From contig NZ_AP023175.1 in assembly GCF_013426895.1 (NCBI RefSeq), positions 558,001 through 622,000 on the forward strand: a DNA stretch of 64,000 nucleotides, in the 5' to 3' direction. A program made the position numbers and the translations under genes. Within the stretch, counting starts at the first letter, position 1. Each line of letters opens with the position of its first letter. This stretch comes from Paraburkholderia largidicola (GTDB lineage Bacteria; Pseudomonadota; Gammaproteobacteria; Burkholderiales; Burkholderiaceae). The notes under the pieces are model-generated. The model was not told where the DNA came from. It saw nothing but the letters and a program-made list of their open reading frames with translations, and made no database searches. Of the stretch, positions 1 to 64,000 are shown in pieces.

Positions 1-1
1 C

Positions 2-1180
2 GATGCGCACCTGCATTGCTCGATCATCGGCACGTGTCTGAGCACGCATGAACTGCGCAAGCTCGTGCCGAAGTTCACCGACCTCGACCGTCAGCGCGCC
101 ACCGACCTCGAAATTCATCACACGGCCGTCGAACTCGCGATCGAAGGCGGCGCCGGCGGCAAGGCGCTGCATAAGGCACTGGATGAACGCTATGCGGGCG
201 CGATCCGCCTGTTCGACAAGGCGAAGGACCCGGATGCCGTGCTCGCGCTATGGAAAGACGCGCTCAAGAGCGGCGACATTCCGCCCGCCTACTGGGCGCT
301 GATGACGCATCCGCAAACCACCATGAGCGTGCGGCAATCGGCGTTCGGCGATCTGCACATGCTGTCGCATCTGGTCGGCGCCGCGAATCGCGCGGATATC
401 CGGCGGCTCGTCGCGCTGGAAGAAGAGAATGTCGCGCTGCGCACAAAGGTCGATCGCCAGCAAAGCCGTCTGCAGGAAATCAGCTTGCAGCGCGATGCCG
501 CAGCGCAGGAACTGGAAACGCGCGCAGCGCAAGCGAGGACCCAGGATGCCGACACCGACGACGCATTGCGCGCCGAAGTCCAGCTGCTGCGCGAAGCATT
601 GACGGCGCGCGACGAACGTCTCGCGCTGCATACGAACCGCCGTGAAGCCGCCGAACAGCGCGTCGCGGCCGAGCAGGAAAGCGCGCGCGCATTGCGCGCG
701 CGGCTCGATGAAATGGATGCGCTCGTGAAAACGCTGCAAGCCGAGGCGAGCGCGCTGGAACGCACGCTTCAGGCCACGGCAGGCGACGACCCGTCCGGAC
801 GTTCAGCCTCGCTGGCGATCCTGGAGCGCATGCGCATCGTGTATGTCGGAGGAAGGCCGGGTTCGAATGCGGCGATCAAACGGATCGTCGAATCGGCGGG
901 CGGCGAGATGACCGTGCACGACGGCGGCATAGAAGATCGCAAGGGTCTGCTGGCGGCTGCATTGCCGGGCGCGGATATGGTGGTGTTTCCCGTCGACTGC
1001 ATCGATCACGACTCGATGAACATGCTCAAGCGCGTCTGCGAGCGCGGCCACATTGCGTGGTATCCGCTGCGTACCGCGAGCGTCGCGAGTTTCGTCGAAC
1101 TGATCGGCCGGCTCAATGCCGACGCGCAGACGAATACCCAGTCCGGCGGAGCGCCGCGCTTCTGTCTGCGTCACGGCTAG
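2..1180 (+). CDS. DUF2325 domain protein (5' end outside window)
   Basis: The reading frame is open from the first bases, and the residues before the GTG at 65 (LHCSIIGTCLSTHEL) look like genuine family sequence, so the gene starts left of the window and only its last 393 residues are seen. The middle is a long Ala/Glu/Arg-rich coiled coil (roughly 410-790 in DNA). The C-terminus, beginning at RIVYVGGRPGSN, is a DUF2325 fold with a glycine-rich first strand and the conserved VDCIDH segment. The biochemical function of the family is not established. A typical place for such genes is near metal or nucleotide stress genes, but no role can be read from this context beyond the adjacent molybdenum module. 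Confidence 0.85.
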   Translation, partial: DAHLHCSIIGTCLSTHELRKLVPKFTDLDRQRATDLEIHHTAVELAIEGGAGGKALHKALDERYAGAIRLFDKAKDPDAVLALWKDALKSGDIPPAYWALMTHPQTTMSVRQSAFGDLHMLSHLVGAANRADIRRLVALEEENVALRTKVDRQQSRLQEISLQRDAAAQELETRAAQARTQDADTDDALRAEVQLLREALTARDERLALHTNRREAAEQRVAAEQESARALRARLDEMDALVKTLQAEASALERTLQATAGDDPSGRSASLAILERMRIVYVGGRPGSNAAIKRIVESAGGEMTVHDGGIEDRKGLLAAALPGADMVVFPVDCIDHDSMNMLKRVCERGHIAWYPLRTASVASFVELIGRLNADAQTNTQSGGAPRFCLRHG

Positions 1181-1205
1181 GCGTCATTCGCAAACAGCGT
1201 GAAAT

Positions 1206-1592
1206 CTAACGCCGCACCATCTTCGTCAGCGCGGCGATATCGTCCGCGCATGCGGCATACGCCTGCGCTTCGATGCCGCGATAGAGCCGGATAATCTCTT
1301 CGCCGACAGGCGTGAGCGCACTGCCGCCGCCGCTCTGGCCGCCATGCTCGGAGACCGTCGCCGGGGATTTCAGCGAACGGTTCAATTCATCCATCAACAG
1401 CCATGCGCGCCGATACGACATGTTCAGACTGCGCGCCGCGGCCGAAATCGAACCATGCTCGCGCACCGCTTCGAGCAGCGCGACCTTTCCCGGTCCCAGC
1501 GCGATCGTGTCTTCCTGCTGAATGCGCATTCTGAAGCGCACCTCGGGCTTCGGATGTGCCGATGTCTTCATGTTGTTTGCCGGTTGACTCAT
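1206..1592 (-). CDS. ModE-type winged-helix regulator without TOBE domains
   Basis: 128-residue DNA-binding protein of the ModE N-terminal (LysR-like winged helix) class. The motif GSISAAARSLNMSYRRAW is the helix-turn-helix and is followed by the family's LMDELN segment and the wing GGQSGGGSALT. Full-length ModE of E. coli carries two molybdate-binding TOBE domains after this region. Here the protein ends directly after the winged helix, and a separate di-TOBE protein is encoded upstream on the same strand. The ATG at 1592 is chosen because upstream codons do not resemble the family. It is the last gene of a leftward group with the molybdopterin-fold protein (96 bp gap). It presumably controls molybdenum or molybdoenzyme genes; this is inference. 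Confidence 0.85.
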   Translation of the reverse strand: MSQPANNMKTSAHPKPEVRFRMRIQQEDTIALGPGKVALLEAVREHGSISAAARSLNMSYRRAWLLMDELNRSLKSPATVSEHGGQSGGGSALTPVGEEIIRLYRGIEAQAYAACADDIAALTKMVRR

Positions 1593-1688
1593 GCGCGCAA
1601 GCATACACGATGCCATACGCTGGACTTCAATCGGCAATTGCACCAGTACGCGGCGGCTCACGCCCGCAGCGACGGCGCGACAACGGCA

Positions 1689-2180
1689 TCAAAGCTCGAG
1701 CACGCGCGCAACCACACCCGCGAGCCGTTTCACATGACGCGGCGCGGGAAGAATATCAGCGGCTGAAAACAGAATGGGCGCGCCTTCGTCGACGGAAAGC
1801 GGCTGGTCGCCGCGCTCGAACGCAACGAGCACGCGTTCGCCGATGGGCGTATTGAACAGCTCATGCCATGAGAACGTCACCGCGTAGCCGTCGTGAGCGT
1901 GCGCGATGAAAATGGTCCGCTTGAAATCGCCGGGCCGGTCGTTGCGCAGGCCCGCCATATCGATCAGATCCTTCAGCAGCACGCCGCGATACTGATCGAC
2001 CTTGCGGATGAAGCGGTTCGTCGTGTAGCAGCGCAGGTCGAAGGGATCGGCCGTCACGCTTGCGTGCTGCCGCAGATCGTCGATCGTCACCTGCATCGGG
2101 CGCAGAAAATCGCCCGCCAGCATGACGGCGCCTGCCGTCGTCTCCTGCAGCGGCAGCGCCGCCGAGCCAGTCATTCCCAT
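1689..2180 (-). CDS. small molybdopterin-dependent oxidoreductase-fold protein
   Basis: 163 residues resembling the oxidoreductase molybdopterin-binding domain of the sulfite oxidase/YedY superfamily. Visible features are the N-terminal VTIDDLRQH segment, the core LRCYTTNRFIRKVDQYRGVLLKDLI, and AHAHDGYAVTFSWHELFN. The usual cofactor-coordinating cysteine is represented only by the Cys in LRCYTTN, and the protein is about half the length of catalytic family members. There is no signal peptide, so it should be cytoplasmic. Flanking genes (di-TOBE protein upstream, ModE-like regulator downstream) support a molybdenum-related role. Whether it is an enzyme or only a cofactor-binding or sensing domain is unknown. 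Confidence 0.75.
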   Translation of the reverse strand: MGMTGSAALPLQETTAGAVMLAGDFLRPMQVTIDDLRQHASVTADPFDLRCYTTNRFIRKVDQYRGVLLKDLIDMAGLRNDRPGDFKRTIFIAHAHDGYAVTFSWHELFNTPIGERVLVAFERGDQPLSVDEGAPILFSAADILPAPRHVKRLAGVVARVLEL

Positions 2181-2217
2181 CGTCCTCTCCGTTGCGTTGC
2201 GGCGCTGTCATGCTCCA

Positions 2218-2241
2218 CGATGTATCGGTGGATATATTACG
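2218..2241 (-). promoter_or_regulatory. candidate ModE-like operator/promoter
   Basis: The sequence between the di-TOBE gene and the molybdopterin-fold gene holds an imperfect dyad with outer CG, inner TAT/ATA and an AT-rich core (TAATATAT on the minus strand), about 40-60 nt before the ATG at 2180. It resembles the CGnTATAT half-sites known for ModE operators and could include a -10 element. The match is partial and the call is speculative. Confidence 0.3.
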
Positions 2242-2328
2242 CTGCTCGCGGGCTGGCTGCCGAAGGGAAGCACGACATAGGCGGCATATCGCACGGCTTA
2301 TGACATGCGAGCCGCCCGCCGAAACTCG

Positions 2329-2754
2329 CTAGTCGACGCCGACGATCACGCTCGACGCCTTGAAAATCGCTGCAGCCGCCTTGCCGCTGGCGAGGCCGAG
2401 ACGGTCGACGCTGTCGTTGGTGACGATCGCGGCGATCTGCGCGCCGCCCGTCGCCGAAATGATGACCTCGCTGTTGACGGCGCCTTTCGTGACCGACGCG
2501 ACCGTGCCCGCGACGCAGTTGCGCGCCGACACCTTGCTGCTGTCGGCATCGACCATCACGATCACCGACGAAGCCTTGACGAGCGCGAACGCCGGCTTGC
2601 CCGCCGCGAGCCCGAGCGACGACGCACTGCCGTGCGTGATCACCGCGACGATCTCGAGCCCGTCCTGGGTGCGGAGCGTGATCTCGTCGTTGACGGCGCC
2701 GGCCTTGACGGCCGTGACCTGGCCGGCGAAATGATTACGGGCGCTGGTACGCAT
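2329..2754 (-). CDS. di-TOBE (Mop) molybdate-binding protein
   Basis: 141 residues made of two tandem Mop/TOBE repeats of about 68 residues. Each starts SARNxxAGxVxxVxxGAVNxEV and ends ASSVIVxVD (about residues 4-69 and 75-141). This is the architecture of ModG-like molbindins, which bind molybdate or tungstate oxyanions between subunits and serve as cytoplasmic stores or sensors. It is first in a leftward group with the molybdopterin-fold protein and the TOBE-less ModE, so the group carries ModE's DNA-binding and ligand-binding halves on separate polypeptides. It is divergent from the gene at 2928. Confidence 0.9.
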   Translation of the reverse strand: MRTSARNHFAGQVTAVKAGAVNDEITLRTQDGLEIVAVITHGSASSLGLAAGKPAFALVKASSVIVMVDADSSKVSARNCVAGTVASVTKGAVNSEVIISATGGAQIAAIVTNDSVDRLGLASGKAAAAIFKASSVIVGVD

Positions 2755-2927
2755 GCGACTCTCCTTCGGGTTGCCCCGTTGTGTGTTGTTCCGCAGTGTA
2801 CCGCGCAGCCTGTGACAGCCGTCATCGGCGCTGTCGGCCCTTCACGGCACGCAATGTGACGGGCGCATGACAAGACGGTGGCATCCCGGTTGCTCATAGT
2901 CAGAAGAAACCAGATAAAGGAGCCGCC

Positions 2928-3317
2928 ATGGACACGATTGGATTGTCGCAACGCATCGAGGAAATCGAACTGGCCCTCGTCGGGACGTTCGAATCCCCGA
3001 AAGCGCCCACTGTCAGCGCCTATCAGGAAGGCGCCACGACGTATCTGATGCTATCCTGGGTCGTCGAAACGGGCCGCGACACAACGCTCGATGCGCGCTG
3101 CGTCGTGACGCTCAGGCTCGGCGATGCGCAGATCGACCGCTATGCGGCGCTGGATACGGCCAAACGGCGCGTCGTGCAGGATCGTCTGAGGGATCTCGTG
3201 CGGCAGCATGTCGAAGTGTCGCGCGCGCAGCCGGCATCGACGGATAGCTGTTCGATCGAACTCGATGTGGACGACAGCGTCTTCGACGTGCCCGACGAAC
3301 CGTACGACATGCTGTAG
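2928..3317 (+). CDS. conserved hypothetical protein, 129 aa
   Basis: Not confidently recognised. It resembles a small soluble DUF3022-type family that I associate with Burkholderia, but I cannot verify that. The ATG at 2928 follows a good ribosome-binding site (AAAGGAG, about 7 nt upstream). The protein begins with an amphipathic segment, has a central beta-rich part (TTYLMLSWVVE, ARCVVTLRLGD) and ends very acidic (DVDDSVFDVPDEPYDML). No signal peptide or membrane segment is visible. It is divergent from the molybdenum group, and a promoter region of about 170 bp separates them. No function is assigned. Confidence 0.75.
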   Translation: MDTIGLSQRIEEIELALVGTFESPKAPTVSAYQEGATTYLMLSWVVETGRDTTLDARCVVTLRLGDAQIDRYAALDTAKRRVVQDRLRDLVRQHVEVSRAQPASTDSCSIELDVDDSVFDVPDEPYDML

Positions 3318-3444
3318 CGCCCCAACCAGGCGACGGGCCGGGAGGGCTTCCAGTCCCGCCGCCAACGGCAATAGACTATGCTAACGCGCGAGCCTGTGTG
3401 CTCGCGACGTCGCACACGCGGCCTTCCATCCGAGTCTATTGCCC

Positions 3445-4149
3445 ATGAATTCCACTACCGACGATACCCCGCGCCCCGCCATGCGCGCGCTCACGCCGAT
3501 CGAAGCCCGCGTGCTGGGCGTACTGTTCGAGAAGCAGCACACCGTACCCGACACCTATCCGCTGTCGCTCAATTCGCTTGCGTCGGGCTGCAACCAGAAA
3601 ACCTCGCGTTCGCCCGTGATGAACGTCAGCGAATCCGAGATTCTCGACGCGATCAACTCGATGAAGCGCCTTTCGCTCGTGCTCGAAGGCAGCAGCAGCC
3701 GCGTGCCGCGCTTCGAGCACAACATGGAGCGCGTGCTCGGCCTGCCGCGCCAGTCGGCAGCGCTGTTGACGGCACTGCTGCTGCGCGGACCGCAGACGGC
3801 CGCCGAGTTGCGGCTCGCCACGGCGCGCCTGCACAGCTTCGCCGATACGTCGTCCGTCGAAGCGTTTCTCGAAGAACTCGCCGCCAATGATCCGCCGCGC
3901 GTCGTCAAGCTGGCGCGTACGCCGGGCGAGCGCGAGAGCCGCTGGATGCATCTGCTGTGCGGCGAGCCGACGGCCGAGCAGATCGGCGCCGCGGCGCTCT
4001 CCGACGAGCCGCTGCCGCCCGGCGAACTCGAAGCGCTGCGCGCGCAGCAGCGCGAGCTGAGCGAGCGTGTCGAGCGACTCGAAGCGCTCGTGGCGCACCT
4101 CGCCGGTGAGCTTGGCGTGTCGCTCGATGCGCTGAAGGGAAACCTGTAG
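3445..4149 (+). CDS. yceH: YceH/UPF0502 (DUF480) family protein
   Basis: 234-residue homologue of the YceH family. The N-terminus has LTPIEARVLGVLFEKQ, followed by TYPLSLNSLASGCNQKTSR, the family signature. The fold is two winged-helix domains (about residues 10-90 and 100-180) followed by a C-terminal coiled coil rich in Glu/Arg (QQRELSERVERLEALV). Such duplicated winged helices suggest nucleic-acid or protein binding, but the cellular role is not known. The ATG at 3445 is preferred over a TTG two codons earlier. A 13-bp stem-loop follows the stop. No operon partner is evident. Confidence 0.9.
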   Translation: MNSTTDDTPRPAMRALTPIEARVLGVLFEKQHTVPDTYPLSLNSLASGCNQKTSRSPVMNVSESEILDAINSMKRLSLVLEGSSSRVPRFEHNMERVLGLPRQSAALLTALLLRGPQTAAELRLATARLHSFADTSSVEAFLEELAANDPPRVVKLARTPGERESRWMHLLCGEPTAEQIGAAALSDEPLPPGELEALRAQQRELSERVERLEALVAHLAGELGVSLDALKGNL

Positions 4150-4160
4150 CGACAGGAATC

Positions 4161-4200
4161 GCTGCCGGTTTGCCGTGCATGGCCGCAGCAAACCAGCAGC
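4161..4200 (+). terminator. stem-loop after yceH
   Basis: Left arm 4161-4173 and right arm 4188-4200 pair over 13 positions with one mismatch around a 14-nt loop, 12 nt after the yceH stop. There is no following T-run, so it is either a weak intrinsic terminator or an mRNA 3' stabilising hairpin. Confidence 0.5.
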
Positions 4201-4432
4201 GCGTCATCACTGCGCCACGGCGCCCCACATGGCCGCGTCAAGCCCGATCAACAACCTGTACAAAACGCAGACGCTTGCCATACCGGGCATCAAACAGCGC
4301 GCCAAACGGGTTGCTAACCGCCCTTAACGAATGCGACGATGCGGTTGGCGCGCGGCCGACGCCACGCCGCGCCCCCTCTCGCATTGCCCCGCTGTGCCTC
4401 TTTTGCGATTCACTGTGCCAGGAGACTGACCG

Positions 4433-6151
4433 ATGAACGAGCACGACGATCCCAAACTGCCCACCGCTTCCGAGCTCCCCGCCGACGACAGCCCCGACGA
4501 TCCCGACCGCCGCCGCGTTCTCACAGGCCTCGCGGCGGCGGGCCTCGGCCTCGCGCTGGCGGGCTGCCAGTCGGTGGACGCCGCCTCGGCGGGCGCGCCG
4601 CGCAGCGCCGCCGACGCCAGGCTCGACAACGCATTGCGCGATCAGGTCAAGCGCATCGTCGTGATCTACGCGGAGAACCGCAGCTTCGCGAACCTGTACG
4701 GCAACTTCCCCGGCGTGCAGTATCCGCTGTCCGCCGTCACACCCGAGCGCTACTTGCAACTGGACCGCGACGGCAGCACGCCGCTCGCCACACTGCCGAA
4801 AATCTGGGGCGGCCTCGTGCCGCAGGCGCAGGAAGTCGACGGCAAGCGCTACATGATTGCCGAGCGCGACATCGCCGGCTTGCGCAACCAGCCGTTCCAT
4901 CTGACCGACGCGCACGGCGCGCCGCTGCCGAACAGCGTGATCACGCGCGATCTCGTGCATCGCTTCTATCAGAACCAGATGCAGATCAACGCAGGCCGCA
5001 ACAACCAGTTCGCCGCATGGGGCGATTCGGGCGGCCTCGTGATGGGGCATTACCGCAGTTCCGGCGAATCGCTGAAGTTGTGGGCGCTCGCGCAGCAGTA
5101 CACGCTGTGCGACAACTTCTTCATGGCCGCGTTCGGCGGCTCGTGGCTCAACCACATCTTCCTGATTTCCGCGCAGGCGCCGCTCGTGCCGGATATCGGC
5201 AGCGGTCCGGGTAAGAAGCTCGTGTCCGTCGTCGAAGGCGACGACCCGACGGGCACGCGCCTGAAGCAGGCGCCCAATTCGCCGAAGACGGCGCTCGAAG
5301 GCCCGCCCGTGTTCGTCAGCGACGGGCTTTTCACGCCCGACGGCTACGCGGTCAACACGATGGCGCCGCCCTATCAGCCGAGCATGGTGCGGCCCGCCGA
5401 GGGCGGCGATCCCGCGCTCGCCAATCCGGGCGATCCGAAGGTGCTGCCGCCGCAGCGCTACGCGACCATCGGCGACCGGCTGAGCGACAAGGGCGTCGAC
5501 TGGGCGTGGTATAGCGGCGCGTGGCAATACGCGCTCGATCATCGCGATACGGGCGCGGTGCCTGACTTCCAGTATCACCATCAGCCGTTCAACTACTTCG
5601 CGAACTTCGCGCCCGGCACGGCGGCACGCACGCGGCATCTGCGCGACGGCGGCGTGGGCGACGACGCGTCGACCAACCGCTTCATCGCCGATATCGACGC
5701 AGGACGCCTGCCCGCCGTGACGTTCTACAAGCCGCAGGGCAATCTGAACATGCATGCAGGTTATGCGGATGTCGAGTCCGGCGACCGCCATATCGCGAAC
5801 GTCATCGAGCATATCCAGCGCGGCCCGCAATGGCAGAACACCGTCATCGTGATCACGCACGACGAAAACGGCGGCTGGTGGGATCACGTCGCGCCGCCCA
5901 ACGGCGACCGCTGGGGGCCGGGCTCGCGCATTCCCGCGCTGGTCATTTCGCCGCTCGCGAAGAAAGGCTATGTCGATCATACGGTGTACGACACCAACTC
6001 GATCCTGCGTCTGATCAGCCGCGTGCATGGGCTCGCGCCACTCGATGGCGTCGCGCTGCGTGACCGTGCGCTGGTGCAGAACGGGCTTGCGCCCATCGGC
6101 GATCTGACGGGGCGCTCGATCTCGCGTGATGCCATTGTCGAAGTTGATTGA
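4433..6151 (+). CDS. acpA: AcpA/phospholipase C-superfamily phosphoesterase
   Basis: 572 residues. After an acidic leader comes a twin-arginine/lipoprotein-like signal (DRRRVLTGLAAAGLGLALAGC, about residues 23-44), so the mature enzyme is exported and probably lipid-anchored. The catalytic core starts at VKRIVVIYAENRSFANLYG, the phosphoesterase-family metal/nucleophile motif, and includes FGGSWLNHIFLISAQAP and VIVITHDENGGWWDHVAPP, the C-terminal metal-site motif. The family includes the respiratory-burst-inhibiting acid phosphatase AcpA of Francisella and related phospholipases C. Substrate cannot be predicted. The ATG at 4433 follows GGAGACTGACCG. A 78-residue gene follows by 9 nt. A second, more distant family member is at 27416. 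Confidence 0.9.
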   Translation: MNEHDDPKLPTASELPADDSPDDPDRRRVLTGLAAAGLGLALAGCQSVDAASAGAPRSAADARLDNALRDQVKRIVVIYAENRSFANLYGNFPGVQYPLSAVTPERYLQLDRDGSTPLATLPKIWGGLVPQAQEVDGKRYMIAERDIAGLRNQPFHLTDAHGAPLPNSVITRDLVHRFYQNQMQINAGRNNQFAAWGDSGGLVMGHYRSSGESLKLWALAQQYTLCDNFFMAAFGGSWLNHIFLISAQAPLVPDIGSGPGKKLVSVVEGDDPTGTRLKQAPNSPKTALEGPPVFVSDGLFTPDGYAVNTMAPPYQPSMVRPAEGGDPALANPGDPKVLPPQRYATIGDRLSDKGVDWAWYSGAWQYALDHRDTGAVPDFQYHHQPFNYFANFAPGTAARTRHLRDGGVGDDASTNRFIADIDAGRLPAVTFYKPQGNLNMHAGYADVESGDRHIANVIEHIQRGPQWQNTVIVITHDENGGWWDHVAPPNGDRWGPGSRIPALVISPLAKKGYVDHTVYDTNSILRLISRVHGLAPLDGVALRDRALVQNGLAPIGDLTGRSISRDAIVEVD

Positions 6152-6160
6152 AGGAACCAC

Positions 6161-6397
6161 ATGTTCGTCGTGTATTGGCTGGAAGAAGGCACGTCGACGG
6201 GAACCGCTCGCTTCGAGCGGTTCGCCGCCGACGAAATGACCAAAGCGCTCGCGTTCACCGAAACGCTGCGCAAGAAGCAGGCTGCCGGCGATGACGTGAG
6301 CGTCGTCACGCTTTGCAGCGAGAACCCGCGCTCCGTCGGCAAGGCGGGCGCGTCCGATCCGCCCGCGGATTACGCGTGGAAAAAGCGCCGCCCGTGA
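6161..6397 (+). CDS. conserved hypothetical protein, 78 aa
   Basis: Small soluble protein starting nine nucleotides after the acpA stop, with its own AAGGAA ribosome-binding site, so probably co-transcribed and translationally linked. The beta-alpha-beta-like order (MFVVYWLEEG, helix rich in AADEMTKALAFTETLRKKQ, then DVSVVTLCSENP) and basic end KKRRP are visible. No domain is recognised. A comparison of the acpA-downstream gene in related genomes would show whether the pair is conserved. Confidence 0.65.
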   Translation: MFVVYWLEEGTSTGTARFERFAADEMTKALAFTETLRKKQAAGDDVSVVTLCSENPRSVGKAGASDPPADYAWKKRRP

Positions 6398-6591
6398 ACG
6401 CGGCGGTGTCGCACGCATACCACGCGTCCGTCGACGCTTCACAACAGAATTGCGCGCATAAAAAGCAAAAATACGAAGCGCTGTAAAACATTCAGGATTC
6501 CCGAAACATCCTTCGCGACGGTCTGTCAGATTCCCGTTCTGTGCTGCGCTGCCCGGTCCGCGCTGCGCCGAACGACAAGAGGAAGATCGAC

Positions 6592-7476
6592 ATGACCCAT
6601 ACGCAACCGAGTCGCCGCACGCGAGCATGCGCGGGCCTCGCCCTGCTATCGCTGATCGGCGGCTGCACGACGCTGCCCTGGCAGATGTCGCCCGAAGATC
6701 GGTCACTCCAGCAGCCACCGCAACAGACAGCGTCACTCGCCTCGACCGACCGTCTCGCGCGGCGCCCGCCCGTCAATGCCGACAAACCGCTGTCCGACGT
6801 CTATTACCGCGTGAAGCCCGGCGACACGCTCTATCGCATCGCGACGAGCCACGGCCAGCGCAGCGAAGACCTCATCAGGTGGAACAACCTCACGGATCCG
6901 GGCCATATCGAAACAGGCAGTGTGCTGCGCGTCGCGCCGCCGCCCGATGCAGCCAGCGGCAGCGAAGTGTCCGCGTCGTCCGTTCAGGCGAAGCAACCAC
7001 GCGCGAGCGCGCCCGCAAAGCCCGACACCCCCGCCACGACCGGCCCGAAAGCCGACAAGGCCGATAGCGCCGACAAGAAGGACGACAAGAATGCGGACAC
7101 CGGCAAGCCGAACTTCGTCTGGCCTGCGCGCGGCACGCTGAGCGCGGTATATGGACAGGCCAGATCGAAAGGCATCGTGATCGCCGCCAAAGCGGGCGAT
7201 CCGGTGAAAGCGGCGACTTCCGGCCGCGTCGTGTTTGCGGGCGACGGCGGCAAGCCTTATGGCAAGCTGATCGTCATCAAGCACGACGACACGCTCGTGA
7301 CGGCATACGGACATAACCGCAAGCTGCTGGTGAAAGAAGGAACCAACGTCAAACGCGGCGAAACGATCGCCGAGATGGCGGCGACCGACGACGGCAACGG
7401 CTCGATGCAATTCGAAATCCGCAAGGACGGCAAGCCCGTCAATCCCGCGACGTACCTGCCACGCGTCGGTTCGTAA
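6592..7476 (+). CDS. LysM/M23 peptidase-fold lipoprotein (NlpD/EnvC type)
   Basis: 294 residues. The ATG at 6592 gives a clean lipoprotein signal ending LLSLIGGC (Cys about 23). A LysM peptidoglycan-binding domain follows (YYRVKPGDTLYRIATSH to ETGSVLRVAPP, about 65-110), then a low-complexity Ala/Lys/Asp linker, then an M23 LytM-like domain (FVWPARGTLSAVYG to GKPVNPATYLPRVG). The zinc-binding motifs HxxxD and HxH are not evident: the expected positions read KGIVIAAKAGDPVKAA and YGHNRKLLV. It is therefore likely a degenerate, NlpD-type amidase activator at the outer membrane or septum rather than an active peptidase. A bidirectional terminator separates it from grxC. Confidence 0.88.
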   Translation: MTHTQPSRRTRACAGLALLSLIGGCTTLPWQMSPEDRSLQQPPQQTASLASTDRLARRPPVNADKPLSDVYYRVKPGDTLYRIATSHGQRSEDLIRWNNLTDPGHIETGSVLRVAPPPDAASGSEVSASSVQAKQPRASAPAKPDTPATTGPKADKADSADKKDDKNADTGKPNFVWPARGTLSAVYGQARSKGIVIAAKAGDPVKAATSGRVVFAGDGGKPYGKLIVIKHDDTLVTAYGHNRKLLVKEGTNVKRGETIAEMAATDDGNGSMQFEIRKDGKPVNPATYLPRVGS

Positions 7477-7496
7477 CGCGCAAGCGGAAATCGAAA

Positions 7497-7527
7497 AGCC
7501 GCGAACGGCGCGTTGCCGTTCGCGGCT
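7497..7527. terminator. bidirectional terminator, M23 gene / grxC
   Basis: Perfect 13-bp stem (7497-7509 with 7515-7527) and a 5-nt loop between two convergent genes. On the minus strand it is followed by TTTTCGATTT, so it is a canonical terminator for grxC and probably also stops the rightward transcript. Confidence 0.85.
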
Positions 7528-7554
7528 CAGACTGTCAGGACTCGTGCGTCGCGC

Positions 7555-7821
7555 TCAACGCACGGCGCTAGCTTCGAGTAACGGATCGAGATTCCCCGCG
7601 GTTTCGAGCGCGTTCAGGTCATCGAATCCGCCCACATGCGTTTCGCCGATGAAAATCTGCGGCACCGTGCGGCGTCCCGTGCGTTCCATCAACGCGAGCG
7701 CCGTGGCGCGGTCGCCCTGCACGTTGATTTCCTCGTACGACAGACCCTTGTTCTTGAGTAGCGCCTTGGCGGCGAGACAGTACGGGCACGTTGGCGTCGT
7801 GTAGATCGTGATTGCGGACAT
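7555..7821 (-). CDS. grxC: glutaredoxin 3
   Basis: 88 residues with the dithiol active site CPYC (residues 13-16 in TTPTCPYCLAAKALL). The TVPQIF cis-proline loop and GGFDDLNALE GSH-binding segment are also present, giving a complete class I glutaredoxin. It reduces protein disulfides and mixed glutathione disulfides in the cytoplasm using glutathione. The gene upstream on the same strand (DUF4148 protein) ends 33 bp away, so read-through is possible. Length and motifs match GrxC closely. Confidence 0.95.
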   Translation of the reverse strand: MSAITIYTTPTCPYCLAAKALLKNKGLSYEEINVQGDRATALALMERTGRRTVPQIFIGETHVGGFDDLNALETAGNLDPLLEASAVR

Positions 7822-7854
7822 GGTTATCTCCGTGAGCGTATTGGAAGCGGCGCG

Positions 7855-8193
7855 TTACTGGCCGCGATAGAGGTCATCGAATGCGGACGATGCGCCTGCC
7901 AGCGAGCGGGCGCGCGTCGCGCGGAATCCCGAGGCGGCGCTGCTACTGGCCGACGGACCATACGAAGTCGCGATCAGATCCTGCGTGCGATGGAACACGT
8001 GCGGCGCAGCGGCCGAATAGTTCGCCGGCTCCGGATAGCTCGTGTCGCTTTGCGGGTACTGGCCGGCTTGCTGCGCAGCGACCAGCTCGGCGCGAACCTG
8101 CGTGCGCGTCGCCGTCGATTGCGATTGGGCCTGGCTTGCAAGCGGCAGACCTAATGCAGCCGCGAGAACAAGAGCGTGATAAACGCGTTTCAT
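7855..8193 (-). CDS. DUF4148-type secreted protein
   Basis: About 112 residues with a Sec signal peptide (MKRVYHALVLAAALGLPLASQA, cleavage after AxA) and the DUF4148 pattern: TRAQVRAEL-like TRTQVRAELVAAQQAGQYPQ followed by SYPEP. This family of short secreted proteins is very abundant in Burkholderia and Paraburkholderia, usually in many paralogues, with no established function. A possible start nine nt upstream (ATG at 8202) would add MLN. It is probably transcribed alone from the 243-bp region to its right. Confidence 0.85.
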   Translation of the reverse strand: MKRVYHALVLAAALGLPLASQAQSQSTATRTQVRAELVAAQQAGQYPQSDTSYPEPANYSAAAPHVFHRTQDLIATSYGPSASSSAASGFRATRARSLAGASSAFDDLYRGQ

Positions 8194-8436
8194 GTTGAGC
8201 ACCTCTCAGAAGCGTTGCCGTCCGCGACGGGATGGCTCAACTGTAGGCGCGCATCGGATGACCGTTAATGTCGGCGCGTCTCACGAAGATGCTCGATCGG
8301 CTCACCGGTTGCCTGCGCAAACGTCGCGCGAGGACGGCGGGTATTGACGGGAAGGCTTGTACGGCAAGGGTTTCAGCGCGATGCACAGGGCCGGTCGCAG
8401 AGGCCCCGGCGCATGCTGTGCGGTTTATGAAATTCT

Positions 8437-9468
8437 CTATTGCTCTGCGTCGGCCGAAGCTTCATCGGCGGCGGCATCCTGTGCAGACTGCATATGACCG
8501 CCCGATGCGCGCCAGCGCGCGGGCGTCACGCCGATCTGCTTCTTGAACACGCGCTGGAACGCCGCTTCCGACTGATAGCCGACCGTCTCGCCGACGTCGC
8601 CTACCGGTGTGGTCGATTCGAGCAGCATTCGGCCCGCGATCGTCATGCGGACTTCCGTGAGCACGTCGGTTGCCGAACGGCCGATCGCCTCCTGGAACTG
8701 CCGCACGAAGGTCGCGCGGGACATGTTGCACAGCGCGGCGAACTGGTCGAGCGTCCACGGCTTGCCGGGCGATTCGAACATCGCCGAGACGGCCGCCTGC
8801 AGGCGCGGCCGCCCCGCCAGCGCGAGCAGCCCGTGCGGCGGATGCGCCGCTTCGCTCGCGAAACGCAGCGTCAACGCGAACAGCGCCGCCGACAGATGAT
8901 TGACGAGCGTTTCGCTGCCGGGACATTCGTCGGTGGCCTCTTCGCGCATCAGCTGGATGAGCCGCGCGAGCCGCGAGCCCGCGACGCCGCCCAGCGGTTC
9001 TCCATTCACCGCCGCGTCGCCATTGCTGTTTACGCCATTGCCCCTCGTCTGAGCGCCGCTGCGCACTACCAGCCGCGAGGGCAAGTGATCGCGCAGCAGG
9101 CGGTCCGGCACGGCGCCGAGCAGGAAGCGGCCGCACAGGATATCGACCGTCTCGCCCGTGCCGCTGTTCTCGGCGACCGTCAGCATGATGTTGCGCCGCT
9201 CCGTGACGGGGGCGGGCTGCGCGCCGCTGCCGTCGTGGATACGGTGCGGGCTGCCCGTTGGAAACACGATGATGTCGCCCGCGGCCAGATGCTCGGGCGG
9301 CCCGTTGCCGTCTTCGAGCACCGCGCGCCCCGACAGCAGCACGTGATACGGAATCTCCCGCACGCCCGCGGGGCCTTCTTCGATTGCCCATGGCGCGCCG
9401 AAGTGGCAGCGGACATCGACACGCCCGCTCACGGGCATCAGCGACAGGAAGCGGCTTAGCAGATCCAT
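8437..9468 (-). CDS. AraC-family regulator with N-terminal cupin
   Basis: 343 residues. The N-terminal half is a cupin_6-type effector domain (RVDVRCHFGAPW, YHVLLSGRAVLED, LAAGDIIVFPTGSPH). The C-terminal 100 residues hold two AraC helix-turn-helix motifs (WTLDQFAALCNMSRATFVRQF and VGDVGETVGYQSEAAFQRVFK). This architecture is common in regulators of oxidoreductase or efflux genes. The divergent neighbour is the flavoprotein at 9738, a possible target. The start codon overlaps a short upstream reading frame encoded by a 12-bp tandem repeat (9456-9593), which may influence translation. Confidence 0.9.
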   Translation of the reverse strand: MDLLSRFLSLMPVSGRVDVRCHFGAPWAIEEGPAGVREIPYHVLLSGRAVLEDGNGPPEHLAAGDIIVFPTGSPHRIHDGSGAQPAPVTERRNIMLTVAENSGTGETVDILCGRFLLGAVPDRLLRDHLPSRLVVRSGAQTRGNGVNSNGDAAVNGEPLGGVAGSRLARLIQLMREEATDECPGSETLVNHLSAALFALTLRFASEAAHPPHGLLALAGRPRLQAAVSAMFESPGKPWTLDQFAALCNMSRATFVRQFQEAIGRSATDVLTEVRMTIAGRMLLESTTPVGDVGETVGYQSEAAFQRVFKKQIGVTPARWRASGGHMQSAQDAAADEASADAEQ

Positions 9469-9593
9469 GTGAGCCGCCGTTCGAGCCGGGAGTCGGGCCG
9501 CGGGTTGAGCCGCGGGTTGAGCCGCGGGTTGAGCCGCGGGTTGAGCCGCGGGTTGAGCCGCGGGTTGAGCCGCGGGTTGAGCCGATTAAGCAT
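9456..9593 (-). CDS. putative RLNP-repeat leader peptide, 45 aa
   Basis: An ATG at 9593 opens a 45-codon frame on the minus strand that reads MLN then seven RLNP repeats, then RPDSRLERRLTWIC, and ends with TAA at 9456-9458. Its last 13 nt overlap the start of the AraC-family gene (ATG 9466-9468) in another frame, the geometry of a translationally coupled leader. There is no good ribosome-binding site before the ATG, and the repeat itself is open in several frames, so it may be non-coding. Confidence 0.25.
   Translation of the reverse strand: MLNRLNPRLNPRLNPRLNPRLNPRLNPRLNPRPDSRLERRLTWIC
9497..9580. repeat. 12-bp tandem repeat, 7 perfect copies
   Basis: Unit GCCGCGGGTTGA repeated seven times without a mismatch, followed by a partial GCCG. 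It lies between the AraC-family gene and the divergent flavoprotein, ending about 28 bp before the regulator's start codon. Perfect identity suggests recent slippage and copy-number variability between strains. Confidence 0.97.
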
Positions 9594-9737
9594 GTTTTTG
9601 AATCGTTCGAGGATTAGCAACGCGCACGCAGGACCGTAAAGTAGAACCGTGCAATGCAAACCGATTCTACTGGACGGCAGCGACGCGCGCGGCACAGCAC
9701 ACTGATTCCGCCACCGCCCGTCTGAGCGAGGAACATC

Positions 9738-11132
9738 ATGAAGACGCTTGATATCGATGTCGCAGTGATTGGCGCGGGGACCGCGGGCCTGTCCGCCTTC
9801 CGCGCCGCGAAGGCCGCGGGCGCGAGTGTGGTGCTGATCGAAGGCGGCGCGTACGGGACGACGTGTGCGCGTGTCGGCTGTATGCCGTCGAAGCTGCTGA
9901 TCGCCGCCGCCGAAGCCGCGCATGCGGCGCGCAGCATGGCGCCGTTTGGCGTGCATGTCGACGGCGCCGTGCGGGTCGATGGACGTGAAGTGATGGCGCG
10001 CGTCAAGCGCGAGCGCGACCGCTTTGTTGGCTTCGTCGTCGAATCGACGGAGAGCATTCCCGATGACGAGCGGCTGATCGGCTACGCGCAGTTCGTCGAC
10101 GATAACGTGCTGCAAGTCGGCGAGCACACCCGCGTGCATGCAAAGCGCGTCGTGATCGCGACTGGCTCGTCGCCGTATGTGCCCGCGATGTACCAGGCAC
10201 TCGGCGACCGCGCGATCGTGAACGACGACGTGTTTGCGTGGGACGACTTGCCGCGCAAGGTGGCGGTGGTCGGTGCGGGCGTGATCGGGCTGGAACTGGG
10301 CCAGGCGCTCGCATGGCTCGGCGTCGATGTCACGATGCTTGGCGCACGTGGGCGCGTGGGGCCGTTGAGCGATCCTGCCATCAAGGATTACGCGCGTGAT
10401 GTGTTCAAGGATTCGTTTCACTTCGAGACGCATGCGCAGGTTGAAGCGGCGACGCGCGAAGGTGACAGCGTGCATTTGCGTTATCGCGATAGCGCGGGCG
10501 AATTGCGCGAAGACACGTTCGATTATGTGCTGGTGACGGCGGGCCGTCGGCCGAATATGGACAAGCTTGCGCTGCATAACACGACGCTCGAAGTCGATGC
10601 GCGCGGTGTGCCGGTGTTTGATCCGTTGACGCTGCAAGTGGGCAAGCATCCGGTGTTTATCGCAGGCGACGCGAATGATGTGCTGCCGCTCTTGCATGAA
10701 GCCGCCGATGAAGGTCGCGCTGCGGGCGACAATGCCGCTCGTTATCCGGATGTGAAGCCGCTTGTGCGGCGGGCGGCGATTTCGGTTGTGTTTTCTGAGC
10801 CTGGGATTGCGATGGTTGGTCAGAGGTTTTTGGATCTTCCTGACGGGTCGTTCGTGACCGGTGAAGTTAGCTTCGAAGACCAGGGTCGTAGCCGCGTGAT
10901 GTTGCGCAATCGCGGATTGATGCATGTGTATGTTGATCGCGCTACGCGCCGGTTTGTGGGCGCTGAGTGGATCGGGCCGGATGCCGAGCATATCGCGCAT
11001 CTGCTTTCGTGGGCTTTGCAGATGGGGCTGACAGTTGATGCGATGCTCGCGATGCCTTTTTATCATCCTGTTGTTGAGGAAGGTTTGCGGAGCGCGTTGA
11101 GGGATGCTGCTGCGCAGCTGGCCGGTTTTTGA
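9738..11132 (+). CDS. dihydrolipoamide dehydrogenase-like flavoprotein disulfide reductase
   Basis: 464 residues. It has an FAD dinucleotide-binding motif at the N-terminus (DVAVIGAGTAGLSAF), the redox-active disulfide CARVGC in GTTCARVGCMPSKLL (about residues 43-48), an NAD-binding GAGVIGLELGQALAWLG, and a second FAD motif FIAGDAND. The C-terminal interface has FYHPVVEEGL where dihydrolipoamide dehydrogenases carry the catalytic His-Glu pair. No acyltransferase or E1 gene is nearby, so it is not part of a 2-oxoacid dehydrogenase operon and the disulfide substrate is open. Codon use in the last ~370 bp shifts towards T-ending codons (see findings). The upstream region is shared with the AraC regulator. 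Confidence 0.88.
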   Translation: MKTLDIDVAVIGAGTAGLSAFRAAKAAGASVVLIEGGAYGTTCARVGCMPSKLLIAAAEAAHAARSMAPFGVHVDGAVRVDGREVMARVKRERDRFVGFVVESTESIPDDERLIGYAQFVDDNVLQVGEHTRVHAKRVVIATGSSPYVPAMYQALGDRAIVNDDVFAWDDLPRKVAVVGAGVIGLELGQALAWLGVDVTMLGARGRVGPLSDPAIKDYARDVFKDSFHFETHAQVEAATREGDSVHLRYRDSAGELREDTFDYVLVTAGRRPNMDKLALHNTTLEVDARGVPVFDPLTLQVGKHPVFIAGDANDVLPLLHEAADEGRAAGDNAARYPDVKPLVRRAAISVVFSEPGIAMVGQRFLDLPDGSFVTGEVSFEDQGRSRVMLRNRGLMHVYVDRATRRFVGAEWIGPDAEHIAHLLSWALQMGLTVDAMLAMPFYHPVVEEGLRSALRDAAAQLAGF

Positions 11133-11151
11133 TTGTGGTTTGGGTTTGCGC

Positions 11152-11237
11152 TGGCATCCGCGGTTTGCTTCTGGTTTGCCAGCGTTGCCCCTGTGCGGGG
11201 CAACGCTTGAACAACCAATAACATCACGCGGATGCCA
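11152..11237. repeat. nested palindromic element between convergent genes
   Basis: Outer perfect 11-bp inverted repeat (11152-11162 with 11227-11237) encloses an inner perfect 11-bp hairpin (11181-11191 with 11197-11207, loop TGTGC). The inner hairpin can act as a terminator for either convergent gene. The two-level symmetry resembles a REP/MITE-like dispersed element; copy number elsewhere cannot be seen here. Confidence 0.7.
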
Positions 11238-11286
11238 CCGCACAGCACAGCAGACCACACCAGCCGTCGCAGACAAACAAAAACCG

Positions 11287-12207
11287 TCACGCCCCTTCAT
11301 GCGGCGGCAAATACTCAATCTGCGCCTCTTCATAGAGGCGATAAATCAGCTCCAGCATCTCAGTCAGATCTTCTGACTCATCCAGCATCCGCATGCTCAT
11401 GATAATCGGCGACACGAGATTCGAGTCATCGAGTTCCTTGTAGCTGACATCATCCCGCTTGAGCCCATACACACTACTCGGCACAACCGATATCCCCTCC
11501 CCAGCCGCAACCAGCCCCAGCGCAATCTGCAACTCCCGCGTCTCGTAGATCCGCGCCGGCTCCAACCCGCGATCGCGGAACGCAGCCAACACCTGATCGG
11601 CGTAACTAGGCCGCGGCGCCTTCGGAAAAATAATCAACGTCTCGTTGACCAGATCATGCAGCGACAAAACGGGTTTCACTTCCGACAACGGATAACCCGA
11701 AGGCAACGCAACAATCATCCGTTCCTCACGCAACACGATGCGCCGGATACTCGGATCCTCATGACGAATGCGCCCAAACCCGACATCGATCGTGCCTTCC
11801 TTGAGCGCCTTGATCTGATCCATCGTCGACATCTCGTGCAACGTCAATTCGACAGCACTGTGCTCGGTGCGAAAGCGCCGGATGATCTTCGGCAACATGC
11901 CATACAACGTCGAGCCGACAAACCCGACAGACAGACTGCGTTCGATCTTGCCGACGCGCCGCGTCATCGATTCGAGCTCAGCCGTTTCCGCCAGCAACTT
12001 CACCGCGTGCGAATAAAAGAACCGCCCCGTGTCCGTCAATTCGACCGGCCGTGAATTGCGCACGAACAGTTGCACGCCCAGCAGTTCTTCGAGCTGCTGC
12101 ATCTGGCGGCTGAGCGGCGGCTGCGCAATATGCAGCCTTTGCGCGGCGCGCGTGAAGTTCCGCTCCTCAGCCACGGCGACGAAGTAACGCAAATGGCGCA
12201 ACTCCAT
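11287..12207 (-). CDS. LysR-family regulator of the ben operon (BenM/CatM-like)
   Basis: 306 residues. The N-terminal helix-turn-helix MELRHLRYFVAVAEERNFTRAAQRLHIAQPPLSRQ is very typical of BenM/CatM/CatR regulators. A periplasmic-binding-fold effector domain follows, with SVGFVGSTLYGMLPKIIRRFR at its start. These family members bind benzoate or cis,cis-muconate. The gene is divergent from benA, and two ATAC-N7 LysR-type sites lie in the 159-bp gap. The ATG at 12207 is chosen because the family starts MELRHLRYF; an in-frame upstream extension lacks similarity. It most likely activates benABCD and represses itself. Placement and motifs are seen; the effector is inferred. Confidence 0.92.
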   Translation of the reverse strand: MELRHLRYFVAVAEERNFTRAAQRLHIAQPPLSRQMQQLEELLGVQLFVRNSRPVELTDTGRFFYSHAVKLLAETAELESMTRRVGKIERSLSVGFVGSTLYGMLPKIIRRFRTEHSAVELTLHEMSTMDQIKALKEGTIDVGFGRIRHEDPSIRRIVLREERMIVALPSGYPLSEVKPVLSLHDLVNETLIIFPKAPRPSYADQVLAAFRDRGLEPARIYETRELQIALGLVAAGEGISVVPSSVYGLKRDDVSYKELDDSNLVSPIIMSMRMLDESEDLTEMLELIYRLYEEAQIEYLPPHEGA

Positions 12208-12211
12208 GACG

Positions 12212-12248
12212 ATACCCCTGAGATATTGAACTGATACTAAATCAGTGT
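12212..12248 (+). promoter_or_regulatory. two LysR (BenM-type) operator sites before benA
   Basis: BenM/CatM proteins recognise ATAC-N7-GTAT. Here ATAC-N7-GTGT (12234-12248, within the palindrome CTGAT-N5-ATCAG) and ATAC-N7-ATAT (12212-12226) occur 22 bp apart, two helical turns, just upstream of the regulator's start and about 120-155 bp before the benA start. Each differs from the consensus at one position. Confidence 0.65.
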
Positions 12249-12366
12249 TGGACGCACTGTATGTGCGCCAACTACTCTTCACTCACCCGCAGCGCCCTCA
12301 CAAATTATACCTTTCGGGTTGCCACCGAACGAGACGCGAGCGCCGACATCGAACTGGAGACTTCCG

Positions 12367-13730
12367 ATGATCCCCATCTACCCGGACCGCAGTCCGAAGC
12401 TCAAGCACATCGACGACTATCTGGTCGAAGATACCGCCCGCGGCGACTATCGCCTGCACCGCAGCGCATTCACCGACGAAGCGCTGTTCGAGCTGGAAAT
12501 GCAGCACATCTTCGAAGGTAACTGGATCTACCTCGCGCACGAAAGCCAGATTCCGTCGAACAACGACTACTTCACGACCACGATGGGCCGTCAGCCCATC
12601 GTCATCACGCGCAACCGTCAGGGCGAGCTGAACGCGCTCGTCAATTCGTGCACGCATCGCGGCGCGATGCTGTGCCGCCACAAGCGCGGCAACAAGGCGA
12701 CCTTTACCTGCCCGTTTCACGGCTGGACCTTCAATAACAGCGGCAAGCTGCTGAAGGTCAAAGACCCCGAAGGTGCGGGTTATCCCGAGTGCTTCAATCA
12801 CGAAGGCTCGCATGATCTGAAGAAGCTCGCGCGCTTCGAAAGCTATCGCGGCTTTCTGTTCGGCAGCCTGAATCCCGATGTAAAGCCGCTCACCGAATTC
12901 CTCGGCGAAGCCGCGCGCATCATCGACATGATCGTCGATCAGTCGGAAGACGGTCTCGAAGTACTGCGCGGTTCATCGACCTATACGTATGAAGGCAACT
13001 GGAAGCTGACGGCCGAAAACGGCGCGGATGGTTACCACGTGTCGGCCGTGCACTGGAACTACGCGGCAACGACGAACCAGCGCAAGGAAAAGAACGCGGC
13101 CGAAGACAAGATCCGCGCAATGGACGCAGGCGGCTGGGGCCGCCAGGGCGGCGGCTTCTACGCGTTCGAACACGGCCACATGCTGCTGTGGTCGCGCTGG
13201 GCGAATCCGGAAGACCGCCCGAACTTCAATCGCCGCGATGAATTCGCCGCGCGCTGCGGCGGCGAAACCGCCGACTGGATGATCCAGAACTCGCGCAATC
13301 TGTGCCTCTATCCGAATGTGTATCTGATGGATCAGTTCGGTTCGCAGATTCGCGTGCTCAAGCCGCTGTCGGTGAACAAGACAGAAGTGACGATCTATTG
13401 CATCGCGCCCAAGGGCGAATCCGATGAAGCACGCGCACGACGCATCCGCCAGTACGAGGACTTCTTCAACGTGAGCGGCATGGCGACGCCCGACGACCTC
13501 GAAGAATTCCGCGCATGCCAGCAAGGCTATGCAGCACGCTCCGTCGAATGGAACGACATGTGCCGGGGCTCGACGCACTGGATCGAAGGCGCCGACGAAG
13601 CCGCGCAGAAGATCGGCCTCAAGCCTTTGCTGAGCGGCGTGAAGACGGAAGACGAAGGGCTTTATACGATCCAGCACCGCTACTGGGTGGAAACGATCCG
13701 CGATGCACTGACGCGAGAAAGGAGCGCAGC

Positions 13731-13734
<4 letters not shown>
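12367..13734 (+). CDS. benA: benzoate 1,2-dioxygenase large (alpha) subunit
   Basis: 455-residue Rieske oxygenase subunit that, with BenB and the BenC reductase, converts benzoate plus O2 to benzoate cis-dihydrodiol. Rieske [2Fe-2S] ligands are C95-x-H97 and C115-x2-H118 in CTHRGAML...CPFHGW. The mononuclear iron site is in [13 protein letters not shown] (bridging D221, H224, H229). Segments such as [27 protein letters not shown] and [14 protein letters not shown] agree with benzoate rather than anthranilate dioxygenases. The ATG at 12367 follows the leader GGAGACTTCCG. The stop overlaps the benB start by 4 nt (ATGA). Confidence 0.95.
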
Positions 13735-15315
<1,581 letters not shown>

Positions 15316-15320
15316 CCATC

Positions 15321-16100
15321 ATGAATCAACGTTTTGAAGGAAAAGTGGTCGTCGTCACGGGCGCGGCGCAAGGAATCGGACGCGGCGTTGCGATTGCGGC
15401 CGCGCGGCAAGGCGCGACCGTCGTGCTATGCGACCGTTCGGATTTCGTCCATGAAGTGGCAGCCGAAGTCTCGGCGCCGGGGGCGCGCTGCATCGCTGTG
15501 ATCGCCGATCTGGAAACCTTCGCGGGCGCATGCAAGCTCGCGAATGCGGCGCTCGGCGCGTTCGGCCGCATCGATGTGCTGATCAACAATGTCGGCGGGA
15601 CGATCTGGGCGAAGCCTTATCAGGAATACGAGGAAGCGCAGATCGAAGCCGAAGTGCGCCGCTCGCTGTTTCCGACGCTATGGTGCTGCCGCGCAGTGCT
15701 GCCTGCGATGATCGAGCGTAAGCACGGCGTAATCGTCAACGTATCGTCGATTGCAACACGCAGCATCTATCGCGTGCCGTACGCGGCGTCCAAGGGCGGT
15801 GTGAATGCGTTGACGGCAAGCCTCGCATTCGAGCATGCCGCCGACGGCATCCGCGTCAATGCCGTCGCGACGGGCGGCACGGAAGCGCCGGCACGGCGCG
15901 TGCCGCGCAACGCGCAGCAGCAGACGGAACAGGAAGCGCTCTGGTATCAGGGCATTGTCGACCAGACCAAGGCGACGAGCCTGATGCAGCGCTATGGCAC
16001 GATCGACGAACAGGTCGGCGCCATTCTCTTTCTCGCTTCCGACGAAGCGTCATACATCACGGGCACCGTGCTGCCCGTGGGCGGCGGCGATCAGGGCTGA
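15321..16100 (+). CDS. benD: benzoate cis-dihydrodiol dehydrogenase
   Basis: 259-residue short-chain dehydrogenase that oxidises and decarboxylates 1,6-dihydroxycyclohexa-2,4-diene-1-carboxylate to catechol with NAD+. The cofactor motif TGAAQGIG (14-20), NNVGG, the active-site Ser region VSSIAT and the catalytic YAASK are present. The C-terminal LPVGGGDQG matches BenD/XylL proteins. It starts 5 nt after benC, as the fourth operon gene. Catechol-degrading cat genes are not in this window, so ring cleavage must be encoded elsewhere. Confidence 0.95.
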   Translation: MNQRFEGKVVVVTGAAQGIGRGVAIAAARQGATVVLCDRSDFVHEVAAEVSAPGARCIAVIADLETFAGACKLANAALGAFGRIDVLINNVGGTIWAKPYQEYEEAQIEAEVRRSLFPTLWCCRAVLPAMIERKHGVIVNVSSIATRSIYRVPYAASKGGVNALTASLAFEHAADGIRVNAVATGGTEAPARRVPRNAQQQTEQEALWYQGIVDQTKATSLMQRYGTIDEQVGAILFLASDEASYITGTVLPVGGGDQG

Positions 16101-16124
16101 CGTTTCCAACGCAAAGCAACACGC

Positions 16125-16151
16125 AAAAAAAACGCGGCGCGAGGCCGCGTT
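16125..16151. terminator. terminator after benD
   Basis: An 8-bp stem (16131-16138 with 16144-16151, loop GCGAG) is preceded by eight A residues. On the minus strand this is a perfect hairpin plus T8 terminator. On the plus strand the A-tract is upstream, as in bidirectional terminators, so it may end the ben transcript with lower efficiency. Confidence 0.65.
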
Positions 16152-16351
16152 CAAGCGTGTTGTCCGCTGCGTGCAGACAGGATGAAACGGGGCCAAGTGT
16201 AAAGCATTGCGCGAAACGATAAACCCCGCAATAGACAATTCATTATCGTTGTTCCCGCAATATTCCCGAATACATCATGATGCTGCGAAATATCGACGGC
16301 AATACACGTCAATTTTCGTTGGGCAAAAACAATCCCATAGGCCATGCCTGA

Positions 16352-16386
16352 ACAAACATCTTCATAGAAATACTGTTTGTATGAAG
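16352..16386. promoter_or_regulatory. interleaved inverted repeats before porin (possible pseudoknot)
   Basis: ACAAAC (16352-16357) pairs with GTTTGT (16375-16380), and CTTCATA (16360-16366) pairs with TATGAAG (16380-16386). The order a-b-a'-b' would form an H-type pseudoknot in RNA or two overlapping operators in DNA. It sits about 130 nt before the porin start in the AT-rich leader. Confidence 0.4.
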
Positions 16387-16514
16387 CCGCAATAATCCCG
16401 TCATTGCGTGTTGTGAATTTCACTAATGCTGCTTTTTGGCGTTTTTACATTTGTTGTGTGCGCCTTTAGTCTCTCGCTCATTCAATGCTTTACCACACGC
16501 AGGAGAAGAGAAGA

Positions 16515-17681
16515 ATGAAGCGCACTGCCCTCTCGATGATCTCGCTGGCCGCACTGGCCACGGCCACCAGCGCCGCTCACGCACAAACCAGCGTCACGCT
16601 GTACGGCACGATCGACACGGGGATCACCTACGTTCACAACGCATCGGGCAACAACAGCCTGTGGTCGCTCGGCAATACCAGCGCAGGCAATCTGTCAGGC
16701 ACGCGTTGGGGCCTTAAAGGCAGCGAAGATCTTGGCGCGGGCCTGAAGGCGATCTTTCAGCTCGAAAGCGGCTTCGATCCGAGCAACGGCAAGATGGGCC
16801 AGGGCAGCCGTCTGTTCGGCCGTCAGGCATTCGTCGGCCTTTCGCAGGATCAATACGGTTCCATTACGCTCGGCCGTCAATACGATCCGCTGATCGACCT
16901 CGTGCAAGGCATCACCGCCGACAACTACTTCGGCAGCGCATTCGCGACTGCGGGCGACGTCGACAACTACGACAACAGCTTCCGCGTGAACAACGCGGTG
17001 AAGTACACGTCCCCCGTGTTCGCGGGACTGCAGTTCGAAGCGATGTACTCGCTGGGCGGCGTGGCAGGCAGCACGGGTTCCGAGCAGTCGTATTCGGGCG
17101 CGGTCGCGTATAACAACGGGCCGATCGGCCTTGCGGCAGGTTACTACTATGCGTCCAACAGCCCGGCATCGGAAGGCATTCGCACGACCTGGAACAGCAC
17201 CTCCGACGGCACGTTCGACGGCCCCGTCAATCTCGGCTATCAGACGGCACACTCGATCGGCATTGCACGCGTCGCCGGCCAGTACACGGCCGGTTCGTTC
17301 ACGTTCGGCCTCGGCTACAGCAATGCGCAGTATCGCCGCGACGACAGCTCGGTGTTCGGTTCGAACGAACGCTACAACACGGGCCAGGGCTTCGTGAACT
17401 ACCAGGCCACGCCTGCGATGCTGCTCGGCGTCGGCTACAGCTACACGCATTCGAACGGCGACACGTCGGCGACGTACCATCAGGTATCGCTGGGTGCTGA
17501 CTACAATCTCTCCAAGCGCACCGACCTCTATATGACGGCTGCGTATCAGCACGCGAGCGGCCAGACGCGCGACGCGAACACCAACACGATCACCGACGCG
17601 CAGGCTTCGATCGGCTCGTATGGCTATGCGGGCACGAGCCATCAGGAGATGGTCAACCTCGGCATCCGTCACAAGTTCTAA
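16515..17681 (+). CDS. general porin (Burkholderia OmpC-like, Gram_neg_porins family)
   Basis: 388-residue outer-membrane trimeric porin. A signal peptide MKRTALSMISLAALATATSAAHA is followed by the classical mature start QTSVTLYGTIDTGI. Family hallmarks are SRWGLKGSEDLG-like TRWGLKGSEDLGAGLKAIFQLE, GRQAFVGLSQDQYGSITLGRQYD, and a terminal beta strand ending in F (VNLGIRHKF), the BamA recognition signal. The ATG at 16515 has an AGGAGAAGAGA ribosome-binding region. It follows benD but is separated by a terminator and long leader, so it is probably its own unit. Uptake of aromatic acids is possible but not shown. Confidence 0.93.
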   Translation: MKRTALSMISLAALATATSAAHAQTSVTLYGTIDTGITYVHNASGNNSLWSLGNTSAGNLSGTRWGLKGSEDLGAGLKAIFQLESGFDPSNGKMGQGSRLFGRQAFVGLSQDQYGSITLGRQYDPLIDLVQGITADNYFGSAFATAGDVDNYDNSFRVNNAVKYTSPVFAGLQFEAMYSLGGVAGSTGSEQSYSGAVAYNNGPIGLAAGYYYASNSPASEGIRTTWNSTSDGTFDGPVNLGYQTAHSIGIARVAGQYTAGSFTFGLGYSNAQYRRDDSSVFGSNERYNTGQGFVNYQATPAMLLGVGYSYTHSNGDTSATYHQVSLGADYNLSKRTDLYMTAAYQHASGQTRDANTNTITDAQASIGSYGYAGTSHQEMVNLGIRHKF

Positions 17682-17694
17682 CGCGCTTCGCTGC

Positions 17695-17721
17695 CAGCGA
17701 CGCGTCGCGTCGCTGGTCTTC
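17695..17721 (+). terminator. porin terminator 1
   Basis: Perfect 10-bp stem (17695-17704 with 17708-17717) and 3-nt loop, followed by TCTT, 14 nt after the porin stop. Confidence 0.75.
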
Positions 17722-17726
17722 GTATA

Positions 17727-17779
17727 CGGCGGTTTCGTTCCGGCACGCAGATGCGAGCGGTTCGAAGCCGCCGTTTTTG
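17727..17779 (+). terminator. porin terminator 2
   Basis: Arms 17727-17738 and 17763-17774 pair over 12 positions with one G-U wobble. The 3' arm runs directly into TTTTTG. It forms a tandem terminator with the preceding hairpin. Confidence 0.7.
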
Positions 17780-17901
17780 TTTCAGGCTTCCAATCGATAA
17801 TGGCCTAATCATTCTGTAGATAATGGATCTTTGTGTTGGCCATTATCCGCCTTAATCTCCGCACGTGGGCTCCAGAGCCCGGCATACACGGAGATCATCG
17901 G

Positions 17902-18654
17902 ATGGAAACGAAAGTCTTTCTGGCAGGCGCGGCGGGCGCGATCGGCAGCGCGCTGGTGCCGCTGCTGGTCGAGGCAGGATTCACTGTCTATGGCAGCACG
18001 CGCCGCGCCGAGCGCGCGCCGCAAATCGAACAGGCGGGTGCCACGCCCGTGATCGTCGACGTGTTCGACGCGCGCGCGCTGACGGAAGCGCTGCGACGCA
18101 TCGAACCCGCCTGCGTGATCCATCAGCTGACCGACCTGCCCCCTGCGCTCGATCCCGCGAAAATGCCGCAAGCCGTGGCGGCCAATGCGCGCATTCGCGA
18201 CGAAGGCACGCGCAATCTGATCGCCGCAGCGCGCGTAGCGGGCAGCAAGCGCTTCGTCGCGCAAAGCATCGCGTGGGCGTATCGCGAAGGAGCACAACCG
18301 TACGACGAAACCCAGCCGCTCGATACGGAAGCCGAAGGCAATCGTCTCGTCACGGTGCGCGGCGTCGTGTCGCTCGAAACGCAGGTTCTGAGGGCGCCGC
18401 TGATCGGCACGGTGTTGCGGTACGGCCAACTGTACGGCCCCGGCACGGGCGCCGACCACGCGACAGGCGCAAGCCCCGTTCATGTCGATGCGGCCGCGCA
18501 CGCCGCCGTGCTCGCGTTGCGGCACGCGCGGGCCGGCGTGTTCAATATCGCCGAAGACAATCCCGTCGTATCGACCGAAAAGGCGAAACGCCAGCTCGGC
18601 TGGGCGGCGGACTGGCGGCGCAGCACGGCGAACGCGCAGGACGCGGCGCAATGA
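17902..18654 (+). CDS. NAD-dependent epimerase/dehydratase family protein
   Basis: 250-residue extended short-chain dehydrogenase with the NAD(P)-binding motif VFLAGAAGAIGSALVPLL at the N-terminus. The usual catalytic YxxxK is not evident; the expected region reads VAQSIAWAYREGAQPYDETQP, so it may be an atypical reductase or a binding protein. The substrate-binding half ends HAGVFNIAEDNPVVS followed by LGWAADWRR, as in many NAD-dependent epimerases. The ATG at 17902 follows GGAGATCATCGG. Its stop overlaps the start of the cupin gene (ATGA), so the two are translationally coupled. The substrate is unknown. Confidence 0.82.
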   Translation: METKVFLAGAAGAIGSALVPLLVEAGFTVYGSTRRAERAPQIEQAGATPVIVDVFDARALTEALRRIEPACVIHQLTDLPPALDPAKMPQAVAANARIRDEGTRNLIAAARVAGSKRFVAQSIAWAYREGAQPYDETQPLDTEAEGNRLVTVRGVVSLETQVLRAPLIGTVLRYGQLYGPGTGADHATGASPVHVDAAAHAAVLALRHARAGVFNIAEDNPVVSTEKAKRQLGWAADWRRSTANAQDAAQ

Positions 18655-19169
18655 ACGCCGCCCATCTGTTCGCGAGCGCGAACGCGCGGCATGCGCGCAC
18701 GTTCGCTACGCTCGCAGTCCTTGCGCTCGCCCCGCTCGCCGTGCTGCCGACGCGCCCCGCCATCCAATGGCTCGACGCGCTGTGCAGCGCGCCGCTGCTC
18801 AGCGATGCCTCGTCGTCATCCGGTGCAGCCGCCCAGCGCCCAGCTTCCACCTCGCGCGTGCTGTCCTGCGAGCCGCTCGCGAACGTGCCGGGCAAGTCCG
18901 TGACGACGGTCGTCGTCGACTTTCCGCCGCGCGCCTACACGGGCGCGCACCGGCATCCGGGCTCGGTGACGGCCTACGTCATCTCCGGCACGCTGCGTTC
19001 ACGGCTGGACAGCGGTCCGGCTGTCGACTATCGCAGCGGCCAGACATGGTTCGAACCGCCCGGCACGCTGCACGACTTCGTCGAGAACCTCGACCCCACG
19101 CAGCCCGCGAAACTGCTCGCCGTGTTCGTCACGGATTCGAACTGCGGCCCACTCGTGCTGCCGCCGTGA
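18651..19169 (+). CDS. cupin-domain exported protein
   Basis: 172 residues. A hydrophobic N-terminal segment (TFATLAVLALAPLAVLPT) suggests export or a membrane anchor. The rest is one cupin_2 barrel with metal ligands in GAHRHPGSVTAYVISG (motif 1, HxH and downstream Glu replaced by the V/T-rich strand) and LHDFVENLD (motif 2 His). It overlaps the upstream epimerase by 4 nt. Cupins of this type (RmlC-like, VVVDFPPxAYTGAHRHPG) are common in Burkholderia next to dehydrogenases. The role is unknown. Confidence 0.82.
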   Translation: MNAAHLFASANARHARTFATLAVLALAPLAVLPTRPAIQWLDALCSAPLLSDASSSSGAAAQRPASTSRVLSCEPLANVPGKSVTTVVVDFPPRAYTGAHRHPGSVTAYVISGTLRSRLDSGPAVDYRSGQTWFEPPGTLHDFVENLDPTQPAKLLAVFVTDSNCGPLVLPP

Positions 19170-19179
19170 TCGACAGATA

Positions 19180-20694
19180 TCAGGTCTGGTAGAGCATCTT
19201 CTGCAGAACGCGCGCGAGCGTCCTGGCACCCGCGTCGATCTCGTCCACGCCGACGCCCGCAAAGCCCAGCACCAGGCCAGCGGGCGCCGCGCGCTGCACG
19301 GCGTACGACGACAACGGCCGCGTCTCGATGCCCGCTTCGGCGGCAAGGCGCGCGGCCAGCGCATCGTCGGCGCCCGCGGGCAGAAACGCGGGCGCATCCA
19401 GCCCGGCGACGATCGGCGGCAACGCGAGCAGGCCCGCCCAATGACGGCGCGCCGCTTCACGCAGCGCCTCGGCGCGTTCGCCATACAGCTCGCGCATGCG
19501 CCGCACGTGACGGCCCGCATGGCCTTCGGCAATGAACGCGTGCAGCGTCGCCTGCTGATCGAGCGGTACGTGCCGGCCCGTCAGCGACCACGCGGCGACG
19601 AACGGATCGACGAGTCGCTCCGGCAACACCGCATACGCGATGCGCAGCGCGGGAAACAGCAGCTTGCTGAAGGTGCCGCAATAGATCACGTGGCCCGCGC
19701 TGTCGAGACTCTTCAGCGCAGCGAGCGGCCTGCCTTCGAAGCGGTACTCGCTGTCGTAGTCGTCTTCGATCACCAGCGCGCCGCGCGCGTGCGCCCAGTC
19801 CAGCAACGCGAGCCGTCGCTCGAGCGACAGCGCGGGACCGAGCGGTGCCTGCCGCCCGGCTGTCACGTACGCGAGCCGCGCATCGGGCGCGAGCGCGCGG
19901 CCCGCGGCGACGTCGATGCCATTGGTATCGACGGGCACGGCGGCGATGCGCGCGCCCGCCGCTTCGAGCACGAGCCGCGCGCCCTGATAGCCGGGGTCTT
20001 CCATCCACGCGGCGTCGCCGGGGTCGAGCCACAGACGCGCGGCCAGATCGATCACCTGCTGCGCGCTGCCGACGATCGCAACATGATCCGCCGTGCAGGC
20101 GATGCCGCGCGTCACGCGCACATGCTCCGCGATCGCTTCTCGCAACGGACGGTAGCCCTGCGCTTCGCCGTCGGCGAGCATCGAACGGTTCGACAGCCGC
20201 GAGCGGCGCGCCGCGACGCGCGCCCACAACGCGAACGGAAAGAACTGCAAGTCGGGCTGGCTCGGACGAAACGCGCGCGACGGAAACGAACGGCCTTCGA
20301 CGGCGAACGAGCTGCGCGCCAGCAGACGGCCGCGCGCGGACAGTGCGATGCCTTGCTTGCCACGCGGCTCCGCTTTTTTACGCACGTGCCGCGCCGCGTC
20401 GGACGCTGGCGCGGATTCGAAGCGCCCGTCCGGCAATTCGCTCGCAACGAAACTGCCGCGCCCGACCGCGCCAGATAGATAGCCTTCCGCCGCCAGTTGC
20501 GCGAACACGCCCAGCACCGTGCCGCGCGACACGCCATGACGCGCGGCGAGATCGCGCGTGGCGGGCAGGCGCGCGCCCGGGCCGAGCCGCCCTTCGAGAA
20601 TGGCCGCGCGCAGTTCGCCGTAGAGCCAGCGCTGGAGCGGCACCCCGTCAGGCCGCGCGTTCAATGCGAGGTCGATTTCCGTTGCGCGGCGCAT
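19180..20694 (-). CDS. MocR/PdxR-type GntR regulator with aminotransferase domain
   Basis: 504 residues. The N-terminal GntR winged helix (LYGELRAAILEGRLGPGARLPATRDLAARHGVSRGTV, residues about 25-70) is joined by a basic linker to a fold-type I aminotransferase domain. The PLP-binding lysine lies in YCGTFSKLLFPALRIAY, and VIEDDYDSEYRFEG is the conserved PLP-Asp region. MocR proteins use PLP or an amino-acid adduct as effector. The ATG at 20694 is selected because the family begins just before the winged helix; the open frame further upstream is spurious. Divergence from the permease gene at 20932 suggests control of that promoter region. The convergent cupin gene ends 10 nt away. Confidence 0.9.
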   Translation of the reverse strand: MRRATEIDLALNARPDGVPLQRWLYGELRAAILEGRLGPGARLPATRDLAARHGVSRGTVLGVFAQLAAEGYLSGAVGRGSFVASELPDGRFESAPASDAARHVRKKAEPRGKQGIALSARGRLLARSSFAVEGRSFPSRAFRPSQPDLQFFPFALWARVAARRSRLSNRSMLADGEAQGYRPLREAIAEHVRVTRGIACTADHVAIVGSAQQVIDLAARLWLDPGDAAWMEDPGYQGARLVLEAAGARIAAVPVDTNGIDVAAGRALAPDARLAYVTAGRQAPLGPALSLERRLALLDWAHARGALVIEDDYDSEYRFEGRPLAALKSLDSAGHVIYCGTFSKLLFPALRIAYAVLPERLVDPFVAAWSLTGRHVPLDQQATLHAFIAEGHAGRHVRRMRELYGERAEALREAARRHWAGLLALPPIVAGLDAPAFLPAGADDALAARLAAEAGIETRPLSSYAVQRAAPAGLVLGFAGVGVDEIDAGARTLARVLQKMLYQT

Positions 20695-20931
20695 GTCCTC
20701 ACCCTGTAATTGGATCAACGCCCGAAAGAACAATGAACAATTCAACCAGGCCAATTTCAGGATTATGCCTGCCGCGCCGCCTCCCGCCTTCACACAAATC
20801 CGCGCGATGCAGTTGATACACTGAACCGAACGGTTTGAACGTGACGCTCCCGCTCGTTTTACGGTCGGGTCTGCGTCTTGCTTACAATAGCTGCCCCTTG
20901 TATCGATCGCACGGCCAACACCGGCATAACC

Positions 20932-22833
20932 ATGAAAGTTCCGCTCACCCCGCACCGCCCTTCGGCCAACCGCGTCTACCCGCCGGGAACGCCGGGGGTA
21001 CACGGCCTGACATCGGTGATTACATTCGTCGTGGTGGTCAGCGGCTTGTACTTCGCGCGCGAGGTGCTGATCCCGATCACGCTCGCCGTGCTGCTGAGTT
21101 TCCTGCTCGCACCGCTCGTCAGCCTGTTGCGGCGTCTTCACTTCGGCCAGTTGCCGTCGATCTTCGTCGCGGTGCTGCTTGCCGTCGTCACGCTGCTCGC
21201 CGTCAGCACGCTGATCGGCGCGCAGATCGCGCAACTCGCCGGTTCGCTGCCGCAGTACCAGGCGGCTATCGAGCGCAAGGTCGAGACCGTGCAGGAGAAA
21301 ACGGTCGGTCGCGCCGATGCGCTGCTGTCGCGCGCCGCGAGTGCGCTGGCACGCGTCGCGCCCGATCGCCCCGCCGTGCCTCACGAAGCGGGCCGCTCGC
21401 AGAAGCCGACTGTATCGGCGCCATTGCCCGTCGAAGTGCACGAGCCCATTCCGTCGCCGCTGCAACTTGCGCAGCGCGTGTTCTCGCCTGTGGTCGGGCC
21501 GCTCGAAACAATGTTCATCGTGCTCGTCGTGACGATCTTCATCCTGCTGCAGCGCGAGGACCTGCGCGACCGGCTGATACGCCTGTTCGGCGCGCGTGAC
21601 CTGCATCGCACGACTACCGCGATCAACGATGCGGCGAGCCGCCTGTCGCGCTACTTCGTCGCGCAGCTCGGCGTGAACCTCGGCGCGGGCGCGACGATCG
21701 CGATCGGCCTCGCGATCATCGGCGTGCCGGGCGCGCTCCTGTTCGGCGTGCTGACCGCGCTGCTGCGCTTCGTGCCGTACATCGGCACGTGGATCGCGGC
21801 GCTGCTCGCGGTGATTCTCGCGGCCGCGATCCAGCCGCAATGGACGATGGCCGTGTGGACGATCGTGCTGTTCGTGACGATCGACGTCGTCGCGGGCCAG
21901 GTGGTCGAGCCGCTGTTGTATGGGCATAGTTCAGGGCTGTCGCCGCTCGCCGTGGTGGTCGCGGCGATTTTCTGGAGCTGGCTGTGGGGGCCCATCGGTC
22001 TCGTGCTGTCGACGCCGCTCACGCTGTGCCTCGTCACGCTCGGCCGTTACGCGGAGCGCCTGAAGTTCCTGACGGTGCTGCTCGGCGATCAGCCAGCGCT
22101 CACGCCTGCGCAGAACTTCTATCAGCGCCTGCTCGCCGACGATCCCCACGAGGCGATCGTGCAGGCCGACAAGTTCCTCAGGGAAATGGCACTCACCCGC
22201 TACTACGACGACGTCGCGCGCGAAGGCTTGCGGCTCGCACGTAACGACGCGCTGCGCGGCGTGTTCGCGCCCGAGCAGCTGGCGCGCATGAACGAGACCT
22301 TGCTCGATATCGTCGAGGACCTCGAGCAGTTCGACGGCATGCCCGAAGACAAGCCCGACCCGAACGCGCCCGACGCGCTGCCCGCCCTGCGGCCGGAAGA
22401 CGCCGCGCAGTTGCGCGTAGTGTGCGTGGCGGGCCGCGGCGCATTCGACGACGTGACGACGGCCATCGCCGTGCAGTTGCTGACGCGCCGCGGCTTCGCG
22501 CCCGTCACGGCGAACTACGCGCAATTCCGCCGTGGCCATACGGACACGCTCGGCATCGACGGCGCGGCCATCGTCTGCGTGGTGACGCTCGATGCCCCCG
22601 AAGCGCCGCCCTATCTGCGCAATCTGCTGCGGCGCATCCGCGAGCGGGCGCCGCGCGCGCAACTGATCGTCGGTATTGGCGGGCAATCGGAGCGCGTCGA
22701 TGAAGTCGGCGCACTGAGCGATACGCAAAACGCCAACGCGTTCAGCGATCTCGTCAATCAGTGCGTGCAGGCGGCCGCCGCAGCATCCGCACCGCCGCTC
22801 GTCGAGAAGGCGCCGCGCAGCGTCGACGCTTGA
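20932..22833 (+). CDS. AI-2E transporter (PerM/TqsA) family membrane protein
   Basis: 633 residues. The N-terminal ~400 residues have the multi-helix UPF0118/AI-2E exporter pattern: VITFVVVVSGLYFAREVLIPITLAVLLSFLL, then ETMFIVLVVTIFILLQREDLRDRLIRL, and the signature helices GLAIIGVPGALLFGVLTALLRFVPYIGTWIAA and EPLLYGHSSGLSPLAVVVAAIFWSWLWGPIGLVLSTPLTLCLV. The extra C-terminal ~250 residues are soluble and cytoplasmic, without a recognised domain, as in the longer proteobacterial forms. The ATG at 20932 is chosen for the position of the first helix. Substrates are unsettled in the family. It is divergent from the MocR gene, with a 237-bp shared promoter region. Confidence 0.88.
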   Translation: MKVPLTPHRPSANRVYPPGTPGVHGLTSVITFVVVVSGLYFAREVLIPITLAVLLSFLLAPLVSLLRRLHFGQLPSIFVAVLLAVVTLLAVSTLIGAQIAQLAGSLPQYQAAIERKVETVQEKTVGRADALLSRAASALARVAPDRPAVPHEAGRSQKPTVSAPLPVEVHEPIPSPLQLAQRVFSPVVGPLETMFIVLVVTIFILLQREDLRDRLIRLFGARDLHRTTTAINDAASRLSRYFVAQLGVNLGAGATIAIGLAIIGVPGALLFGVLTALLRFVPYIGTWIAALLAVILAAAIQPQWTMAVWTIVLFVTIDVVAGQVVEPLLYGHSSGLSPLAVVVAAIFWSWLWGPIGLVLSTPLTLCLVTLGRYAERLKFLTVLLGDQPALTPAQNFYQRLLADDPHEAIVQADKFLREMALTRYYDDVAREGLRLARNDALRGVFAPEQLARMNETLLDIVEDLEQFDGMPEDKPDPNAPDALPALRPEDAAQLRVVCVAGRGAFDDVTTAIAVQLLTRRGFAPVTANYAQFRRGHTDTLGIDGAAIVCVVTLDAPEAPPYLRNLLRRIRERAPRAQLIVGIGGQSERVDEVGALSDTQNANAFSDLVNQCVQAAAAASAPPLVEKAPRSVDA

Positions 22834-23023
22834 TCGCGGGCTCGGGCTCCTGCCTGCGAATACATCATGCACTTCATACGTTCAGCCGTACGCACGCGGC
22901 TGAGACGTCGTTTGTCTGCACCTTCGCGCAGCAAAGCGCTCACGCGGTGATAAGCTGAATGAAAGCGCGCGTCATGCGGTCCGCAAGCTGACGCGCGCTT
23001 CGTTCATCGCCGCCGGGAGGCTC

Positions 23024-24109
23024 ATGTCCGCGACCGCCCCGAAGTGCAGACAGCAAATCCGGCTGTGCACCGCGCACGACGGCGCGCGCATCGCGTACGC
23101 GACCTGCGGCAGCGGGCCGCCCATCGTCAAGGCCGCGAACTGGCTGAGCCATCTGGAGTTCGATCTCGCGAGCCCCGTCTGGAGCCACATGATCGCGGAG
23201 ATGTGCCGCGAGCACACGCTGATCCGCTACGATCAGCGCGGCTGCGGCCTGTCGGATCACGACGTCGCCGATATTTCATTCGATGCATGGAAGCAGGACC
23301 TGATCGCCGTCATCGACGCGAGCGGCGTCGACCGCTTTGCGCTGCTTGGCATTTCGCAAGGTGCGTCGATTGCGATCAGCTATGCCGTCGCGTTTCCGGA
23401 GCGCGTCTCGCATCTGATCCTGCATGGCGGCTACGCGCGCGGCCGGCTGGTCCGCTCGCGTACCGAGCAGGCGCGCGACGAAGCCGAAACCCTCGCCAAG
23501 CTCGCCGAGATCGGCTGGGGCCAACACAACCCCGCCTTCCGCCAGTTCTTCACGACGCAATTCATTCCCGGTGGCACGCCCGACCAGCACCGCTGGTTCA
23601 ACGAACTCGAACGCATTTCGACGACACCGCAGAACGCCGCGCGCATCATGCGTGTTTTCAACAACATCGACGTGGTCGATCTGCTGCCGCACGTGCAATG
23701 CCCGACGCTCGTGCTGCATGCGGTGCGCGACGCACGCGTGCCGTTCGAAGAAAGCCGGCTGCTCGCGAGCCTGATCCCCAATGCGCGCTTCGTGCCGCTC
23801 GAAAGCGAGAATCATCTGACGCTCGAATGCGAGAACGCCTGGCAGCGCTGGCACGACGAAGTGCGTGCCTTCCTGCCGCCCGCGAAGCACGCGGACCCCG
23901 TGTTCTCGTCGCTCACGCGACGCGAGCGCGAAATCGTGGAACTGATTGCGGGCGGCCGCGACAATGCGCAGATCGCCGCGCGGCTCGGTCTGTCGGAGAA
24001 GACCGTGCGCAATCACATCACGAGCATCTTCGCGAAGCTCGAAGTGGAGAGCCGCGCGCAGGCCATCGTGATGGCGCGCAAGGCGGGCTTCGACGCGCCC
24101 GCTGCCTGA
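23024..24109 (+). CDS. alpha/beta-hydrolase fused to LuxR-type DNA-binding domain
   Basis: 361 residues. Residues about 15-285 form an alpha/beta-hydrolase: the nucleophile elbow GISQGAS (Ser111), Asp236 in LHAVRDARVP and His264 in SENHLTLE make a complete Ser-Asp-His triad. After a short linker, residues 297-357 form a LuxR/GerE helix-turn-helix (LTRREREIVELIAGGRDNAQIAARLGLSEKTVRNHI). The enzyme domain may bind or hydrolyse an effector that controls DNA binding. The start has an excellent ribosome-binding site (GGGAGG). The ferritin-like gene follows on the same strand after 244 bp and is a possible target. Function is inferred from architecture only. Confidence 0.9.
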   Translation: MSATAPKCRQQIRLCTAHDGARIAYATCGSGPPIVKAANWLSHLEFDLASPVWSHMIAEMCREHTLIRYDQRGCGLSDHDVADISFDAWKQDLIAVIDASGVDRFALLGISQGASIAISYAVAFPERVSHLILHGGYARGRLVRSRTEQARDEAETLAKLAEIGWGQHNPAFRQFFTTQFIPGGTPDQHRWFNELERISTTPQNAARIMRVFNNIDVVDLLPHVQCPTLVLHAVRDARVPFEESRLLASLIPNARFVPLESENHLTLECENAWQRWHDEVRAFLPPAKHADPVFSSLTRREREIVELIAGGRDNAQIAARLGLSEKTVRNHITSIFAKLEVESRAQAIVMARKAGFDAPAA

Positions 24110-24353
24110 CTGTTACTTCGACGCGCTGCATGACGGGGCACATGTCCCGGCTTTTTCCGGCTTTGTTGCACTGCTCACCGCGAGTACCGGGACTCGCGTC
24201 TCATGTCCGATCAAATGCCGATGCGCAGAATGGGTATCAGCGTTTCGCCACGGCATACGACACACCACGGCGCAGCGCTTTGAGTCGGCGCCGTCTCTCT
24301 TCGTTCTTCTTTCGGCGCCACCCCACTGCAATCCGCCGAACTGGAGTTCTCAG
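24110..24353. other. intergenic region before ferritin-like gene
   Basis: 244 bp with no gene or convincing hairpin. It must contain the promoter of the gene at 24354 unless that gene is read from upstream. Confidence 0.5.
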
Positions 24354-25322
24354 ATGCAAGCTGTAGAGTATCAACTGCCTTCCCATCGCTACGCCAAATG
24401 CGTCGAAGTGTCCAAGCGAATCCGCTGGGATATCGACAACGACGTGATCCGCGGGCGCACGCTCGATATCGATCAGAAGTTTCTGCCCGACGGTCTGTCT
24501 CAGGTATATCGGCTGCCGTTTCTGAACGACGCCGAACGTCGCTTCTATTCGCAGGTTCAGGGTCGCACGTACGCGAACATGTTCAAGCTCGTAGAACGCT
24601 TCATCGGTGCAAAGATGCTCGAGCTAGGACGCGATCACGCGCTCGGCGACCAGATCGCGCTCGAAGCCGTCGTGCGTCTCACTGACGAAGAACTGAAGCA
24701 CCAGGAACTGTTCCGCCGTATCGAGTTGCTTGCGGGCGCGGACATGCCCGCGGGTTATCGCTTCCTGCCCGATGCCGACGACATCGCCATGTTCGTGCTG
24801 GGCAAATCGACGTGGGGCATTCTCGCGCTGACGTGCTTCATCGAAATCTTCTCGCAGGTGCACTACCGTCAGAGCATCGAAGCAGACGACACGCTTTCCC
24901 CGCTGTTCAAGGACGTGTTCATGTACCACTGGAAGGAAGAGTCGCAGCACGCGATCATCGACGAACTCGAATGGATGCGCGAGGACGCGAAGCTCGACAA
25001 GCCCGCGCGCGATGCCGCCGTCGACGATCTGATCGCGCTGGTGGCGGGCGTCGACAACGTGGTGCAGATGCAGGCGAAGGAAGATGCCATGTACTTCTGC
25101 CAGCATATGGGCCGCACGCTGCTGCATGCCGAATTCGCGGAGGTGCAGGCAGCGATGCTCGACGCGTACCGCTGGCAATACATCGTCTCCGGTGTCGAAG
25201 AGCAGCGTTTCCGCTCGCTGCTCCAGAGCGTGATCGACGAGGAACAGGGACAGCGCATTTTCACCGCGCTCACGCCGATCATGAAACCGACGCTGGATCG
25301 GCAGACGTTGCCGCTGGTCTGA
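24354..25322 (+). CDS. ferritin-like di-iron domain protein
   Basis: 322 residues, soluble and largely helical, with no named homologue that I can recall. Two ExxH motifs appear on separate helices (E113-LK-H116 in DEELKHQELF and E196-SQ-H199 in KEESQHAIIDE). Additional carboxylates lie on the other two helices (E81 in KLVERFIG, E164 in FIEIFSQVHY). This 4-helix E...ExxH...E...ExxH order is diagnostic of ferritin-like di-iron carboxylate proteins. The N-terminal 50 residues and C-terminal LTPIMKPTLDRQTLPLV are outside this core. It could be an oxygenase or an iron-binding protein. The gene is followed by a strong terminator, so it is a single-gene unit or the end of one with the hydrolase-LuxR gene. 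Confidence 0.75.
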   Translation: MQAVEYQLPSHRYAKCVEVSKRIRWDIDNDVIRGRTLDIDQKFLPDGLSQVYRLPFLNDAERRFYSQVQGRTYANMFKLVERFIGAKMLELGRDHALGDQIALEAVVRLTDEELKHQELFRRIELLAGADMPAGYRFLPDADDIAMFVLGKSTWGILALTCFIEIFSQVHYRQSIEADDTLSPLFKDVFMYHWKEESQHAIIDELEWMREDAKLDKPARDAAVDDLIALVAGVDNVVQMQAKEDAMYFCQHMGRTLLHAEFAEVQAAMLDAYRWQYIVSGVEEQRFRSLLQSVIDEEQGQRIFTALTPIMKPTLDRQTLPLV

Positions 25323-25352
25323 GCGATATTCACTGCACTACGCGTGACACGC

Positions 25353-25385
25353 AACGGCGGGCGCCTCAGGGCGCCCGCCGTTTTT
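25353..25385 (+). terminator. terminator after ferritin-like gene
   Basis: Perfect 13-bp stem (25353-25365 with 25370-25382), 4-nt loop, followed by a T-run. A canonical intrinsic terminator 30 nt after the stop codon. Confidence 0.93.
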
Positions 25386-25498
25386 CATCTGATGCTCTTG
25401 TGACGCCGAAGCCGATTTTCCCGCCCCCGCCGATATGCGACACTACGCACGCACACCCGTTGCAAGCAGAACCAACGCACCGTTAGCGCAGAGGGCGT

Positions 25499-26134
25499 AT
25501 GAAGGTTCCGTACCGATACCTGTCCGCGATGGTCATCAATGTCGCGCTGCCGTGGCTCGCGTACCGGCTTGCGCTGCCGCATTGGGGCACGACGGGCGCG
25601 CTCGCCGCATCGGCCGCGCCCCTGTTCGCGTGGATGGCATGGGACCTGTATCACTCGCGGCATTTCGATGCATTGAGCGCGCTCGTGCTGGCGGGCATCC
25701 TGCCGCTGCTCGCGTGGGCGCTGATCGACCGGGGCGAGCACCGGCGCGCGCTCGAAGACCCGATGGTGTCGGGTGTCATCGGCGTCACGTTTCTGCTGTC
25801 GCTGCTGCTGCGCAAGCCGATGGTCTACTACCTCGCGCGTTCGACGGTGTCGCGTGAATCGCTTGAAGACGTCGAGCAGTTCGAGCGCCACTATCGCGAG
25901 CGCCCCGCGCTCGTCGCGCAGATCCGCCGGATGACGGTGGTCTGGGGCATTGGTCTGACGGCCGAAAATGCCGCGCGTTACTGGGTCGTGACGAACCTGA
26001 GCGACGCGCAACTGGCATTGCATATTTCGACGGCGCTGCGCTGGGGCGTCTATGGCTCGCTGTCGCTATGGACCCTCTGGACGCGGCGCCGCCTCAAACG
26101 GATAGACGCTGAGAGAAAAATGGAGTCTGCATGA
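25499..26134 (+). CDS. VC0807-like multi-pass membrane protein
   Basis: 211 residues with several hydrophobic helices: MVINVALPWLAYRLALPHWG, ALAASAAPLFAWMAWDLY, ALSALVLAGILPLLAWALI, GVIGVTFLLSLLLRKPMVYYLA, and a C-terminal pair. The VC0807 family pattern (DxxDALS-like HFDALSALVLAGI and LRKPMVYYLAR) fits. Function is not established. The ATG at 25499 has GAGGG four nt upstream. The stop overlaps the amidohydrolase start by 4 nt, so the two are probably translated together, an unusual pairing of membrane protein and deaminase. Confidence 0.75.
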   Translation: MKVPYRYLSAMVINVALPWLAYRLALPHWGTTGALAASAAPLFAWMAWDLYHSRHFDALSALVLAGILPLLAWALIDRGEHRRALEDPMVSGVIGVTFLLSLLLRKPMVYYLARSTVSRESLEDVEQFERHYRERPALVAQIRRMTVVWGIGLTAENAARYWVVTNLSDAQLALHISTALRWGVYGSLSLWTLWTRRRLKRIDAERKMESA

Positions 26135-27327
26135 AAGAGCCGCTGTTGATCGTCGATGCACGCTTGCCCGATGGCACGTGCGTCGACGTGTCGATCGTCA
26201 ATGGCCGCATCGATGCGATCGGCCCTGATTTACGGGTCGAAAACGAGGTTGCGCACGAAAACGCGAACGGCGCCCTGCTGTTGCCCGGCTTCGTCGAAGG
26301 CCACACGCATCTCGACAAGACGATGTGGGGCATGCCCTGGTATCGCAACGAAGTGGGGCCTAAGCTCACCGATCGCATCGAAAACGAGCGCCGCTTTCGC
26401 GCGCAAAGCGGACACGACGCGGCGGCTGCATCGCTCGCGCTGGCCCGCGCTTTTCTGCAAGCCGGTACGACGCGCTTGCGCACGCATGTCGATATCGATA
26501 CCGACGCGGGCCTCAAGCACCTCGAAGGCGTGCTGAAGACGCGCGACGCACTGCGCGATGTGCTCGACATGCAGACAGTAGCGTTTCCGCAATCGGGCAT
26601 GCTCACACGCAAGGGCACCGTCACGTTGCTCGACGAGGCGCTGCGCGCGGGCGCCGACGTGCTCGGCGCGCTGGACCCGGCCTTGATCGACGGCGATCCC
26701 GTTGCATCACTGAATGCGACGTTCGATCTCGCCGAACGCCATCAGAAACCGATCGATATCCATCTGCACGAGCCCGCCGAGATAGGCGCATTCACGTTGA
26801 AGCTGCTGCTCGATCGCGTCGAGGCGCTCGGTATGCAGGGGCGCGTCGTGATCAGCCATGCGTTCTGTCTCGGCGCGCTCGCGCCGCGCGAGCGCGATCC
26901 GCTGCTCGAACGGCTCGCGTTGCTGAACGTCGCGCTGCTCACGACAGCGCCCGCTTCCGTGCCCGTGCCGCCGCTTGCAGTGTGTATCGAGAAAGGCGTC
27001 ACGCTCTTCGGCGGCAACGACGGCATCCGCGATACATGGAATCCGTTCGGCTCGCCCGACATGCTGGAGCGCGCGATGCTGATCGGCATGCGTTACGACT
27101 TGCGCCGCGACGATGCGCTCGCCATTGCGTTCGATTGCGTGAGTCATACGGCTGCGCGCGGCTGCGGGTTCGCCGATTATGGCCTGCACGTGGGCGCGCG
27201 CGCCGACCTCGTGCTCGTCGATGTGGAGACCGTCGCACATGCCGTTGCGGCACGTCCTGTGCGCAAGCTGGTCGTGGCGAATGGACGGATCGTGGCACGC
27301 GACGGCACGCTGGTCGAAGGCGTGTGA
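26131..27327 (+). CDS. CodA-like amidohydrolase (cytosine deaminase family)
   Basis: 398-residue metal-dependent hydrolase. Metal ligands are GHTHLDK (HxH motif), HVDID, IHLHE, ISHAF and GGNDGIRDTWNPFG, in the order and spacing of the CodA/cytosine-deaminase branch. N- and C-terminal beta-sandwich segments (IVDARLPDG...LLLPGFVE and VLVDVETVAHAV...VANGRIVARDG) are intact. It should deaminate or hydrolyse a cyclic amide such as cytosine, isoguanine or a related compound; specificity is not visible. It overlaps the upstream membrane gene by 4 nt and is followed by a terminator shared with the convergent phospholipase gene. Confidence 0.85.
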   Translation: MKEPLLIVDARLPDGTCVDVSIVNGRIDAIGPDLRVENEVAHENANGALLLPGFVEGHTHLDKTMWGMPWYRNEVGPKLTDRIENERRFRAQSGHDAAAASLALARAFLQAGTTRLRTHVDIDTDAGLKHLEGVLKTRDALRDVLDMQTVAFPQSGMLTRKGTVTLLDEALRAGADVLGALDPALIDGDPVASLNATFDLAERHQKPIDIHLHEPAEIGAFTLKLLLDRVEALGMQGRVVISHAFCLGALAPRERDPLLERLALLNVALLTTAPASVPVPPLAVCIEKGVTLFGGNDGIRDTWNPFGSPDMLERAMLIGMRYDLRRDDALAIAFDCVSHTAARGCGFADYGLHVGARADLVLVDVETVAHAVAARPVRKLVVANGRIVARDGTLVEGV

Positions 27328-27350
27328 ACCACGCTTGCGCGTAGCCAGAC

Positions 27351-27395
27351 AAAAAAAGCCCCGGCATGTGAACCATGCCGGGGCCAAGCTTTTGC
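27351..27395. terminator. bidirectional terminator, amidohydrolase / plcN
   Basis: Perfect 11-bp stem (27358-27368 with 27374-27384, loop TGAAC). It has a seven-A tract before it (T7 on the minus strand) and a short CTTTT after it, placed between convergent genes. Confidence 0.92.
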
Positions 27396-27415
27396 GCTGT
27401 TTTACACCCTGACGA

Positions 27416-29569
27416 TCAGGCTGCTGTCATGACGGGCGCAACGGCCGCCGGATCGCTGATGCTCGTCTTGCCCGTTTCGACGTGACCGGCAAGGCGGCGC
27501 TGGAACGACGCGTCATCGTTGTCGCTCACCGTCAGGTCGTACCAGTGGTGGCTCGCCGACAATACCCAGGCCTCTTCGATCGACGCATTCGGCGGCACGA
27601 TCACAGGGCGCGGATGCGCGCCATACGCGTTATCGACCACGGATAGCCGCGCAATGCTGTCGCCATGATTCGTGAACTTCAGATACACGTTGCCGTTGCC
27701 GACGTCGTAATGCGTCTTCACTTCCGGCATGGCGGGCTTGCGGTTGTGGCCGAACAGGCCCTGCACATTGGCCTGGTTCGACTGCGGCTGCGCGTTGCCC
27801 GCAAAGCGGCGCACGAAACCATTCGGACCGTACACGGTGAACGCATATACGCCATTCGTCGACGACAGGTTGAACACGTCCTTCAGCGTCTTGCCCGCTT
27901 CCACCGTATAACGCCACGGACCGTCCGTGCGGTTCGTCGAGTACACATAGAAGTGCGCGCCCTGATCGCCCGTATTGCCGAATTCGATCGTCAGCGAGTT
28001 GGCCTTCTCGTCGACCTTGCCGTTCACATGCAATTCATACGGCAACGCACGCGCGAAACGGATGCCCGTTTCCTGCGGATCGATTGCGCCCGGCACGGCA
28101 GGCACCGTCGGCGCGGGCTGCGTCGCGCACTGGTTGTCGGCCATGCTCTTGTAGTTGCTCGTGTCCGGCAGCGGCGGCATCTTCGCATCCGGCGTGCGGA
28201 AGTCGAAGGCCGTCGTGAGGTCGCCGCACACCGCGCGACGCCATGCCGTGATGTTCGGCTCATGCACGCCGAAGCGCGTTTCGATGAAGCGGATCACCGA
28301 CGTGTGGTCGAACACCTGCGAGCACACGAAGCCGCCCTTCGTCCATGGCGACACGATCGTCATCGGCACGCGCGGCCCGAGGCCGTACGGCAGGTTGTCG
28401 GCCGTGTAGCTGCCGCCGCGGCCCGGATTGACGACGTCGTGAATCTCGCCGTCCGCCGTCACCGTTGAAAGGCCTTGCGCGCGCGACGTTGCCACTTGTG
28501 GCGGCACGACGTGATCGAAGAAGCCGTCGTTCTCGTCGTACATGATGAAGAGCACCGTCTTGCTCCACACCTCCGGGTTCGACGTCAGCGCGTCGAGAAT
28601 CTGCGACGTGTACTCCGCGCCGTACGCAGGCGTGTACTTCGGATGCTCCGAGTACGCGGCGGGCGGGCACAGCCACGACACTTGCGGCAGGCGGTTGGCC
28701 TGCACGTCGGCCTTCAGGTCGTCGATCGTGCGCACCGTCTGCGCGCGCTGGAACAGCGACGAGCCGGGTTGCGCATTGATGAAGTTCTCGAAGTTCTGCA
28801 GGATGTTCGTTCCGTAGTTGCCGTTCAGCGGGTCGGAGCCGTCCGTGCCCTGCTGATAGATCTGCCACGAGATACCGGCCGCTTCCAGACGCTCCGGATA
28901 GGTCGTCCACGACAGCAACTGATACTTCGGCGGCACGTCGCCATCCACGAAGTCGTTATTGTCGAGCAGCGGACCGCCCTTCGTGCCCGTCGGATCGACC
29001 ATGCCCGTCATCAGGTAGGAACGGTTCGGGTGCGTCGGTCCCGGCAGCGAGCAGAAGTACGCGTCGCAGATCGTGAATGCATCGGCCAGCGCGTAGTGGA
29101 ACGGAATGTCCGAGCGCAGGTGATAGCCCATCGTCATGTCCGTCTTGTTCGCGGGCCACTGGTCATAGCGGCCGCCGTCGATCGCGCCGTGCGTCTTGTA
29201 CCACGAGTGATCCAGATCGCCGACGCATTGCGCGCTGGTGGTCTGCGTGTTCAGGTGGAACGGCAGCACGGGCTTGGTCGGATCGGCTTTCGACGGCTGA
29301 TACCAGACTGGCTTGCCATTGGGCAGCGGGATCGGAAAGCGGTCGTTGTAGCCGCGCACGCCGCGCATATGACCGAAGTAATGATCGAACGAACGGTTCT
29401 CCTGCATGAACACGACAATGTGCTCGACGTCACGGATCGAGCCCGTGCGCGAATTGGCGGGGACGGCAAGTGCATTGCGGATCGATTCCGGCAGCATCGT
29501 CACGGCGGCGGCGGCGCCCGCGGACGTTGCGGCTGTCTTTAGAAAACGGCGACGGCTATTGGATGTCAT
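27416..29569 (-). CDS. plcN: phosphocholine-specific phospholipase C (PlcN type)
   Basis: 717 residues. A twin-arginine signal, SRRRFLKTAATSAGAAAA, is followed by the phosphoesterase core: IRDVEHIVVFMQENRSFDHYFGHMRGVRG, then LPGPTHPNRSYLMTG, and VLFIMYDENDGFFDHVVPP carrying the metal ligands. The C-terminal ~200 residues form two DUF756 repeats (VNGKVDEKANSLTIEFGNTG and NVYLKFTNHGDSIARLSVVDN). The length and architecture are those of Burkholderia and Pseudomonas PlcN/PlcH, which cleave phosphatidylcholine outside the cytoplasm after Tat export. A small lipoprotein gene lies 106 nt upstream on the same strand. Haemolytic activity is not predictable. Confidence 0.94.
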   Translation of the reverse strand: MTSNSRRRFLKTAATSAGAAAAVTMLPESIRNALAVPANSRTGSIRDVEHIVVFMQENRSFDHYFGHMRGVRGYNDRFPIPLPNGKPVWYQPSKADPTKPVLPFHLNTQTTSAQCVGDLDHSWYKTHGAIDGGRYDQWPANKTDMTMGYHLRSDIPFHYALADAFTICDAYFCSLPGPTHPNRSYLMTGMVDPTGTKGGPLLDNNDFVDGDVPPKYQLLSWTTYPERLEAAGISWQIYQQGTDGSDPLNGNYGTNILQNFENFINAQPGSSLFQRAQTVRTIDDLKADVQANRLPQVSWLCPPAAYSEHPKYTPAYGAEYTSQILDALTSNPEVWSKTVLFIMYDENDGFFDHVVPPQVATSRAQGLSTVTADGEIHDVVNPGRGGSYTADNLPYGLGPRVPMTIVSPWTKGGFVCSQVFDHTSVIRFIETRFGVHEPNITAWRRAVCGDLTTAFDFRTPDAKMPPLPDTSNYKSMADNQCATQPAPTVPAVPGAIDPQETGIRFARALPYELHVNGKVDEKANSLTIEFGNTGDQGAHFYVYSTNRTDGPWRYTVEAGKTLKDVFNLSSTNGVYAFTVYGPNGFVRRFAGNAQPQSNQANVQGLFGHNRKPAMPEVKTHYDVGNGNVYLKFTNHGDSIARLSVVDNAYGAHPRPVIVPPNASIEEAWVLSASHHWYDLTVSDNDDASFQRRLAGHVETGKTSISDPAAVAPVMTAA

Positions 29570-29675
29570 GATGTTATTGCCTTCTTCTCGGGGGGAAAGG
29601 AATTAACAAGGGAATAACCGCGCGCATTCACGCGCGTTTCTTTGTTTCTTTATTTCTTATTGCCTGAACGACGAT

Positions 29676-30038
29676 TCAATGGCTCTCTTCGCCTGGCGCG
29701 TAGCGAAGCACGGGCGCGACCTGCTGGTTGTCGGCGGCGATACTTGCCTGTGCACTGAGAATGGCGGCACTGTCCTGCGCATCGCTTCGCGCGTTGTCGG
29801 CTGCATTCATGCTGTTCGCGGCCGGCGTATTGAAGGTGTTAGCGGAATTGCCCGCCGTGGCAGGCGGCATCGCCAGTCCGGATGGCGAGGCGGAAGGCGC
29901 AGCGGTATTGGCCTGCGAAGCCGTGGGCGTCGGATTGCTGACCGTGGCGGCATCGTCCGCCCCGCACGCGGCGAGAACGAACGATGCAAGCACAACGATT
30001 GCGCTCACACGCAAGGAAGAGAGAGAAAGTCCGTTCAT
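29676..30038 (-). CDS. small Ala/Asn/Pro-rich lipoprotein
   Basis: 120 residues with a clear lipoprotein signal (SAIVVLASFVLAACG, Cys about 25), followed by a low-complexity Ala/Ser/Thr/Asn-rich region (PTPTASQANTAAPSAS and NTFNTPAANSMNAADNARS) without a recognised fold. It sits just upstream of plcN on the same strand and may be co-transcribed. It could be a surface or periplasmic linker protein. The frame is supported by the lipobox rather than by homology. Confidence 0.6.
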   Translation of the reverse strand: MNGLSLSSLRVSAIVVLASFVLAACGADDAATVSNPTPTASQANTAAPSASPSGLAMPPATAGNSANTFNTPAANSMNAADNARSDAQDSAAILSAQASIAADNQQVAPVLRYAPGEESH

Positions 30039-30116
30039 TCGAGCATCCAGGTTCCAGCGGAATCGACCGATGACGGCTTGCCGGGGAAGGCTGGCCGTCG
30101 CTGGAAACGCAGTCTG

Positions 30117-30236
30117 AAGTCGAATGAAGAAATTATTGTGAAACGTTTGCCAAGGAAAAGAAATACCTTGAAATATTTCTTATTGGAAAGCCATTAGAAA
30201 GCGAAAGGCAACACGAAAGTCATCGTCTAATTGTCT
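30117..30236. other. AT-rich region with inverted repeat
   Basis: Between the lipoprotein start and the racemase stop the GC content drops. AAGAAATA (30158-30165) pairs with TATTTCTT (30174-30181) around an 8-nt spacer. This could be a protein-binding site for the lipoprotein-plcN promoter or a weak terminator for the racemase transcript. Confidence 0.35.
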
Positions 30237-31730
30237 TTAAAGCAGTTCGGCATTAAATGCCGCATTGCCTTCCTTGCACCTCGCATAAGCGGCATATTCG
30301 ACCGGCGCCGCTTCGTGCCTCGCGCTCGCCGGAGTGCCAGGCAGCGTGCCTCGCGCGAACTCGACGCAACATCTTGCGAGCACGTCCGTCGGATCGACGA
30401 GATGAGCGCTGCGACCCTCGCGCGTCACCGTCGCCGCTTGCGGGAAAAGAAGCGGCAGCTCGGTGCAGGCAAGCAGAATGACTTCGACCTGCTGCAACAA
30501 CAGGCTTTGGACAGCTGCGATGATGTCGTCGGCGCAATCGCCGCTCGTAAAGCCCGCCTTCACGCCCCGCGCGCCATAGATCGCGTTCATCACGCGCGCC
30601 TGCATCGCCCGCGGCGGCAGGACCTGGGTCATGCCGCGCGCTTCGAGTGCCGTGCGATAGACACCGCTGGCAATCGTGCCGTCCGTCGCGAGCAGGCCGA
30701 TACGATCGACGGCGGGAAACGTCGTGCGCAAATAGTCAGCCGTCACGTTCATCATGTTGATGATAGGCACGCGCAAGCGCGCTTCGATCGGCCCGATGAA
30801 CGCGTGCGCGGTATTGCAAGGAATCGCGATCAGATCGGCGCCGCCGTCTTCGAGTTTCTTGCATGTCGCGTAGAGCGCGAGCGTCGGGTCCGCGCCCTCG
30901 CCCGTCAGATGATCGGTGCGATCGGGAATCTGCGGGTTCTGTTCGACGATGACCTTGATGTGATCCTGATCGCGCGCAGCGGGCGTATTGCGCACGACCT
31001 TGTGCATGAAGTCGACGGTCGCGGCAGGCCCAACGCCGCCCACCACGCCGAGCCTGATCTGATGTGCCGGTTTGCGATGATCGGCGAACAACAGATGTTG
31101 CGCGTACACCGACAAGCTATCGACGATGGGCACGGCCTGAGCGCCGAGCCGCCGCAGCGACAATGCGCTATCGCTGCTGCCCGGCAGCAGCACATCGACG
31201 CCCTGCCCGATCAGCGCGTCACATGCTTCACGCAGCCCGTCCACACTCGTTAAACCTGTGCTCACCACTTCGAGACACGCGCGCTCGCCGTATCGCTCGA
31301 ACAGTCCGCGCTCGCACAGCACCGGCGACGTCAGCACGCCGACGCGGCGCGCAAGCGGATAACGCTGGCGAATATGCGCAAACAGCGCAGCGACCATATC
31401 GACGATAGCAAGCGTCGTGTTCTGCTGTAATTCGTCGATAAACAAATGGCTTTCGAAACATGGCAGCGCAACAGCGGGCAAGCCGCGCTGTTCGAAATCG
31501 CGAATTGCGTCGAATACCCGCAATTTGTGTTGCGCGGAACCCGCGACATAAGAAATCGATGCACGGCGCTCGATATCCGAGACGCGTTCGACAGCAATAT
31601 CCAATGGCTGAAACGTTCGCGCAGCGGCATTCGCATCATGCATATTGCGCAAAACTTCCACGCTTGCGAGCCACGCCGCGCCGCCGACCATGCCGAGCGC
31701 ACGCCGTCCCACCCCAGACGATGTATTCAT
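30237..31730 (-). CDS. tandem Asp/Glu racemase-like protein
   Basis: 497 residues, twice the usual length. It has two aspartate/glutamate racemase domains in tandem (about 10-225 and 226-470), each starting with a GMVGG/GVVGGVGPAATVDF motif. The C-terminal domain has both catalytic cysteines (C305 in IAIPCNTAHAF and C422 in ILLACTELPLLF). The N-terminal domain keeps the first (C91 in VALPCFESHLF), but the second site reads LLPGSSDSAL, so that half is probably not a two-base racemase. A plausible role is a two-domain racemase or a sensor with one dead domain. The ATG at 31730 is followed by a typical start. No operon partner is evident. Confidence 0.85.
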   Translation of the reverse strand: MNTSSGVGRRALGMVGGAAWLASVEVLRNMHDANAAARTFQPLDIAVERVSDIERRASISYVAGSAQHKLRVFDAIRDFEQRGLPAVALPCFESHLFIDELQQNTTLAIVDMVAALFAHIRQRYPLARRVGVLTSPVLCERGLFERYGERACLEVVSTGLTSVDGLREACDALIGQGVDVLLPGSSDSALSLRRLGAQAVPIVDSLSVYAQHLLFADHRKPAHQIRLGVVGGVGPAATVDFMHKVVRNTPAARDQDHIKVIVEQNPQIPDRTDHLTGEGADPTLALYATCKKLEDGGADLIAIPCNTAHAFIGPIEARLRVPIINMMNVTADYLRTTFPAVDRIGLLATDGTIASGVYRTALEARGMTQVLPPRAMQARVMNAIYGARGVKAGFTSGDCADDIIAAVQSLLLQQVEVILLACTELPLLFPQAATVTREGRSAHLVDPTDVLARCCVEFARGTLPGTPASARHEAAPVEYAAYARCKEGNAAFNAELL

Positions 31731-32104
31731 AGTCCCTCGCTTGCTCTCTTATTGGAAGCGCGTATTCCGCCGACGCCGATGGACGGGCCGCCGGCGCCTT
31801 ACATCGAATCCGCTATCGCGGCGCCGATCAGAATATAAATCCGAATGAGAATTTATGTTGCATGAATAAGGCGGAAAGTCTCCTTATAAACAACAACCTT
31901 TCGCTAATTCGCACCTTTAACCACCGCCAATTACGTCTGGTTAACCCTTGGATGCGTCGAAATTGTTAATTAACGACGATTGATTCCATTCAGAACGGAA
32001 ACCCTATGCTCGCTAATCGCACTTGTTACGGGTCCAACCTTTGCTGAATTTGCAATCTTGGGAGGTAGAAAGACGCCGCAGCACCACTTTGGAGACCCGG
32101 GAAG
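31731..32104. other. AT-rich intergenic region
   Basis: 374 bp of relatively low GC with no gene. It contains TTAACCA-N14-TGGTTAA (31917-31923 and 31938-31944) and the palindrome GTTAATTAAC (31965-31974). It separates the divergent racemase and response-regulator genes and presumably holds both promoters; AT-rich character would suit nucleoid-protein binding. Confidence 0.6.
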
Positions 32105-32548
32105 ATGGCAACGAAAAATCCATACGACAGTGATGACGAGTTTCAATGGCGCGCAATCGGCGCACACATGAGCGACAACCGGCGCGTGCTGGTCGTCGAC
32201 GATTACGCCGATGCCGCCGACGCGCTGCAACTGCTGCTGTTCGCAAACGGCTTCGAATGCCGCGCCATGCATCGCGCCGAGGACGTCTGCGAACTCGCCT
32301 CCCAATGGCAGCCATTCGCGGTCGTGCTCGACATTGCCATGCCGGGCGTCGATGGACTCGAGCTTGCGCGTCGCCTGCGCGCCTCCGACTCGACCTCGCA
32401 TATGCTGCTGATCGCGTGTACGGGCTACGCGTCGCAACTCGATCGCGAGCGGGCGCGCGAAGCCGGCTTCGATGCGCATTGCGCGAAACCGCTCACGCCG
32501 CAGCGTCTGCTCGAACTGTTGAAGCAGGCTACCTCGGGCGACGTCTAG
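32105..32548 (+). CDS. single-domain response regulator (CheY-like)
   Basis: 147 residues comprising one receiver domain. The acidic pair is in VLVVDDYADA, the phospho-acceptor Asp is in VVLDIAMPGVDG, the Thr/Ser switch is in IACTGYAS and the conserved Lys is in HCAKPLTPQ. There is no output domain, so it must act by protein contact or as a phosphate sink. The ATG at 32105 (preceded by GGAGACCCGGGAAG) adds a 21-residue extension before the canonical start; the internal ATG at 32168 lacks a ribosome-binding site. No histidine kinase is adjacent. Confidence 0.88.
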   Translation: MATKNPYDSDDEFQWRAIGAHMSDNRRVLVVDDYADAADALQLLLFANGFECRAMHRAEDVCELASQWQPFAVVLDIAMPGVDGLELARRLRASDSTSHMLLIACTGYASQLDRERAREAGFDAHCAKPLTPQRLLELLKQATSGDV

Positions 32549-32565
32549 CGCGTGTGTAATTCATA

Positions 32566-32577
32566 CAGGCATGCCTG
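32566..32577. promoter_or_regulatory. 12-bp palindrome before Ysc84 gene
   Basis: CAGGCATGCCTG is a perfect palindrome in the 234-bp gap between the response regulator and the lipoprotein gene. It is a possible operator; the binding protein is unknown. Confidence 0.25.
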
Positions 32578-32782
32578 CGCCGTCCCAACGCGTCCATACC
32601 GTGAAGGACTAGTCACGCGCCTTGACGCATGTGGATCGACGCCGGCGCGAGGGGCAGGCACGCTAACTGCTGTCGCATTGTCAGTCCTTGCCGCACAAAG
32701 GTTTAGCGCGCCCGGGCGGCTGCGGCGAAGCACCAAGGGAGGCGCTAGCCGGGACCTCGCGTTGACAGACAGGAGAACAACG

Positions 32783-33370
32783 ATGCATAGAAGAAATTTC
32801 ATACTCAGCACCGGCGCCGCACTCGCTGCGGGTGGTCTTGCCCTCTCGGGCTGCACGATGACAGGGCCGCATTCCTCGACGACCACCAGTAATACGGACA
32901 AGCGCCGCGCCATCGATTCGAGCGTCGATGAAACGCTCTCGCGTCTCTACACGACGGCGCACGGCTCGCGCGAACTGGTCGCAAAAGCACGTGGCGTACT
33001 GGTGTTCCCATCCGTCGTGCAGGCAGGCTTCTGGATCGGCGGACAATACGGGCAAGGGTCGCTGCGCGTCGGCGGGCAAACGGTGGGTTACTACAGCACG
33101 GCAGCAGGCTCGTTCGGCCTGCAGATCGGAGCACAGTCGAAGGGCGTGGTCCTGCTGTTCATGACACAGGACGCACTCGACAGCTTCCGCAACAGCCAGG
33201 GCTGGTCGGTCGGCGGCGATGCGACGGTCGCGCTCGTGAAGGTCGGCGCGAACGGCAACATCGATACGACGACGGCCACCAAGCCGGTGGAGGCATTCGT
33301 GCTGACCAACGCCGGACTGATGGCGGGCGTTTCGCTCGAAGGCGCGAAGATTTCGCGGCTGGACATCTGA
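32783..33370 (+). CDS. Ysc84/SYLF-domain lipoprotein
   Basis: 195 residues. The lipoprotein signal MHRRNFILSTGAALAAGGLALSGC (Cys 24) is followed by a SYLF (Ysc84-like) domain, recognised by AKARGVLVFPSVVQAGFWIGGQYGQG near its start and by FVLTNAGLMAGVSLEGAKISRLD at the end. SYLF domains bind phosphoinositides or other lipids in eukaryotes. In bacteria these periplasmic or outer-membrane lipoproteins are common, including in Burkholderia, without a clear role. The ATG at 32783 follows AGGAGAACAACG. A terminator follows the stop. Confidence 0.88.
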   Translation: MHRRNFILSTGAALAAGGLALSGCTMTGPHSSTTTSNTDKRRAIDSSVDETLSRLYTTAHGSRELVAKARGVLVFPSVVQAGFWIGGQYGQGSLRVGGQTVGYYSTAAGSFGLQIGAQSKGVVLLFMTQDALDSFRNSQGWSVGGDATVALVKVGANGNIDTTTATKPVEAFVLTNAGLMAGVSLEGAKISRLDI

Positions 33371-33392
33371 GCGTAATAGAACGCCGACATAC

Positions 33393-33420
33393 ACGGGGCG
33401 CGCAACGCGCCCCGTTTCGC
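33393..33420 (+). terminator. terminator after Ysc84 gene
   Basis: Perfect 10-bp stem (33393-33402 with 33406-33415, loop CAA) followed by TTCGCTT, 22 nt after the stop. Confidence 0.75.
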
Positions 33421-33771
33421 TTGCGCCGGGATGAACGCAGCCATGTAAAACCCTCTGTATTTCCCAACGCGTTTTACATTCGAATATCGACGCACGTCTA
33501 TCACGCGCGTGTTCACCAAGTTGACGCATTTCATCCTCTACAGTGCTTCATGCACCGCAGTCCCGCGCCGCGCAAAGATCTGAAGAAAACGTCGAGCCGC
33601 GCCGCATAAGCATCGCGGAATGCGCGTGCCTATGGCACACCGTTTGCTGCTCAGCGAAGCCGTCGTCCCTCGCTTCTCGCCGACCCGATCCGCGACATGG
33701 ATCGCGCCAGTCATCCGCGGCGGCAATTCAAGCGTCTTATTCAATCTACTCTTTCACCAGGAGTTTCAACC
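33421..33771. other. intergenic leader region of glgA
   Basis: 351 bp with no supported gene. It should hold the glgA promoter and 5' leader. Several short frames here are out of step with the downstream gene and lack coding character. Confidence 0.6.
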
Positions 33772-35397
33772 TTGACGCTGAACGTCCTTCTCGTCGCCTC
33801 GGAGGCGATGCCGTTGGCGAAGTCCGGCGGTTTGGGCGATATGGTGAGTGCGTACGCCGCCGCGTTGCGCGACGCGGGCGTCGATTCGACCATTCTGTTG
33901 CCTGCGTACCCCGCGGCGCTCGAACGCGCGGTGGGCGTGACGCCCATCTGCCGCATCAGCGGCTTGCCGGGCGGCGACGCGCGGCTGTTGCGCGCGCATA
34001 TGCCCGATACGGGCGTGCCTGTCCTGCTTCTGCAGATGGATCATCTGTTCAAGCGCGACAACCTCTATCAGGACGAACAGGGCCGCGACTATCTCGACAA
34101 CGCGATCCGCTTCGCGTCGCTTGCGGCAGCGGCGACGCGCATTGCGCGTGGCGTGCGCGGCGTGCAGAAGCCCGACATCGTGCATGCGCACGACTGGCAC
34201 ACCGGCCTCACACCGCTTTTGATGAAGGTCGCGGGTGTCACGGCGAAAAGCGTGTTCACCGTGCACAACCTCGCGTTCCAGGGCAACTATCCGCTTGCAT
34301 TGGGCAGCTGGATGGGCGTGCCGCCCGAACTGCTCGCGCCCGCGTTGACGGACCCGCGCAGTATCGAGTTCTATGGCGCACTCAGCATGATGAAAGCGGG
34401 CATCGTGCACGCAGATCAGGTCGTCACCGTCAGCGAGAACTACGCGCGCGAAATCCTCACGCCGCATTTCGGCCATCTGATGGAAGGCGTGCTGCAGGCG
34501 TGCTCGCACAAGCTGTCGGGCATCACGAATGGAATCGACAGCGCGACATGGAATCCCGCCACCGACCCGCTGATCGCCCGCGCCTATTCCGCCGACGACG
34601 TGCGCGGCAAGCAGGCCTGCAAGCGCGATCTGCAGCAGACCTTCGGCCTGAGCGTCGATCCTTTCGCGCCGCTGGTTGCCATCGGCAGCCGTCTTACGTC
34701 GCAAAAGCTGGCCGACGTCGTCGTCGAAGCGCTGCCTTTGCTGCTCGCGCGCGATCCGCGGCTACAGGTGGCGATACTCGGCAAGGGAGACGCGTATCTG
34801 GAAGCGGCAGTGCGGGATCTCGCCGCCGCCTGGCCGCAGCGCGTCGGCGTGCACATCGGCTATGACGAACGGCGCGCGCACATGCTGCACGCAGGCGCCG
34901 ATGTGTTGCTGCATGGCAGCCGCTTCGAGCCATGCGGCCTCACACAGCTCTATGCGCTGCGCTACGGCACGATTCCCGTCGCGTCGCGCGTCGGCGGGCT
35001 GCGCGACACGATTGTCGATTACACGCCCGAGCGTTCGCCTGAACTCGGTTTGCCTGAAGACGGCGCAACGGGCTTTCTGTTCGACGGCGAGACGCCCGAT
35101 GACGTCGCCGCGGCATTGCAGCGCGCGCTCGACGCGTTCATGCGCCCTTCGTCGTGGCATGCGTTGCAGCGCAATGCGATGCGATGCGATTTCAGCTGGC
35201 GCAAGCCGGTGCAGGCGTATCTGAGGCTCTATGCGATGTTGACGGATGCACGCCCGGCGCAACCGCGTGTCGATGTCGAACGCGTTGCAGCGGCATCGGC
35301 GCAACGTCGCGCGAATACGAGCGGCGCAGCGAATGCGAAGACTGCGTGGAGCAATGGCGCAACGTCGTCGCAGGAGACGGTGGCGCGAAGCGCGTGA
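33772..35397 (+). CDS. glgA: glycogen synthase (ADP-glucose dependent), TTG start
   Basis: 541 residues of the GT5 family, which elongates alpha-1,4-glucan from ADP-glucose. The N-terminus has LLVASEAMPLAKSGGLGDMV (KxGG substrate loop) and HAHDWHT. The C-terminal GT-B half contains the family regions GSRLTSQK and SRFEPCGLTQLYALRYGTIPVASRVGGL. The start is a TTG at 33772, eight nt after AGGAG, giving MTLNVLLVASEA as in related proteins. An ATG 25 codons upstream would need an unsupported extension. The C-terminal ~60 residues are a low-complexity Ala/Arg/Asn tail. glgX, which faces it across a terminator, completes glycogen metabolism; glgB and glgC are not in the window. Confidence 0.93.
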   Translation: MTLNVLLVASEAMPLAKSGGLGDMVSAYAAALRDAGVDSTILLPAYPAALERAVGVTPICRISGLPGGDARLLRAHMPDTGVPVLLLQMDHLFKRDNLYQDEQGRDYLDNAIRFASLAAAATRIARGVRGVQKPDIVHAHDWHTGLTPLLMKVAGVTAKSVFTVHNLAFQGNYPLALGSWMGVPPELLAPALTDPRSIEFYGALSMMKAGIVHADQVVTVSENYAREILTPHFGHLMEGVLQACSHKLSGITNGIDSATWNPATDPLIARAYSADDVRGKQACKRDLQQTFGLSVDPFAPLVAIGSRLTSQKLADVVVEALPLLLARDPRLQVAILGKGDAYLEAAVRDLAAAWPQRVGVHIGYDERRAHMLHAGADVLLHGSRFEPCGLTQLYALRYGTIPVASRVGGLRDTIVDYTPERSPELGLPEDGATGFLFDGETPDDVAAALQRALDAFMRPSSWHALQRNAMRCDFSWRKPVQAYLRLYAMLTDARPAQPRVDVERVAAASAQRRANTSGAANAKTAWSNGATSSQETVARSA

Positions 35398-35436
35398 GGC
35401 CGACGCAACAGCGTCTATAAGGGCTATACAAATAGC

Positions 35437-35470
35437 AACGGACCTCTTCTCGCGAAGAGGTCCGTTTTTC
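35437..35470 (+). terminator. glgA terminator
   Basis: Perfect 13-bp stem (35437-35449 with 35454-35466, loop TCGC) running into TTTTTCTTTT. A canonical intrinsic terminator between convergent glgA and glgX. Confidence 0.95.
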
Positions 35471-35536
35471 TTTTAGTACTACCACTACCTCTCAGGTCCG
35501 CCACTACGCCTGCAAACCGGGGCCTTCAAAATACGC

Positions 35537-37708
35537 TCATTCCGTCAACCGCTCTTCGAGCCGCTGGAAGATCCGCTTCGTCTCGCCCTTCGCATGCAAC
35601 GAGAACAGCAAGAGCGAACGGCCCGTCACCTGATACACGTCACCCGATTCGAAATCGGGCAACTCGTCGCGCTCCGGCGCATTCGTGTCGATCATGCAAC
35701 TCCACTGATCGCTGCCCGGTATCTCCGGCAACATGAAGTCGACGACGTCGTGATACGCGTTGATGACGAGCAATAGCGTCGCATCGGAGGCCGGACGCCG
35801 GATGCCGCTCGCCTGCGCGCGCCCGTCGATCACAAGGCCGAAGCAGCGCATCGCCGAATCGTCCCATTGCTCGTCCGTCAGCACGGCGCCGACGGGACTC
35901 AGCCACTTTACATCCGTCACGCCGATGTCCTCGCGCATTTCGCCAGTGAGAAAGCGATTGCGCCTCAGGACGGGTAACGCGTGGCGCAGCGTCGTCAGCT
36001 TGCGCACGAACTCGGTGAGCGCGCGGCCGTTGTCGTCGATGCCCGCCCAGTCGATCCAGCTCACCTCGTTGTCCTGGCAATACGCGTTGTTATTGCCCTT
36101 CTGCGTGCGGCCGAATTCATCGCCGGCAAGCACCATCGGCGTGCCTTGCGAAAACAGCAGCGTCGCGAGCATGTTGCGTTTCTGGCGCTCGCGCAATGCG
36201 ATGATTTCGGGGTCGTCGGACGGCCCTTCCTCGCCGCAATTCCACGAGCGGTTATCGCTATGCCCGTCGTTGTTGTCTTCGCCGTTCGCTTCGTTATGGC
36301 GTTCGTTGTACGAGACGAGATCGTTCAGCGTGAAACCGTCGTGCGCGGTGATGAAGTTCACGCTTGCCCATGGGCGCCGGCCGCGCCGGTTGAAAAAGTC
36401 GCCGGAAGCGGTGAGGCGCTTGGCGAGATCGGCGGCAGAGGCTTCATCGCCCTTCCAGAACGAGCGCACCGTGTCGCGATAGCGATCGTTCCATTCGGCC
36501 CAGCCCGGCGGAAAACCGCCCACCTGATAGCCGCCCGGCCCGCAGTCCCACGGCTCCGCAATCAGCTTCACGCTGGAGATGATCGGGTCCTGCCGGCAGC
36601 TGTCCAGAAAGCCGCCGCCTTCGTCGAAACCGTACGGCTCGCGCCCGAGGATGGTCGCAAGATCGAAGCGGAAACCGTCGACGTTCATCTCCGTCACCCA
36701 GTAGCGCAGACTGTCCGTGACCATCTGCAGCACACGCGGATGCGAGAGGTTCAGCGTGTTGCCCGTGCCCGTGTCGTTGATGTAATAGCGGCACTCGTCG
36801 GGCATGAGCCGGTAGTACGACGCGTTGTCGATGCCGCGAAACGACAGCGTCGGCCCGCGCTCGTTGCCTTCGGCCGTGTGGTTGTACACGACGTCGAGTA
36901 TCAGTTCGAGTCCGGCATCATGCAGCCGGTCGATCATCTCCTTGAACTCTTCGATCACGCCGGGGCCGCGCGCAAAGTAACGCGGATCGGCCGCGAAAAA
37001 GCCGATGGTGTTATAGCCCCAGTAGTTCGTCAGCCCTTTGTCGAGCAGGTATGAATCGTTGACGAACGAATGGATCGGCAGCAGTTCGATCGTCGTCACG
37101 CCGACGCGTTTGATATGGTCGATCACGGCTTTGTGCGCGAGGCCGTCGAAGGTGCCGCGCATCTTTTCGGGCACATCGGGATGCAGCTTCGTATAGCCGC
37201 GCACGTGCGTCTCGTAGACGATCGTGCGATCCCACGGCACGCGCACGCGCGTCGGATGGGTCCAGTTGAACGTCTGGTCGACCACCTGGCACTTCGGCAT
37301 GAACGCCGCGCTGTCGCGCTCGTCGAACGTGAGGTCGTCTTCCGTTTCGAGCGTATAGCCGAACAGCGACGGGTCCCAGCGCAACGACCCGACATGCGCC
37401 TTCGCATACGGGTCGAGCAACAGCTTGTTCGGATTGAAGCGATGCCCCGCTTCAGGCTCATACGGGCCATGCACGCGGTAGCCATACACCGTGCCCGGCT
37501 TCAGGCCGGCCATGTGCACATGCCACACTTCGTCGGTGTATTCGGGCAGTTCGATCCGCTCGAGTTCCTTCTTTCCTTCATCGTCGAACAGGCACAACTC
37601 GACCTTCGTCGCATGCGCGGAAAACAGCGCGAAATTGACCCCTCTGCCATCCCAGGTCGCGCCGAGCGGAAACGGCAGGCCCTCGGAAATGCGGGAATCG
37701 GTTGGCAT
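35537..37708 (-). CDS. glgX: glycogen debranching enzyme GlgX
   Basis: 723 residues of GH13 subfamily 11, which hydrolyse alpha-1,6 branches left by phosphorylase. An N-terminal CBM48-like domain starts GLPFPLGATWDGRGVNFALFSAHA. The catalytic barrel holds DVVYNHTAEG (region I), VDGFRFDLATILG (nucleophile Asp, region II), SVKLIAEPWDCG (acid Glu, region III) and NFITAHDGFTLNDLVSY (region IV). Length matches GlgX. It is convergent with glgA and divergent from the bacteriophytochrome gene, with which it shares a 186-bp promoter region. Confidence 0.96.
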   Translation of the reverse strand: MPTDSRISEGLPFPLGATWDGRGVNFALFSAHATKVELCLFDDEGKKELERIELPEYTDEVWHVHMAGLKPGTVYGYRVHGPYEPEAGHRFNPNKLLLDPYAKAHVGSLRWDPSLFGYTLETEDDLTFDERDSAAFMPKCQVVDQTFNWTHPTRVRVPWDRTIVYETHVRGYTKLHPDVPEKMRGTFDGLAHKAVIDHIKRVGVTTIELLPIHSFVNDSYLLDKGLTNYWGYNTIGFFAADPRYFARGPGVIEEFKEMIDRLHDAGLELILDVVYNHTAEGNERGPTLSFRGIDNASYYRLMPDECRYYINDTGTGNTLNLSHPRVLQMVTDSLRYWVTEMNVDGFRFDLATILGREPYGFDEGGGFLDSCRQDPIISSVKLIAEPWDCGPGGYQVGGFPPGWAEWNDRYRDTVRSFWKGDEASAADLAKRLTASGDFFNRRGRRPWASVNFITAHDGFTLNDLVSYNERHNEANGEDNNDGHSDNRSWNCGEEGPSDDPEIIALRERQKRNMLATLLFSQGTPMVLAGDEFGRTQKGNNNAYCQDNEVSWIDWAGIDDNGRALTEFVRKLTTLRHALPVLRRNRFLTGEMREDIGVTDVKWLSPVGAVLTDEQWDDSAMRCFGLVIDGRAQASGIRRPASDATLLLVINAYHDVVDFMLPEIPGSDQWSCMIDTNAPERDELPDFESGDVYQVTGRSLLLFSLHAKGETKRIFQRLEERLTE

Positions 37709-37894
37709 AGTGGTATTCCTCAGGGCGAATTGGATGGGCGTGACGCGTCATGTCTGCGTGGACACAGCAACATGGACGTTTAGCAATCGTTGTGCCTGAC
37801 AGGTCAATGAAACCCCAATCAAAACCCATGAAGCGCTCCGCGCAGAACCCGCAACGCTTATGCGAGAATGACGTGACCGTCACATGGAGCAAGC
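37709..37894. promoter_or_regulatory. shared glgX/bphP divergent promoter region
   Basis: 186 bp between divergent genes. GTGAC-C-GTCAC (37873-37883) lies just before the bphP ribosome-binding site (GGAGC). No -10/-35 pair is clear enough to call. Confidence 0.4.
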
Positions 37895-40339
37895 ATGTCG
37901 AACGTATCGCGCGTCAACGAAGAGCCCACCGCAGACATGGACCGTGCGATGGTCGATTGCGCCCGCGAGCCGATCCACATTCCGGGCGGCATCCAGCCGC
38001 ATGGCTTTCTCTTCTGCGTGACCGATGAAGGCATCGTCATTCAGGTCAGCGCGAACGTTGCATCGCTCGTGCACACGCCGTTGGAGGACGTGCTCGGCAA
38101 GCCTCTGTCAGGCGTGCTCGGCGAAGCGGCTTCACTGGCCATCACCGCGCTCGCATCGCTCGATACGGAAGGCGTGCCGCTCTACGTCGGCTCGATCGAC
38201 GACCCGCGCCGTGCGGCGAAGCCCGGGGTACATCTCTCGCCGCTCGCCATCGTCGTGCATCGCTATCAGGGCATCGCCTTCGTCGAACTGGAACCGGCGC
38301 GCGGCACGGCCGATGTGTTCTCGTCGATGTACCCGCTGGTGCGTACCTTCATCAACCGCTTGCAGGAAGTGCAGAGCGTGGCCGATCTGGCCGCGCTCGC
38401 CGCGCAGGAAGTGCAGCGCATCACCGGCTACGGGCGCACGCTGGTCTACGACTTCGACGACGAAGGCAACGGCCACGTGATTGCCGAAGCGCTCGACGAA
38501 GGCTACCCGTCGTACATGGATCAGCGCTTTCCCGGCTCCGACATTCCGCCGCAAGCGCGCGCGCTCTACGTGCGCAACCGCATCCGTCTGATCGCGGATG
38601 CGGACTACGCGCCCGCGCCGCTCGTGCCCGCGCTGAATCCCGTCACGCAGGCGCCGACCGATCTCACTTACGCGTCGCTGCGGAGCGTGTCGCCCGTGCA
38701 TGTGCAATACATGAAGAATATGGGCACAGGGTCGTCGATGTCGATGTCGATCGTGGTGCGTGGAAAGCTGTGGGGGTTGATCTCATGCCATCACGCCAGC
38801 GCACGCGTGCCGCCTTTCGAAGTGCGCACCGCGTGCGAGCACATCGCGCAGGTGCTGTCGCTGCAGGTCGAAGCGAAGGAAGATTACGCGGAAGCCGAGC
38901 ACCGCCTCGAACTGCGTCGCCGCCAGTCGCGCCTGCTTGCGACGATGGCGAACACCGATCACTTCATCGACGCGCTCACGAACGATCCGCGCGAACTGCT
39001 CGCGCTGACCAATTCGACGGGCGCGGCGATCGTGTTCGACGGACGCATCGTGTCCATCGGCAACGCGCCCGACGAAGCGACCATCGAGCAACTCGTGGCG
39101 TGGCTCGACACGCAAAGCGACGACATCTGGTCGACCGACGATCTCGCGCATGCATGGGGACGCCCGGCGAATCCCGAATACGCGGGCATGCTCGCCTTGT
39201 CAATTTCGAAGCTGTTTCGCAACTACGTGATCTGGTTTCGCGCGGAGGTGGTGCGCACGCTCAAATGGGCGGGCGATCCGCGCGCGAAGCTGTCGTCGCT
39301 GTCGGCGTCGCTATCGCCGCGCGAGAGCTTCGAAACATGGACCGAAACCGTGCGCGGACGCTCTGCACCGTGGCGGCAGGCCGAACTCGAAATCGCAGTC
39401 GAGTTTCGCACCGCGCTGCTCGGCATCGTGCTGGGGCGCGCCGAAGAGCTGGCGCAGCTCGCGCTGGAACTCGGCCGCGCTAACCAGGAACTCGAAGGTT
39501 TTTCGTACACGGTGTCGCACGATCTGCGCGCGCCGCTGCGGCACATCGTCGGCTTCGCCGATCTGCTGCGCGAGATGGACAGCGCGAAACTCTCGGATCG
39601 CGGCCGCCATTTCGTCGAGCGCATCATCGGCGCCGCGCGCTTCGGCGGCAAGCTGGTCGACGATCTGCTCGCGTTCTCGCAGATGGGCCGCGCCGCGCTG
39701 CGTCCGCAAAGCATCGATCTGCGCGCACTCGTGCAGACGCTGGCTGCCGACGAGCAGCGCAACACGGGCGACCGTGCGATCGAATGGCACGTCGGCGATC
39801 TGCCGGAAGTCACGGCGGACCCCGTGCTGCTCCATGTCGTGCTGCGGAACCTGATCGAGAATGCAGTAAAATTCAGCCGCCTTCGCGACCATCCCCAGGC
39901 CCCTGCCATCATCGAGATTTCGAGCAAGGCGGGTGAAGGCGAGTTTGCGGGACAGCGCGTCGTGTTCGTGCGCGATAACGGCGTCGGCTTCGACATGCGC
40001 TATGTCGACAAGCTGTTCGGCGTGTTCCAGCGGCTGCATCGCGCGGAAGAATTCGAGGGGACGGGCATCGGGCTTGCAAGCGTGCGACGTATCGTCGAAC
40101 GTCATGGCGGCAAGACGTGGGCAGAAGGAAAACTGAACGAAGGCGCGACCATCTATTTCACGTTGCCGCTGACGTTTTCGCCCGATATGCCCGTGCGCGA
40201 CGAGAGCGCGACTGCGGCCGTAGCGCGGCTCGCGGCGCTGTCGCCGGGTCAGCCGTTCAGGCCCGTGCCGAAGGAACTCAATCCCGAGTCGAACGCGGAC
40301 CCGGCTCCAGATGGCGCGAACGACGCCAGGCGCGAATGA
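37895..40339 (+). CDS. bphP: bacteriophytochrome histidine kinase
   Basis: 814-residue red/far-red photoreceptor. The N-terminal PAS domain has Cys22 in VDCAREPIHIPGGIQPHG, the biliverdin attachment site of bacteriophytochromes. The GAF domain shows PGSDIPPQARALYVRN (the conserved Asp-Ile-Pro) and YMKNMGTGSSMSMSI. The PHY tongue is LSPRESFETWTETVRG. The output is a HisKA domain (YTVSHDLRAPLRHIVGFADL) and a HATPase_c domain (RNLIENAVKF, FVRDNGVGFDM, GTGIGLASVRRIVERHGG). It therefore should autophosphorylate in response to light and pass phosphate to the receiver gene 27 nt downstream. It is cytoplasmic. Confidence 0.96.
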   Translation: MSNVSRVNEEPTADMDRAMVDCAREPIHIPGGIQPHGFLFCVTDEGIVIQVSANVASLVHTPLEDVLGKPLSGVLGEAASLAITALASLDTEGVPLYVGSIDDPRRAAKPGVHLSPLAIVVHRYQGIAFVELEPARGTADVFSSMYPLVRTFINRLQEVQSVADLAALAAQEVQRITGYGRTLVYDFDDEGNGHVIAEALDEGYPSYMDQRFPGSDIPPQARALYVRNRIRLIADADYAPAPLVPALNPVTQAPTDLTYASLRSVSPVHVQYMKNMGTGSSMSMSIVVRGKLWGLISCHHASARVPPFEVRTACEHIAQVLSLQVEAKEDYAEAEHRLELRRRQSRLLATMANTDHFIDALTNDPRELLALTNSTGAAIVFDGRIVSIGNAPDEATIEQLVAWLDTQSDDIWSTDDLAHAWGRPANPEYAGMLALSISKLFRNYVIWFRAEVVRTLKWAGDPRAKLSSLSASLSPRESFETWTETVRGRSAPWRQAELEIAVEFRTALLGIVLGRAEELAQLALELGRANQELEGFSYTVSHDLRAPLRHIVGFADLLREMDSAKLSDRGRHFVERIIGAARFGGKLVDDLLAFSQMGRAALRPQSIDLRALVQTLAADEQRNTGDRAIEWHVGDLPEVTADPVLLHVVLRNLIENAVKFSRLRDHPQAPAIIEISSKAGEGEFAGQRVVFVRDNGVGFDMRYVDKLFGVFQRLHRAEEFEGTGIGLASVRRIVERHGGKTWAEGKLNEGATIYFTLPLTFSPDMPVRDESATAAVARLAALSPGQPFRPVPKELNPESNADPAPDGANDARRE

Positions 40340-40366
40340 CGCGCTCATGCTAACGAGGAACTACGC

Positions 40367-40801
40367 GTGCTAAGACCTATCCTGCTGGTGGAAGACAACA
40401 TCAACGACATCGAGTTGACGCTCATTGCGCTAGAAAAAACGCGCCTCGCGAACCCAGTCGTATCGATTCGCGACGGCGCCGAAGCGCTCGATTACCTGCG
40501 GCGCGAAGGTCAGTACGCGGACCGCAAGGACGAGAATCCCGCCGTCATTCTGCTCGACAAGAAACTGCCGAAAATCGATGGCCATGAAGTGCTGAAACAC
40601 GTGCGCGCCGACGACAAGCTCAAGCGCATTCCTGTCGTGATGCTCACGTCGTCGCGCGAAGAAAAAGATCTGCTGCGCAGCTATGATCTCGGTGTGAATG
40701 CCTACGTCGTGAAGCCCGTCGAATTCGACGACTTCATGGCCGCGATCAACGACCTCGGCATGTTCTGGGCCGTGCTCAACGAGCCGCCGCCTTACCGATA
40801 A
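40367..40801 (+). CDS. receiver-only response regulator of bacteriophytochrome (Rcp1-like)
   Basis: 144-residue single receiver domain with VEDNINDIELTLIALEK (acidic pocket), phospho-acceptor Asp in VILLDKKLPKIDGHEVL, MLTSS and the conserved Lys in VVKPVEFDD. The extended N-terminal ED/ND pattern and LPKIDG are characteristic of phytochrome-linked Rcp1-type regulators. The GTG start at 40367 has GAGGAA upstream. It follows bphP by 27 nt on the same strand. Its 3' end overlaps the 3' end of the convergent kinase gene by 10 nt. Confidence 0.92.
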   Translation: MLRPILLVEDNINDIELTLIALEKTRLANPVVSIRDGAEALDYLRREGQYADRKDENPAVILLDKKLPKIDGHEVLKHVRADDKLKRIPVVMLTSSREEKDLLRSYDLGVNAYVVKPVEFDDFMAAINDLGMFWAVLNEPPPYR

Positions 40802-42465
40802 CGATACAGCGGCAGCGTCACCCTGAACGTCGCGCCCTGCCCGCGGCCCGCGCTTTCCGCCGTCACGCTGCCGTGATGCAGATCGACCAGATGCTTGACG
40901 AGCCACAGCCCGAGTCCGAGGCCCGCGACGCGTCCGCCGCTTTCCGGGTTGATCTGCTCGAAGCGCTCGAAAATGCGCGCCAGCGCAGCGGGCTCGATAC
41001 CGCAGCCCGTATCGCGCACGCTCAGTTCCGCCTGCTGGCCGTCGACCGTCACACTGAGCTCGACCTCGCCCTGCGCGCAGAACTTGACGGCATTCGACAA
41101 CAGATTCCACGCGATCTGCTTCATCCGGCTTTCGTCGGCCATCACGACGCACGGCGCCAGTTCGCCGACCTGTAGCCGCAGCCCTTTCGATTCCGCCGTC
41201 ATGCGGATGTCCTCGGCGACGTTGCCCGCGAGCGCGCCGAGGTCGACGGGTTGCAGGCTCACCGAGAGCTTGCCCGTCGCGATCGCGCCGCTATCGAGCA
41301 GATCGTCGACCATGTGCGACAGCTGATGCGCATTGCGTTCGATCACACCCGCCGCGCGCGCCACATGGGAAGGATCGGCTGCGCGCTGCAGCAGCGTCGT
41401 CCACGACACGATCGCGCCGAGCGGCGAACGCAGTTCGTGACTCACGGCTGTGACGAAGTGATCCATGGCGCGCGCCACTTCGTCGCTGTGTTGTCTGGCG
41501 CGCTTCTCGGATTCGGCGATGGCGCGCTGTTCGAGCTCGGCCTCCTTGCGCGACGTGATGTCGAGCGTGAAGCCGATGATCGCCTTCAGTGTTTCGTCCG
41601 TCTGATAACGGCCGAGGCCGCGCAGCAGAATCCAGTGCACCGAGCGGTCGGGCCACGTGACGCGGAACTCCACTTCGAAATGCTCGCGCTGGGCGAGCGC
41701 GCGATCCATCGCCTCTTTCACGCGCGCACGGTCGGCTTCGTCGACGAGTTCATCGAACAGCAGCGTCTGCGTCAACGTGTCCGACGGCGCGAGACCGAGG
41801 TTCACCTTGCATTGATCGGTGCCTTCGACCATGCCCGTGGCCGGGTCCAGTTCCCACGCGCCCACATGGGCGAACGCGAGCGCCTGCCGCAACTGCTCGC
41901 GATGCGCGCGCAGTTCCGCATTCGCCTCGTCGACCAGCACCTGACGCAAGCGTGCCTGCGAACGCAGCTTGGCGCGCTCGCGCTGATCGCGCTCGGTGAC
42001 GGCAATCGAATCGCTGACATCCATCACGCACAGGCCGATCAGCGGCGCACTGCCGTCGCCGGCATCGATCAGCGACGTGCGCACCTGCCAGTAACGTGGC
42101 GTCAGCGTGTCGTCGCGGCGGTCCGGGGCGGGCGTGTCGTAGCGCAGCTGCGGCGAAAGGCGGGTTTCGCCTGGCGCAAGACCGGGCAGCATCGAGTCGA
42201 GCCAGTTGCGTCGCAAATCGCGTTGCGATTGCGAACCGAACTGGTTGATGTCGTAGACGGAACGACCCTGGATATCAGACAGCGTGACGCCATGCATCTG
42301 GCGATAACGTGCGTTCGCCAGCACGACTTCAAACTGCTCGTCGAGGATCAGCCATGCATCCGGCAACAGTTCGAACACCTGCGTGGTGTTCACCGGCAAC
42401 GCGACGCGCTGTTGGCTGGTTAATCTGTCCATAGACTCGCAGTCTACCCGAAAGAAACGGGACAT
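40792..42465 (-). CDS. PAS-domain hybrid-less sensor histidine kinase
   Basis: 557 residues, cytoplasmic with no membrane helix. Two PAS domains come first: FELLPDAWLILDEQFEVVLANARY near residue 30, and a second with FAHVGAWELDPATGMVEG ending in IGFTLDITSRKEAE. A HisKA domain (FVTAVSHELRSPLGAIVSWTTLLQ) and HATPase (WNLLSNAVKFCAQG, VRDTGCGIEP, GLGLGLWLVKHLVDLHHG) follow. It has no receiver domain. The ATG at 42465 has GGCGGTG upstream; an internal ATG at 42432 would also keep all domains. Its end overlaps the convergent receiver gene, and a further receiver gene is divergent. It probably takes part in the phytochrome network. Confidence 0.88.
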   Translation of the reverse strand: MSRFFRVDCESMDRLTSQQRVALPVNTTQVFELLPDAWLILDEQFEVVLANARYRQMHGVTLSDIQGRSVYDINQFGSQSQRDLRRNWLDSMLPGLAPGETRLSPQLRYDTPAPDRRDDTLTPRYWQVRTSLIDAGDGSAPLIGLCVMDVSDSIAVTERDQRERAKLRSQARLRQVLVDEANAELRAHREQLRQALAFAHVGAWELDPATGMVEGTDQCKVNLGLAPSDTLTQTLLFDELVDEADRARVKEAMDRALAQREHFEVEFRVTWPDRSVHWILLRGLGRYQTDETLKAIIGFTLDITSRKEAELEQRAIAESEKRARQHSDEVARAMDHFVTAVSHELRSPLGAIVSWTTLLQRAADPSHVARAAGVIERNAHQLSHMVDDLLDSGAIATGKLSVSLQPVDLGALAGNVAEDIRMTAESKGLRLQVGELAPCVVMADESRMKQIAWNLLSNAVKFCAQGEVELSVTVDGQQAELSVRDTGCGIEPAALARIFERFEQINPESGGRVAGLGLGLWLVKHLVDLHHGSVTAESAGRGQGATFRVTLPLYRYR

Positions 42466-42833
42466 ATGGACACCGCCGGCAAACTTGCGGCGGGTTGTCG
42501 TGCACGTGTTCCGCAACGCGGAATCCGGAATAGTCGACACCGCAGCGCGTCAGAACTTACAACGACGCGGATACTTTTTGCTAAACGTTCTTACTTGCAA
42601 AACATCTGCCTCCCGCGTGCCATGCGCACCTGCACGGAACGCAACGACGAGCGGAAAGTCCCGCTGCGTACGGCGCCGGGCCACGTGCGGCAGTGCGGCG
42701 AAGGGTCCGCGCAGAAGCCTCAAACGTATCGCCGGTCGCATTGGCACGGGTCATGCATGCGTGCAAACCAATTGACGATGACGTTTCGCGTGCACCCGAT
42801 CCCGGCTGCGCGATCAGAAGTTTGCCTGTACAT
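42466..42833. other. divergent intergenic region, kinase / response regulator
   Basis: 368 bp. It contains the small perfect hairpin TTCCGC-AAC-GCGGAA (42509-42523) and no supported gene. It should carry the promoters of the kinase (leftward) and the receiver gene (rightward). Confidence 0.6.
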
Positions 42834-43265
42834 ATGGATTCCAACGCACTATCGGACAGCCACCTCCCTACCATCCTGCTCATCGATGACGAGCCGGACC
42901 TGCTAATCGCGTGGGCCCTTCTCCTCGAACTCGAGGGTTTCCACGTACTCACGGCCTTCGAGCCACGCAAAGGTGTCGAGCTTGCGCAGCGCGTGCATCC
43001 CGCACTCGTCATCACGGATCTGATGATGCCCGGCATGGACGGCGCCGAGGTTTGCCGCATGCTCAAGAACGATCCCGACCTCGACGGCATGCCCGTGATC
43101 CTGTGGAGCGCATCGACCGATATTCCGACCGACCTGGACTGCGAATGCACGCTGCACAAGCCCGTCGCGCGCGAGACTTTGCTGGATCAGGTCGATCTGC
43201 TGCTGGGCCGTCTTCACGACGGCGCCAGGCCGGTGCGCAGCGGGGGCGATGCGTCGTTGAACTAG
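42834..43265 (+). CDS. single-domain response regulator
   Basis: 143-residue receiver domain: ILLIDDEPDLLIAWALLLE (acidic pair), phospho-acceptor Asp in VITDLMMPGMDGAEV, WSASTD (switch Ser/Thr) and the Lys in LHKPVARETLL. No output domain. The ATG at 42834 gives a family-like start after a six-residue lead; a longer upstream extension has no receiver similarity. It ends 10 nt from the convergent heme oxygenase gene and lies next to the PAS kinase, so it is likely a partner in the same signalling group. Confidence 0.88.
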   Translation: MDSNALSDSHLPTILLIDDEPDLLIAWALLLELEGFHVLTAFEPRKGVELAQRVHPALVITDLMMPGMDGAEVCRMLKNDPDLDGMPVILWSASTDIPTDLDCECTLHKPVARETLLDQVDLLLGRLHDGARPVRSGGDASLN

Positions 43266-43275
43266 CGCCCCCTGA

Positions 43276-43884
43276 TCAGGCCGCCCGCGTTTCCGGAAGC
43301 AATCCAATCAGGCGATCGAACGCGTCCTTCGCACCCTCGCATGCGCGCGCGATGTCGTGCGGCGTGACGACCTGCACGCGCATGGCATCGATGAACTGCT
43401 TCCAGCGCGGTCCTGGCGGTACGCCGTTGCCGCTCAGATAGCGCAACGGATGCGGTGCGAGCGTCTCGCTCAAACGCCGGTAAAGCACGGTGCCGCCCAG
43501 CTGCGATCCCTCGATCACATAACACACGCCCCAGCGATAGGCGGCGTCGTTCGCGTCGGGCAGCACGGCGTATTCGAGCGGCTCATCCGCTAGCGCCCCG
43601 CTACGCAATGACGGGTCGGCGATATCCTCTTCGATCAACGGCATCCGCGCCACGAATGGCAAGGCGCGTTGCGGGCCATCGTCGAAGTTCACGAGCCATT
43701 GTTCCAGCGGCGCGAGCCACGCAGCCACTAGTTGCAGATGCAAGCGATAGTCACGCAAAGTCGGCGTGTCGCCCGAAAGCGGCATTGCAGAATCGATCAG
43801 TGCATGGCGGCTGCCCGTTGCTTCGCGCAACGCGGCGAGCACATCGAGGGTATCGGTAGAAGATGTTGAAGGCGGCAGACTCAC
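43276..43884 (-). CDS. bphO: biliverdin-producing heme oxygenase
   Basis: 202 residues of the HemO/PigA/BphO family. The proximal-ligand region is LREATGSRHALIDS (His27), and the distal helix shows YRWGVCYVIEGSQLGGTVLYRRL with the conserved glycines over the heme. It opens heme to biliverdin, CO and iron. Biliverdin is the chromophore for the bacteriophytochrome encoded 3 kb away on the opposite strand, so this gene supplies the cluster with its chromophore. In many genomes bphO is adjacent to and co-transcribed with bphP; here the two are separated by four signalling genes and differ in orientation. Confidence 0.92.
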   Translation of the reverse strand: MSLPPSTSSTDTLDVLAALREATGSRHALIDSAMPLSGDTPTLRDYRLHLQLVAAWLAPLEQWLVNFDDGPQRALPFVARMPLIEEDIADPSLRSGALADEPLEYAVLPDANDAAYRWGVCYVIEGSQLGGTVLYRRLSETLAPHPLRYLSGNGVPPGPRWKQFIDAMRVQVVTPHDIARACEGAKDAFDRLIGLLPETRAA

Positions 43885-43967
43885 GCAAGATTTCCGTATC
43901 GGTATGGACGGTTCATTCTAATGGCGACGGGCAACACGCGCCGCGCAATCAGACATGAACTCGACAT

Positions 43968-43995
43968 AAAAACGGGCCGCGCTGTCACGCGGCCC
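43968..43995 (-). terminator. csbD terminator
   Basis: Perfect 8-bp stem (43974-43981 with 43988-43995, loop CTGTCA). On the minus strand it is followed by CGTTTTTATG. It lies about 95 nt after the CsbD stop and a further GC-rich hairpin precedes it. Confidence 0.8.
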
Positions 43996-44088
43996 TGCGG
44001 GCTTCGCCCGTCTGTTTATCCGCTCCCTATGATCGAACGGCCGGGCGGCCAGCAGCGCCGCCCCGGCAACGCCACGATCAGTGCGCGA

Positions 44089-44283
44089 TCAGTGCTTACG
44101 GTTTTCGCGTGCGATGTCCTTTGCGTCTTCCTTCGCATCGCCATATGACTTCTGCATTTCGCCGGCGCCTTGCTGCAGATCGCCCTTGAGTTCCTGGCTA
44201 CGGTTGCCCGTGGCCTTGCCGACAGCCTCGTTGACCTTGCCCTTGACCTTCTCAGCGGTACCCTTCACTTGATCCTTGTTCAT
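44089..44283 (-). CDS. CsbD-family stress protein
   Basis: 64-residue hydrophilic protein with the CsbD pattern: MNKDQVKGTAEKVKGKVNEAVGKATGN followed by ELKGDLQQGAGEMQKSYGDAKE. The family is induced by general stress in many bacteria and consists of helical, charged, probably disordered proteins of unknown mechanism. The ATG at 44283 is chosen over an upstream extension with no similarity. A small unknown gene ends 89 bp upstream on the same strand. Confidence 0.93.
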   Translation of the reverse strand: MNKDQVKGTAEKVKGKVNEAVGKATGNRSQELKGDLQQGAGEMQKSYGDAKEDAKDIARENRKH

Positions 44284-44372
44284 GGCTGACTCCGTCTGGT
44301 TAGCCGACGCAACGGTTGCGCCAGTCACCGGGATTCGAGCATCCGCTGTGCCTGACCCGTGCCGCGGTCGTT

Positions 44373-44582
44373 TCAACCGACCGCGGGCGCACGCGTTTCG
44401 AGCGCGCGGAGCATTTCGTCGAGCCTGTGGGCGCGCGAGCGTTGCGATGGCACGAGCCGGGCCGCAAGCACGGCGTTGAGCCGGGTGCGCCAGTATGAAA
44501 GTGGGAAGCGGTGTTCGGCGCCCATACGGGCGAGGACCCGTTCGAGATGTTGCAGCTCGCTTTCCAGTTGGTAGTTATCCAT
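44373..44582 (-). CDS. small helical protein, 69 aa
   Basis: Predicted from a compact frame with a ribosome-binding region AGGGGTTCGAC. The protein (MDNYQLESELQHLERVLARM near the N-terminus) is charged and likely helical, ending with RAHRLDEMLRALETRAPAVG. No family is recognised, although similar short proteins are found next to stress genes in related genomes as far as I recall. It may be co-transcribed with csbD downstream. Confidence 0.55.
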   Translation of the reverse strand: MDNYQLESELQHLERVLARMGAEHRFPLSYWRTRLNAVLAARLVPSQRSRAHRLDEMLRALETRAPAVG

Positions 44583-44722
44583 AGTCGAACCCCTGATATT
44601 GTTTGAGCCTGAGGGGCATATGCGTAGCGCTCGTCACGTCGATCGCGGCGGAACAGGCCACGCATGCGCTGGCCCTTATACAGCACCCGCCATACCCGGA
44701 TGCAATGTGCATCGCGGGCACG

Positions 44723-45580
44723 CTAGACGTAGGGGCGCTCGCGCATCCACTTCGTCATGATCCACTTGTCGCCGCTCGTGACGGGCGCGCCGCCGTGCAG
44801 CGTCAGCGGATCGAGCTGGCGGCGCCCGTTCATGTAACGGAAGTAGATCGCGCCGCCTTGCCGCGCCATCACCGCGAGCCCTGCGTCCGGAAACACCGTC
44901 TCGCCGCCGCCTTCGACGTCGCTCAGATAGACGATCAGCGTCGCGACGCGCTGGCCGCCGCGCGCCGTATGCAACGCACTGCCGTTCTGGCCGGGCGGAA
45001 AATAGTCGAAATGCGGACGGTACTCGCCGCCTTGCCGGTAGTGCAAAATCTGCAGGCCTTCGCCGTGCTCGAGCGGCCAGTTCATCAACTCGGAAATACG
45101 TCGATCCAGCCGTTCGACGAACGCGTCCTCGCAGCGCTGGAACCAGAAGCCTTCGCTGGTGCGCAGCTGGATCACGTCTTCGCTGCCGTTCTCGGGATTG
45201 ACGGTAGTCGAGCGCTTCAGCCGGTGCCGCGCGCGTTCGATCAGCTCGGCGCATTCTTCGCCCGACAGCACGTCGTCGAACGCGATCACCTGCGGACGCT
45301 CGAAGCGTATGCGCACCGTCACGTCACGGTCGTACGCGTGCACCGTGTTGCCCGCCGCGACGGGACAGGCATCGTAGTCATAGGCACGCGCTTCGTCGTC
45401 CGGCAATGCAAGGACGGCGGCCACCGCGCCCGTCTCCGATGCCGCACGACGCACGATTTCACGCGCCGCGTCGATCTCGAAGCCGCCTTGCACCATCGCC
45501 TCGACCATCGATTCCGGCGTGCACCCGCGGCTCACGTTGGTCGCCAGCCATTCCCGCCATGCCGCATCCATCTCGCGCAT
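44723..45580 (-). CDS. 2OG-Fe(II) oxygenase, prolyl 4-hydroxylase-like
   Basis: 285 residues. The catalytic double-stranded beta-helix has the Fe ligands HxD in YRPHFDYFPPGQ and the distal His in LTLHGGAPVTSGDKWIMTKWMR, where the Lys binds 2-oxoglutarate. VATLIVYLSDVEGGGETVFPD matches the prolyl 4-hydroxylase alpha-like family. The N-terminal ~80 residues are a family-specific helical region. It hydroxylates an unknown protein or amino-acid substrate using O2 and 2-oxoglutarate. The ATG at 45580 is preferred (GGGGGATGTG upstream); a GTG one codon earlier is also possible. The SnoaL-like gene is 75 nt upstream on the same strand. Confidence 0.9.
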   Translation of the reverse strand: MREMDAAWREWLATNVSRGCTPESMVEAMVQGGFEIDAAREIVRRAASETGAVAAVLALPDDEARAYDYDACPVAAGNTVHAYDRDVTVRIRFERPQVIAFDDVLSGEECAELIERARHRLKRSTTVNPENGSEDVIQLRTSEGFWFQRCEDAFVERLDRRISELMNWPLEHGEGLQILHYRQGGEYRPHFDYFPPGQNGSALHTARGGQRVATLIVYLSDVEGGGETVFPDAGLAVMARQGGAIYFRYMNGRRQLDPLTLHGGAPVTSGDKWIMTKWMRERPYV

Positions 45581-45655
45581 CACATCCCCCGCTGCTTCGT
45601 TGCCGCGCCCGCCGGGCCTCGTTCAGGACAGGCTCGACGCGCGTTCATAGTCCGT

Positions 45656-46129
45656 TCATGTTGCCTTCGCGCGGAACGCGGCCAGCCCGCGTTTCGCCTG
45701 CGCGCGGACCGCGTTCTGCACGAAAGGTGTCCAGCCGAGCAGCGCGCCCTTCGCGCCCAGTGCCTGACTCGCCCAGCGCCACAGATCGAAACGGTCGTGA
45801 TGCTCGACGATCAGTCCGTCGCGAAACACGAAACGGGCGTCGATCGGATTGACCACGGTTCTGCCTGTCTGGCTGAACACATAACTCGCGACCCAATGCG
45901 CGCTGCCGCTGTCGCCGTCGGCGACGACATGGCTGAAGGCCAGCGTGAACTCCTGCGCACGCGACACCAGCATGCGCCACATGTCGGTCACTTCGCCGCC
46001 GTGCAGCTCGCCGAACACGGGGTCGCTGAACGTCACGTCGGGCGCGTAGCACGCTGCCATTGCGTCGACATCGCGCCGCTGGAATGCTTCGTAGAATCGC
46101 TCGATCAATGCCGCATTGGGATGAGTCAT
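45656..46129 (-). CDS. SnoaL-like/NTF2-fold protein
   Basis: 157 residues of the nuclear-transport-factor-2-like superfamily: IERFYEAFQRRDVDAMAACYAPDVTFSDPVFGEL is the typical N-terminal helix and strand. VNPIDARFVFRDGLIVEHHDRFDLWRW is the matching later strand. Members act as ketone isomerases, hydrolases or binding proteins; none of these can be chosen here. It is likely co-transcribed with the dioxygenase gene, 75 nt downstream. A three-copy 10-bp repeat lies in its upstream region. Confidence 0.85.
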   Translation of the reverse strand: MTHPNAALIERFYEAFQRRDVDAMAACYAPDVTFSDPVFGELHGGEVTDMWRMLVSRAQEFTLAFSHVVADGDSGSAHWVASYVFSQTGRTVVNPIDARFVFRDGLIVEHHDRFDLWRWASQALGAKGALLGWTPFVQNAVRAQAKRGLAAFRAKAT

Positions 46130-46200
46130 CTCGGTCTTGTGCTCGCCGTTTTCGTTTTTGCCAGCCTGTGTCTACCAGAGCCTGCCGCTCCGACGGCGCC

Positions 46201-46234
46201 GCATGTCAGCGCATGTCAGCGCATGTCGGCGCAT
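46201..46234. repeat. 10-bp direct repeat, 3.4 copies
   Basis: GCATGTCAGC at 46201-46210 and 46211-46220, GCATGTCGGC at 46221-46230, and a partial GCAT. It lies about 75-105 nt upstream of the SnoaL-like gene, in its probable promoter region. Confidence 0.9.
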
Positions 46235-46312
46235 CGTTCGGGACGTCAGTGCCATTCATCCAAGGTACAACACGCCCGTGCGATTGCGCAATCGTTCAGA
46301 TATGTCGCCGTC

Positions 46313-47590
46313 TTACGCCGCGGCCGGGTCCGAGCGATGAATCGCGATGCCTTCCATCGGGTCCGGTTCCTCGCGCCACGGCGCGCGTTCGATCATCCGT
46401 TGCGCGTCGGCGTAGCCCGCTTCCCAGCGGCGGCGGATGCCGTCCTTCGAAAAGTCGATGTCCTTGTGCATATCGTCGTGTCCGAAGTTCGGCGCGTCGA
46501 GTTCGATCACCTGCATCGTCGTGCCGCAGCCCCAATTCAGCAGTTCCTTGACGGCAGCCGTGTCGCGCTGATCGTCGGGCAGATGCTTGCCGAGTTCGCG
46601 GATCACATGCCGCAGCCGGTGGATCTGCCGCTGCCGTTCGAGATGGCTCTCGGCACGGCTCGAATACTGGATGTCGCGCTGGCGGCTCATCGCCTGCTGG
46701 ATCGACGCGGGTTCATCGCCATGCGCGGGCCACAATTGCACGGTGAAGATCACGGAGCTGTGCCGCGGCCGGTCGTCGAGCACCGCTTCGAGCGGCGTGT
46801 TCGAATAGATGCCGCCGTCCCAATACGCCTCGCCGTCGATGCGCACGGAAGGAAAGCCCGGCGGAAACGCCGCCGACGCCATCACATGCTCGACGTCGAG
46901 CGGTGCGTCACGATTGGTGAAGTAGCGCATATGGCCGCTGCCCACGCTGACCGTGCCGACCGTCAGCCGCGTCTGCTTGCGGTTCAGATAATCGAAATCG
47001 ATCAGCGACGCGAGCGTCTCGCGCAGCGGCTCGGTGTGATAGAACGCCGCCCGCTCGATGCCGACGGGCGCATGCAGCGCGAGCCACGCGTCGGCGCGCG
47101 GCGTGAAGAAGGCGGGCAAGCCTTGCGCCATGATCGACAGGTTACGCATCCACTGCTCGTAGCCGGGAATCCACGCGGCCCACGCGGTGGCCAGATACGC
47201 GGGCAAACCGGACGCGGCGCAGGCGGGCGCGCAGGCCGAAAGCCAGTCGGGCGCATGCTGGCCCGTCCACGTGACGCGGTCCCAGAATGTGCGCAGGCGG
47301 CTCATCCGGTCTTCGGGGCGGTTGCCCGCGATGATCGCGCCGTTGATTGCGCCGATCGACGTGCCGATCACCCAGTCGGGCTCGATCCCGGCATCGTGCA
47401 GCGCTTCGAATACGCCCGCCTGATAGGCGCCCAGCGCGCCGCCGCCTTGCAGCACCAGCACGACCTGGGCGTCGATCCCGGGATGCGAGGACGCGCCGCG
47501 CGTTTCCTCGCTCTTGCGCACCCGTGCGGAGGCGCGCGAGGCCTGCGCAGAAGGCTGCGCCGCCGCGTGCGCCGCGGTTTTCTTGACCAT
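46313..47590 (-). CDS. patatin-like phospholipase
   Basis: 425 residues. The N-terminus is a long Ala/Gln-rich linker. The patatin domain then has the oxyanion motif GGGALGAYQAGV, the nucleophile GTSIGAINGA (Ser of GxSxG) and the acidic partner in DGGIYSNTPLE, giving a Ser-Asp dyad. A DUF3734-type C-terminus (DRPRHSSVIFTVQLWPAHG onward) follows. Without a signal peptide it should be cytoplasmic. The ATG at 47590 is used because the upstream frame has no similarity. Lipid hydrolysis is inferred; a role in poly-3-hydroxybutyrate or membrane homeostasis has been suggested for relatives. Confidence 0.92.
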   Translation of the reverse strand: MVKKTAAHAAAQPSAQASRASARVRKSEETRGASSHPGIDAQVVLVLQGGGALGAYQAGVFEALHDAGIEPDWVIGTSIGAINGAIIAGNRPEDRMSRLRTFWDRVTWTGQHAPDWLSACAPACAASGLPAYLATAWAAWIPGYEQWMRNLSIMAQGLPAFFTPRADAWLALHAPVGIERAAFYHTEPLRETLASLIDFDYLNRKQTRLTVGTVSVGSGHMRYFTNRDAPLDVEHVMASAAFPPGFPSVRIDGEAYWDGGIYSNTPLEAVLDDRPRHSSVIFTVQLWPAHGDEPASIQQAMSRQRDIQYSSRAESHLERQRQIHRLRHVIRELGKHLPDDQRDTAAVKELLNWGCGTTMQVIELDAPNFGHDDMHKDIDFSKDGIRRRWEAGYADAQRMIERAPWREEPDPMEGIAIHRSDPAAA

Positions 47591-47762
47591 CGTGCTTCCC
47601 CGTCGAGAAACGAAGCGTTCATCTGGAGACCTGCGGCCGCGCCGCAGGCAGTCACACGATAGCGCACCTTTATTGCGCGCGCACTTCAAGTCGCGGGCCC
47701 TGGCGACGGCGTCGCCGTTCACGCGCCTGTCACAGCGACGTCACCGGCTGCGGCCCACGCCG

Positions 47763-49220
47763 CTATTTCGCGATCCGCAGAATCGCGGAAGCAAGCTGCG
47801 CGTAGCACGGCTTGATGGCGTCGGGGGTCGCGGCGTAGCAGTACACACCGACAGGCTGCGCCGCGTTGTAGCAGCGGCTCGGACCGTCGGCGACGTTGGC
47901 GATGCATTTGAGGATGTCCTGGCCCACCTCGCCGCTGCCCGCACCCGTCTTGGTCAGAAGAGACGGGCCGTAGCCGAGCGCGAACACGAAGATGCCTTCC
48001 GCGCGCGCCCTGGCCGCCATCATTTCCATCAGGTTGCGCGACGCGTTGTTCACGTTCGCGTATTTGATCAATATGTTCTTGGTTTGCGCCGCCGTGGGAC
48101 CACTACTCCCAACGGGGCCGACGTAGGGCATCGAACTCGTGACGGTGCGCGTCAGTGTGCCCGCGATGGGCGACGCGGGCGTGATGGGCAGTGTCGAACT
48201 GGCGTCGGATGCGGCATGCACGTCGTAGGTCGCGGGCATGCTGGTCACGTTGTCCGCGTATATGTCGTGACAACTGCTTTGCTGGTTCTGCACCGTCATG
48301 CTGTTGAATGCACCCGGATTGTTCTGCATCGAACTCTTGCTCGTACCCGGCGGACTGTCGCTTGAAGTGATCGTATAACCACCCGTTGCGCAGGTCGTCG
48401 TCGAGCCACTGGTGAAGTTGGCCGCGAAGCTGTTCGGTGCGCCATCCGAGAAGAACACGATCACGCGCAGGCTCGACGGCTGCGTGATCACGTGATCGAG
48501 CTGATACTTCGCGTTCCACACCGCGTCCACCGAGGCCGTATTGCCGCCGAAGCTATAGCCATTGATCTTGTTCGTCATCGTCGTGCGGTCGAAGCCGCGG
48601 CTCTGGTCGCTCTTGAACGGCACGTCTACGACCGTGCCCGTCGCGAAGTGCATCAGCGACACGCGGTCGGTCGACGTGTTGAAGTTGTTGAGGAACGAGA
48701 TCGATCCCGAACGCACGGCCGCCTGCGTCGTCGTATCGCTCATCGAACTCGTCACATCGACGACGAACGACATATCCAGATCGCGCCGGATCGCCTCGCC
48801 CGTGGTCGCCACATTGAGCAGCTTGAAACCCTGAATCTGCATCAGCGTGAGCGGCACGCTCGCCTGCGCGGCGAGATCGATGGTCACCGTGCCCTTGTTG
48901 ATGTTGACCGACGGCGCACTGAGCGTGGCCGTCGAGCCGAGAAAGCCCTGCGGATAGTTCGCGGCGAAGAACGCATTCGCGGCCGTGGTGGCGTTGGTGA
49001 TCTGCTCGGCCTGCGTCGCGCCACGCGTCACGGCCTGGCCCGCCGCGACCAGCGCGCCGTCCACCGCCGAATCCAGCCGCGCCTTGACCATGTAGCCCAG
49101 GCCCGCGTCGATCGCGAGTCCCGCGATACCGAGCAGCGCAATCAGCGACACCGCCACGAGTATGCTCACCGAGCCTTGCTGGCGCCTGAGCGCGCGCGTC
49201 TTTCTTGTGTATGTTTTCAT
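47763..49220 (-). CDS. tadG: TadG-type pilus protein with VWA domain
   Basis: 485 residues, last gene of the leftward tad group. An N-terminal TadE/Flp-like segment RRQQGSVSILVAVSLIALLGIAGLAIDAGLGY carries the hydrophobic helix, and a von Willebrand A domain follows, with its metal site in LDMSFVVDVTSSMSD and later FFSDGAPNSF. The C-terminus (IRGT-free, Cys-containing CIANVADGPSRCYNA) is typical of TadG homologues. These minor pilins or tip proteins help anchor the pilus. The ATG at 49220 follows GGGGGAAGCA. Confidence 0.85.
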   Translation of the reverse strand: MKTYTRKTRALRRQQGSVSILVAVSLIALLGIAGLAIDAGLGYMVKARLDSAVDGALVAAGQAVTRGATQAEQITNATTAANAFFAANYPQGFLGSTATLSAPSVNINKGTVTIDLAAQASVPLTLMQIQGFKLLNVATTGEAIRRDLDMSFVVDVTSSMSDTTTQAAVRSGSISFLNNFNTSTDRVSLMHFATGTVVDVPFKSDQSRGFDRTTMTNKINGYSFGGNTASVDAVWNAKYQLDHVITQPSSLRVIVFFSDGAPNSFAANFTSGSTTTCATGGYTITSSDSPPGTSKSSMQNNPGAFNSMTVQNQQSSCHDIYADNVTSMPATYDVHAASDASSTLPITPASPIAGTLTRTVTSSMPYVGPVGSSGPTAAQTKNILIKYANVNNASRNLMEMMAARARAEGIFVFALGYGPSLLTKTGAGSGEVGQDILKCIANVADGPSRCYNAAQPVGVYCYAATPDAIKPCYAQLASAILRIAK

Positions 49221-49252
49221 TGCTTCCCCCGGTGCTTCGAACTGCCTGACCT

Positions 49253-49897
49253 TCAGAACACGCTCATCGAATACAGGTTCGGCGACAGCGCGGGCGTGGT
49301 GACACCGCCGCCCAGGTTGATTGCGCCGATCAGCGGCTGCTGCACATAGAAGCTTTCGACGGCATACGCGATCTGTCCGTCGGACAGCTTGCCCTTGAGC
49401 AGGTCGACCGCCTGCGCGGGCGTCTTGCCGCCGAGTCCGTTGCACGCACCGGTGCCGTCCGTGGCCCACGACGTGCCCGCCGTCGCGCAGTTCCAGATCT
49501 TGCTGGCCGCGCCGCTGTCGCTGCCGCCCGTCCATTTCCATTGCGCGACGACCGTGCCCGTGCAGCCGTTGCCTTTTGCGTCGCAGCCTTGCGAGCCCAT
49601 GATTTCGGTGATGTAGATCATGCCGTTTGCGCTCATGTTGAGCGGCGGCGTGGTGGCTGCGAGCGACGACATGATGGTCTGCATCGGATACGTGCTCGCC
49701 GCGCGCGACGACAGGTTCGCGCCTTCCCGACTCACGTTGATGAGGATCATCTGCGCCTGAACGTTGCGCGCGATGTCGTAGAGCGGCAGCGCGATGCCGA
49801 GCAGCAGCGGCAGCAGCAACGCGAACTCCACGCTGACGATCCCTTTGGCATGGCCTCGTGCGTAACGGCGCCCCTTGAGCCGTGGTCTCGTCTTCAT
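49253..49897 (-). CDS. tadE: TadE-like pseudopilin 2
   Basis: 214 residues. A basic N-terminus is followed by the TadE signature GIVSVEFALLLPLLLGIALPLYDIAR, a pseudopilin-like hydrophobic helix starting with the conserved Glu. The rest is a periplasmic Ala/Gly-rich domain. Pseudopilins like TadE are cleaved by TadV and join the Tad base or the pilus. The upstream TadE gene ends one nt before this start (TGA-C-ATG), so translation is coupled. Confidence 0.85.
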   Translation of the reverse strand: MKTRPRLKGRRYARGHAKGIVSVEFALLLPLLLGIALPLYDIARNVQAQMILINVSREGANLSSRAASTYPMQTIMSSLAATTPPLNMSANGMIYITEIMGSQGCDAKGNGCTGTVVAQWKWTGGSDSGAASKIWNCATAGTSWATDGTGACNGLGGKTPAQAVDLLKGKLSDGQIAYAVESFYVQQPLIGAINLGGGVTTPALSPNLYSMSVF

Positions 49898-49898
49898 G

Positions 49899-50426
49899 TC
49901 AGAAGCCCTCGTTGCGCATGGTTGCCGCGACGCTGAAGTTGAAGAAGCCGCCGGGAAAGAACGAGCGGATCATCGGCGTGATCATCGGCCACGCGCAGTT
50001 GATCTGCAGCACGACGATGTCGCCGGGATTGCCGAACATGCTCGACGTATAGCTCGCGTCGCTCGCATAGCTCTGCGCCTTACCGCTGTTGACGGTGATC
50101 GCGTAGCTCGGATTGACGAGGGGATACAGGCCCATCGACTGATCCTTGATCTCCTGAATCACGGCGAGATAGCGCTGCGGATTCTTCTGGTTCGGGTCGA
50201 GCCCCGTCTGTCCCGTCACCGCGTAGCGCGCGCCTTCGCGCACCGCGTATTGCATGGTCAGGTTCACCCACAGCGCGACGCCGAGATCCATCACCATGCA
50301 CAGCAGAAAGAACAGTATCGGCGCGATAAACGCGAATTCGAGCGTCGCGACGCCAAGCTGCCTGCGGCGGCGTCCCAGGGACCGGCTCGCGCGGGTCACT
50401 CGCAGATGAGGACGCGTGGTTTTCAT
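49899..50426 (-). CDS. tadE: TadE-like pseudopilin 1
   Basis: 175 residues. RRRRQLGVATLEFAFIAPILFFLLCMVMDLGVALW is the TadE-type N-terminal motif, and the body has QYAVREGARYAVTGQ. The domain ends FFNFSVAATMRNEGF. Two consecutive tadE genes are typical of Tad loci in Burkholderia. Start at ATG 50426 after GAGAGACACG. Confidence 0.85.
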   Translation of the reverse strand: MKTTRPHLRVTRASRSLGRRRRQLGVATLEFAFIAPILFFLLCMVMDLGVALWVNLTMQYAVREGARYAVTGQTGLDPNQKNPQRYLAVIQEIKDQSMGLYPLVNPSYAITVNSGKAQSYASDASYTSSMFGNPGDIVVLQINCAWPMITPMIRSFFPGGFFNFSVAATMRNEGF

Positions 50427-50447
50427 CGTGTCTCTCCCGCAGTGGGT

Positions 50448-51425
50448 TCAGTGCATGCCGCCCATCGTCGGCAGCAGTTGCCGGACGACCTGCATCGCAG
50501 CGGGCCCGATCAGCACCATGATCAGCGTCGGAAAAATGCAGAACATCAGCGGAAAGAGCAGCTTGAGCGCGATCTTCGCGGCCAGTTCTTCGGCGCGCAG
50601 CCGGCGTTTGGTGCGCAGCGTGTCGATGAACACGCGCAGCGAATCGCCGACGCTCGTGCCGAAGCGGTCCGCCTGGATCAGCATCGACGTAAGCGTGTCG
50701 ATGTCCTCGACGCCCGTGCGCAGCGCGAGATTGCGCAACGCCTTGTCGCGGCCCGCACCCGCACGCAGTTCGAGCAGCACCAGTTCCAGCTCTTCCTTCA
50801 ATGCGTGGCTCTTCACGCCGATTTCCTCGGCGACGCGCTGCATCGCCGCGTCCAGACCGAGGCCCGCTTCGACGCAGACGGTCATGAGGTCGAGCGCATC
50901 GGGCAGGTCTTCGAACAGGCTGCGCCGACGCTGCTCGATCAGACGGTTCAGCACCACGTTCGGCAGATAGAAGCCGAGCGCCGCCATCGAGAGCGTCGCC
51001 ATCAGCAGGAATTTCTGCGCGTCGGGGCCAGCGAACAGCGTCATGCCGAGCAGCGCGAGCGCGGGCAGCACGAGCGCGAGCAGCGTCTTCGCGGCAAAGT
51101 AGATCGCCGGCGCGGTCTCGCTGCGCATGCCCGCATTCGCGAAGCGCCGACGCAGCGCGGACTTGTCCCAGTCGTCCTTCGGCAGCGACAGCTTCGCGAC
51201 CCGATGCGAGACTTTCGTGACCGTTTCCATCCACGCCGGGCTGTCGTCGGCGTCCATGCCGGGCGTACCTGCCGCGGCCCCCATCGCACCCGCCGCCGAC
51301 GACGCCGCAATACCGTCGATACGGCGCTTCAGCGGATCGGGACGCAGCAGCGACATCGCCTTCCACGCTGCGCCGAACACGATCACGAACATCGCGGCCA
51401 GCACGGCAAGCTGTTCGGTTTCCAT
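50448..51425 (-). CDS. tadC: Tad inner-membrane protein TadC
   Basis: 325 residues of the type II secretion GspF family. Helices appear at the N-terminus (LAVLAAMFVIVFGAAWKAM), at about 115-160 (FAAKTLLALVLPALALLGM and FLLMATLSMAALGFYL) and at the C-terminus (LLFPLMFCIFPTLIMVLIG). The cytoplasmic F-domain has LFEDLPDALDLMTVCVEAGLGLDAAM, the conserved GspF motif. TadC pairs with TadB, encoded just upstream, to form the membrane platform driven by TadA. Confidence 0.92.
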   Translation of the reverse strand: METEQLAVLAAMFVIVFGAAWKAMSLLRPDPLKRRIDGIAASSAAGAMGAAAGTPGMDADDSPAWMETVTKVSHRVAKLSLPKDDWDKSALRRRFANAGMRSETAPAIYFAAKTLLALVLPALALLGMTLFAGPDAQKFLLMATLSMAALGFYLPNVVLNRLIEQRRRSLFEDLPDALDLMTVCVEAGLGLDAAMQRVAEEIGVKSHALKEELELVLLELRAGAGRDKALRNLALRTGVEDIDTLTSMLIQADRFGTSVGDSLRVFIDTLRTKRRLRAEELAAKIALKLLFPLMFCIFPTLIMVLIGPAAMQVVRQLLPTMGGMH

Positions 51426-51474
51426 GATTTCCCCGTTTTGTTGCGTCGTTATCTGTTCGCGTCTTCGTCGGCTG

Positions 51475-52455
51475 CTACACGCGGATGCGCACCGTCCTGC
51501 GCAGCCACAGAATGCCGAAGAACATCATCGCCATGGCGATGCCCGCGATCTTCTGGCCCGTCGGGTCTTCCCAGAACACCTTGCAGTAGTCGGGGTTCAA
51601 CACCGACAACGCGGCGATCACGGCAAACGGCAGCAGCCCCAGAATCCACGCGGACATGCGACCTTCCGCCGACAGCACGCGCACCTTGCCGAGCAGCTTG
51701 AGCCGTTCGCGGATGATGCCGGCGATGTTGCCGAGAATCTCCGCGAGATTGCCGCCCGCCTCGCGCTGGATCAGCACGGCGATCACGAAGTAGCGCACGT
51801 CGTCGACGGGCACGCGGCTCACCAGATTCATCAGCGCGTCGCTCATCGACACGCCGTAGTTGATTTCATCGAAGGCGATGCGGAACTCGCCGCCAAGCGG
51901 ATTCGGCAACTCGTCGCCCACCATGCCGAGCGCGGCGGGAAACGAATGGCCGGCGCGCAGCGCGCGGGCGATCAGATCGGCGGCATCAGGCAGCTGGCGT
52001 TCGAGTTGCACGATGCGCTTCGCGCGCTTGCCGCGCAGATATACGAGCGGCAGCAGCGCGGCCGCGCCCGCCACCGCGAGCGCGATCGCAAACGGCAGAT
52101 GCATCGCGCTCACGCCGAACACGAGTCCCGCGAACCCGAATGCAACGGTATAGCCGACGAAGCGCCCGACCGACCACGTCAACCCCGACTGCTGCAGGTA
52201 CAGATCGAGCCGATGCACGCGCGGCATGCGCATCAACATGCGTGTGAAAGTCGGCGATTCGCTCAGCAGGCGCTGCTTGAGAATCGACATCTGTTCGCCG
52301 CTGACGTGGCCGCCTGCCGACATCGCGCGAATCCGCGCGTCCATGCGCTTGACGACCGGGCCGTGGTGGCTGTTCCAGTACAGGTACACGCCCTCGATCA
52401 GCAGCACGACCGCGACGAAGCCGAGAACGGCAAAAGCCAGCAGTGTCGTATCCAT
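51475..52455 (-). CDS. tadB: Tad inner-membrane protein TadB
   Basis: 326-residue GspF-like platform protein. Four hydrophobic helices (TTLLAFAVLGFVAVVLLIEGVYL at the start, GYTVAFGFAGLVFGVSA, IALAVAGAAALLPLVYL and a C-terminal ILGLLPFAVIAALSVL) flank the conserved F-domain QLPDAADLIARALRAGHSFPAAL. The ATG at 52455 is selected because the extra upstream codons are not family-like. It lies 28 nt after tadA. Confidence 0.92.
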   Translation of the reverse strand: MDTTLLAFAVLGFVAVVLLIEGVYLYWNSHHGPVVKRMDARIRAMSAGGHVSGEQMSILKQRLLSESPTFTRMLMRMPRVHRLDLYLQQSGLTWSVGRFVGYTVAFGFAGLVFGVSAMHLPFAIALAVAGAAALLPLVYLRGKRAKRIVQLERQLPDAADLIARALRAGHSFPAALGMVGDELPNPLGGEFRIAFDEINYGVSMSDALMNLVSRVPVDDVRYFVIAVLIQREAGGNLAEILGNIAGIIRERLKLLGKVRVLSAEGRMSAWILGLLPFAVIAALSVLNPDYCKVFWEDPTGQKIAGIAMAMMFFGILWLRRTVRIRV

Positions 52456-52483
52456 TTGCGCCTCCCTGGCGTCAGGCCCAGCG

Positions 52484-53860
52484 TCAGACTTCGAAACGCC
52501 GCGACGGATCGAACATCTGATCCGGCAACGCGAGGCCGAACGCGGCAAGCCGGTCGGCAAACTTGGGCCGCACGCCTGTCGCGCAGAAGTAGCCCTTGAC
52601 CGTGCCGTCTTCCGCCACGCCCGTGCGCTTGAACGTGAAGATTTCCTGCATGTTGATGATCTCGCCTTCCATCCCGGTGATTTCCGAAATGCTCATCAGC
52701 TTGCGGCGGCCGTCCGTCAGACGCGACGCCTGCACCACCACGGTGATGGCCGATGCGATCTGCTGACGCATCGCCTTGATCGGCATCGTCAGGCCCGCCA
52801 TGCCTACCATGTTTTCGAGGCGCGAGAGCGCATCGCGCGGCGTGTTCGCATGCAGCGTCGCCATCGATCCTTCGTGGCCCGTGTTCATCGCGTGCAGCAT
52901 GTCGAGCGCTTCCGCGCCGCGCACTTCGCCGAGCACGATGCGGTCGGGGCGCATCCGCAATGCGTTCTTCACCAGCGAGCGCTGCGAGATTTCGCCCTTG
53001 CCCTCGATGTTCGGCGGCCGCGTTTCCAGCCGCAGCACGTGTTCCTGGCGCAGTTGCAGTTCCGCGGCATCTTCGATCGTGACGATGCGTTCGTCGTTGG
53101 GAATGAAGCCCGACAGCAGGTTGAGCATCGTGGTCTTGCCGCTGCCCGTGCCGCCCGAGATCAGCACGTTGAGCTTGGCCTTGATGAGCGCTTCGAGCAG
53201 TTGCGCCATCGCGGGCGTGAAGGTCTGGTTCTTCACCATGTCGTCCACTTTCAGCGGATTCACGGCGAAGCGCCGGATCGACACGAGCGGCCCGTCGATC
53301 GCGGAAGGCGGAATGATCGCGTTCACGCGCGAGCCGTCGGGCAGGCGCGCGTCGACCATCGGCGTCGATTCGTCGATACGCCGGCCGACACGCGACACGA
53401 TGCGCTCGATGATCTTCATCAGATGCGCGTCGTCCAGGAACGTGATGTCGGTGTGTTCGAGCTTGCCGCGCCGTTCCACGTAGACGTGCCGCGGCGTGTT
53501 GACGAGTATGTCCGACACGGTCGGGTCGGCGAGCAGCGGTTCGAGCGGGCCGAGGCCGAACATTTCGTCGTGCACGTCCTGCGCGAGGCGGCGCCGCTCG
53601 AGTTCGTTCATCGGAATCTTGTCTTCATCGACGATGCGTTCGACCAGTTGCGCGAGTTCGCGTTTGGTCTGCTCGGGCGTAAGGCGTTGCAGCTTGTCGA
53701 GTTCGACACGGTCGATGATCTTCTCGTGCACGTTCATCTTCAGCTGTTGATACGCGCGGCGCGCGGCGATGCTTTCGGCGCTGTTGCCTGCGGTGGCCGC
53801 CGTCGCCGTGTCGAACGGCGTCGATCCGCTCTGCAGTTTCAGTTGATCGCGCAATGACAT
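52484..53860 (-). CDS. cpaF: Tad secretion ATPase CpaF/TadA
   Basis: 458-residue VirB11/PulE-type hexameric ATPase that powers pilus assembly. The N-terminal half has the CpaF-specific [19 protein letters not shown], and the nucleotide site has the Walker A motif [13 protein letters not shown] and the Asp box [20 protein letters not shown]. Walker B and His boxes are [19 protein letters not shown] and [12 protein letters not shown]. All catalytic elements are intact. It starts at the ATG 53860, which follows a GGGGAGCG ribosome-binding site, and lies 40 nt after cpaE. Confidence 0.96.
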
Positions 53861-53900
53861 GGTGTCGCTCCCCGGTTCTTGTTGAATGGCGCGGGCCGCT

Positions 53901-55103
53901 TCAGAGATTGGTCTTCAGTTGCGGCACGTCGCGCGGCTTCTGCGCAAAGAGCCGCGCGAGGCCGCCCTTCTTCTCTTTCTGCGGCGCGGGCCACAACGTG
54001 TGCGCGAACGCGACGATGTCCTGCGCGAGCGCGCTGCCCTTGGCGATGCTCATGATGGGCAGCCCCTGATCCAGCGCCGCGCCCGCATGTTTGTCGTCGC
54101 GCGCGAAGCGATGCGCGACGCTCATGCCGAAGCTCTGCTCGAACGTCTGCAGGTTGACGGGCGCGTGCTTGTCGTACTGGTTCACGAGCACGCTGACCTT
54201 GCCCGTCGCGTAGCCGAGTTCGTGAAAGATGTCGAGCATGCGGCGGCCCGTGCGCAGATACAGCACGCTCTGGCGCACCAGCATGCAGATGCGGTCGCTC
54301 TGGTCGAGCACGTGAATCGCGAGCGGATTGATGCCGAGGCCGAGATCGACGATCACCGCGTCATACTGCGAGCGCGCGAGCGTCAGCACGCGTTCGAGCT
54401 GCGCGGGGCGCAACTCGCCTGCGCGGATCGGATCGCCCGCGCCCGCGAGCACGTCGAGGTTGTCGTTGACGTGCATCACGCAGGCGTCGAAGAACGCGTT
54501 GTCGAGCCGGTCGATTTGCCCACAGAGATCGGCGAGCGTCGCGGCGGGCGTCTGGTCCGACATCAGCAGGCTCGCGTCGGCGAACTGCTGGTTCGCATCG
54601 ACGAGCAGCACGCGCTTGCCGCGCTGCGTCGCGAGCGCATGCGCGAGATTCATCGCGATGAAACTCGTGCCCGTTCCGCCCTTGCACGACGTCAGCGCCA
54701 CGACGCGCCCTTCGCGGCGCGCGCCCGCCGTCTTCTTGCCCCACACGTGCGAAAGCTCGGCGGCGAACGCCTGCGCGTCGAGCGGCCACGGCAGCACATG
54801 GCGCACGCCTGCGCGCATGGCGGCCATCAGCAGGGCCGTCGAGGGCGCGGGCGTCACCAGCATGCAGCTCAGTTGCGGCACGTGCGCGACGGCCTCTTCG
54901 ATCGATGCCATGTCTTGCGGCTCGAGACCGACATCGTCGACGATCAGCAGATCCGCCGACTTGATCGACGCCGCGTGCGTGCGCAGATGCCGCACCGAGC
55001 CGTGCACGGCCCGCACGCGATGCGCGACGCCGCATCCTTCTAGCAGTTGCTCGATATGGCGCGAGCGGTCTGGGCCCGATGAGATGAGGAGGATGTCGAT
55101 CAT
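53901..55103 (-). CDS. cpaE: CpaE/TadZ-type MinD-like localisation ATPase
   Basis: 400 residues. An N-terminal receiver-like domain ([17 protein letters not shown]) is followed by a ParA/MinD ATPase with a deviant Walker [21 protein letters not shown], in which the signature Lys of KGGxGKT is retained but the P-loop Lys is replaced by Thr-Ser. [21 protein letters not shown] matches the TadZ family. TadZ proteins place the Tad machinery at the cell pole. The family often loses nucleotide hydrolysis. The start is ATG 55103 after GAGGAGG-like sequence. It is upstream of cpaF in the same operon. Confidence 0.9.
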
Positions 55104-55188
55104 GTTCAGTCTCCGCGTGCGGGGCGTGGGGTGTCGTGCGTCGTTTCTGTTGCGGTTGCGATTACGGTTGCGTGTGCGGCGCGCCCGA

Positions 55189-55476
55189 TCAGTTCGAGAC
55201 GGGCAGGCCGACCGCGAACACGTTGATGGGCGGCGGCGGCGTCGTGAACGACTTCGCGTAGTTCTTCTGGATCGCGTGAGCCGTCGAGCCGTCGACGCCC
55301 GCCACCGGGTCGGTGTTCATGCCCGCGTTCGGATTCAGCGTCTGCATTTCCTTCAGCTGCGAGACGGAACTGCCGAACGTCTCGTCCCAGTGCGGCGTCG
55401 AGGTCAGGCAGCCGGCGAGCGTCAGGCTCGCTGCTGCGCACAGCGACGCGCGGATCAATGTCTGGATGGTTTTCAT
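55189..55476 (-). CDS. small Tad-locus lipoprotein (CpaD position)
   Basis: 95 residues. A signal sequence MKTIQTLIRASLCAAASLTLAGC ends in a lipobox (Cys23). The mature part has SVSQLKEMQTLNPNAG and a Pro-rich PPPPINV near the C-terminus. It lies between the cpaC secretin and cpaE, where CpaD/RcpB normally is, but is much shorter than those proteins (about 200 residues) and shows no clear CpaD sequence. It may be a reduced CpaD-like pilotin. Confidence 0.7.
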   Translation of the reverse strand: MKTIQTLIRASLCAAASLTLAGCLTSTPHWDETFGSSVSQLKEMQTLNPNAGMNTDPVAGVDGSTAHAIQKNYAKSFTTPPPPINVFAVGLPVSN

Positions 55477-55511
55477 GTCGGTCTCCCGTGTTCGTCAGAT
55501 GCGCGTCGCGT

Positions 55512-57551
55512 TCACTGCGTGCGGCGCACGTCGTTGGCTTCGCGTGCTTCCTGGGTGCCGGACGGCGCGGCGGACTTTGCCTCGAGCGGCTGCGCGCTCA
55601 CGCTCGCCGTCTGCACGGCGGCCGTATGCACGGTTCCGTCCGTCGGTTCGGTGCGCGTGACGGGCGCCGTTCCGTCGCCGTCGCTGCTGCCCGTCGAGCG
55701 CGGCGTGGCGGGCGCACGGATCGCGTCGGCAGCGGGCTGGGTGCGCTCCGGTGCCGGTACGGGCGACGGCGCCGTCGTGCCTTGCGACGTGATGACGGGT
55801 GTCAGCACCACGGGCGCAGCCGTGCCTGTCGTGGCAATCGCACCGCCCTTCACCGGGATCGGCGACGGAATCGCGGCACCCGTCGACGGCGTCATCGGCT
55901 CGGCGGCAGGCTGCGGCTTCTTGCCTTCCATGTTGCCCGTGAAGAACACGCCCGCTTCCGTGACCTTGCCGAAGTGATCGGTCGGCAGCGGATAGTTCTG
56001 CGGCAGCGGCTTCGCGAGACGCGGCGTCACGACGAACACCAGTTCCGTCTTGTCCTCCTGGAAGTTCGTGCTGCGGAACAGCGCGCCGAGCACGGGCACT
56101 TCGCCGAGGCCCGGCAGGCCCTTGAGCGTGCCCGTCACGTTGCTCTTCATCAGGCCGCCGATCGCGAAGCTCTGGCCGTCGTAGACCTGCAGCGTGGTCG
56201 ACGCGCGGCGCGTCGTGATGAGGGGCAGCACGGCCGTCGTGCTGACCGTGCCCGCCGTCACGGCGACGCCCGTCGGCGACAGCTCCGACACTTCCGGCGA
56301 AACCTTCAGATTGATGCGGCCGTTATCGAGCACGGTCGGCGTGAAGGTCAAACCGACACCGAACGTTTCTTCCTGCAGGATGATCGTCGAGCCCGCTGCG
56401 CCGTTGCTTTGCGGCACCGGGATAAAGACCTTGCCGCCCGCGAGGAAGCTCGCTTCCTGGCCGCTGATCGCCATCAGGTTCGGCTCGGCAAGGACCTTGA
56501 CGAGCTGGTCGGTCTTCTGCGCGTCGAACGCGAAATTCAGCGGCTTGTTGTTCGTCTTCGAGCCGATCAGCGCACCCATGCCGCCCGACAGGAAATCGGC
56601 GAGCAGGCCGAAGCTCCAGCTGCCCGTGCCGCCCTGGATGTTGGCGGCCATGCCGAGCTGGTCGATCAGCGTCTTCGACACTTCGGCCACCTTCACTTCG
56701 AGCATCACCTGCTGCGGCGCGGCCACGTGCATCATGTTGACGATGCGTTCGTTGTTGCCATTGCCCGATGCGCCCGCCGTCTTCATCACGGCGGGAATCA
56801 TCGCGCCACCCTGCGCGCCTGCCCCGTTGGCGGGCGCGGCGACGGGCACGGGCGCGGTCTGGCGCGATACATAGGCGTGCGCCAGTTCGACGATGCGCTC
56901 GGCCTTCACCGAGTCGGACACGGTGCCCGTCAGCACGAGCGTGTCGGCGGCCGCCTTGACCTGCACGCCCGTCTCTTCGGGCATCAGGACGGCGAGCGTC
57001 TGCTGCAGGCCGCCGGGATCGGCGCCGACGGCGACGTCGATGATCGTGCACGAGCCGCTTCTGCCCTGCACGATCATGTTGGTCGTGCCGACATCGGTGC
57101 CGAGCAGATAGAGCGTTTGCGACGACACGAGCATCGCCTGCACGATCGACGGATTACCGACCGTGCGCGTCTTCACCGACTCGCGGATGTTGACCATCTG
57201 CGACTTGCCGACGGGAATCGTCACGCTCTGGTGATCGGCGATCGTGCCCGTGCAGTTCGGACCCCGGCCGCCCTGCGTCACGCCTGCCGCGGCCGCTGGC
57301 GCGGCGCCGCTCATGCCGATCGTCAGATGCACGGCGCCGCCGTTCGACGCCATGCTCATCGGCAGCGGCGCCTGGCCCGGCAGCCCGGCTTCCTGGCTCA
57401 CGGCCTGCGTAGCGGGCAGCGCCCACAATGCGGCGCCGATCAGACCGCAGGCGCTGGCCTGCGCGAGACGCGAGCGGCGCGCAAACGTTGCGGCTTGCGT
57501 CGTAGCGCGCTCAGGCCTTGCATGCGCGCGCTGATTCTCTGTGGCATTCAT
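55512..57551 (-). CDS. cpaC: Tad outer-membrane secretin CpaC/RcpA
   Basis: 679 residues. An N-terminal signal with hydrophobic core is followed by the BON-like and N-domain regions (QSVTIPVGKSQMVNIRESVKTRTVGNPSIVQAM, then SCTIIDVAVGADPGGLQQTL). The secretin beta domain starts at VMLEVKVAEVSKTLIDQLG and includes NKPLNFAFDAQK and the late motif IGGLMKSNVTGTLKGLPGLGEVPVLGALFRS, a general secretin signature. The last ~120 residues are a Pro/Thr/Ala-rich tail. It forms the outer-membrane gate for the Tad pilus. A TACGGGGGAAG ribosome-binding region precedes the ATG at 57551. Confidence 0.95.
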   Translation of the reverse strand: MNATENQRAHARPERATTQAATFARRSRLAQASACGLIGAALWALPATQAVSQEAGLPGQAPLPMSMASNGGAVHLTIGMSGAAPAAAAGVTQGGRGPNCTGTIADHQSVTIPVGKSQMVNIRESVKTRTVGNPSIVQAMLVSSQTLYLLGTDVGTTNMIVQGRSGSCTIIDVAVGADPGGLQQTLAVLMPEETGVQVKAAADTLVLTGTVSDSVKAERIVELAHAYVSRQTAPVPVAAPANGAGAQGGAMIPAVMKTAGASGNGNNERIVNMMHVAAPQQVMLEVKVAEVSKTLIDQLGMAANIQGGTGSWSFGLLADFLSGGMGALIGSKTNNKPLNFAFDAQKTDQLVKVLAEPNLMAISGQEASFLAGGKVFIPVPQSNGAAGSTIILQEETFGVGLTFTPTVLDNGRINLKVSPEVSELSPTGVAVTAGTVSTTAVLPLITTRRASTTLQVYDGQSFAIGGLMKSNVTGTLKGLPGLGEVPVLGALFRSTNFQEDKTELVFVVTPRLAKPLPQNYPLPTDHFGKVTEAGVFFTGNMEGKKPQPAAEPMTPSTGAAIPSPIPVKGGAIATTGTAAPVVLTPVITSQGTTAPSPVPAPERTQPAADAIRAPATPRSTGSSDGDGTAPVTRTEPTDGTVHTAAVQTASVSAQPLEAKSAAPSGTQEAREANDVRRTQ

Positions 57552-57649
57552 GTCCTTCCCCCGTATTGGCGCCGTTGTCTGGTCTCGTCACGGCTTGCGG
57601 TTTCGCGCCTGGTTCTATGCCCGCGCTGTTGTCGCGAATTTCGTGTCGC

Positions 57650-58489
57650 TCAAAAACATTCCTGTCTGGCCTGCGATCCGTCGATCACGCTCACGCAGTT
57701 CGACGGCGCCCGCGCGACGATCTTGCGCACCACCGGCTTCGGCGCGGGCGCTGCCGGCGCGGGCGGCGCGGCGACGGGAATCTTCAGCAACGACGCCTTG
57801 GTCGCGCCCGCCGTCGTTGCGTCCTGCGGATCGACCTGGTTGCGCAGCACGAGCGACAGCGAACCGATGCTGCGTGCGAGGTCGATCTTTTCGGCCTGCT
57901 CGGGCGTGACTTCGAGCGTCACGGCATCGACGACCTTCGGTTTGGTTTCGTCGCGGCCCGCTTCCTGCGCGACGGCCAGAACGAGAATCTTTTCGAGCAC
58001 GATCTTCGAGATGTTCTGGTCGCGTCCCTGCACCGCGCCGTCCTTGTTGTCCTTCTCGGTGTTGACGAGAATGTCGACGTAGTTGCCCGGCAGCGCGAAG
58101 CCCGCGACACCGATCACGTCGTTCACGCGCACCGTGATCGCGCGCTTGCCTTCGTTGATGACGGCCGACAGCCCGCCGAGCGTGCCCACGGGCGAGAGCT
58201 TCGCCTCCAGCACGGGTTCGCCGCGCGACAGGCTCGCCTTCAGCACGCGGCCTTCGAGCTTCTTCACATCGTTGAAGGTGCCGGGCGGCACGCTGCCGGC
58301 AGGCCAGTCGGATACCTTCAGCATGTCGGGCGAAACGCGCTGGCCGAGACTCATGTCGGCCGACGCGATCACCACCTTGGTCGTGGTCGTCGACGACTGC
58401 TGCACCATCCAGCGCGACGCGAACACCACGGCCGCAAGACCGGCCGCCGTCGCGACGACCAACATCACCAACGCGCGAGCGTTCTTCAT
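57650..58489 (-). CDS. cpaB: Tad assembly protein CpaB/RcpC
   Basis: 279 residues. The N-terminal transmembrane helix ARALVMLVVATAAGLAAVVFASRWM is followed by a SAF domain (TTTKVVIASADMSLGQRVSPDMLKVSDWP) and the family motif ITVRVNDVIGVAGFALPGNYVDILV. The C-terminal part has KVVDAVTLEVTPEQAEKIDLARSIGSLSLVLRN. It is a periplasmic partner of the secretin CpaC in the order expected of tad loci. Confidence 0.93.
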   Translation of the reverse strand: MKNARALVMLVVATAAGLAAVVFASRWMVQQSSTTTTKVVIASADMSLGQRVSPDMLKVSDWPAGSVPPGTFNDVKKLEGRVLKASLSRGEPVLEAKLSPVGTLGGLSAVINEGKRAITVRVNDVIGVAGFALPGNYVDILVNTEKDNKDGAVQGRDQNISKIVLEKILVLAVAQEAGRDETKPKVVDAVTLEVTPEQAEKIDLARSIGSLSLVLRNQVDPQDATTAGATKASLLKIPVAAPPAPAAPAPKPVVRKIVARAPSNCVSVIDGSQARQECF

Positions 58490-58566
58490 GTCGTTCTCCT
58501 GACTCTCGCCGTCGGCGACGGCGCTCTAGGGATCGTGTTGCAGGGATTGGGCAGTGAGTCTGTCCG

Positions 58567-59016
58567 TCAGTCCATCAGATCGCGGTCGCGGTCCGGCGGG
58601 CTGCAGGCATCGTCTTCGTCCATGCTTGCGACGCGCTCTTGTGCGGGCAGCTGCAAGGCGGCGCGCAACGGCGCGGCTTGCTGCGCGCGGCGTTCCGCTT
58701 CGCGCTTTGCCACCCACCGCGCGACGACGAGTTCGTCGAGCAGCGCCTGCAGCGCGTATTCGCGTTCCAGCCGGCCCACTGGCGTGAGCAGCGCGCGCTG
58801 GCGCAGATAGATGGCGGGATCGGTCGTGAAGAGCAGTTCCGGCGCCGCGTCCACGTAGTACATTGCACACGCTGTGGACGCGGCCTCCGTGCGGTGTGGC
58901 CGGTTCGTGTTGCCGGCCTCGGTGCCGCTGCCGTTGTCCGCCGATGCGGGACGGCTCCCCCGTGTTGCCGATGTATAGGCATTGGCCGTCTTGCGGCCTG
59001 AATCGTTCGTCTTCAT
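58567..59016 (-). CDS. hypothetical Tad-locus protein, 149 aa
   Basis: Not recognised. It begins MKTNDSGRKTANAYTSATRG and has a Gly/Ser/Asn-rich N-terminus followed by a helical, Arg/Ala/Glu-rich half (LEREYALQALLDELVVARWVAKREAERR, then AQQAAPLRAALQLPAQERV). The end is acidic (DEDDACSPPDRDRDLMD). The ATG at 59016 follows GGGGGAAGTG, a ribosome-binding site that recurs in the tad genes, so I place it in the operon between cpaB and cpaA. It could be a tad-specific accessory protein. Confidence 0.6.
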   Translation of the reverse strand: MKTNDSGRKTANAYTSATRGSRPASADNGSGTEAGNTNRPHRTEAASTACAMYYVDAAPELLFTTDPAIYLRQRALLTPVGRLEREYALQALLDELVVARWVAKREAERRAQQAAPLRAALQLPAQERVASMDEDDACSPPDRDRDLMD

Positions 59017-59358
59017 CACTTCCCCCGTATCTGGCCGGCCTTCCTGCGAAGGCTCTTTCCAGGTGGACGACCCCGCGTCCACACCCCGTTTCTGGATCTG
59101 CTTCAAGCCTTTCTGCGAAGGCTCTGTGCTGCTGCTTCTCTTGTCACTGCCGCTGCGTTTTTTTTACTGGTTCTGGTGGGCTTCGGCTGTTGTCCGCCGT
59201 TCGCCTCTTGTTGTCGGTCGCTCATGCTGTTTGTCGTTATGCACTGCCGTCCTGCCCTGATTCACCTGCTGGCCCCGCCGCTGCTTCCCCGTAGAAATCC
59301 GTTTATTCGCTGCTTGCCCCGTACCGCGTGACTCATTGTTCTTTTGCTTGCCGCTTCG
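59017..59358. other. tad intergenic region with repeated elements
   Basis: 342 bp between the unknown gene and cpaA. Two copies of CTGCGAAGGCTCT (about 59044-59058 and 59112-59125) and two near copies of GCTGCTTxCCCCGTA (59280-59293 and 59309-59323, which resemble the ribosome-binding leader used by other tad genes) are present, but no credible coding frame. Confidence 0.6.
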
Positions 59359-59910
59359 TCACACGTTCACGAACAGCGACAGCATCGTGCCGATCGCGAT
59401 GGCTACGCCGTATGGCAGCGTGCCCGTCGTCGGCCGTCTGGTTCTCGTGTTGCCCGTACCCTGCTCGCTGCCGCCCGCTGCGCCGCCCGACGACACTGAC
59501 ACGTCGATCAGCACGGCAGCCATGTTGTGCAGCCCGGCGCGCACTTGCCGATGCCGCAGCATCTCCGCCAGCGCCCAGACGCCGCCAACCATGCACACCA
59601 TCAACGCAGCGTCGAAAGCGCCGCTCGCACCGCAAAAACATCCGACTGCCGCCATCAGCTTCACATCGCCCGCGCCCATCATCCGCAGCAGATAACCGGG
59701 TAGGAGCACCGCGCCGCCGACGAGCAGGCCGCCACCCCACAACTGCATCCCGTCGATGGCGCCATGCAGCGCGCACTGCACGACGAGTCCCGCGCCCAGA
59801 CCGATGACGACCAGCCAGTTCGGAATGCGCCGCGCATGGATGTCGTAGATCGCTGCCATCACGACCAGCGCCAACACGCAGGGACCCACCGGAAAAGGTA
59901 CGCCGTTCAT
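59359..59910 (-). CDS. cpaA: prepilin peptidase CpaA/TadV
   Basis: 183-residue inner-membrane aspartic peptidase of the A24 family. The first catalytic Asp lies in MAAIYDIHARRIPN and the second in MMGAGDVKLMAAVG (GxGD motif), with hydrophobic helices between. The C-terminal ~50 residues have a Ser/Gly-rich linker followed by a last helix (LPYGVAIAIGTMLSLFVNV). It cleaves and methylates Flp prepilins after the glycine of G-VSAIEY and probably the TadE pseudopilins. It follows the third flp gene. Confidence 0.93.
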   Translation of the reverse strand: MNGVPFPVGPCVLALVVMAAIYDIHARRIPNWLVVIGLGAGLVVQCALHGAIDGMQLWGGGLLVGGAVLLPGYLLRMMGAGDVKLMAAVGCFCGASGAFDAALMVCMVGGVWALAEMLRHRQVRAGLHNMAAVLIDVSVSSGGAAGGSEQGTGNTRTRRPTTGTLPYGVAIAIGTMLSLFVNV

Positions 59911-60034
59911 CGAAAGCTCCGTTAGCTGGATACGTCTGGTGGACTTTGCCGGCGGCCGCTGCCCTGCCTCGAACGCTCGCCGTAGCGAGACAGGGCTGCG
60001 GACTGGCTTGCTCGACTGCCTCAGCCGCCGTCCA

Positions 60035-60214
60035 CTAACCCGCGGCCACGGCTGCGAGCTTGTCCACGATGGTGGTGAAGACGGTCCGCAGATTGGTGCC
60101 GAGCGTCGTGACCGTCGTGATGACTGCCACGGCGATCAAGCCAGCCAGCAGGCCGTATTCGATTGCCGACACGCCGTCTTCTTCGCGCAGGAATTGCTGG
60201 ATTGCATTCTTCAT
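60035..60214 (-). CDS. flp: Flp prepilin 3
   Basis: 59-residue prepilin: MKNAIQQFLREEDG is the leader, with cleavage after Gly14 and then VSAIEYGLLAGLIAVAV (the Flp signature G-x4-EY plus hydrophobic helix). It differs from the other two copies mainly at residue 6 (Gln instead of Thr or Asn) and near the end (TTIVDKLAAVAAG). TACGGGGGACTCC precedes the ATG. It is the third of three consecutive flp genes and lies closest to cpaA. Confidence 0.95.
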   Translation of the reverse strand: MKNAIQQFLREEDGVSAIEYGLLAGLIAVAVITTVTTLGTNLRTVFTTIVDKLAAVAAG

Positions 60215-60273
60215 GGAGTCCCCCGTAACCTGTTAGCCGACATTCGGCCGCCGTCCCGCCGTCCGTTAGTCCG

Positions 60274-60453
60274 TTAACCCGCTGCTACTGCGGCGAGCTT
60301 GTTCGAGATGGTGGTGAAAACGGTCCGCAGATTGGTGCCGAGCGTCGTGACCGTGGTGATGACTGCCACGGCGATCAAACCAGCCAGCAGGCCGTATTCG
60401 ATTGCCGACACGCCGTCTTCTTCGCGCAGAAATTGAGTGATTGCATTCTTCAT
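60274..60453 (-). CDS. flp: Flp prepilin 2
   Basis: 59-residue prepilin, MKNAITQFLREEDG leader and VSAIEYGLLAGLIAVAV core, ending in FTTISNKLAAVAAG. It differs from copy 1 by one residue (Thr6 instead of Asn6). The leader TACGGGGGACACC precedes the ATG at 60453. It lies between copies 1 and 3, in the same transcript. Together these genes form the major pilin supply for the Tad pilus, which serves in adhesion and biofilm formation in other bacteria. Confidence 0.95.
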   Translation of the reverse strand: MKNAITQFLREEDGVSAIEYGLLAGLIAVAVITTVTTLGTNLRTVFTTISNKLAAVAAG

Positions 60454-60503
60454 GGTGTCCCCCGTAGCCTGTTAGCCGAATTCAACCGCCGTCCGTTAGT
60501 CCG

Positions 60504-60683
60504 TTAACCCGCTGCTACTGCGGCGAGCTTGTTCGAGATGGTGGTGAAAACAGTCCTCAGGTTGGTGCCGAGCGTCGTGACCGTCGTGATGACTGCCACG
60601 GCGATCAAACCAGCCAGCAGGCCGTATTCGATTGCCGACACGCCGTCTTCTTCGCGCAGAAACTGATTGATTGCGTTCTTCAT
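60504..60683 (-). CDS. flp: Flp prepilin 1
   Basis: 59-residue prepilin and first gene of the tad operon: leader MKNAINQFLREEDG, core VSAIEYGLLAGLIAVAV, end FTTISNKLAAVAAG. The ATG at 60683 is selected because the upstream in-frame extension lacks the prepilin leader and because TACGGGGGAAATC, the tad-type ribosome-binding region, precedes it. A sigma-54 promoter candidate lies about 310 nt upstream, leaving a long untranslated leader. Confidence 0.95.
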   Translation of the reverse strand: MKNAINQFLREEDGVSAIEYGLLAGLIAVAVITTVTTLGTNLRTVFTTISNKLAAVAAG

Positions 60684-60990
60684 GATTTCCCCCGTAGGAA
60701 ATGAGATGTCACATAGCCGTCGCGCCCCATGCGCGTTGGCCAATCAAACCGCCCTTTCGGACGGATACAACCGGCAAGTGCCGCCGAAGGTGTCGTCATG
60801 GTCGCGAATGGCCGTACACCGTACGAACCATTCGCGCCACTTTCTACCGACGTCCGCCCCCCATTGGCTCCGCCGCCCCCACAGTCGCATGTGGCAAACC
60901 CCGGCCGCGACTGCGAAGTTCTGTGCTGCTGTCGGAGACTTCCTTTGGCCTTGCTTTCCGGCAGCAGCGATTTCGTCGTGACTGCCATAT

Positions 60991-61006
60991 CGCAACGGGT
61001 ATGCCA
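60991..61006 (-). promoter_or_regulatory. sigma-54 promoter (-24/-12) for the flp-tad operon
   Basis: Minus-strand sequence TGGCATACCCGTTGCG has GG and GC exactly 10 nt apart, TGGCA at -24 and TTGC at -12, against the consensus TGGCAC-N5-TTGC. Transcription would start near 60980, giving a ~300-nt leader before flp1. A sigma-54 activator gene lies immediately to the right. Confidence 0.7.
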
Positions 61007-61169
61007 TGTGCCCGCAAACCCTTGTCGCGCCGTGATCGGGCTGGCGCGGCACGTGGTTTTTCAGGGGCTGGCGGTTCGCGATGTTGCGAACCCGTAACGT
61101 GATTTCGAAGCGCGGCGCGCATGTGCGCCAGGCCACATGGCCAACCGAACACGGTCAAAGATGCGACGA

Positions 61170-61189
61170 ATCGGGCCGCAAAGCCCGAT
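61170..61189. promoter_or_regulatory. inverted repeat, possible enhancer site 1
   Basis: ATCGGGC (61170-61176) and GCCCGAT (61183-61189) form a perfect 7-bp inverted repeat with a 6-bp spacer, about 165-185 bp upstream of the sigma-54 element. Confidence 0.45.
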
Positions 61190-61196
61190 GGCAATG

Positions 61197-61230
61197 GCTT
61201 CCCGGTCAGAACTACCGGTCACCGGGAAGC
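61197..61230. promoter_or_regulatory. inverted repeat, possible enhancer site 2
   Basis: GCTTCCCGGT (61197-61206) and ACCGGGAAGC (61221-61230) form a perfect 10-bp inverted repeat with a 14-bp spacer that itself contains ACCGGT. It is the strongest dyad in the region, 190-225 bp upstream of the sigma-54 element. Confidence 0.5.
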
Positions 61231-61276
61231 ACTGATCGGTCTGAAGAACCGATTGCCGGATGTGTCGCAGAGTTGA

Positions 61277-61331
61277 GACGGCGCGAAAAGCGCCGCTGCG
61301 AGCGCGGCGCGGCCTTGTGGCGCAAGGCGCC
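61277..61331. promoter_or_regulatory. overlapping hairpins, possible enhancer/structured RNA
   Basis: Three perfect hairpins lie here: CGGCGC-GAAAA-GCGCCG (61277-61293), GCGCCGC-N7-GCGGCGC (61288-61308) and GTGGCGC-AAG-GCGCCAC (61315-61331). The first two share bases and exclude each other. Confidence 0.35.
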
Positions 61332-61695
61332 ACGTACGAGCCCCCACGTGCACGCGCACGCAAATGCTCCGGGTCGCAAACGATTCAAGCGCAGGTAGAA
61401 ATTGCAGAAGGGTGAATCTGCATCCTGATTTACGCTTATATAAAGCCCCTACCCATTCATTTATCTTTGTTTTTACTGTGCATTTCATGCGACGATAACT
61501 TCGTGTTGCGAAGCATGTGCGCGGCGCAAAGGCATCCCGACATTGCGGCATTCATGACCCGCATGTAGAAGAACACGAAAAACGCTCAGGTTCGCGCAGG
61601 CGACCCTCAAAAGACCACATCGTTTTGCCGTAGTACAAGGATCACTGACCTTGTCGCGCGATGCGCAAGGGCGACGTCCACTACCGGGGGGTAAC

Positions 61696-63189
61696 ATGAG
61701 TTCCACTTCCACAACGGGCGCTTCAGACCGCACTGTGCTCTGTGTGGCATCCACGCCCGACGAAGCGCTCGCAGCCTTCCTCGGCGCGGCGGGATGGCAG
61801 GTCGTGCACGCCAGAAACACGGCCGCTGCGGAAAAGCTGCTCGATCGCGGCGACATCAAGGTCGGCCTTGTCACGCTGCCCGACGACGTCACGCAGCAGC
61901 AGCTCTCGGCGCTCGAAGCCTGCATGCGCCACGGTGAGGCAAACTGGATCGCGCAGATCGCGCCCGGCCACGCCACCGACGATCTCACCAGCCGCTTCAT
62001 CCTCGACTACTGCTTCGACTTCGTCACCGCGCCGTGCATGAACGACCGGCTGATCTTCGCGCTCGGCCACGCGCACGGCCTGTCGAATCTGCGCCGTGCG
62101 AGCTTCCGGCCACAGCCGTCGCTGGGCGCGCACGGCATGGTCGGCCATTGCGAGCCGATGCAAAAGCTGTATCGCCGGATCGACAAATGCGCGCAGACGG
62201 ACGCGCCCGTGTTCATCGCGGGCGAGTCGGGCACGGGCAAGGAACTGACGGCACGCGCGGTGCACGACGGCTCGGCGCGCGCGCAGCAGGCGTTCGTCGC
62301 GATCAATTGCGCGGCGATTCCGCCTACCCTGTTGCAAGCCGAACTGTTCGGCCATGAGCGCGGCGCGTTCACGGGCGCGCTGCAACGCAAGATCGGCCGG
62401 ATCGAGCATGCGCACGGCGGTACGTTGTTCCTCGACGAAATCGGCGATATGCCGCACGAATGCCAGGCCGTGCTGCTGCGCTTCCTGCAGGAAGGCACGA
62501 TCGAGCGCCTGGGCGGCAACGCCTCCGTCAAGGTCGACGTGCGCGTGATCTCGGCGACGCACGTGAATCTCGAAGCCGCCGTGAAGGACGGACGCTTCCG
62601 CGCCGACCTGTATCACCGGCTGTGCGTGCTGCGGCTCGATGAGCCGCCGCTGCGCGAGCGCGGCAGCGACATCCGCCTGCTCGCCGACTACGCGCTCAGC
62701 ATGTATCGGCAGGACGGCACGCATAAGATTCGCGGCTTTTCCAGCGGCGCGGTAGTGTCGATGTCGAACTACGACTGGCCCGGCAACGTGCGCGAGCTGA
62801 TCAACTGCGTGCGGCGGGCCGTCGTGATGACGGAAGGACGCTTCATTACGGAAACCGATCTCGGCTTGCCGGAAGTGTCCGGCGTGCGCGCAAAGACGCT
62901 TGCCGAAATCCGCACCCAGGCGGAAATCGAGGCGATCGAAGAAGCGCTGCGGCGGCACGGGCACAACCTGTCGGGCGCGGCGGCCGATCTCGGCGTGTCG
63001 CGCGCCACGCTCTACCGGCTGATGAACGCAAACCGGATGAACCCGGATGCGAACGCGATGCGCTCGATGCGCCGTGCCAGCGGCGAAGGCCGCACCGATG
63101 GCGGCACGGACGGCAGCTCGGACGACGGCGACGACAGCGATTCGGGCTCGCACAGGGCGCGCGCTGTCGCGGCGGTATCGGTGGGCTGA
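61696..63189 (+). CDS. sigma-54 enhancer-binding regulator with degenerate receiver (VpsR-like)
   Basis: 497 residues. The N-terminal ~130 residues resemble a receiver but lack its phospho-acceptor Asp and terminal Lys (KVGLVTLPDD and FDFVTAPCMND where DxxxP and K-P would be). A full AAA+ sigma-54 activation domain follows: Walker A GESGTGKE (176-183), GAFTGA (223-228, sigma-54 contact), Walker B LFLDEIGD (244-251) and later arginine fingers. A Fis-type helix-turn-helix ends the protein (GHNLSGAAADLGVSRATLYRLM), then a Gly/Asp/Ser-rich tail. The ATG at 61696 has GGGGGGTAAC upstream. It faces away from the tad operon and is a natural activator of its sigma-54 promoter. Confidence 0.93.
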   Translation: MSSTSTTGASDRTVLCVASTPDEALAAFLGAAGWQVVHARNTAAAEKLLDRGDIKVGLVTLPDDVTQQQLSALEACMRHGEANWIAQIAPGHATDDLTSRFILDYCFDFVTAPCMNDRLIFALGHAHGLSNLRRASFRPQPSLGAHGMVGHCEPMQKLYRRIDKCAQTDAPVFIAGESGTGKELTARAVHDGSARAQQAFVAINCAAIPPTLLQAELFGHERGAFTGALQRKIGRIEHAHGGTLFLDEIGDMPHECQAVLLRFLQEGTIERLGGNASVKVDVRVISATHVNLEAAVKDGRFRADLYHRLCVLRLDEPPLRERGSDIRLLADYALSMYRQDGTHKIRGFSSGAVVSMSNYDWPGNVRELINCVRRAVVMTEGRFITETDLGLPEVSGVRAKTLAEIRTQAEIEAIEEALRRHGHNLSGAAADLGVSRATLYRLMNANRMNPDANAMRSMRRASGEGRTDGGTDGSSDDGDDSDSGSHRARAVAAVSVG

Positions 63190-63290
63190 GTCGTTTTTTC
63201 CTTTGAGTCTCTTTGCTTGAGTCACGCTGCGGCCTTCGCGCCGTTCGGTTCGCCGTCCCGTCGACGCTGAACGGCGCGGCGCCAAATGTG

Positions 63291-63321
63291 TCCATTGCAT
63301 TGTCGATCGCATCGCAATGGA
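63291..63321. promoter_or_regulatory. inverted repeat before efflux gene
   Basis: TCCATTGC (63291-63298) and GCAATGGA (63314-63321) form a perfect 8-bp inverted repeat with a 15-bp spacer containing CGATCG, just before the transporter start at 63335. It is a possible TetR- or MarR-type operator. Confidence 0.4.
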
Positions 63322-63334
63322 GTGGACACCCCTC

Positions 63335-64000
63335 ATGTCCGACCGCGCTTCTCTCGACCGCGCGCGCGGCGAGCCGCACGCCTTCCCCGCCCAGGCCAGC
63401 CCGTGCGACGATCTCGCGATCCGCGCGCAACCCGCCGCCCGGACGCCGTGCCGCCGCAAGCGCCTCGCGCTCGGCGCGACCATACTCGGCTCCAGCATGG
63501 CGTTCATCGACGGCTCCGTCGTCAATGTCGCGCTCCCTGCCATTCAGACCGAACTCGGCGCGAGCGTCGCAGCGATGCAATGGGTCGTCAACGCGTATCT
63601 GCTGCTGCTCGGGTCGCTGGTCCTGGTTGGCGGCGCGCTGGGCGACAAGCTCGGGCAGCGCAACGTGTTCGTCGCGGGCATCGTGCTGTTCACGGCGGCG
63701 TCGGCGGCATGCGGACTCGCGCCGGAGCCCGCCGCGCTGATCGCGGCGCGCGCGGTGCAAGGCGCGGGCGCGGCGCTGCTGGTGCCGGGCAGTCTTGCGA
63801 TCATCGGCGCCGTGTTCGACGAGCGCGAGCGCGGCCGGGCGATCGGCACGTGGGCCGGCTTCGGCGCCATCACGTCGGCGCTCGGGCCCGTCGCAGGCGG
63901 CTGGCTCGTCGATGCGTTCTCGTGGCGCGCCATCTTCTATCTGAACGTGCCGATTGCAGCCGTCACGGTGGCGCTCGCGCTGTCGTCGATACCGGCGGGC
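63335..64000 (+). CDS. DHA2-type MFS efflux transporter (3' end outside window)
   Basis: The first 222 residues are seen; the frame is open to the window edge. After a ~45-residue hydrophilic lead, helices start at LALGATILGSSMAFIDGSVVNVALPAIQTEL, which is the DHA2 (EmrB/QacA) signature for helix 1. Motif A is in GGALGDKLGQRNVFVAGIVLF, and helix 4-5 has LIAARAVQGAGAALLVPGSLAIIGAVF. Motif C follows in AITSALGPVAGGWLVDAFSWRAIFYLNVPIA. The predicted role is drug/proton antiport, 14 helices when complete. It is a new unit, 145 bp after the activator gene and preceded by an inverted repeat. Confidence 0.92.
   Translation, partial: MSDRASLDRARGEPHAFPAQASPCDDLAIRAQPAARTPCRRKRLALGATILGSSMAFIDGSVVNVALPAIQTELGASVAAMQWVVNAYLLLLGSLVLVGGALGDKLGQRNVFVAGIVLFTAASAACGLAPEPAALIAARAVQGAGAALLVPGSLAIIGAVFDERERGRAIGTWAGFGAITSALGPVAGGWLVDAFSWRAIFYLNVPIAAVTVALALSSIPAG

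Follow-up and report, generated by a model that had tools for sequence, protein, structure and literature searches.

Is the Tad pilus operon of Paraburkholderia largidicola controlled by RpoN together with an activator that is encoded right next to it? This question is raised by the window, i.e. the whole analysed stretch of 64,000 nucleotides, in which a sigma54-type promoter sequence was proposed between the flp-tad genes and the gene of a sigma54 activator. The window belongs to a genome of 9.47 Mb in 5 contigs, and the features that bear on the question are collected in Table 1.

Results and discussion

Conservation of the sigma54-type promoter

The sequence TGGCATACCCGTTGC was located on the minus strand at 61006-60992, and the 16-mer of the original prediction runs one position further to 60991. 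The elements that had been claimed for it, namely the GG-N10-GC spacing, TGGCA and TTGC, are all exact in TGGCATACCCGTTGC, and its claimed orientation toward the pilus genes agrees with the three Flp ORFs and the tad cluster located downstream on the same strand. A scan for sigma70-like promoters gave no match at 60600-61720. Since the word itself is common in the genome (60 matches of TGGCAYN5TTGC in 9.47 Mb compared to 25 for the reversed control), a lone match to the motif has to be regarded as weak evidence. Within the window, a search allowing up to two mismatches resulted in 102 matches compared to 126 in shuffles, hence no excess.

As a check, a search for the same GG-N10-GC element at tad loci of other Burkholderiales had been suggested. 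A comparable search was performed on 72 loci: besides the window, it covered 71 loci of Burkholderiaceae (L015-L085 out of 80) at which relatives of the activator are encoded. In 67 of these a comparable site was found on the opposite strand, 600-1150 bp upstream of the activator, while it was missing in L023, L070, L072, L074 and L076. Furthermore, GG-N10-GC precedes all 114 copies of the RNA described below, which were located by a model without the promoter. A regular expression detected the element in 112 of the 114 copies, 123-194 nt ahead of the 5' arm of helix P4, and the two copies that it missed (L137 and L138) carry TGGCACAGCGCGTGC with a slightly weaker -12 element. The site is present also at loci without flp: at many Paraburkholderia loci, it is followed within 8 kb either by an orphan CpaE-like gene or by no sought tad gene at all. 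Since the site is kept in place across the activator loci and before every RNA copy, it does not appear to be a product of chance. A conserved sigma54-type promoter, with its -24 and -12 cores kept in place, is supported by this comparison, and so is its pairing with the activator. By matches to the DNA-binding family, the window's genome contains two sigma54 genes (G000:C1:403671-404138 and C2:663149-663619).

Table 1. Features of the window around the predicted promoter, with strand and basis of the assignment.
Feature	Position	Strand	Basis or remark
Enhancer-binding protein: VpsR domain, sigma54-interaction AAA+ domain with GAFTGA, Fis-type HTH	61696..63189	+	Pfam, motifs
Dyad CGTCTCAACTCTGCGACA, likely UAS of the activator	61263..61280	-	274 bp upstream of promoter; predicted binding
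Sigma54-type promoter TGGCATACCCGTTGC (-24/-12)	60992..61006	-	Sequence and conservation; predicted start near 60980
Predicted untranslated leader before flp1, ~297 nt	60684..60980	-	Sequence; predicted start
Hairpin P1	60925..60968	-	Fold
RNA core (P2, P4 remnant, P3)	60766..60920	-	Model R1 88.1 bits, R2 98.4 bits
Hairpin P2, apical part GGCCGGGG	60877..60918	-	Fold, covariation
Hairpin P3	60801..60837	-	Fold, covariation
Small hairpin CCGTCC-GAAA-GGGCGG, then TTTGATT	60749..60764	-	Weak terminator-like
flp1 pilin gene	60504..60683	-	PF04964; ATG 60683-60681
flp2 pilin gene	60274..60453	-	ORF
flp3 pilin gene	60035..60214	-	ORF
TACGGGGG-N5-ATG start regions	60681-60696, 60451-60466, 60212-60227, 59014-59029		flp1, flp2, flp3, ATG 59016
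cpaA-like prepilin peptidase	59359..59910	-	Pfam
cpaB/rcpC	57650..58489	-	Pfam
cpaC secretin	55512..57551	-	Pfam
cpaE/tadZ-like ATPase	53901..55103	-	Pfam
cpaF/tadA ATPase	52484..53860	-	Pfam
tadB 51475-52560, tadC 50448-51425, tadE 49899-50426	49899..52560	-	Pfam

The activator and its likely enhancer

The neighbouring gene had been described as an intact sigma54 activator with GAFTGA, and this description was confirmed: the frame is open and encodes both GESGTGKE and GERGAFTGA. With an AAA+ sigma54-interaction domain, the GAFTGA motif and a Fis-type HTH, the protein has the features of an enhancer-binding protein; the domain family PF00158 showed 30 matches in the window's genome, some of them weak. 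The N-terminal VpsR domain (PF20161) reached 95.7 bits at a curated cut-off of 23.7, VpsR was the best PDB match for the N-terminal 137 residues (E 8.5e-9), and the nearest named relatives belong to Paraburkholderia or Burkholderia species. As judged from its sequence, the activator is VpsR/BerB-like, and c-di-GMP is possibly its signal, which is suggested by the VpsR-type domain only. Two more activators with a VpsR domain are encoded about 7 kb apart in the same genome (G000:C1:968805-969143 and C1:976208-976564) and are possible relatives of BerB.

The activator and the RNA occur together. An activator match of 1e-150 or better was found in 80 of the 82 genomes carrying the RNA compared to 17 of the 62 genomes without it (Fisher 1e-20, with kinship ignored), and 9 of these 17 show at least 70% identity. 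Concerning the two exceptions, the RNA copy of G242 still adjoins an activator match by tblastn, and the assembly of G471 comprises 4.3 Mb and is split into 150 contigs. In another genome, G438, which has a stand-alone RNA copy (L203), the activator frame on a different contig (G438:C114:61553-63037) contains two stop codons.

From words common to the upstream regions of three genomic contexts, an 18-bp dyad, TGTCTCA-N4-TGCGACA, was derived, which in most copies is located about 272 bp upstream of GG-N10-GC. Within 500 bp upstream, at least 10 of its 12 positions were matched in 114 of 114 copies compared to 1.6% of mononucleotide shuffles, and at least 11 in 87 of 114 compared to 0.04%; these shuffles are a lenient control, since the dyad was derived from the same, related sequences on which it was counted. 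The spacing between dyad and promoter amounts to 268-275 bp in 84 of the 114 copies and lies mostly near 282, 292, 303, 314 and 324 bp in the others. Taken as 24 distinct values, the spacings show a periodicity close to 10.5 bp, with an R of 0.55 that is reached in about 1 of 5000 random sets, the copies being related to each other. The dyad is likely the enhancer to which the activator is predicted to bind.

The dyad was also found 241-302 bp upstream in L021, L022, L024, L067, L069, L071, L073 and L075, the leaders of which are not recognised by the RNA model R1, so that control of the promoter possibly predates the RNA. In its strict form, the dyad occurs at three places in the window's genome including this one (reversed control two). 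Since these places are so few, the activator may serve only a small number of promoters.

Structure and covariation of the leader RNA

An untranslated leader of 300 nt had been expected in front of flp1. With the start placed at the usual 12 nt past the GC, the predicted leader comprises about 297 nt, and in this respect the expectation agrees with our data; it does not account for the fact that the leader is no plain untranslated region, the covariation pointing to a conserved structured RNA. Behind the site the leaders are conserved, and compensatory changes are visible in the alignment. A coding function of the leader was considered as well; open frames exist in it, but the leaders of relatives differ by many short indels.

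Three sets of sequences were aligned. The first (A1) comprised 28 of the 67 site-bearing loci, 15 loci being excluded as divergent or ill-aligned and the others as at least 88% alike. For the second (A2), 22 of these 28 sequences were aligned with MAFFT, and the structure was taken from folds of single relatives with one unpaired column pair trimmed. In A2, 90.8% of the cells were paired, and changes on both sides were found in 19 of the 42 pairs, compared to 8.8 in shuffles (sd 2.0, none of 500 as high) and 6-12 with slid partners. The third set (A3), for which 65 of 66 chosen sources matched, showed changes on both sides in 28 of 42 pairs compared to 18.5 in shuffles (none of 500 as high) and 10-15 with slid partners, in an alignment that was fitted to the structure by the model. 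Most of the covariation was found in P2 and P3. The changes in P4, which is poor in the window, were mainly one-sided, with both sides changed in 0 of 9 pairs for the 22 sequences and in 2 of 9 for the 65 copies. Compared to shuffles, the folds of single sequences were modest, with z of -2.08 for the window, -1.72 for L133, -2.05 for L129 and -4.06 for L032. Nonetheless, the covariation above both shuffled and slid controls strongly indicates that the leader represents a structured RNA family. In Rfam 15, no credible match was obtained for 1.1 kb of the window or for eight loci, and two weak matches in the window region were far below the gathering scores.

A function as a sponge for CsrA/RsmA was considered and rejected, since the genome gave no CsrA match and GGA occurs 5.0 times per RNA compared to 5.7 times after shuffling. 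Upstream of the activator in L021, L022, L024 and L042, a variant leader was observed, which has a TGGCAC-N5-TCGC promoter and repeated GCGGGGAAG/GACGGGGCC words. This variant is not recognised by model R1, and in L021, L022 and L024 it is followed by a CpaB-like gene.

Genomic contexts of the RNA

Using model R2, 114 copies were found in 82 of the 144 genomes of the genus, with a maximum of two per genome. The window's genome gave no second copy, the next best match showing an E of 0.7. With R1 and stricter filters, a sample of 398 genomes of the family gave 28 positive ones, all within one of 25 genera, and thus no RNA was found outside the genus in this sample. The contexts of the 114 copies were assigned from the genes in 1.5-4 kb flanks. 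Divergent from the activator are 79 copies, including 51 with cpaE, 13 with flp or cpaA and 15 with neither. A further 15 copies precede flp or cpaA without the activator, one adjoins cpaE only, and for 19 no sought gene was found. Examples are P. xenovorans LB400 (L029) with an activator-linked copy, and P. humisilvae (L019) and P. rhizosphaerae (L020), in which flp adjoins the activator. In a quick tree (FastTree), the flp-only and stand-alone copies grouped together in a clade of 34 with a support of 1.0. The stand-alone copies formed a clade of 19 (support 0.98), and the 13 copies with activator and flp a clade of 14 (support 0.98) together with the activator-only copy L214.

Since 66 of the 114 copies are located by the activator without flp, and 19 have no sought gene, the output they share is not the pilus. 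The original prediction of pilus control by RpoN and the local activator is supported in part: the conserved promoter, the dyad and an activator in 80 of 82 genomes are consistent with it as far as sequence comparison reaches. Control of flp by the activator predicts flp- or cpaA-linked copies that keep promoter, dyad and leader away from the activator, and exactly this was seen in all 15 of them.

Many activator-linked copies are followed by a small ORF, which comprises about 95 aa and has no Pfam match; in many loci, an orphan CpaE-like gene comes next (L029 6364-6831 and 5111-6340; L043 6472-6894). The idea that this ORF is a relic of the tad ORF 58567-59016 was dropped, as no significant similarity was found (E 0.34 and 0.15). 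In L132 and L134, a long ORF downstream of the stand-alone RNA looks, by eye, like a sterol-desaturase-type membrane protein.

The 3' end of the RNA and possible explanations

A U-tract of at least five follows the best-pairing 3' arm of P4 in 47 of the 66 activator-linked copies without flp, in 18 of the 20 stand-alone or cpaE-only copies and in 15 of the 15 flp-only copies. It was found in none of the 13 copies with activator and flp, which are of the window's type, compared to 80 of the 101 other copies (Fisher 2e-8, the 13 representing one lineage). Since the U-tract is missing in this type, the RNA of the window probably continues into flp, as had been supposed, while the RNA of most relatives outside the window's clade would stop earlier. 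The small hairpin ahead of flp1 (Table 1) is no better than chance, as the scan for terminator-like elements resulted in 2 compared to 1.5 expected.

Altogether, we consider the following explanation probable as a whole. The VpsR/BerB-type protein would bind to the dyad and, via DNA looping, activate sigma54 RNA polymerase at the promoter, with a transcript that would start near 60980 and open with the structured RNA of P1, P2 and P3. In most relatives outside the clade, the long-range helix P4 and the U-tract would act as an intrinsic terminator, so that the RNA would end after about 220-250 nt. This end has decayed in the window's clade, where transcription would probably enter flp1-3 and the tad operon. 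The RNA would represent a sigma54-driven sRNA or leader, possibly controlled by c-di-GMP, and might act in trans as well. Comparison of sequences establishes the promoter, the dyad and its phasing, the RNA fold, the three genomic contexts and the loss of the terminator-like end. Counted against the explanation are the 15 flp-linked copies, which keep P4 although flp sits past it, as well as the modest single folds, the mainly one-sided changes in P4 and the counting of the dyad on its own source sequences.

A possible, albeit rather unlikely, alternative is that the RNA acts in cis only, as an attenuator. P4 and the U-tract would then form a terminator governed by a ligand or a protein, and this gate, lost in the window's clade, would set the level of transcription into flp or into the small ORF and cpaE. 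The U-tract in every flp-linked copy away from the activator, where flp begins about 215 nt past the 5' arm of P4, fits well to such a gate. It is difficult to reconcile with the 19 copies that have no sought gene behind them, which yet form one clade (0.98), and with the frequent U-tract in the stand-alone group, one member of which is the cpaE-only copy.

Appreciably more doubtful is the view that the leader behind the sigma54 promoter is simply passive and that its structure has no regulatory role beyond stability; the absence of the terminator-like end in the window agrees with this, but the covariation and the retention of the RNA without flp argue against it. It is very improbable that the inverted repeats function at the DNA level, as binding sites for a protein downstream of the promoter, rather than as RNA. 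Although P3 is a long inverted repeat and some promoters do have downstream regulator binding, the loops of P2 and P4 vary in length, the pairs co-vary singly, and a U-tract is located at the 3' end. Least credible of all is a chance sigma54-like word with flp driven by another promoter, since the word, common as it is in the genome by itself, stands in place before every RNA copy together with a phased dyad.

Start regions of the flp genes

The three flp genes at 60035-60683 are arranged in tandem and are nearly identical. The sequence TACGGGGG-N5-ATG occurs six times in the whole genome and not at all in the reversed control. Four of the six lie within the tad cluster, three of them at flp1, flp2 and flp3 and the fourth at the ATG at 59016, where a frame begins that extends to 58567 and has no match in Pfam. 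For the 28 flp-linked copies, a CGGGG start region was found before 21 of the 21 flp starts located, and a CGGGG-N4-9-ATGA word occurs downstream in 54 of the 66 activator-linked copies without flp. The RNA itself contains CGGGG 2.7 times compared to 0.9 times in dinucleotide shuffles (118 leaders, four of the divergent L021 type besides the 114 copies, with homologous positions counted repeatedly). The flp genes have unusual UACGGGGG start regions, to which the CGGGG loops exposed in the RNA are similar. A shared RNA-binding partner for the CGGGG regions is a guess, and CsrA, for which the genome gave no match, is not this partner. Tentatively, and with more doubt than confidence, a new Paraburkholderia RNA family could be envisaged that is made only under a c-di-GMP-responsive sigma54 activator and serves as stand-alone sRNA and as leader of the pilus operon. 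Through its CGGGG loops, this RNA may titrate a factor that controls translation from the similar UACGGGGG starts of flp, and thereby couple pilus output to the switch.

Comparison with known systems

In LuxO-Qrr, CbrB-CrcZ and GlrR-GlmY, an enhancer-binding protein drives a short terminated sRNA, and qrr1 adjoins luxO. In contrast to these, the RNA described here has no credible Rfam match and also leads a pilus operon.

The arrangement further resembles BerB-RpoN-berA of Burkholderia cenocepacia. According to the accessible part of the report, BerB is a VpsR/FleQ-like enhancer-binding protein with GAFTGA and biofilm functions, which needs RpoN and binds c-di-GMP with a KD of ~3 uM (PMC5552954). 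Its targets given there are berA and exopolysaccharide genes. BerB is said to have no N-terminal sensory domain, whereas the window's protein clearly matches the VpsR domain, and the same part of the report describes no leader RNA (PMC5552954). VpsR of Vibrio cholerae belongs to the same N-terminal domain family but, according to this source, acts without RpoN (PMC5552954), while the window's activator adjoins a sigma54-type promoter. The cluster AK34_1641-1653 of Burkholderia dolosa is likewise a tad cluster, with a gene for a CheY-like response regulator among its regulated genes; in the accessible part of the report, neither a sigma54 promoter nor a structured leader is described for it (PMC5234846).

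Counted against the proposed control were two P. phymatum rpoN papers, the main text of which names neither flp nor pili, and Pseudomonas fluorescens PF07, for which the table lists flp/tad genes without rpoN effect (PMC9207406). In the open-licence part of PubMed Central, covered mostly by titles and abstracts, no description of a Paraburkholderia flp operon with a sigma54 promoter or with a structured leader was found.

Conclusions

The cassette proposed here combines an activator of the VpsR type with a phased enhancer, a sigma54-type promoter and a structured RNA, and this RNA occurs either alone or as a pilus leader. What is new about the cassette is the leader: this structured RNA has no credible match in Rfam and is often located behind the same promoter without pilus genes. 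For the genus, a testable link would result between a VpsR-type activator, perhaps responding to c-di-GMP, RpoN and Tad pili. Few target promoters, if this holds true, would keep the genetics simple, and a natural comparison is already built in, since some relatives have the terminator-like end and others lack it, and the same holds for flp.
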